A stretch of 20,100 nt of DNA from a virus, in IMG/VR virus record IMGVR_UViG_3300009183_000456, positions 1 through 20,100 of that record; one strand, given 5' to 3'. A program made the translations under genes and the position numbers. Shown piece after piece: positions 1 to 20,100 of this stretch. Positions within the stretch are counted from its first letter, which is position 1. Each line of letters starts with the position of its first letter. Under the pieces are notes generated by a model that saw nothing but the letters and a program-made list of their open reading frames with translations, had not been told where the DNA came from and ran no database searches.

Positions 1-24
1 TGTTCATTTTTAGTCATATATTGG

Positions 25-567
25 TTATGGCTTTAAAGCAGTCCACGGCAACCAGCCTGCGACATCATAAAGTAACTTACCAGCCTTAAGGTTAGTCAGT
101 GGGTCAAGCAATGGTTCTTGAGTACATATATCCATTTGTTTACAGACTAGCCCAGCATATTCTTTATGATCTTGTTTCCAGTGAACCCCATTGATCTGTA
201 ATAGACCACTATCTGATCTGTGACTCCATTCGCTTACGCCTGTGATGTTGCAGTCTTTGTCTACCTTGTCCCCACCTACCCTGTTTGGGCAACAACCTGA
301 TTCTCGTAGTGCGATCTGTTTAAGTTTTCCGATCTGCTCTACCTGCCAGCCTGCTTGCAGTGCCAGTTTTGGTAGCCATGAGCAATCTCCCCATTTATAA
401 GTGACAGCAGGCATTACAGGATTTTCGTTTAATGTTGAGTAACTGATTATGTTATTTACTTGTTTAGGCATTACAGAACTATCCTCTTCGGTTAACGCAG
501 GGCTAACACCAAAAGATAGAAGTAGGTTGAAGATGGATAAAACAATAACTAACGGTAATTTGTGCAC
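25..567 (-). CDS. Secreted lysozyme/transglycosylase-like protein (probable endolysin)
   Basis: This 180-aa protein probably cleaves host peptidoglycan at lysis. Residues 1-25 look like a Sec signal peptide (hydrophobic core LVIVLSIFNLLLSF, then SPALT). The mature part has a lysozyme-like pattern: ALRESG with candidate catalytic Glu89, then SDSGLLQIN (118-126), then a DPLTNLKAG segment and a final GWLPW. This order matches SLT/lysozyme-superfamily folds. Six cysteines (62, 92, 93, 106, 142, 148) suggest disulfides after export. The start is GTG at 567, preceded by an AAAGGA ribosome site about 8 bases upstream; no better start is near. It follows an intrinsic terminator by only 18 bases, so it probably depends on readthrough. 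A virion-borne hydrolase or a secreted host-wall enzyme are alternatives. Confidence 0.75.
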   Translation of the reverse strand: MHKLPLVIVLSIFNLLLSFGVSPALTEEDSSVMPKQVNNIISYSTLNENPVMPAVTYKWGDCSWLPKLALQAGWQVEQIGKLKQIALRESGCCPNRVGGDKVDKDCNITGVSEWSHRSDSGLLQINGVHWKQDHKEYAGLVCKQMDICTQEPLLDPLTNLKAGKLLYDVAGWLPWTALKP

Positions 568-585
568 TAAGCATCCTTTGTCCAG

Positions 586-619
586 TTAATAAAAAAGACC
601 CTACAAAACACATAGGGTC
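586..619 (-). terminator. Intrinsic (rho-independent) terminator after the whiB gene
   Basis: Read on the minus strand, a perfect 7-bp stem GACCCTA/TAGGGTC (613-619 and 597-603) with a 9-base loop is followed at once by TTTTTTATTAA (596-586). It lies 23 bases past the stop of the WhiB-like gene and 18 bases before the start of the lysozyme-like gene. It is the only classical hairpin plus T-run seen in the window. Confidence 0.75.
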
Positions 620-641
620 AAAGCCTGTTAAGGGCGTGTAT

Positions 642-1067
642 CTAGTTTACCTCATTAGACTTACCAAACATCGTTTTGTGCACATTTTCTATATCTGTAA
701 AAGGCTTACCAGCACTGGGATACAAAGATTTATTTATTATTTTTTCAAAGTTTTTCGTGTGAGCGACAGAACATTCTTCACAAGAGCATCCTTGTCTAAA
801 GCGTTGTGATGATCCGTGTCGTGCAAGATGCTTGTCAGTTTTATTAAAATATGATGAGCGTTCCGTTGGAGTTAAGCCACCCCACATACCATGAACTTCT
901 TTTTCACCAAGTTTTAAACATTCTTTCCAAACAGGACAACTGTTGCAAACTGTTACAGCAACATCATAAAATAATCGTTGCTCTGAATATCCTTCTATCG
1001 GAGGAAACCATAAACTTCCATGCAGTTTCCTACACGCTGATTTGTCAAACCAATTAGGTGTTTCCAT
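642..1067 (-). CDS. whiB: WhiB-family [4Fe-4S] transcriptional regulator with extra Cys-rich C-terminal module
   Basis: This 141-aa regulator has the full WhiB signature: Cys12, then CNSCPVWKEC supplying Cys41, Cys44 and Cys50 as ligands of a [4Fe-4S] cluster, and the GMWGG turn at 60-64. WhiB proteins of the WhiB1/WhiB7 type bind the main sigma factor; phage copies can repress host whiB genes. A basic tail follows (about 84-109) with HGSSQRFRQGCSCEEC and three further cysteines, a module that also recurs in other actinophage proteins. The ATG at 1067 is chosen because GAGAGG stands 9 bases upstream; a TTG at 1100 would extend it by 11 residues without a clear ribosome site and with a longer overlap. 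It overlaps the upstream gene by 14 bp and is the last gene before the terminator. Confidence 0.88.
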   Translation of the reverse strand: METPNWFDKSACRKLHGSLWFPPIEGYSEQRLFYDVAVTVCNSCPVWKECLKLGEKEVHGMWGGLTPTERSSYFNKTDKHLARHGSSQRFRQGCSCEECSVAHTKNFEKIINKSLYPSAGKPFTDIENVHKTMFGKSNEVN

Positions 1068-1380
1068 GTGGGTTAGCCTCTCGGTATAATACGAGGGCAA
1101 TGATGGCGTAGGCGGCCAAATCCATTAAAGAGTCTTCAATTCCTTCGTTGACTAAAGCACTACCTTTCGCAGCGTTTTGCAAACGGACAACTTTGTCATT
1201 GGCTCTTACCAGTGTTCCAATCCATGCTGGGATTCCCCATTGCTCAGAAGAACGCACATTACCTAAAGTGTCTATGCCTATTCCGTAGTCTCTGCCTTTT
1301 CTGTCATGGAGTAAAGCCATTTCTTCCAGCACCTGAAAGAACATGGGATGACCATGCAAGTGTTCAAACATTTTGCTCAT
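1054..1380 (-). CDS. DUF1599 / Nmad1-like MazG-type helical protein
   Basis: The 108-aa product shows the pattern of the DUF1599 family (nucleotide modification associated domain 1). It has an N-terminal HPMFF..LEEMALLHDRKGRDYG block (11-33), a central IGTLVRANDKVVRL (54-67) and a C-terminal IEDSLMDLAAYAII (81-94) whose acidic residues resemble the metal-binding DxxxD of all-alpha MazG/dUTPase-like pyrophosphatases. This is recognition by eye from established family patterns. A role in nucleotide-pool control or base modification is inferred. The ATG at 1380 overlaps the upstream stop as ATGA, so translation is probably coupled. Confidence 0.7.
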   Translation of the reverse strand: MSKMFEHLHGHPMFFQVLEEMALLHDRKGRDYGIGIDTLGNVRSSEQWGIPAWIGTLVRANDKVVRLQNAAKGSALVNEGIEDSLMDLAAYAIIALVLYREANPHGNT

Positions 1381-1823
1381 ACGTCAGGATCTGACTCAAG
1401 CCATGTTGTTAATTCATCAACATGGTAAAAGATAGGTATACCGACTTTCTTGGCTTCAACTATTTCTCTATCAGCACCTTGAGAAATGCCACCGAGTCGT
1501 AAAATAGCGTCACAGCGTCGCATAACCAATAAACAATACTCAGACCAAAAAGATGGTTCATGAGGCATTACAGTATTCCACAGCATTACAAGATGGGGAA
1601 CAATAGGAACGCAAACACCTGACACATATAACTCGTCGGCTGTGCGTATTGCTAAATTAGTATTCTCTATAGGGTCTGGAAATGAGTAGGGAGCAGAAAT
1701 GTAGACATGGGGCAACAAAAGATGTGCCAATGTCCTTAAACCACTTTTCTCGTTTTCGTCCAGATCAGGGTTACGAATATCTTCAGAAAAATTACGCATT
1801 GTATAACCAGACTTTTCAATCAT
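1377..1823 (-). CDS. Nucleoside 2-deoxyribosyltransferase-like protein (DUF4406 type)
   Basis: The 148-aa protein has a Rossmann-like layout typical of nucleoside deoxyribosyltransferase relatives. After about 38 variable residues comes VYISAPYSFPDPIENT (40-55), then A..A..LY.SG..VPIVPHLVMLW (58-82), then CDAILRLGGISQGADREI (104-121) and VGIPIFYHVDEL (127-138). The RLGG.S.GAD.E segment is where this family carries its catalytic glutamate, so Glu120 is a candidate. Family members transfer or cleave the N-glycosidic bond of (deoxy)nucleosides or nucleotides. The ATG at 1823 has AAGGAT close upstream. With its DUF1599 neighbour it points to nucleotide salvage or modification. Confidence 0.66.
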   Translation of the reverse strand: MIEKSGYTMRNFSEDIRNPDLDENEKSGLRTLAHLLLPHVYISAPYSFPDPIENTNLAIRTADELYVSGVCVPIVPHLVMLWNTVMPHEPSFWSEYCLLVMRRCDAILRLGGISQGADREIVEAKKVGIPIFYHVDELTTWLESDPDV

Positions 1824-1855
1824 TTTATCCTTATTGTGTACAGTTTGTGTTTATA

Positions 1856-2110
1856 TTACTTAGACGACTTAGTATTCCATTCTGAGATTGCACGAACCAT
1901 TGCTACCATATGCCCAGTTAGGTCTTCTGAACCATCCTGTAATGCCTGACAGTAACTATTGGTTGATGTGATAACGGCTTGGGCGTAAGTTACCTTACGG
2001 AGTAAGGAATCTACTAATTCTTTTAAATCAGCCTTATCTTCGTTTGCCCGTTCTAGAGAGTTTTGCAAATCTTGGATAACTGCATATTCGTAAATTGTGT
2101 CTGTTGCCAT
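1856..2110 (-). CDS. Small coiled-coil hypothetical protein
   Basis: The 84-aa product is not recognised. Residues 8-45 form a charged heptad-like helix (LQNSLERANEDKADLKELV), followed by a mixed helical C-terminus. The ATG at 2110 is chosen over the in-frame one at 2137 because GAGGAAA stands directly upstream at good spacing. The gap before it, 57 bases from the upstream stop, is longer than usual in this window and holds a palindrome and a possible promoter, so it may start a new transcript running into the deoxyribosyltransferase, DUF1599 and WhiB genes. Confidence 0.66.
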   Translation of the reverse strand: MATDTIYEYAVIQDLQNSLERANEDKADLKELVDSLLRKVTYAQAVITSTNSYCQALQDGSEDLTGHMVAMVRAISEWNTKSSK

Positions 2111-2130
2111 GATTTCCTCGCTTTCTATTG

Positions 2131-2162
2131 GGTACATATCAAATGTACCTTACTTTGGTCAA
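2131..2162 (-). promoter_or_regulatory. Candidate promoter overlapped by a palindrome (possible operator)
   Basis: On the minus strand TTGACC (2162-2157) is followed after 18 bases by TATGTA (2138-2133). This is a good -35 but only a half match to a -10. The -10 overlaps a perfect 7-bp inverted repeat, GGTACAT at 2131-2137 and ATGTACC at 2143-2149, separated by 5 bases. A start around 2126 would leave a short leader containing the strong ribosome site of the gene starting at 2110. No T-run follows, so a terminator is unlikely. Confidence 0.35.
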
Positions 2163-2167
2163 GTTTG

Positions 2168-3604
2168 TCAGTTATCTTCGCTTAAGTCAAGTATTTCCGA
2201 GTACATAGCATCAGCCTGTTGGCGATTAAACCCACCATCGGTTAGTTGTTTGGTTGCGTTTCCCACACCGTTACCGAACAAACGACTCAAAACTCCACTG
2301 CTACCTCTTGCTTCAACTTCCAGTCTGACCATATCTCTAGTATCGGATATGTCTTTAAACTTCTCTACAAATGAGAACAATCTATCTATCTCATCGGACA
2401 ATGCTGGGTCAAGCCCTTGTCCTTCAAGCTCTTCAGCAAAGCGAGCAAACAAAACACGACTTACTTGCATCTCTAACATTGCTCGTAATGCAGCTTGTAA
2501 TTGATCTTTTGTTTTGATCTCAACAGGTAACTTAAAACCACATTCTGAATTCTCACGAAACGCAGGACAACGTGCCGAGAGATAGCAACTATTGCACTGT
2601 CTTAAAAGGTTAGAATTATACCTAATTGTAGATACTGATTCTATGCTTATTTCCCCATCTTCTCCATGTTCTGCAAGGGTTTCTGCTAATGGACTTGAAT
2701 ACTGTTCCACTCCCATTATTGGTAATATCATCTTTTCTGTTTCGTGCCGCTTTTCTACCCCCCTTATAGCAACACTTGCACCCCCTTGTGCCACTTTTTG
2801 AGAAATTGCATTTTGGTCGGTATAGTTGCTATTGCTATCATTATCTAATAGACCCATTTCTTGTTCATCATCGTCTTTTGTGGGGTCATAGACCCCAAAA
2901 GTTTGATTCTCCCAAGCCTTCCACGACATGATTGCAAGTTTGGCTACTTCGTTATTATCATCTTGAATGATTGCATCTATGTCTAAACCTAATCTTTGTA
3001 TATCTGCTCTGTGTTTTTTGCGGGACGAATCTTTTTGTTGTGCGGGGTATCTTCGCAAGCCATGACCATCCCATACTTGTGTTTCGCCATAACGAACAGC
3101 ACTAGTCCAAGAACCTACTAATGCTGAGTCCCATGGAATAGTCTCCAGAATGTCTGGCTTAGAAGACACGGCTATTAGTTTTGCATCCCAACGAGTCATG
3201 GCATTTCTGATTTTAGAAACAGTTTTACCATTTATTGCTTTGTCGCTTATCGCTGCTTTTCCATACTTCTGACAAAGCCATGACAAGCGTTCTAGGTCGT
3301 CAGGATCATTCCATAATGGTACATACCGATCACCAAGCCAAGAGCCATCATAATCTGGGCGACCAATAACATGGGTCAAACTCTCGTAATGCTCCCGTAC
3401 AAAAGAGTCATAGCGTGTTATGTCTTCATCATTTTCTGAGGTATAAAGCGTTATCTCTCCGCCATTAAACATGGCGGTTAAATCTAATTCTTTCTTTTTT
3501 GGTATTGCTAAATGGGTAAGGTTTACAGCAAATCTGGTAACACCCGAAGCAAGCAATAGTGAGCGAAATGATGACTTCTCAGAGTTAGCAAAGTATATTT
3601 TCAT
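2168..3604 (-). CDS. Uncharacterised 478-aa protein with four clustered cysteines
   Basis: I do not recognise an assigned function. Residues 1-230 look like a globular alpha/beta domain opening MKIYFANSEKSSFRSLLLAS, with alternating hydrophobic strands (KLIAVSSKPDI, SALVGSWTSAV) and a run of conserved-looking aromatics (GSWLGDRYVPLW). Residues 235-330 are acidic and Asn/Ser-rich, probably a linker. Then comes a CX2CX5CX8C cluster (Cys337, 340, 346, 355) that could hold zinc or an iron-sulfur cluster, and a long helical region (365-435). The C-terminus (440-478) is short and helical. The start overlaps the upstream stop as ATGA. Its neighbours (HAD-like, Cys-rich, deoxyribosyltransferase-like) suggest nucleic-acid or nucleotide chemistry. 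Confidence in the gene is high and in any function low. Confidence 0.8.
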   Translation of the reverse strand: MKIYFANSEKSSFRSLLLASGVTRFAVNLTHLAIPKKKELDLTAMFNGGEITLYTSENDEDITRYDSFVREHYESLTHVIGRPDYDGSWLGDRYVPLWNDPDDLERLSWLCQKYGKAAISDKAINGKTVSKIRNAMTRWDAKLIAVSSKPDILETIPWDSALVGSWTSAVRYGETQVWDGHGLRRYPAQQKDSSRKKHRADIQRLGLDIDAIIQDDNNEVAKLAIMSWKAWENQTFGVYDPTKDDDEQEMGLLDNDSNSNYTDQNAISQKVAQGGASVAIRGVEKRHETEKMILPIMGVEQYSSPLAETLAEHGEDGEISIESVSTIRYNSNLLRQCNSCYLSARCPAFRENSECGFKLPVEIKTKDQLQAALRAMLEMQVSRVLFARFAEELEGQGLDPALSDEIDRLFSFVEKFKDISDTRDMVRLEVEARGSSGVLSRLFGNGVGNATKQLTDGGFNRQQADAMYSEILDLSEDN

Positions 3605-4086
3605 TTCGTTTCTTTTTCTGCTCTAAAAATGCTTTGTACTTCTATTTCCCTAACTAGGTCATCCCACATCTGCTTTTCTCTGGGCTTATCCTCTCGCCAT
3701 TCTGGACGAACAAATGCTGGTAAACCAACTAAAATTGATGGAACAGCATCCTGCATAACTAACTTGACTGTGCGTGGATCTGAGTCAACAAACCAATTTA
3801 ATTTGCCATATACAGCATTAAGATCACGAATGCGGTCACGAATACTCTCAGGTGTTGTAGTTGATATTACATCTATATGCGAGTACTTATAACCTTCTAG
3901 TTTTGCCCATCCTTGAATCAAATCTGCTCTAGTTGTACCAGTAGCCAAGATAATCATGTTTCCGTGATATTGATTGTAAAGAGCATTCCATAACCCTCTT
4001 GATTCAGGTGATGGTTGTCGGGCGCCAATGGACATTGCTTTATCCGTTGTTGGATACGCCAGTACATCAAATGTAACTACGATCAT
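3601..4086 (-). CDS. HAD-like hydrolase-fold protein, divergent motif I
   Basis: The 161-aa product looks like a haloacid-dehalogenase fold. A first strand VVTFDVLAYP carries Asp7 at the nucleophile position. NMIILATGTTR (43-53) fits motif II with Thr, and LNWFVDSDPRTVKLV (96-110) fits the acidic motif IV. The second aspartate of the usual DxD is missing (Asp7-Val-Leu9), so phosphatase activity is uncertain; a binding-only or altered role is possible. Similar phage proteins include polynucleotide phosphatases. It is joined by ATGA overlaps to the genes on both sides, so the three genes 4562-2168 are probably translated as a unit. Confidence 0.62.
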   Translation of the reverse strand: MIVVTFDVLAYPTTDKAMSIGARQPSPESRGLWNALYNQYHGNMIILATGTTRADLIQGWAKLEGYKYSHIDVISTTTPESIRDRIRDLNAVYGKLNWFVDSDPRTVKLVMQDAVPSILVGLPAFVRPEWREDKPREKQMWDDLVREIEVQSIFRAEKETK

Positions 4087-4562
4087 TTATTTACGTCAAT
4101 GTCGTACAATCCTATTTCTTTTCGTTCTTTATGTGCTACATAGGATGCGCAAGGGCAGTACATACATAGGTATTGGCGTTTTGCAGGAGGAACACCAGTT
4201 TTACGTCCAATAATCTTAGATTCGTCACACCAATCTATGCATGAATCTTTAGGTCTGTTATGTGAGTTAAAGCAACGTAAAGCATCTACTTTAAGTTCAT
4301 CTCTAAAGTCTTTAATATAAACATCTAATTCGCCAAGTTTGTTTGTTAATACAGTTTCCATATCTAATTTTGCTGCAGTATCTGCATCTACTCTGAATAT
4401 TGAAGCATTGCAGTTTTGAGGATCTGGCACTTGAGCGTTATGCCTATCGCATATTTCACGCAATTCCATGTCATACTCAGCAGGACCTTCATATGGCTTT
4501 AGTTTCCACATGGTGTTGTGTGTTTTACAAACTAATAATCGTTCATCTGGTTTATCTGACAT
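4083..4562 (-). CDS. Cys-rich probable metal-binding protein, unknown function
   Basis: This 159-aa protein is not recognised. It has three cysteine-containing patches: LVCKTHNTMW and EICDRHN near residues 10-42, NCNASIF at 50-56, and a C-terminal set with CFNSHNRPKDSCIDWC (97-112) and YLCMYCPCASYV (131-142). The last looks like a CxxCxC knuckle and may bind zinc or iron-sulfur. A middle helix (62-95) separates the halves. The ATG at 4562 has only a weak GTGGAA ribosome site. The 50 bases upstream contain a candidate -10 box, so it may be the first gene of the 4562-to-2168 group. Confidence 0.72.
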   Translation of the reverse strand: MSDKPDERLLVCKTHNTMWKLKPYEGPAEYDMELREICDRHNAQVPDPQNCNASIFRVDADTAAKLDMETVLTNKLGELDVYIKDFRDELKVDALRCFNSHNRPKDSCIDWCDESKIIGRKTGVPPAKRQYLCMYCPCASYVAHKERKEIGLYDIDVNK

Positions 4563-4591
4563 TTTGTTCCACTTTTCTAGTCGTTACCCGT

Positions 4592-4597
4592 ACTATA
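4592..4597 (-). promoter_or_regulatory. Candidate -10 box (TATAGT) in the 4563-4612 gap
   Basis: In this 50-base gap the minus strand reads TATAGT, five of six matches to the bacterial -10 consensus, about 30 bases before the ATG at 4562. No good -35 is seen 16-18 bases further upstream. Actinobacterial promoters often lack a clear -35, so this stays possible but weak. Confidence 0.3.
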
Positions 4598-4612
4598 CAC
4601 GAAGATTAGTGA

Positions 4613-4942
4613 TTATGGGTGGACAGGCCCATCTTCATGCAAAGAAGCTTGAGCGGCTGGATGCATAACTATAGATTTACGAACATCATCATAATTTATG
4701 CCACCCATGTCCGTTATTGCAACGGGGTTTGGAATAATGCCCAATAACTGACCATAGTTATGAATCATGTTGTCTGACATAGTGGACAAATGCGCATATA
4801 ATTCCCCAGATCTAGGGTGCAACTTCTGGGAAGGATGCATACCTCTGGAGACTTGACGAGAAATATCATCTCTAGTATCCATACCTTTTTGCTTGTTTAT
4901 TTTGCGTTTTCTAAACTCATTCATGTCTATTAACTCACCCAT
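4613..4942 (-). CDS. Small hypothetical protein, end of the modular array
   Basis: The 109-aa protein is unrecognised. Its N-terminus (LIDMNEFRKRKINKQKG, 4-20) is basic and resembles that of the 62-aa protein at 10797-10985 near the other end of this gene array, which has IVDMAEYKGRKARKQ. The rest contains YAHLSTMSDNMIHNYGQLLG (49-68), probably a helix, and a polar tail with VMHPAAQASLHEDG. It has no cysteine and no membrane segment. The ATG at 4942 begins 6 bases after the stop of the upstream gene. It is the last member of the array before a 50-base gap. Confidence 0.65.
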   Translation of the reverse strand: MGELIDMNEFRKRKINKQKGMDTRDDISRQVSRGMHPSQKLHPRSGELYAHLSTMSDNMIHNYGQLLGIIPNPVAITDMGGINYDDVRKSIVMHPAAQASLHEDGPVHP

Positions 4943-4948
4943 GATTAC

Positions 4949-5173
4949 TTACCAACCGTCTGTATTTTTGTCAAACTTTTGAGGGGTGTCCACACCATCG
5001 TTGTCCATGGCTACTTTGTAAGCACTTTCAGCATCTTCTTGTTCTAAATCTTTCTGTAAGTCAGGACTTAGAATTCGTTGAACTGTTGCGCCTCCGCCCA
5101 TGTCAAACGTAGTCATTCCTTTTTTACTAACCTTGCGATTAGGATTATGTCGTTCGTCTTTACCATTAGCCAT
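4949..5173 (-). CDS. Small MANGKD-motif protein (array paralogue)
   Basis: The 74-aa product opens with MANGKDERHNPNRKV, almost identical to the start of the protein at 7266-7589 and related to that at 6969-7262. The DNA of this part (5136-5177) differs from 7552-7593 at only about three positions, so the start region was copied recently or is under strong constraint. The remainder is acidic and polar (LSPDLQKDLEQEDAESAYK), probably disordered or a short helix. The function is unknown. Confidence 0.7.
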   Translation of the reverse strand: MANGKDERHNPNRKVSKKGMTTFDMGGGATVQRILSPDLQKDLEQEDAESAYKVAMDNDGVDTPQKFDKNTDGW

Positions 5174-5177
5174 GATT
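5136..5177. repeat. Dispersed repeat copy A (MANGKD start region)
   Basis: These 42 bp cover the first codons and the bases just before the ATG at 5173. They match 7552-7593 at all but about three positions, including the bases next to the start codon. A more diverged copy lies at 7225-7266. Confidence 0.75.
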
Positions 5178-5431
5178 TATATTTCTTTCTCCCAATCAAA
5201 TAATTGGGGTTTAGGTTCAACCAACCTAACTGTTGGCTTAGCTTTAACAAGTGCTGTTCGTCTTTTCCATTCTGAATGTGTTTCAAAATCTTTTCTTTTA
5301 GTATCTTTTCTAGGGACATACCGATCAAAAGTTTTATCGTTACCTACGTCAGTAACTTCTTCGTAGCCATTTATTGAAACACCATTAGAGTTTTTATGAG
5401 GAATTGGGCGCATTCTATGATCGTATGCCAT
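5177..5431 (-). CDS. Small basic protein with GYEE motif
   Basis: The 84-aa product starts MAYDHRMRPIPHKNSNGV and contains NGYEEVTDVGNDKTFDRYVP (21-40), related to the GYEEYEDGTIVDLP unit that occurs twice in the protein at 7266-7589. The C-terminal half is strongly charged (RKDTKRKDFE, EWKRRTALVKAKP) and ends PQLFDWEKEI. The ATG at 5431 is preferred because it sits 16 bases after the upstream stop; in-frame starts up to 5512 would overlap that gene by 65 bases. The ribosome site (AAAG) is weak. The function is unknown. Confidence 0.6.
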   Translation of the reverse strand: MAYDHRMRPIPHKNSNGVSINGYEEVTDVGNDKTFDRYVPRKDTKRKDFETHSEWKRRTALVKAKPTVRLVEPKPQLFDWEKEI

Positions 5432-5447
5432 AATCTTTGTAATCACG

Positions 5448-5687
5448 TTAGTCGTGAGTACACTCACCTTTAGAGCATTCATCCATAGTCCAGCCACCTT
5501 TTGTTGCTTCATGTCGTCTGAACTCTAAGTTTCTTTTTCCTAAAGCTGTAAATGGCATTTGTTTGCCAGTCTTCAAAGTTACGTGAAATGGAATCATCCC
5601 AGAAACGCCAGATTCATCCATGACGTTTATGCCTTTGTCTGAGACATCAATTGTGCTTGGGTCATTACCCTCAGAAACGTCTGTCAT
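5448..5687 (-). CDS. Small hypothetical protein
   Basis: The 79-aa product is acidic at its N-terminus (MTDVSEGNDPSTIDVSDKG). A more globular part follows: IPFHVTLKTGKQMPFTALG (32-50) and FRRHEATKGGWTMDEC (56-71). Two cysteines near the end (CSKGEC) might bind metal or form a disulfide. It begins 5 bases after the upstream stop. No family is recognised. Confidence 0.62.
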   Translation of the reverse strand: MTDVSEGNDPSTIDVSDKGINVMDESGVSGMIPFHVTLKTGKQMPFTALGKRNLEFRRHEATKGGWTMDECSKGECTHD

Positions 5688-5692
5688 GTCAG

Positions 5693-5896
5693 TTACAAAC
5701 TTAGTGTTGGGTCTTTAACCTCAGCTAAAGGTGAGCGACTAGTAATGTTGTACTGTTCGTTAATTACCATAGAGCGCTTGAGTATAGGGCCAGTTTCTAC
5801 TACCCCACCACGATCTGGAGAAAGGTTTTTGAAGGTTCCGTCAGTTGCGCCTAAGCGAAGATCTGCGTTTTGAGAGCGAGAAGAGTTTACAGCCAT
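5693..5896 (-). CDS. Small hypothetical protein
   Basis: The 67-aa product begins MAVNSSRSQNADLRLGATDG and continues with FKNLSPDRGGVVETGPILKR and a polar tail. It has no cysteine, no clear domain and no membrane segment, and is probably partly disordered. It fits the spacing and style of its neighbours (12 bases after the upstream stop), which is the main reason to call it a gene. Confidence 0.58.
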   Translation of the reverse strand: MAVNSSRSQNADLRLGATDGTFKNLSPDRGGVVETGPILKRSMVINEQYNITSRSPLAEVKDPTLSL

Positions 5897-5908
5897 AGTA
5901 CTAGTTTA

Positions 5909-6634
5909 TCACCTTGAACGTCTGTTAGATGGACCATTGATAAACGTAAGAGAAGAATCACCAGCACCTGGTGTTGGTGGATTGTTTTTTGGTGTTCTTG
6001 GTGTTTTACTTGCTGGTGTATTTGTTTTCTTTGCCGCTCTCTTTGTTGCAAGCTCGGCTACTCTTTCTGGTGTTTTTGGGGTGTATGGTCCTCTTGGTTT
6101 TCCTGTATTCTTAGCAGGTTGTGCAGGTCCACCTAGTTTTACGTTTTGATTAAATTCATTAAAAGCGGATGCTCCAGTTGCATCGTTAATGTCACCGCCA
6201 GCTATTGCGTTTTTATTTACGCTAAAATCCTGCATTGTAGGATTAAAATTAAAATCACCACCGCCAGGATTGTTAAATGTGTTGGTTTGTGTTGTACCAT
6301 CATCGGACATAGAGCTGGTTTGACTCATACCTTGAGGTTGACCTTGACCTTGTGATTGGCTTTGATTTCTTGATCTTCTTGAGTTACCCCTACCATTATT
6401 ATTAAAAGGACTTAGGTAGTTATAAGGGTTAAACATGGAAGCAAGATCATTCGTCATGCCATTAGCTGCTGGTGGTGCTTGATTACTTATACCAAAGTTA
6501 TAGCCACCAGAACCACTACTACCAACACTGCCCAAACCTTGCCTTGTGGGACTTGGGGTTATGTCTCGTGGATTACGCCCAGTGGCGTTGTATAGCGGAG
6601 CTACGGGAGATGCACCAAATCTGTCAGAAGCCAT
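5909..6634 (-). CDS. Long disordered protein with SVNK/AGG module and basic tail
   Basis: This 241-aa protein is low complexity: Gly/Ser-rich (35-47), Asn/Tyr-rich (68-80), Gln/Ser-rich (90-107) and Gly/Asn-rich (118-132). Residues 138-156, SVNKNAIAGGDINDATGAS, closely resemble SVNKGAYAGGNINNAVGAT in the 508-aa protein at 7897-9423. The C-terminus (178-241) is rich in Lys, Pro and Thr (TPKTPERVAELATKRAAKK), again like a basic TPEQQAARTARERAAR stretch in that protein. No enzyme domain is seen. Being long, disordered and basic-tailed, it could be a scaffold, an internal virion or a nucleic-acid-binding protein; this is inference. Confidence 0.7.
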   Translation of the reverse strand: MASDRFGASPVAPLYNATGRNPRDITPSPTRQGLGSVGSSGSGGYNFGISNQAPPAANGMTNDLASMFNPYNYLSPFNNNGRGNSRRSRNQSQSQGQGQPQGMSQTSSMSDDGTTQTNTFNNPGGGDFNFNPTMQDFSVNKNAIAGGDINDATGASAFNEFNQNVKLGGPAQPAKNTGKPRGPYTPKTPERVAELATKRAAKKTNTPASKTPRTPKNNPPTPGAGDSSLTFINGPSNRRSR

Positions 6635-6651
6635 AGATACAGTTTACTCTA

Positions 6652-6969
6652 TTACCAAAGGTTGTTCATAGAATAACGACCAGAACCTGTAAAAGCATCG
6701 TCATTCATCTGTGCTCTTGTAAGCATGTTTACTGCTCCAGATACCCAAGAACGGTAAGTTGGGGCGTTTCTATCAACAGATAAAATGTCCATAACACCAA
6801 GTTCTTGTTTAATAAAACCCCTACGCTCTGGCATCAACTGCTGAGGTACGACTGGGCGTATATTTCTAATTGTTTCAGGATCAGAAATAGCAACTTCCAA
6901 TGCAGTATCCACTAACATCTCTTCACGAGATTGCCAAGGTCTACGAGTGCGGAAGTTATCTACAGGCAT
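6652..6969 (-). CDS. Small globular hypothetical protein
   Basis: The 105-aa product is one of the few array members that looks folded. Its N-terminus MPVDNFRTRRPWQSREEMLV leads into a helix (VDTALEVAISDPETIRNI), then VVPQQLMPERRGFIKQELGV and a C-terminal helix (YRSWVSGAVNMLTRAQMNDD). The family is not recognised. The start overlaps the upstream stop by one base (TAATG), indicating translational coupling. Confidence 0.66.
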   Translation of the reverse strand: MPVDNFRTRRPWQSREEMLVDTALEVAISDPETIRNIRPVVPQQLMPERRGFIKQELGVMDILSVDRNAPTYRSWVSGAVNMLTRAQMNDDAFTGSGRYSMNNLW

Positions 6970-7262
6970 TAGTAACCTGCTTTTACGTTCTTTTTTGCTT
7001 GTCTTTTAGCCCCAAACCTAGTTCTCTTTTTGTTAGCAGTGTCAATAGTAGTATCACCAATTTCTTTTTTAGCAACTACTGGAAAATATCCTTTTTGTGG
7101 AGTTGCAGGTGTAGACCCAACCTCAACAGGAGTTACACCAGGATCATCTTTCATTTGAGAGTTTTTTGGCATGTCTTTAGACATTTCGCCAACATACCCA
7201 TAAGGTTTAGTTCTTGTTACAGACCGATTAGGGTGATTACTAGTGTCTTTTCCGCCAGCCAC
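6969..7262 (-). CDS. Small MAGGKD-motif protein (array paralogue)
   Basis: The 97-aa product starts at a GTG with MAGGKDTSNHPNRSV, a diverged version of the MANGKDERHNPNR opening of two other array members. The rest is polar and basic: GYVGEMSKDMPKNSQ, a VTPVEVGSTPATPQKG linker, FPVVAKKEIGD, and a basic end with RTRFGAKRQAKKN. It contains no cysteine. The repeat with the other two starts is visible in the DNA as well (7225-7266). The function is unknown. Confidence 0.66.
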   Translation of the reverse strand: MAGGKDTSNHPNRSVTRTKPYGYVGEMSKDMPKNSQMKDDPGVTPVEVGSTPATPQKGYFPVVAKKEIGDTTIDTANKKRTRFGAKRQAKKNVKAGY

Positions 7263-7266
7263 AATT
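7225..7266. repeat. Dispersed repeat copy B (diverged MAGGKD start region)
   Basis: These 42 bp surround the GTG start at 7262. They share the CGATTAGGG end and the TCTTTTCCG block with copies A and C but differ in the middle. Confidence 0.55.
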
Positions 7267-7589
7267 TAAGATCTCGAGCTTTTTGGTAAATCTACAATAG
7301 TGCCATCTTCATATTCTTCATACCCTGAAGGTCCACTTCCATGCAAAACAGTTTTAACAAGATTTAATCCTGGAGCACTAGGATCATTTCTATACACTCT
7401 TTTACCTTTTGTATGATCGTAATCATAGTCGTAACGTGGAACAGTTCCATTTTTTGTACGCAGTTCAGATGGTAAATCTACAATAGTACCGTCTTCATAC
7501 TCTTCGTAGCCTGAAGGTCCACCCTCGTGTAAGACAGTTCTAACAGGTCTACGATTAGGGTTATGTCGTTCGTCTTTTCCGTTAGCCAT
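7266..7589 (-). CDS. MANGKD-motif protein with duplicated GYEE unit
   Basis: This 107-aa protein starts MANGKDERHNPNRRPV and then carries two copies of a 25-residue unit: VRTVLHEGGPSGYEEYEDG... and VKTVLHGSGPSGYEEYEDG..., each ending GTIVDLP. They are separated by about 43 residues containing the aromatic/acidic stretch PRYDYDYDHTKG. It ends PKSSRS. The ATG at 7589 is chosen because GGGGAG stands 8 bases upstream and the upstream gene stops 2 bases before it; a start at 7643 would overlap that gene. The function is unknown. The unit is also seen once, diverged, in the protein at 5177-5431. Confidence 0.7.
   Translation of the reverse strand: MANGKDERHNPNRRPVRTVLHEGGPSGYEEYEDGTIVDLPSELRTKNGTVPRYDYDYDHTKGKRVYRNDPSAPGLNLVKTVLHGSGPSGYEEYEDGTIVDLPKSSRS
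7285..7359. repeat. Direct repeat, GYEE unit copy 2
   Basis: These 75 bp encode the second GYEE unit and are clearly similar to 7471-7545. Most differences are at third codon positions, so the duplication is kept at protein level. Confidence 0.7.
7471..7545. repeat. Direct repeat, GYEE unit copy 1
   Basis: These 75 bp encode the first GYEE unit and pair with 7285-7359, 186 bp apart in the same frame of the same gene. Confidence 0.7.
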
Positions 7590-7593
7590 GATT
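7552..7593. repeat. Dispersed repeat copy C (MANGKD start region)
   Basis: These 42 bp around the ATG at 7589 are nearly identical to 5136-5177, about 2.4 kb away. Confidence 0.75.
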
Positions 7594-7891
7594 AGCTCCC
7601 CATTGGTGAGTGAAATTGATCGCCAGGATGTTGACGATACCATTGTCCTTCAAGTTTCATATCTCTGTTAACTTCATAACCTTCTCTAGTAACAACCGTA
7701 TTATTTGTATTAGTAAGTCTGCGTTTTGACGCTAAATCCATAGCATGTCGGTTTGCATCCATTTCAGCAGTTTCGCCTCTAAACTCTGCATGATGTTTAC
7801 CATCAACAGTTACTATAGAGTGCATTCCACTCGTTGAGTGCTGTTGGGAAACTCCCCAACCATGATACATTCCTAATTCAAAGTCGCTCAT
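7592..7891 (-). CDS. Small hypothetical protein
   Basis: The 99-aa product has a possibly folded core: MYHGWGVSQQHSTSGMHSIV (8-27), then VDGKHHAEFRGETAEMD (29-45) and a helix NRHAMDLASKRRL (47-59). A polar C-terminus follows with EGYEVNRDMKLEGQWYRQHP. It is His-rich. The AAAGGAT ribosome site 7-8 bases before the ATG at 7891 lies in the end of the upstream intergenic sequence or beyond the neighbouring stop. No family is recognised. Confidence 0.62.
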   Translation of the reverse strand: MSDFELGMYHGWGVSQQHSTSGMHSIVTVDGKHHAEFRGETAEMDANRHAMDLASKRRLTNTNNTVVTREGYEVNRDMKLEGQWYRQHPGDQFHSPMGS

Positions 7892-7896
7892 ATTAA

Positions 7897-9423
7897 TTAT
7901 CCTTTGTTAGTTGGTCGGCTACCACGAGATGCATTTTGCGCTCGTGGATGTCCTGATGTTGCATTACCTGAAGTGCTGGCAGTTACCCCGCCTTTACCTG
8001 AACTAGTTGCTTTACCTGAAGTAGTTGCAGTTACTGGTCCATATCCACCGCTTATCTTTTGTGTGTGTGTATTACCAACTGTTGCGCCAACTGCATTGTT
8101 TATGTTTCCACCAGCATATGCACCTTTGTTAACACTGTAATCCCCACCAGACGTAGGTGGTTCTGGAGCATTTTGTCTTGATGGGGCAGGATACGGTGAA
8201 GCTGGTGCAGACGTTTGTGGTGCAGACGTTTGTGGTGCAGACGTTTGTGGTGCTGAAGCTGCAGGTGGTTGCAATGCTTGTGGTGCTGAAGCAGATGGCT
8301 TAACCATTGATTGTGCCCAGTTCTTTGCGCCTTGACCAAAATGACTCATTCTTTCCCTAAGGCGTGGTGGTAGCACTGTACTTTGTTCACCATCATTAAC
8401 TGTTTCTTTTTCATGATCAAACAGTTTTACTTCTGGCTCACCATTTAGATGTTCCCAAGCCTTTGGGTCGGATGGGCCAAATAGGGGTACATCTGTGCGT
8501 GGGTACCCTATTTCAGCTACTGGTTTTGGTGCAGTTCCTGCTTTTTGTTCTGCTACCGTACCAAAAATACTTTTTGGCATAGCATCAGATGAAGATGAAG
8601 ATGCTGGATCACGGCGTGTAGGTGTTGTCTCTAGAGGATCTACAGGATTTGCTGCTTTTTGCTCTGCATATGTACCAAACATGTTTGGCTTTAATGCAGG
8701 AGTACTTGGGTCTTCAGTTTTTTTAGAAATCTCGGTAAACTTTTCTTTAGCCATTGGAAGAGAAATGCTATTCATGTCACTAACAGATACTTGGTTTAAC
8801 GTATCTACAAGAGAAGTTTTTGGAGTTTTTGCAATTTCAGAAGTTACTGCATCTGATGGAGCACTTGTTGCATCAGCTTTTTCTTTAGATGCTTCTCTTG
8901 CAGCACGCTCTCTTGCAGTGCGAGCTGCTTGTTGTTCTGGAGTCCTTGTACGTGAAGATTTAGTTCTTGCTGGGGTAGCATCGGCGGTAGCATCGGCGGT
9001 AGCATCGGAAACTTTGCCCACTACGGCTTCTACTGCAGGAGTCATATTCTTTCCTGCGCCGCTAGCCTTGCCTTTTTTACCTTTTTTACTTGCCATGTCA
9101 GCATCCTTTGTAATAGTAGTAGTAGTTCCTTGATACGAAGTTCCTTCAGGGTAATATTTGTTTGGTCCTATCTTGTATGAACCGCCAGCTTCTCTTACAT
9201 CAGCAAGAATTTGCTCATAATCTGCTGTAGATGGATTTAACCGTCTTTTTTTCTCTTTTGCTAATTGTTCTGGAGTAATGCCTAGATTCTTTTTGTCGGT
9301 ACGTGCATCCTGCCTTTTCCTTTTTGCAACTTCGTCAGGTGGCAATAAATCAATCATTTCTTGTGCCGACATCACTGGCACGCCGTCCTCATTTACCTTT
9401 GGTTTCTTTGCTTTTTTAGCCAT
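7897..9423 (-). CDS. 508-aa modular disordered protein with internal repeats
   Basis: This is the largest array member. Residues 1-25 open MAKKAKKPKVNEDG. Residues 26-95 look partly helical (MIDLLPPDEVAKRKRQ, YEQILADVREAGG). From 110 a basic stretch MASKKGKKGKASG starts what looks like a second protein. Then come an ADAT repeat (142-149), a basic TPEQQAARTARERAAR helix, two (M/I)FGT(Y/V)AEQKA units about 40 residues apart, LFGPSDPKAWEHLNGEP, Ala/Pro repeats (SAPQT three times) and the SVNKGAYAGGNINNAVGAT module at 430-448. It ends in Thr/Ser/Gly repeats. The ATG at 9423 is preferred; an in-frame GTG at 9441 is possible. No enzyme domain is seen. A role as scaffold, virion-internal or assembly protein is speculation. 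Confidence 0.72.
   Translation of the reverse strand: MAKKAKKPKVNEDGVPVMSAQEMIDLLPPDEVAKRKRQDARTDKKNLGITPEQLAKEKKRRLNPSTADYEQILADVREAGGSYKIGPNKYYPEGTSYQGTTTTITKDADMASKKGKKGKASGAGKNMTPAVEAVVGKVSDATADATADATPARTKSSRTRTPEQQAARTARERAAREASKEKADATSAPSDAVTSEIAKTPKTSLVDTLNQVSVSDMNSISLPMAKEKFTEISKKTEDPSTPALKPNMFGTYAEQKAANPVDPLETTPTRRDPASSSSSDAMPKSIFGTVAEQKAGTAPKPVAEIGYPRTDVPLFGPSDPKAWEHLNGEPEVKLFDHEKETVNDGEQSTVLPPRLRERMSHFGQGAKNWAQSMVKPSASAPQALQPPAASAPQTSAPQTSAPQTSAPASPYPAPSRQNAPEPPTSGGDYSVNKGAYAGGNINNAVGATVGNTHTQKISGGYGPVTATTSGKATSSGKGGVTASTSGNATSGHPRAQNASRGSRPTNKG
8204..8248. repeat. Tandem repeat, 15 bp x 3, in the 508-aa gene
   Basis: Three perfect copies of GGTGCAGACGTTTGT encode the TSAPQ repeats. 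This is a likely slippage-prone site; it is in frame, so copy-number change would not disrupt the gene. Confidence 0.85.
8974..9008. repeat. Tandem repeat, 12 bp x about 3, in the 508-aa gene
   Basis: GGTAGCATCGGC occurs twice in full and a third time lacking the last base, encoding ADAT repeats. It is in frame, like the 15-bp repeat downstream. Confidence 0.82.
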
Positions 9424-9476
9424 GGGCGTTACATTCTCCACTGAAGACGAATTAGACTCTCCTACTTTACCACAAG

Positions 9477-9968
9477 CTATCTCCAGCTAGGCTTAAGCGT
9501 TTTTAACTGAGCACGACGCTCTGCGTCAATATACTGTTGGTTATCCTGTTCCATTGTTCGTGGTATACCTTTAGGACCAACTTTGCCATCGTTTGTGAGA
9601 ACCACTGGCATTGCTCCTGGTGGGGCAAACTTCATGCCTTTAGATTCGTATGAGATACCAGTCCATAAATTAAACTCATCTGGCCAAACGTAATCACCTG
9701 GATTTACTCTTTCGCCTTTGTGCACACCACGAGAATATTGTCGGGCATTAGTGCGACTCAATGTTCCTAAAGTTTTATCTTGTCGTCGGTTTGCCGACAT
9801 TGTGCCGAGGTATCCGTCTGGATACGTGGTGTCTTGAAGTGTTCTGTAGCCTGCTAATTGATAATCTTTGTTATTGCGAAACATAGGAGCTGGCCCAAAC
9901 ATTGGTTGGGATGAAGATTCTTGCTGAGCGTTGGGTGTTTGCCAATCAGCAAAGGATTGATTAGCCAT
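9477..9968 (-). CDS. Hypothetical protein, possibly structural
   Basis: The 163-aa product begins with a polar region (MANQSFADWQTPNAQQESSS), then FGPAPMFRNNKDYQLAGYRT and DTTYPDGYLGTMSANRRQDK. A likely folded part follows: VNPGDYVWPDEFNLWTGI (88-105) and GMKFAPPGAMPVVLTNDG (110-127). The end is a basic helix (YIDAERRAQLKTLKPSWR). It is rich in Tyr, Pro and Gln and has no cysteine. The family is not recognised; the composition resembles minor virion proteins, but that is weak. The start overlaps the upstream short gene as TAATG. The 53-base gap after it shows nothing notable. Confidence 0.68.
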   Translation of the reverse strand: MANQSFADWQTPNAQQESSSQPMFGPAPMFRNNKDYQLAGYRTLQDTTYPDGYLGTMSANRRQDKTLGTLSRTNARQYSRGVHKGERVNPGDYVWPDEFNLWTGISYESKGMKFAPPGAMPVVLTNDGKVGPKGIPRTMEQDNQQYIDAERRAQLKTLKPSWR

Positions 9969-10093
9969 TAGTTACCAGCGTTACTATGATCAAAAGAAGT
10001 CATGAACCCACCAGCCGCTCCACTCACTGCTGAAATAGGACGTGGTTTAGCCTTAACAACTTTCTTAGAAGCTTTCTTCTTTTTAGTAGCCAT
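9968..10093 (-). CDS. Lys-rich 41-aa protein
   Basis: This short reading frame gives MATKKKKASKKVVKAKPRP, then ISAVSGAAGGFMTSFDHSN and a stop. It is joined on both sides by one-base TAATG overlaps: its ATG at 10093 overlaps the stop of the DUF6321-like gene, and its stop overlaps the ATG at 9968. That arrangement is the main evidence that it is real. The basic N-terminus could bind nucleic acid; nothing more can be said. Confidence 0.62.
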   Translation of the reverse strand: MATKKKKASKKVVKAKPRPISAVSGAAGGFMTSFDHSNAGN

Positions 10094-10353
10094 TAGCAAT
10101 CCCATTTACGCAAAGCCAATGCTTTACGTGTTGGTTCACCATTTGGCTTCTTCATTGGACCTTCCATGCCTCCCATGCGAGCACAGAACGACTTGCGTCG
10201 TGCAGCAGACTTAGGAGATTTCTTCGCTTGCTCGGCAGAGACAGGTGGTTTGAGGTTATGTCCTTCCTTTTTAGCAGAGGCACGACCTTTAGCATTTAAA
10301 CCACCTTCAGGGTTTTTACCCTCTTTTCGTTGCCATGCAGGTGACTTAGCCAT
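10093..10353 (-). CDS. DUF6321-like small basic phage protein
   Basis: The 86-aa product has the strongly conserved look of a small phage family (DUF6321 as I recall it). The pattern is MAKSPAWQRKEGKNPEGGLN, GRASAKKEGHNLKPPV, a central SPKSAARRKSFCARMGGM and the ending PTRKALALRKWDC. The function of the family is unknown to me. The protein is very basic, with two cysteines, and could bind nucleic acid. It is linked by TAATG overlaps to the short genes on both sides, giving a tight trio of Lys-rich mini-genes between 9968 and 10487. The family assignment is from memory and needs a profile search. Confidence 0.78.
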   Translation of the reverse strand: MAKSPAWQRKEGKNPEGGLNAKGRASAKKEGHNLKPPVSAEQAKKSPKSAARRKSFCARMGGMEGPMKKPNGEPTRKALALRKWDC

Positions 10354-10487
10354 TATTTCTTTTTTGCTTTCTTTACTGGTTTCTTGGTTGATTCTGATTC
10401 AGGTACGCAGTTAGGAACCATTTTACCATTCTTCTTCTTCATCCCTACTTGTACATAGCCTTCCCAGCACGGTCCTTGTTTTGCCAT
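10353..10487 (-). CDS. 44-aa basic phage mini-protein
   Basis: The reading frame gives MAKQGPCWEGYVQVG, MKKKNGKMVPNCVPE and a Lys-rich tail ending AKKK. The block KNGKMVPNCVP is a pattern I recognise from small proteins in many unrelated phages, usually also with an early cysteine (here Cys7 and Cys27). The ATG at 10487 follows the upstream stop by one base, and its own stop overlaps the next ATG as TAATG. The function is unknown. Confidence 0.72.
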   Translation of the reverse strand: MAKQGPCWEGYVQVGMKKKNGKMVPNCVPESESTKKPVKKAKKK

Positions 10488-10488
10488 A

Positions 10489-10794
10489 TTAGTAACCATT
10501 CCGTCTTTTCTTGTTGATATCTCCGTTGTACTTCTGCCATATCATATAATTGTCTCTTGATTTTTGTTCACTGCGTTCAGCTTCATCAAAATGATTTGAG
10601 CCTATTGACATGTATGACATTGGATTAATGCCTGAGTTTTTGTCTGGATCTTTATCTGGCAAACCACCAGTTTTAGTTCGTGGTTTTTTAGGTGGCTTTT
10701 TACTGCCACCGCCTGATGCTGTTTGTGTACTAGAGTCTTTCCACACTTTATTTTTTAAGTATGGGCCGCTAATTTCATCTAAGCGGTTTTCCAT
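10489..10794 (-). CDS. Small disordered Lys/Pro-rich protein
   Basis: The 101-aa product starts MENRLDEISGPYLKNKVW, then has a disordered Gly/Lys/Pro/Asp centre (GGGSKKPPKKPRTKTGGLP, 28-46). The C-terminus is possibly helical and charged (SNHFDEAERSEQKSRDNYMI) and ends KKRRNGY. The start is 2 bases after the upstream stop. The family is not recognised. Confidence 0.62.
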   Translation of the reverse strand: MENRLDEISGPYLKNKVWKDSSTQTASGGGSKKPPKKPRTKTGGLPDKDPDKNSGINPMSYMSIGSNHFDEAERSEQKSRDNYMIWQKYNGDINKKRRNGY

Positions 10795-10796
10795 AA

Positions 10797-10985
10797 CTAC
10801 TCAGTCCAAACTTCAGTTTTTCCAGCACCAGTTGGACGAGGCATTCCATAAGGAGAAGCGTCGTCATTAAGATTAGATTTTTTAGAAGGGTTATGAGAAG
10901 CATCTGTTTGTTTGCGAGCTTTTCTTCCTTTATACTCTGCCATGTCCACAATATTAGACTTTTGTGATTTACGAATATAGCCCAT
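10797..10985 (-). CDS. 62-aa basic protein with VDM.EY..RK motif
   Basis: The product reads MGYIRKSQKSNIVDMAEYKG, then RKARKQTDASHNPSKKSN and an acidic/Pro tail. The N-terminal IVDMAEYKGRKARKQ parallels LIDMNEFRKRKINKQ in the protein at 4613-4942, at the far end of the array. SHNPSK also echoes the HNPNR of the MANGKD proteins. It is unrecognised and probably disordered. Confidence 0.6.
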   Translation of the reverse strand: MGYIRKSQKSNIVDMAEYKGRKARKQTDASHNPSKKSNLNDDASPYGMPRPTGAGKTEVWTE

Positions 10986-10987
10986 TT

Positions 10988-11236
10988 TTATTTGTAATAT
11001 CCATCTTTGTCATATCGTTCCATTTTTTCATTATGGTCTTTAACGCCTTTAAATCCATCTTTAAGATAAGCTGCTTCAGCTCCGCTTGCTGGTATGTCCC
11101 TACCTAGTGTTTTGACAGCGCTTAATCTTTCTCGTTCTTGTTCATGTACTTGAGTGTACAACTTACCTGCGTCTGCAGAAGTAATGCCGTGTGGATCGTC
11201 GTAGCGTCCACCATGGTGTTTTTTATGAAAAATCAT
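10988..11236 (-). CDS. Small charged helical hypothetical protein
   Basis: The 82-aa product opens MIFHKKHHGGRYDDPHGITS, with a His/Gly-rich start that could bind metal. A long charged helix follows (DAGKLYTQVHEQERERLSAV, 22-41), then GRDIPASGAEAAYLKDGFKG and an aromatic, Lys-rich end (YDKDGYYK). It starts 2 bases after the stop of the SpoVS-like gene, so the two are probably translated from one message. The family is not recognised. Confidence 0.64.
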   Translation of the reverse strand: MIFHKKHHGGRYDDPHGITSADAGKLYTQVHEQERERLSAVKTLGRDIPASGAEAAYLKDGFKGVKDHNEKMERYDKDGYYK

Positions 11237-11238
11237 TG

Positions 11239-11529
11239 TTACCTCAATACTGGTTTAAAGGAAATAGCCGAAATGCTTTCACCGTTCTCACCAATAATAT
11301 CATCAAAACCAATAATGAAATAAAGATCTATGCCTCGTGGGGCAACAAAACCTCTTGCAATAGCGGCAGCTTTTGCACCTTGATTAACAGCACTTGCACC
11401 AATGGCTCGTATCTTAGGTAAATGCCCTGCGACAATTGATCGGGCAAGAATAGAGCCAACACTTTGAGGGTTGCTGCTTCCTGATACCTTTAAGACATCT
11501 TCAACTTTCTGATTAAGTTCTTGTGACAT
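11239..11529 (-). CDS. spoVS: SpoVS-like (stage V sporulation protein S family) protein
   Basis: The 96-aa product matches the SpoVS family through almost its whole length: VLKVSGSSNPQSVGSILARS (12-31), KIRAIGASAVNQGAKAAAIA (39-58), RGFVAPRGIDLYFIIGF (59-75) and a closing AISFKPVLR. SpoVS is a small Alba-like fold protein, a regulator of septation and coat assembly in Bacillus and implicated in nucleic-acid binding. The usual length is about 86-90 aa, close to this one. The ATG at 11529 is chosen for its GGGAG ribosome site 5 bases upstream; starts further up lack one. The 72 bases before it (11530-11601) hold no gene and no convincing promoter, though TTGCAA occurs there. In a phage it may act as a nucleic-acid-binding or developmental regulator; this is inference. 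Confidence 0.85.
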   Translation of the reverse strand: MSQELNQKVEDVLKVSGSSNPQSVGSILARSIVAGHLPKIRAIGASAVNQGAKAAAIARGFVAPRGIDLYFIIGFDDIIGENGESISAISFKPVLR

Positions 11530-11601
11530 ATAGACTCCCATTTGTAAAACATAGTTAAACAATGGTAGCACTATTGCAATACTTATGTGTTAAAGCATAA
11601 A

Positions 11602-11967
11602 CTACTGAAACTCAGCATCTTTTAAGAGTTTTAGCATGTCCTCTAAACGCATGATGGCGTATGACTCCCCTAATGCCGCTGCTCCCTTACCTGGTCGTTT
11701 TACTACAAGCAAAGGATAAGCTTCTTTAAGCCGTGCAGCTTGTTCTACGGTTGCGTTAAGCCACTCACTTAACTTAAAAGATTTTTGATTCTTACATTGA
11801 ATAGCAATCTCAACAGGGCTAAGTCTTTGCTTTATGCCGTGTATATCACCAGCATCATTTTCTCCTGCAAGGGCGGTTCTGCGAGCGTTTGGGAACATGT
11901 TCTCTTTAAGGTAGTTAACAATGGCTGTCTCAAATGAGGTGCCTTTAGCTTTATGTTTATTTCCCAT
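11602..11967 (-). CDS. PD-(D/E)XK nuclease, Holliday-junction-resolvase-like
   Basis: The 121-aa product looks like an archaeal Hjc/phage resolvase-type endonuclease. KGTSFETAIVNYLKE (8-22) carries the first Glu13. ARRTALAGENDAGDIHG (28-44) holds Asp41, and PVEIAIQCKNQKSF (51-64) holds the core lysine Lys59. The usual E-x-K is Q-C-K here, a variant I believe is seen in phage relatives. A helix (SEWLNATVEQAARLKEAYP) follows. Such enzymes resolve branched DNA during phage recombination and packaging. It belongs with the RecA/Cas4-like genes upstream and overlaps the 53-aa gene as TAATG. Confidence 0.7.
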   Translation of the reverse strand: MGNKHKAKGTSFETAIVNYLKENMFPNARRTALAGENDAGDIHGIKQRLSPVEIAIQCKNQKSFKLSEWLNATVEQAARLKEAYPLLVVKRPGKGAAALGESYAIMRLEDMLKLLKDAEFQ

Positions 11968-12128
11968 TACTCCTCCACTTGCTGATACTTAGAATAACTC
12001 ATAGTAATTAACCTATCTCCTGAAGTAACACCTACCCAAGTTGGGGAATCACTGTCGCATAAACATCCCACAGTACGTTTTGTATCAGAAACAATAATGT
12101 GATTGCAGGTATTGCACTGTACTTTCAT
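11967..12128 (-). CDS. 53-aa CxxC mini-protein
   Basis: The short frame gives MKVQCNTCNHIIVSDTKRT, then VGCLCDSDSPTWVGV, TSGDRLITMSY and a charged end. CNTC and CLC form a likely zinc knuckle (Cys5, Cys8, Cys23, Cys25). The pattern resembles small phage zinc proteins of the CxxC...SCKCGA type. It is coupled to the next gene by TAATG, with a start 2 bases after the upstream stop. It fills a gap that would otherwise be the longest in the window. Confidence 0.72.
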   Translation of the reverse strand: MKVQCNTCNHIIVSDTKRTVGCLCDSDSPTWVGVTSGDRLITMSYSKYQQVEE

Positions 12129-12130
12129 AA

Positions 12131-12613
12131 TCAGGGTAGGAATCTAGAAGCACGATTTTCTTTAGGTGCAAGACTAATTCTTCGGCTTAACTCTCGTGAA
12201 AGGACTTGAGCACCACGTTCACACCTATCAAAAACCGTGTCTACTAACTTACGGTAAGCACGAGCCTGTGTGTAGGTTTCTTGTTGTGTTTGGACTTTTT
12301 CTTCAACATCTCTTTTTGCTTTAGCTATAGTCACTAGTTCACCTTTAATTTTGTTGTCCCATTGTTCAATAAGGGTGCAAGCTTTTATGTACTCAAAAGT
12401 GTTTAACTCACGTTCTTCTATAATTTCTGCTGAGACTAATTGAGACTTAGTGTAGTTAACCCATGCCATAAACTCTGAATACAAGGACATAAGATCAATT
12501 TCCGAAATGTCTCCTAAGTTTCTAGGAACTACTGGTAATAAACCGTGTGGCTTTTCAGGCAACATAAAGTTGTGTAAAAATTTGTCCATCTCTGGTGTCT
12601 CATCTATAATCAT
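12131..12613 (-). CDS. Helical protein in the recombination module
   Basis: The 161-aa product is not recognised by function. It is almost entirely alpha-helical by eye: IDLMSLYSEFMAWVNYTKSQ (about 44-63), then IEERELNTFEYIKACTLIEQ, a charged coiled-coil-like stretch (IKGELVTIAKAKRDVEEKV), YRKLVDTVFDRCERGAQVL and a basic end RELSRRISLAPKENR. Proteins of this kind often accompany the Cas4-like nuclease in actinophages. The ATG at 12613 is chosen for a GGAG ribosome site 6 bases upstream and an ATGA overlap with the nuclease gene; a start at 12628 would only lengthen the overlap. Confidence 0.68.
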   Translation of the reverse strand: MIIDETPEMDKFLHNFMLPEKPHGLLPVVPRNLGDISEIDLMSLYSEFMAWVNYTKSQLVSAEIIEERELNTFEYIKACTLIEQWDNKIKGELVTIAKAKRDVEEKVQTQQETYTQARAYRKLVDTVFDRCERGAQVLSRELSRRISLAPKENRASRFLP

Positions 12614-13488
12614 TTTTCGCTCCAACATGTTTTCTTAAAAGGACAATACTTACAACCACTACAACTTGAAGACTCTGCCCACGCTGGGCGCATTGGTGGA
12701 ATCTTCTGCTGTAAGGCTACTAGCAAAAGTTGACAACTATCCAATATAGGTTGAATTAATTCTGGAAGATACTTAATAGAAAACTCTTTAACTTCTTGAG
12801 AAGGCTTCCACTCATAAATAAAGGTTAAATCATGAATACCAGTACAGTGCATGTACAACATACCTTGACGAATATGGCTTGCAAATGGTTGGCGAATCTT
12901 CTTCCATAGACCGTCTATACCCATAGCTGGGTTAGTTTCGTACTCTTTGTATAAGTCTAAGGCTTCAAACCTAATAGTGCCTAAACCTACGGATTTAATT
13001 TCAATTAAAGTTCTACCTTTTTTGTCTGAAACTATTCCATCAGCACTACCTATAATCCCGTAGGGTTCGCTTTTTAGAGGAACTTCAGCATACGCCAAAT
13101 GTTCTGATGCATTGCATTCTGGACAATTTCTTGGTGATAGGTCCCACCACTTGTGTGAACATGAACCACACCTCCATTGACCTTCTAATACTCCTGCATC
13201 CCATAGCCATTTCTGCCACTTTGCGTGAATAGCGTGTCCTTCTTCAAATACGTTTAGTCTTTGGAAAGAAAAGGTTTCATCGGAATCAACTTCTCCTTTT
13301 ATCTTGTACCAAGTAGCTCGTGGACACCAGTCTCTTTTAGCCAAATCACTGGGGTGAAACATAGTTGTATCTCTATGTTTATCTTTTTCTTTTTTAGACT
13401 TTAATAGCTGAACAGCAACAAGAGGAATAATGCGTCCATTCATTTTTAACAAATTCTTATAGTTGTGCATGTCTCCAGAGTTAGTCAT
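12610..13488 (-). CDS. Cas4/RecB-like PD-(D/E)XK exonuclease with Fe-S and zinc sites
   Basis: This 292-aa nuclease carries the RecB-family core: a GHAIH motif (84-88), IIGSADGIVS with Asp150, LIEIKSVG with Glu163 and Lys165, and QGMLYM with Gln208. DWCPRATWY (Cys55) together with Cys279, Cys282 and Cys288 near the end (CSGCKYCPFKKTC) is the four-cysteine layout that holds a [4Fe-4S] cluster in Cas4 and AddB. A zinc-ribbon insert follows the GHAIH helix (Cys107, 110, 122, 125). Such phage enzymes probably resect DNA ends for RecA- or annealing-type recombination. There is no Cas1 or CRISPR array, so this is not adaptation-linked Cas4. It overlaps the resolvase gene by 8 bases and the next gene by 4. 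Confidence 0.85.
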   Translation of the reverse strand: MTNSGDMHNYKNLLKMNGRIIPLVAVQLLKSKKEKDKHRDTTMFHPSDLAKRDWCPRATWYKIKGEVDSDETFSFQRLNVFEEGHAIHAKWQKWLWDAGVLEGQWRCGSCSHKWWDLSPRNCPECNASEHLAYAEVPLKSEPYGIIGSADGIVSDKKGRTLIEIKSVGLGTIRFEALDLYKEYETNPAMGIDGLWKKIRQPFASHIRQGMLYMHCTGIHDLTFIYEWKPSQEVKEFSIKYLPELIQPILDSCQLLLVALQQKIPPMRPAWAESSSCSGCKYCPFKKTCWSEK

Positions 13489-13819
13489 TAGTTGTTAACT
13501 CCAAAAAATCGTCCTCAATAATAACTACATAACGGCGGTTAGCAAGATCAAACTGTAATATCGGTATTCTATCTTCCAGTAATGCACGATCTCTAAGCTC
13601 CCTTAAATCCAATTCTTTTAATGTAATTGTTTTTTTGTTCTCTGTCAGTTTATTCTCAATAAGATATTCATGACTTCTAACGTCATTCTTTCTAAGCCAG
13701 CCAGCTCCAGAGCGTGCATTACGTGACCCGTTGTAAGTATTTGCTGTTCTTTTCTCTTGTTTCTTAGAGGATTTCATTATCCTCGTGTGTCTATCGGGAT
13801 CTCTCCCTATGACGGTCAT
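13481..13819 (-). CDS. Holliday-junction-resolvase-like PD-(D/E)XK protein
   Basis: The 112-aa product has a compact resolvase-like core: KQEKRTANTYNGSRNARSG with Glu22 (20-38), GWLRKNDVRSHEYLIENKLT with Asp46 and Glu55-x-Lys57 (40-59), then a helix (LKELDLRELRDRALLEDR) and strands LQFDLANRRYVVII. This matches small phage Hjc-type nucleases. The ATG at 13819 overlaps the recA-like stop as ATGA; a second in-frame ATG (residue 15) has its own GAGG just upstream and may be the real start. It is one of two resolvase-like genes in this module, the other being at 11602-11967. Confidence 0.7.
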   Translation of the reverse strand: MTVIGRDPDRHTRIMKSSKKQEKRTANTYNGSRNARSGAGWLRKNDVRSHEYLIENKLTENKKTITLKELDLRELRDRALLEDRIPILQFDLANRRYVVIIEDDFLELTTND

Positions 13820-14838
13820 CTGACAACTTTGTAATAGGCTTCAATATCAGTCTTTAGGGATGCTTGTAACTGAAGATCTTCTCTAAAAGCTTCTAGCATC
13901 TTGTCTTTACCTTGCCATCTTTGCCCAGCATAGTCATAGTAAGCGCCAGCACGAGTAATAATCTCAGTAACTGCAGCGATGTTAAGCATATCCTTTAAGG
14001 TGTCAAAAGAACCAAGAGAAAAACCTTGAGTGTTTGTAAAGTAAAAGTCAACTACAGCCTGTTGCGATGGCTTATATGTTTTGTTCTTTAGGGTTCTAGC
14101 TTTGATGGTTTGACCAATAATTTCATCTTTATCTTTAAGCCATTCATCTCTACGAACCTCAACCCTAACAAAGTAACTAAAGTTTTTAGCAAGACCGCCT
14201 GGAGTAGTTCTATTGTCTCCCCACATCACACCAATCTTCTGACGCCATTGATTAATCATTAATCCAGTGCATGATCGTTCTTTATCTACCATTGATCTCT
14301 TCTGTGCTTCTGAAGCTTTGCGAAAAAACTTTGATGTAATACGAGCGCCTAACCCAACAGTAAACTCATCCATAGCACGCTCTGACTCATCAGATGGTAC
14401 AAGTGCAGGTAGAGAGTCAATAACAACGCAATCAGCAGCTCTGTTGTGCATTAACTCAATAACAAGGTTGTATGCTTGCTCCATATTATTTGTCTCAATG
14501 ACCCATAAACGAGACAGGTCAACCCCAATTGCTTGGGCATAATCTGGTACAAACTCTTCAGCAGCTACCCATACAGCAGTCCATTCAGGATCTAAGGCTT
14601 GATTTGCTGCAATGGTCTTAAAGGCTATTGCTGTCTTTCCCGATGACTCATCACCAATAATCTCAGACCATTGATTAGAAGGCCAGCCTCCACCAAGCAT
14701 CAAGTCATAGGCAAGAATACCAGTGGTAGTACGTTCTAAGCGTTGATGCATAGCATCGGCACGTAAAATAGAAACATCATTTTGTTTCTTGTTTATTTTA
14801 TTAATTATTGCTGATATTGATTCGTAATTAGTTTCCAT
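13816..14838 (-). CDS. recA: RecA-family recombinase
   Basis: The 340-aa product is a RecA-type strand-exchange ATPase. It has Walker A GDESSGKT (62-69), a catalytic-glutamate region VAAEEF (91-96), Walker B CVVIDS (137-142), an L2-like block with INQWRQKIGVMWGDN (195-209) and TTPGG (211-215), and a C-terminal helical tail. It lacks the long N-terminal and C-terminal domains of host RecA and is shorter than the roughly 350 residues of bacterial RecA. The ATG at 14838 is preferred because GAGGAG stands 6 bases upstream; the frame is open to 14907 but that would overlap the zinc-ribbon gene. It should form filaments on ssDNA and works with the polymerase, nuclease and resolvases around it. Confidence 0.9.
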   Translation of the reverse strand: METNYESISAIINKINKKQNDVSILRADAMHQRLERTTTGILAYDLMLGGGWPSNQWSEIIGDESSGKTAIAFKTIAANQALDPEWTAVWVAAEEFVPDYAQAIGVDLSRLWVIETNNMEQAYNLVIELMHNRAADCVVIDSLPALVPSDESERAMDEFTVGLGARITSKFFRKASEAQKRSMVDKERSCTGLMINQWRQKIGVMWGDNRTTPGGLAKNFSYFVRVEVRRDEWLKDKDEIIGQTIKARTLKNKTYKPSQQAVVDFYFTNTQGFSLGSFDTLKDMLNIAAVTEIITRAGAYYDYAGQRWQGKDKMLEAFREDLQLQASLKTDIEAYYKVVR

Positions 14839-14848
14839 TTTGTGCTCC

Positions 14849-15223
14849 TCATACTGACCAGGATGTCTGATCTGCTTGCTCATATATACCATTCCAACCA
14901 CATTCAAAACATCTTGGTGCTGGTGCGTGTCCTAATGAGCCACCATTTGATCTACTGAATACATTTTTACTAGCGCAACGAGGACATGTCAAAGAACCTT
15001 CTCTACGATGAGCCTCTCCACCTTTCCAATTCCTAATAGCCGTACCCATGTCAGTTTGCCCTGTTGGGTCACTCTGTGGAGCTACTGACTCTACACGTTG
15101 TATAGCAACAGCTTCTGCCTGTTGGCGTAGGGCTGGCAAAATTACGTTCCGAGTAACTGGAGGTAATGAAGAACTTTCTTGTGAACTATTTCCTGTTAAC
15201 TTTTTATCCCACCATGAAGACAT
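14849..15223 (-). CDS. Zinc-ribbon protein with disordered N-terminus
   Basis: The 124-aa product starts MSSWWDKKLTGNSSQESSSL and is Gln/Pro/Ala-rich through about residue 78. The C-terminal 80-115 is a zinc ribbon: LTCPRCASKNVFSRSNG, then APRCFECGWNG (two CxxC pairs). A similar layout, MSWWD start and terminal zinc ribbon, is known to me from actinophage proteins of unknown role. It directly abuts the upstream stop (TAGATG) and lies 10 bases before the recA-like gene, suggesting a nucleic-acid-binding partner. Confidence 0.72.
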   Translation of the reverse strand: MSSWWDKKLTGNSSQESSSLPPVTRNVILPALRQQAEAVAIQRVESVAPQSDPTGQTDMGTAIRNWKGGEAHRREGSLTCPRCASKNVFSRSNGGSLGHAPAPRCFECGWNGIYEQADQTSWSV

Positions 15224-15622
15224 CTAATCCCAATCCTCTCGTTCTTCGTCGTCGTCCCTATCACAATCATCATCGTACTCCACCGTGTACATTAAAGCAA
15301 CCTTATTGTTAGATATTAACTTCTGAATTAACGACATACTGTAAGACATGATTACAGTTTTAGCGCTTTCAATCATGGCTGGAGTTTGACCTTCTGTAGA
15401 ATTTGTTTTCTCTAGCACTTGTGAAAACCACTCAACAGACTCAACAATTTCATCAAAAATACCAAAATGATGTAATGTTTCCCATTGTTGTTCTATAAGA
15501 CCTAGTTCTAATTCCTCAACATCTTTAGATGCTGGGGCAAAACCTAATTGATTAGCAACATCTTGACCTGTCTGTGATGACAGCATTAGACAAAAATTGC
15601 GTTTACTTAAGATAGTTGTCAT
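15224..15622 (-). CDS. Helical protein with acidic tail
   Basis: The 132-aa product is unrecognised. It is helical by eye (VEELELGLIEQQWETLHHFG, 35-54; AKTVIMSYSMSLIQKLISNN, 87-106). It ends in a very acidic tail (DDDCDRDDDEEREDWD, 117-132) such as is found on ssDNA-binding and DNA-mimic proteins. It follows the polymerase by ATGA overlap. A polymerase or SSB accessory role is possible from position alone. Confidence 0.66.
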   Translation of the reverse strand: MTTILSKRNFCLMLSSQTGQDVANQLGFAPASKDVEELELGLIEQQWETLHHFGIFDEIVESVEWFSQVLEKTNSTEGQTPAMIESAKTVIMSYSMSLIQKLISNNKVALMYTVEYDDDCDRDDDEEREDWD

Positions 15623-17667
15623 TGTTTAGCCTCCGCCCAACTACGTGCTGCATGGCACGAAACTTTTAATGTGACACCCATGATAGTCTTATTGTGACCC
15701 ATTGCGTTTATTAGCGTAGATATAGCTGATTCTTCTTCATCTTCTGGAGATATGGCTACCAATTCGTCGTGTACCTGCACAAGCATCTTAGAATTTGTAG
15801 AGCGAAAAGCCAAGTCAACATCAATCATTGCCTGTTTACAGATGTCGGCAGCACTACCTTGAATAATAGCGTTAATAGCTTGACGCTGTGCTCTTGAAAC
15901 CAACTCAGAAGAACGAGAAGTCAAATCAAGTAGTCTTCGTCTTCTACCGCTTATGGTAGCCGTGTACCCACGTTTGGTGGCAGTAGCAATGGCTACCTGT
16001 TTCCATCTAGTTAACCCCGAAAAGCTCTTATAATAAGAAGCCAATATCTCCTCAGCATGCTCCGCAGTAATACCTGTAACACGTGCAAGCTTGTTAGAAC
16101 CTCCGCCATACGCTGTAAGGAAGTTAACTCCCTTACCTATTTGTCGTTCTTCAGAAGTTATTTCTGTAATATCTTTTTTAAAGACAGCTGCTGCTGTTGC
16201 TGTATGAATGTCCTCGTTGTTTCTAAAAATCTCTAACAAACGCTTGTCTTGACTAAACATAGCCATTACACGTAATTCAATCTGATCGTAGTCAGCTACA
16301 AGCATGGTGTACCCATCTGGTGGAACAAACAATCCTCTAATGCTTGAATCACGAGGAACATTCTGTAAGTTTGGTGAGGACGAAGACAAACGCCCAGTCG
16401 CTGTTCTATGTAAATTAAAAGATGGGTGTAACTTATTATTGTTAAGTTTTGGAAGAAGTCCATCTACATATGTGTTCTTTAGCTTCTGAGTTTCAGACCA
16501 AGTAAGAAGTAATGGAATAATAGGGTGCTTACCCTGAAGACTCTCCAAAGACTCTGTGTCCACGGATGGTGCTCCTTTTGGTGTTTTCTTGGTGGGTTTT
16601 AAACCTAACCCACCATCTCTCTTTTTGTTAAATAAAAACAACTGCTTGTCCTTATTTGAATCTGGATTGAATCCAGGGTAAGCGACCTCTGACAACAAAA
16701 GAAGAGTGTCATTCAACTTGTTGTCTAATTCTTTTCTTAACTGCTTTAGAGCGTAGCTATCTACAGTAATGCCCTCTTGCTCCATAGACATAAGAACACG
16801 CATAACTTCCATGTCTTGTTCCATTACTGGAATTAATGAAGACTCGGTTTTTAGCTTTGCCATTAACTTTATGTAGAGCATCCATGTCCAACGAGCATCT
16901 AAATGCACATAACGAGAAGCCATACTAAATGGAACTGAAGTAATAATTTTGCCCAACTTACCTTCTTTGGCATAAGGTGAATGGGTACCAAAATTCATGG
17001 ATATTAAATTGGTTAAAGAAAAGCTAGATGAGTTCTCGTCGCAAACATGTTGCAAGATCATGGTGTCACGATAAGGACCATGTGGCAACTCTCCATAATA
17101 CTTTTGGATGGATAAAGCGTCAAACTTTACGTTGTGCCCAACTTTGGTAGCATCACTAAAAAATATGGGGCGTAAAGTCTCAAAAACATCGTAGCGAGAA
17201 AGTTGCGCTGGTGGAGCGGAATGCGTAGCAGGTATATGGTATTTAGTCTTTGCGGTAGATACCAAACCGTTTTTAAGAACCTTGCGATACTCCAATGGTG
17301 GAAGAACAGTACCATCGCCTACTTGTTCAGGAACTAATATCTCTCCTACTGAATGCCCCATTGGTATAGCCCATGAATGTCCATGTGTTGCTATGCCTAA
17401 CCAAAATACCTCATTACGAAAAGGGTCAAGTGCAAGAGTTGAAAGATATCGTTGGCGAATTGCTTCAGTTGATCTAGCTACCACATCCTCACTAGGGTTC
17501 TTAAGAGTTGCGATGTGTTCTTTACACTCATTTTTAAAAAGTGTATTAACATCATCGTGACGCTCAAGAACCCCACGTGATTCAATGTCAAAGGCAAAAG
17601 CCTTAAACTCTGTAACTGTCTCTACTATCTTTTGCAATTCTTCAACGGTGTGAACCGTCTTGTGCAT
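15619..17667 (-). CDS. polA: DNA polymerase I (family A) with 3'-5' exonuclease
   Basis: This 682-aa replicative-type phage polymerase has both domains. Exonuclease: FDIES with Asp26/Glu28 (ExoI), VGHNVKFDA with Asp183 (ExoII) and YVHLD with Tyr253/Asp257 (ExoIII), all apparently intact, so proofreading is likely. Polymerase: motif A ADYDQIELRV (458-467, Asp459), motif B R508, K512, F516 and Y520 in RQIGKGVNFLTAYG, and motif C VHDEL (632-636, Asp634). Phe516 at the O-helix position corresponds to the Phe that discriminates against dideoxynucleotides. It is shorter than host PolI because there is no 5' nuclease domain. The exonuclease region has an insert at about 35-145. It follows the SSB-like gene by 3 bases. 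Confidence 0.95.
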   Translation of the reverse strand: MHKTVHTVEELQKIVETVTEFKAFAFDIESRGVLERHDDVNTLFKNECKEHIATLKNPSEDVVARSTEAIRQRYLSTLALDPFRNEVFWLGIATHGHSWAIPMGHSVGEILVPEQVGDGTVLPPLEYRKVLKNGLVSTAKTKYHIPATHSAPPAQLSRYDVFETLRPIFFSDATKVGHNVKFDALSIQKYYGELPHGPYRDTMILQHVCDENSSSFSLTNLISMNFGTHSPYAKEGKLGKIITSVPFSMASRYVHLDARWTWMLYIKLMAKLKTESSLIPVMEQDMEVMRVLMSMEQEGITVDSYALKQLRKELDNKLNDTLLLLSEVAYPGFNPDSNKDKQLFLFNKKRDGGLGLKPTKKTPKGAPSVDTESLESLQGKHPIIPLLLTWSETQKLKNTYVDGLLPKLNNNKLHPSFNLHRTATGRLSSSSPNLQNVPRDSSIRGLFVPPDGYTMLVADYDQIELRVMAMFSQDKRLLEIFRNNEDIHTATAAAVFKKDITEITSEERQIGKGVNFLTAYGGGSNKLARVTGITAEHAEEILASYYKSFSGLTRWKQVAIATATKRGYTATISGRRRRLLDLTSRSSELVSRAQRQAINAIIQGSAADICKQAMIDVDLAFRSTNSKMLVQVHDELVAISPEDEEESAISTLINAMGHNKTIMGVTLKVSCHAARSWAEAKQ

Positions 17668-17670
17668 TAC

Positions 17671-18396
17671 TTACCGAGCGTCAGTAATCTCTGCGGCAAT
17701 TTCCAAAAGGTCACTGCGGTTAGGGATTGAGATAATCTCAGGTGTGTAGCAATTGCGGTGTAGGACTACCATCTCTTCTTCGGTGTACCCGACCATTGAC
17801 CAATCTGTTAGGTCACGATCATGTACTTTCTGAATGATGGTTTGAGTTTGTGCACCCTTGCCAGTCTTTGATACTGCCCAATAACTCTTGGATAGTGGGC
17901 CTTGAACTGGGTGAGTGTGGAAGTTTTTGAGTTGGTCAATTAAACGAACTCCTACTTCAAATGACTTAACAGATGTATCTCCTTCATCACCAAGTACTGC
18001 AATGTTAAATGCAAACTTTGTTGATGGGCGATTTCCTGAGTCGCAAAGTGGACAACCATCTTGGTGGTCAGCTAAGCAAACAAAAGATTTTTGACCTGCA
18101 CGACCATCAATCCAGTGTGTACGGAATGATGCGTAAGGCTCATCTTCTAGGAACTTAATAATCTGTGGTTCTTCGGTAACCTTAAAGCGTTGAGCAAACG
18201 CTGATGTTGATTCTTGCACTTTTTGTGCAGCACCCCAACCACGCTTGATAACACTTTTCTTAGCTGGATCACTAACTGGTGTTTCTACTCTTGATTTTTG
18301 TGCAAGAGGTGAACTCTTTGTTTCAGCAGCTGGTGGAGTGTCAAACTCCACTTCGTCTGTGTCAAAGTCTTCGTCATATTTATTTGGCATTGGCAT
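17671..18396 (-). CDS. Probable ssDNA-binding protein with zinc knuckle
   Basis: The 241-aa product begins with an acidic, disordered stretch (1-65), followed by an OB-like region: RFKVTEEPQIIKFLEDEPYA (70-89), SFVCLADHQDGCPLC (104-118) with Cys107, His111, Cys115 and Cys118, then KFAFNIAVLGDEGD, KSFEVGVRLIDQLK and a YWAVSKTGKG strand. The pattern and the position just before a family A polymerase resemble phage gp32/gp2.5-type SSBs, though here the acidic part is N-terminal. The CHCC site probably binds zinc. The ATG at 18396 has AAAGGA 8 bases upstream. The 37-base leader (18397-18433) is purine-rich with no promoter or hairpin that I can see. Confidence 0.72.
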   Translation of the reverse strand: MPMPNKYDEDFDTDEVEFDTPPAAETKSSPLAQKSRVETPVSDPAKKSVIKRGWGAAQKVQESTSAFAQRFKVTEEPQIIKFLEDEPYASFRTHWIDGRAGQKSFVCLADHQDGCPLCDSGNRPSTKFAFNIAVLGDEGDTSVKSFEVGVRLIDQLKNFHTHPVQGPLSKSYWAVSKTGKGAQTQTIIQKVHDRDLTDWSMVGYTEEEMVVLHRNCYTPEIISIPNRSDLLEIAAEITDAR

Positions 18397-18433
18397 TGTT
18401 TTTTTCCTTTGTGCTTGTGTTTGTTTTTATGTT

Positions 18434-18859
18434 TTAATTTTTCCAATTATCTTTTATGTGTTGCCTTAGTTTATTCCATGCCGTAGCTGGTACCACACTA
18501 GGGTTGCTATCCCCTAAATAAGTATCAACTGCGAACAATATTAAGGCTACCTGCTTCTTAGTGTAAAGCCTACGTCCTTTTAAAGATTTTCCTGGAGCTT
18601 GTATACCAACAGGTAGTTGTGTTCTATAGGTTGTAGGAGGTATTATGCCTCTTGATTCCCATGCTCGTATAGTAACAGCTTTTCTTCCTATTACTTTGGC
18701 TAACTGTCCTACTGTATAAACTTCAACCCTCTCCCCACGTAAAATGTAAGTAGCAGGTTTGATTCCCGCAAAAGGATCATCAATACGTTTTTGTTTGCGT
18801 ACTGTCCTATTACGTGGAGGTTTTTTACCTGGGTAATCCTCTATGCCTTTAATGCCCAC
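18434..18859 (-). CDS. MerR-like helix-turn-helix DNA-binding protein
   Basis: The 141-aa product has a MerR/excisionase-type winged helix. VYTVGQLAKVIGRKAVTIRA (47-66) is the HTH, and WESRGIIPPTTYRT (67-80) is the characteristic bridge. A wing and final helix follow at GRRLYTKKQVALILFAVDTY (95-114). An N-terminal basic stretch (RNRTVRKQKR) precedes it. It lacks the sensor and coiled-coil domains of true MerR, so phage regulator or excisionase-like roles are possible. The only start is GTG at 18859, with GGAG 8 bases upstream; it overlaps the upstream gene by 19 bases. Confidence 0.8.
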   Translation of the reverse strand: MGIKGIEDYPGKKPPRNRTVRKQKRIDDPFAGIKPATYILRGERVEVYTVGQLAKVIGRKAVTIRAWESRGIIPPTTYRTQLPVGIQAPGKSLKGRRLYTKKQVALILFAVDTYLGDSNPSVVPATAWNKLRQHIKDNWKN

Positions 18860-19260
18860 GTTTCTTTCTCCACATATAGAGTTTTAACCTTTTCTTGAAT
18901 TTCTTCATTGTTCCATGCTAAACCAAGTAATTTATCTTCACTGAGTACTTCAATCACTTCTTTAACAGTATCCCAATGACCATTCTCTTTTGCCCAAGCT
19001 TCAGCTGCTGAGGTATTAAATGTTTTGGAAACACGTCGCTCTCTTTTAATCTCAAAACCTGAAGTGTTTATCCAAAGGTTGCCTTTGTCGTCAGGCTTTC
19101 CGTGAGCAATGAGCATGTCATTTAATTCTTTTTTGTAAGCATCTACACGCTTTTGTGTAGTCTCTAACATTGTTTTATGATTTTGAAACTCAGTAACTAA
19201 TTTAACAGCATACGCTTCATCAAAAGTTGACTCTGGTTTTTCTCTAACTATTTTGTCCAT
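18841..19260 (-). CDS. Helical hypothetical protein near the helicase
   Basis: The 139-aa product is not recognised. Its first half is helical and charged (VKLVTEFQNHKTMLETTQKR, then VDAYKKELNDMLIAHG). A KGNLWINTSGFEIKRERRVS strand region follows, and a C-terminal half with AAEAWAKENGHWDTVKEVIE. This coiled-coil-then-globular layout resembles Gp157/Gam-like phage proteins only loosely. The ATG at 19260 is preferred (GAGG 6 bases upstream, one base after the helicase stop); the in-frame GTG at 19272 is less likely. Confidence 0.66.
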   Translation of the reverse strand: MDKIVREKPESTFDEAYAVKLVTEFQNHKTMLETTQKRVDAYKKELNDMLIAHGKPDDKGNLWINTSGFEIKRERRVSKTFNTSAAEAWAKENGHWDTVKEVIEVLSEDKLLGLAWNNEEIQEKVKTLYVEKETWALKA

Positions 19261-19261
19261 C

Positions 19262-20100
19262 TCATACCTCACTGTTGGTTATAAACTCGGATAAAGCACC
19301 TAATGTAAGTTTGTAGTCACCTTTAACATCGTAACCACCATCTATAAATGCTTTGTTGATATTTCTCTTCTCTTGCAACATTTCATACTGTCTTTCCTCA
19401 ATGCTACCCTTCATAACGAAAGAAACAACATTGACATGCGGAAATTCTGAAGACAATCTGATAATACGTGCTTCTCTTTGATCTAACTTACCAGCAGACC
19501 AAGGCAGGTCATAAGAGATAAGGTAGTTAGCAATTGGTAAATCTACACCATAACCACCTGCATCTGAGGATAAAAACAACCTAACATTTGGGTCTTGGGA
19601 AAATTGCTGTTTAGAGTTGTCTCTATCTAGCATACTCATTCCCCCCATAAACAATACGCTTCTTGCAATGTGCTTAGTGGCTTCTTGAATAAGTCGTAAG
19701 TTCTCTTTAAAGAATGAAAAGAGAACAACTTTATTGGCTGAGTTCTGTTCTAGTACATCTTCTATGTACTGTATAACTGCTTCTAGTTTAGGTGTGCCTG
19801 ATGTGGGTGGCAATATTCCTTGATTAATTAATTTGTTAGCGTACTCACTTCCATGAGTGTTAGTTGTATCTGCGTACTGTTTTGCAGACCAATGAACTAA
19901 AGATGGGTTGTCACAAAACATTCTAAGGACAATTAGTTTTGACATGATGTCACCTTGGGCTTCTTTGTTTCCCGATGATCCGTAGTAATGACTCCAGATA
20001 TCAAAACTTCTACCTGCTTGAGTCATGGCTTTTTGGATAGAGTCCAAAAGGTCATTAGCTATCTTTCTATAAACAACTGCACCAGCAGTGTCAAAAGGAA
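19262..20100 (-). CDS. SNF2-type helicase, C-terminal part (cut by window edge)
   Basis: About 278 residues of a larger protein are visible; the frame stays open to position 20100, with no start in the window that looks real. The second RecA-like lobe is clear: VVLFSFFKENLRLI (motif IV-like), VRLFLSSDAGGYGVDL (motif V), ANYLISYDLPWSAGKLDQRE and EARIIRL (motif VI, somewhat degenerate compared with the usual GR.HR.GQ). The VSFVMKGSIEERQYEMLQEK segment after it is typical of SNF2/Swi2 proteins. Phage members are thought to remodel replication or recombination intermediates. It is probably the head of the replication operon. Confidence 0.85.
   Translation of the reverse strand, partial: PFDTAGAVVYRKIANDLLDSIQKAMTQAGRSFDIWSHYYGSSGNKEAQGDIMSKLIVLRMFCDNPSLVHWSAKQYADTTNTHGSEYANKLINQGILPPTSGTPKLEAVIQYIEDVLEQNSANKVVLFSFFKENLRLIQEATKHIARSVLFMGGMSMLDRDNSKQQFSQDPNVRLFLSSDAGGYGVDLPIANYLISYDLPWSAGKLDQREARIIRLSSEFPHVNVVSFVMKGSIEERQYEMLQEKRNINKAFIDGGYDVKGDYKLTLGALSEFITNSEV

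Follow-up and report, generated by a model that had tools for sequence, protein, structure and literature searches.

What do the products of a locus packed with small genes have in common, and where might they act? Most small disordered proteins of phages lack an annotation, and aligning them is difficult. We addressed this question in a 20,100-nucleotide stretch of DNA (the window) that is part of a 69-kb contig (L001/G001), with roughly 200 related contigs as the comparison set. The phage is a contractile-tail actinophage (WhiB, RecA, PolA) from a family of freshwater actinobacterial phages, and IMG/VR metagenomes hold many contigs of this kind. Positions 4613-11236 carry 18 minus-strand ORFs that abut or overlap (Table 1). 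The initial annotation had called these genes eighteen, tightly coupled and only short. The number and the packing stand, but g08, g13 and g07 encode 514, 241 and 163 residues.

Composition of the array and its deep core

Most array products look disordered, as judged by composition. Array proteins had a TOP-IDP mean of 0.164, compared with 0.082 for the phage's remaining small proteins (p = 2.7e-6). The charge-hydropathy line places 15 of 18 array proteins on its disordered side, versus 21 of 57 other small proteins. These predictions bear out the disorder that had been proposed. The low complexity also proposed does not set the array apart, its entropy not being significantly below that of other small proteins. 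All 16 array genes tested against relatives are under purifying selection (pN/pS <1, range 0.10-0.85), and most non-core array genes are missing already in moderately close relatives. The array is a fast-changing cluster of small, probably disordered proteins with three layers: a deep core, a 17-residue tag and a segment matched between g08 and g13.

Table 1. Features of the array and of the adjoining SpoVS gene. The starts of g10, g16 and g06 are corrected ones, set by homologues or by tag position.
Feature	Position	Strand	Length (aa)	Description
g18	4613..4942	-	109	IDMNEFRKRK module at N-terminus; orthologue pN/pS about 0.5
g17	4949..5173	-	74	tagged protein; tag 5123-5173, MANGKDERHNPNRKVSK
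g16	5177..5431	-	84	starts MAYDHRMRP, by eye like the DHRG tag of relatives
g15	5448..5687	-	79	ORF call and pN/pS against relatives
g14	5693..5896	-	67	core gene; N-terminus MAVNxSRSxNxxLxxGATDGxxKxxxPxRGG
g13	5909..6634	-	241	predicted disordered
g13 matched segment	6128..6223	-		SVNKNAIAGGDINDATGASAFNEFNQNVKLGG
g12	6652..6969	-	105	core gene
g11	6969..7262	-	97	tagged protein, GTG start; tag 7212-7262, MAGGKDTSNHPNRSVTR
g10	7266..7589	-	107	tagged protein; tag 7539-7589, MANGKDERHNPNRRPVR; internal repeat GPSGYEEYEDGTIVDLP
g09	7592..7891	-	99	ORF call and pN/pS against relatives
g08	7897..9441	-	514	predicted disordered, basic; alternative start 9423
g08 matched segment	8044..8136	-		SVNKGAYAGGNINNAVGATVGNTHTQKISGG
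g07	9477..9968	-	163	core gene; PDGYLGT and RGVH invariant
g06	9968..10093	-	41	basic; ORF call and pN/pS against relatives
g05	10093..10353	-		DUF6321 protein; Pfam PF19846, 4.4e-25
g04	10353..10499	-		GPCWEGYxQxGMKKKxGKxVPNC peptide; PHROG matches, best 1.1e-10
g03	10489..10794	-		KKPPKKPRTKTG module
g02	10797..10985	-		IVDMAEYKGRK and DDASPYGMPRP modules
g01	10988..11236	-	82	HHGGRYDDPHGIT close to N-terminus
SpoVS (Alba-like) gene	11239..11529	-		PF04232, 1.7e-19; cassette head

The deep core, SpoVS-g07-g12-g14, is common to the window phage and Streptomyces BS-cluster myoviruses. The SpoVS product matches PF04232 over the domain (69.8 bits; gathering threshold 24), and its gene keeps 70-95% identity across relatives at close and intermediate distance. 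Its adjacency to the cassette is kept in Alone3 and BRock, and g14 is kept across subclades as well as in these two Streptomyces phages. Alone3, BRock and GiJojo have the same gene order, in which SpoVS is followed by two small genes, g07, a g12-like gene, a small basic gene and g14, and cell-wall genes come after. However, they have 3 small extra genes where the window cassette has 15, and the Alone3/BRock cassette, checked by eye, has no tag. Since the core genes are carried by isolated Streptomyces relatives (Alone3, LuckySocke, BRock and GiJojo), bench tests are possible. AF2 with 28-29 homologues gave no fold for g07 (mean pLDDT 53) or g12 (mean pLDDT 54), and therefore no structural link of the array to capsid parts. 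The array is not the single family that had been suggested: g07, g12 and g14 form an old syntenic core, and g04 and g05 are members of separate known families.

NCBIfam and PADLOC searches returned no matches, the Rfam search found nothing within the window, and a PDB sequence-profile search gave no useful match. TACTAATG junctions lie upstream of many array genes. The C-terminal GY/HY that is frequent in array proteins was rejected as a peptide motif; it is probably a by-product of starts coupled through these junctions.

A shared N-terminal tag in front of unlike bodies

Three window proteins, g10, g11 and g17, begin with a 17-residue tag of consensus MA(R/K)G(K/E)D(E/T)R(H/N)(N/H)P(N/K)R(K/R)VxR. 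This tag heads 117 distinct small proteins, which fall into 37 body clusters on 48 contigs. Its information ends at residue 17 and is at background level from residue 18. Across 8 contigs of full or near-full length, matches to the tag with high scores lie in the array only, each at a start codon. Same-locus N-terminal matches between proteins with unlike bodies were found in 69 of 1,963 array pairs versus 1 of 5,020 pairs outside, and shuffles gave 1, 0 and 0.

Over 18 within-genome pairs, the tag has a pS of 0.71, which is near saturation, and a pN of 0.25. For the bodies behind the tag in the same pairs, pN is 0.72, equal to pS. These data show that the tag is kept by selection on protein sequence, not DNA. 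Tags are also more alike within one phage than between phages (0 of 2,000 permutations). A second tag family, DHRGxPxGxNxRxTPR, was found in L033, L036, L038 and L039.

Other modules recombine with tags among relatives, namely IVDMxxYK, DDAxxxGIPRP, KKPPKKPxTKTG and a Zn-ribbon, the last forming the bodies of 6 tagged proteins. In L192, the g02 and g03 modules stand together in one tagged protein. IVDMxxYK, which is like the N-terminal IDM module of g18, recurs in relatives. Four short motifs had been reported as shared among array members. The first, MA(N/G)GKD..NR between g10 and g17, is confirmed far above shuffles (z 11.2). In the window alone, SVNK and IDM are marginal and score lower than the top one of 500 shuffles, whereas relatives show both clearly. 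GYEE recurs within g10, and its sharing between g10 and g16 is attributed to chance (z 1.3). Growth by duplication and module shuffling, also proposed at the outset, is strongly supported by the excess of matched array pairs, the recombining modules and the L192 fusion.

Possible destinations of the tagged proteins

The tag resembles a signal that would dock its protein to a putative partner or sort it there. T4 internal proteins have one capsid-targeting sequence (CTS) and highly variable bodies, and are carried into the next host along with the DNA (PMC3012670). They resemble the array products in being small, very variable phage proteins with only a short targeting peptide in common (PMC3012670), and their number and bodies vary between close relatives. 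The array tag, too, is a short peptide of apparent targeting type on otherwise dissimilar small proteins. However, it is about 17 residues long with a sequence of its own, the phage is not T4-like, and no prohead-protease cleavage site was recognised by eye behind the tag. A peptidase of the HslV family adjoins the portal.

We tentatively favour the view that the array encodes disordered proteins built from short docking peptides and recombines as a cassette, with the head as the most likely destination, as for T4 internal proteins. The tag would bind one common phage partner and bring variable cargo bodies to it, most likely in the assembling head. The cassette would then act like the T4 internal proteins, and its paralogues would diversify as bodies are swapped behind the tag. 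A short N-terminal tag of this kind serves as a handle for finding such proteins, and it predicts a shared partner.

The head is favoured because g04/g05-type peptides sit by portal, terminase or structural genes in other phages: in a gene block beside the portal in DSL-LC01, between gp17 and gp16 in Syn33, and near terminase/portal in MEP402. It is also favoured because the repeated early-type element TTGTAATG was not seen upstream of the array. g05 matches PF19846 over positions 1-72 of 72 (88.6 bits; gathering threshold 28.5), and the g04 motif in other phages adjoins or sits among head and packaging genes, in structural-gene regions. The two window proteins resemble DUF6321 and phrog_4689, phrog_727 and phrog_10346 proteins, g05 being a DUF6321 protein and g04 having the GPCWEGY..VPNC peptide. 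Elsewhere, however, both peptides can share one long protein, whereas in the window they are two short neighbours. A literature search on DUF6321 and on virion data for BS-cluster phages gave nothing usable.

Virion-internal and host-takeover roles, the two options named in the initial annotation, are a reasonable pair. We regard it as possible, though somewhat improbable, that the tag brings effectors of varying kind to one shared target inside the cell (replisome, phage factory or host protein), with bodies that hit different host proteins and none of them in the virion. The cassette comes after the replication genes RecA, PolA and resolvase and after SpoVS, an Alba-like nucleic-acid binder, and the Zn-ribbon bodies point the same way. 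Among the 3,764 distinct ORFs of these phages, only 6 have a QLxLF-type C-terminal motif, which we take to be a sliding-clamp binding motif, and 5 of the 6 belong to the array, where they lie between g07 and g08 (two in L006, one each in L012, L166 and L167). The motif is absent from the window array and present in array proteins of four relatives. It argues for replication or host takeover as the role of some members, against the head, and host takeover therefore remains a serious rival. The missing TTGTAATG and the structural neighbours of g04/g05 relatives weigh against it.

Alternatively, the shared N-termini could be traces of tandem duplication that supply homology for body-swapping recombination, as a peptide without binding function. 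Tag copies are clustered, and the tag DNA of g17 is nearly identical to that of L002 tags (pS 0.10-0.17, over only 17-20 codons) whereas g17 outside the tag has a pS of about 0.7, which suggests exchange through the tag. However, a functionless trace would have decayed as the bodies did, and the low pN of the tag at near-saturated pS makes this explanation unlikely. It is very unlikely that there is no system and that independent small genes, whose products are charged and disordered, show short similarities by chance. In favour of this view, phages commonly accrete small genes without a known function, most non-core genes are missing even at moderate distance and, within the window by itself, three of the four motifs are marginal or absent. 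However, the matches are not reproduced by shuffles or by control small proteins of the same phages. Ordinary accretion is thereby contradicted in the case of the tag and of the matched segment, whereas individual genes may still have arrived in that way.

Matched segments in g08 and g13

g08 and g13 each contain an N/G/Q-rich segment of 20-50 residues that is alike within each phage and unrelated between phages (9 types). The mean z was 9.4 for own pairs versus 0.4 for wrong pairs, and, with unselected C-termini used, the correct pairing was the best of 362,880. In the three contigs searched, the segment has only two copies per genome. Its pS is 0.61 and its pN 0.19. Pfam gave no match to the segments. 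Bacterial genomes gave no relative of the two segment types tested, so host-protein mimicry is unsupported for those two types. As a possible link to the capsid protein, an 8-mer that g08 shares with a 358-aa protein of G003 was rejected, the G003 protein not being the capsid protein.

Neighbouring genes have been found to carry BASS motifs and, in archaea, a motif related to them (PMC8086366). Like amyloid signalling motif (ASM) pairs (RHIM, HET-s, and BASS of bacterial NLR/Bell gene pairs), g08 and g13 are neighbouring genes that share a short N/G/Q-rich segment, which matches inside each genome, co-varies between genomes and is diverse among them. However, no NLR or Bell domain was seen. 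The likeness of the segments to three published amyloid signalling peptides does not exceed what composition predicts (mean z 0.27-0.44). Sequence similarity to known ASM families was thus not found in the comparison with these three peptides or in Pfam.

In the favoured docking cassette, the two segments would mediate self-specific recognition, either of each other or of a single partner common to both. A more elaborate proposal, which we consider doubtful, is that g08 and g13 are a self-specific pair joined through allele-matched, possibly cross-beta N/Q/G-rich segments and form a scaffold that docks the tagged disordered clients, the segment types being incompatible between phages. If so, matched segments would let a phage's assembly shut out the components of a co-infecting relative. 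The segments are a rare case in which the letters themselves suggest which two disordered proteins interact, and their types supply natural mismatched alleles as controls.

N-terminal tags shared by otherwise unlike proteins

The 18 array genes (g01-g18) lie on the minus strand at window 4613-11236. All 16 genes with orthologues have pN/pS below 1, indicating that these ORFs are real genes. The initial annotation described their products as disordered, which agrees with two composition proxies, as distinct from a trained disorder predictor: the charge-hydropathy line places 15 of the 18 array products on its disordered side, compared to 21 of 57 further small proteins from this phage, and TOP-IDP separates the two sets (P = 2.7e-6). 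At array gene junctions we observe a recurrent TACTAATG (e.g. L033:15075 and L036:14185 in two relatives), in many cases with an AGG-type ribosome site ahead of it. It couples stop and start, which probably accounts for the final Tyr of many array proteins.

In each related phage, the array ORFs include several small proteins with similar N-termini and unlike sequence beyond them. We built a position weight matrix from 12 of these tags and scanned all start codons in eight full or near-full contigs with it. Tags scored 31-46, shuffled N-termini stayed below 11 in 20 rounds, and high scores were confined to the array. When within-locus pairs were compared without the matrix (first 18 residues, score ≥ 28), 69 of 1,963 array pairs matched, many being the same pair repeated in near-identical contigs and so not independent events, versus 1 of 5,020 elsewhere, a full-length paralogue. 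Over all loci there are 117 distinct tagged proteins from 48 contigs in 37 body clusters; across cluster representatives, information is found at residues 1-17 and none from 18 on. Other subclades show the same pattern with two different tags, TDHRGxPxGxNxRxTPR and AGHRDDGTxAEDKAHHxGRxVSR.

Within genomes, tag codons have pS 0.71 and pN 0.25, while codons 19-43 of the same pairs have pN 0.72, indicating that conservation acts on the peptide rather than the DNA. The DHRG tag gives pS 0.61 and pN 0.20. Tag identity is somewhat higher within one phage than between phages (0.56 versus 0.47; 0 of 2,000 permutations), as either fit to a lineage-specific partner or gene conversion would predict.

Other modules recur: in 23 proteins the tag is followed by IVDMxxYK, DDA..G(I/M)xRP is present in 10, and six have small CxxC...CxxC ends. 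A 136-residue tagged protein of the relative L192 matches window g02 and g03 in separate parts (z = 8.6 and 6.7). This match directly demonstrates movement of short modules from gene to gene, as the initial annotation had proposed.

A phage-specific segment matched between g08 and g13

The flanks of g08 and g13, two long disordered proteins, track their own families, and an internal segment tracks the phage. For nine segment types, chosen segments scored 76-176 against their own partner, and no score against another partner exceeded 44. Because these segments had been selected for matching, we repeated the test with unchosen sequence, comparing the last 200 residues of g08 to whole g13. Mean z was 9.4 for own pairs and 0.4 for others, and the true assignment was the best of 362,880; the weakest own pair, type I (L138), had z = 3.5, which is lower than its score with one wrong partner. 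A wider scan covered 33 non-redundant loci and found the segment (z > 5) in 13, among them two further types, J (L166) and K (L167). It found none in deeper relatives, where g08 and g13 candidates were picked by position only, nor in L144, whose g08 end is aberrant. In three genomes searched, the segment was limited to g08 and g13.

Within pairs, segment codons have pS 0.61 and pN 0.19, indicating that the two copies are old and kept together at the protein level. The segments are rich in N (18%), G (17%), A (9%) and Q (8%). Their similarity to published amyloid signalling peptides did not exceed that from composition, so an amyloid role is suggested by architecture only.

Core genes and phage relatives

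We divided the array into layers by tblastn against 80 related loci. Most sufficiently long relatives encode g07, g12 and g14, down to about 30-40% identity; the remaining genes are present or absent even among close relatives. Streptomyces phages also carry g07 and g14 and keep the arrangement: SpoVS is followed by two small genes, then by g07 and a g12-like gene, then by a small basic gene and g14, with cell-wall genes after them. The annotated phages in which we found relatives of core proteins were all Streptomyces phages (Alone3, LuckySocke, BRock, GiJojo and pSt2308); GiJojo has been described as a myovirus of the BS cluster (PMC11465772). We consider DUF6321 (the family of g05), SpoVS and small-gene accretion ordinary parts of the region, and the tag families and phage-specific matched segments new. 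We found no description of either in the open-licence papers searched.

In another subclade, the position before g07 holds proteins of 1,685 aa (L019:12447-17504) and 1,340 aa (L027:12263-16285). A 159-aa Cys-rich protein encoded immediately after the array (window 4083-4562) is conserved alongside it, at 25-70% identity, in distant relatives.

The window, a virus fragment of 20.1 kb, comes from the same phage as a 69,252-bp IMG/VR contig (L001/G001). Simple gene calling identified portal, major head protein, tape-measure-size protein and replication genes on this contig, and sheath- and baseplate-type genes were assigned by eye. Pfam confirms WhiB, considered an actinophage marker (PMC10202952), RecA and a family A polymerase. 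An HslV/proteasome-like peptidase adjoining the portal gene (L086:8079-8705, G001 68079-68705; phrog_1040, 3e-23) may serve this phage family as its head protease. A 478-aa protein at window 2168-3604 matches phrog_887 (queuine tRNA-ribosyltransferase-like, 1.4e-35) and nothing in Pfam; it is possibly a DpdA-like DNA 7-deazaguanine enzyme.

Possible destinations of the array proteins

We infer a cassette function in which the tag would be a sorting peptide, a constant end on a variable cargo body, and tagged proteins would go to the head. A sorting peptide produces just this kind of tag pattern. T4 internal proteins combine a capsid-targeting sequence with bodies that differ widely, and at least one of these bodies acts against a nuclease of the host (PMC3012670); the tagged array proteins likewise pair a constant tag with variable bodies. 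The head is tentatively the most likely destination, weakly suggested by two observations. First, relatives of g04 and g05 sit in head and packaging neighbourhoods, the g04-type peptide of other phages lying within proteins encoded among such genes. Second, TTGTAATG, a candidate early promoter element, was not seen upstream of the array; most of its nine minus-strand copies at G001 11.7-22.8 kb immediately precede small early-type genes.

Counting against the head, array proteins of four relatives end in the known form of the sliding-clamp motif. These putative clamp-binding C-termini suggest contact with the host replisome. Head destination and replisome contact could be compatible if the cassette encodes a mixed set of clients for a single hub. 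The two L006 proteins also have a long N-terminal stretch in common.

Array proteins ending in QLKLF, QLRLF or QLELF, encoded between g07 and g08
Locus	Position
L006	13455-14165
L006	14166-14720
L012	13974-14954
L166	3106-4065
L167	2945-3886
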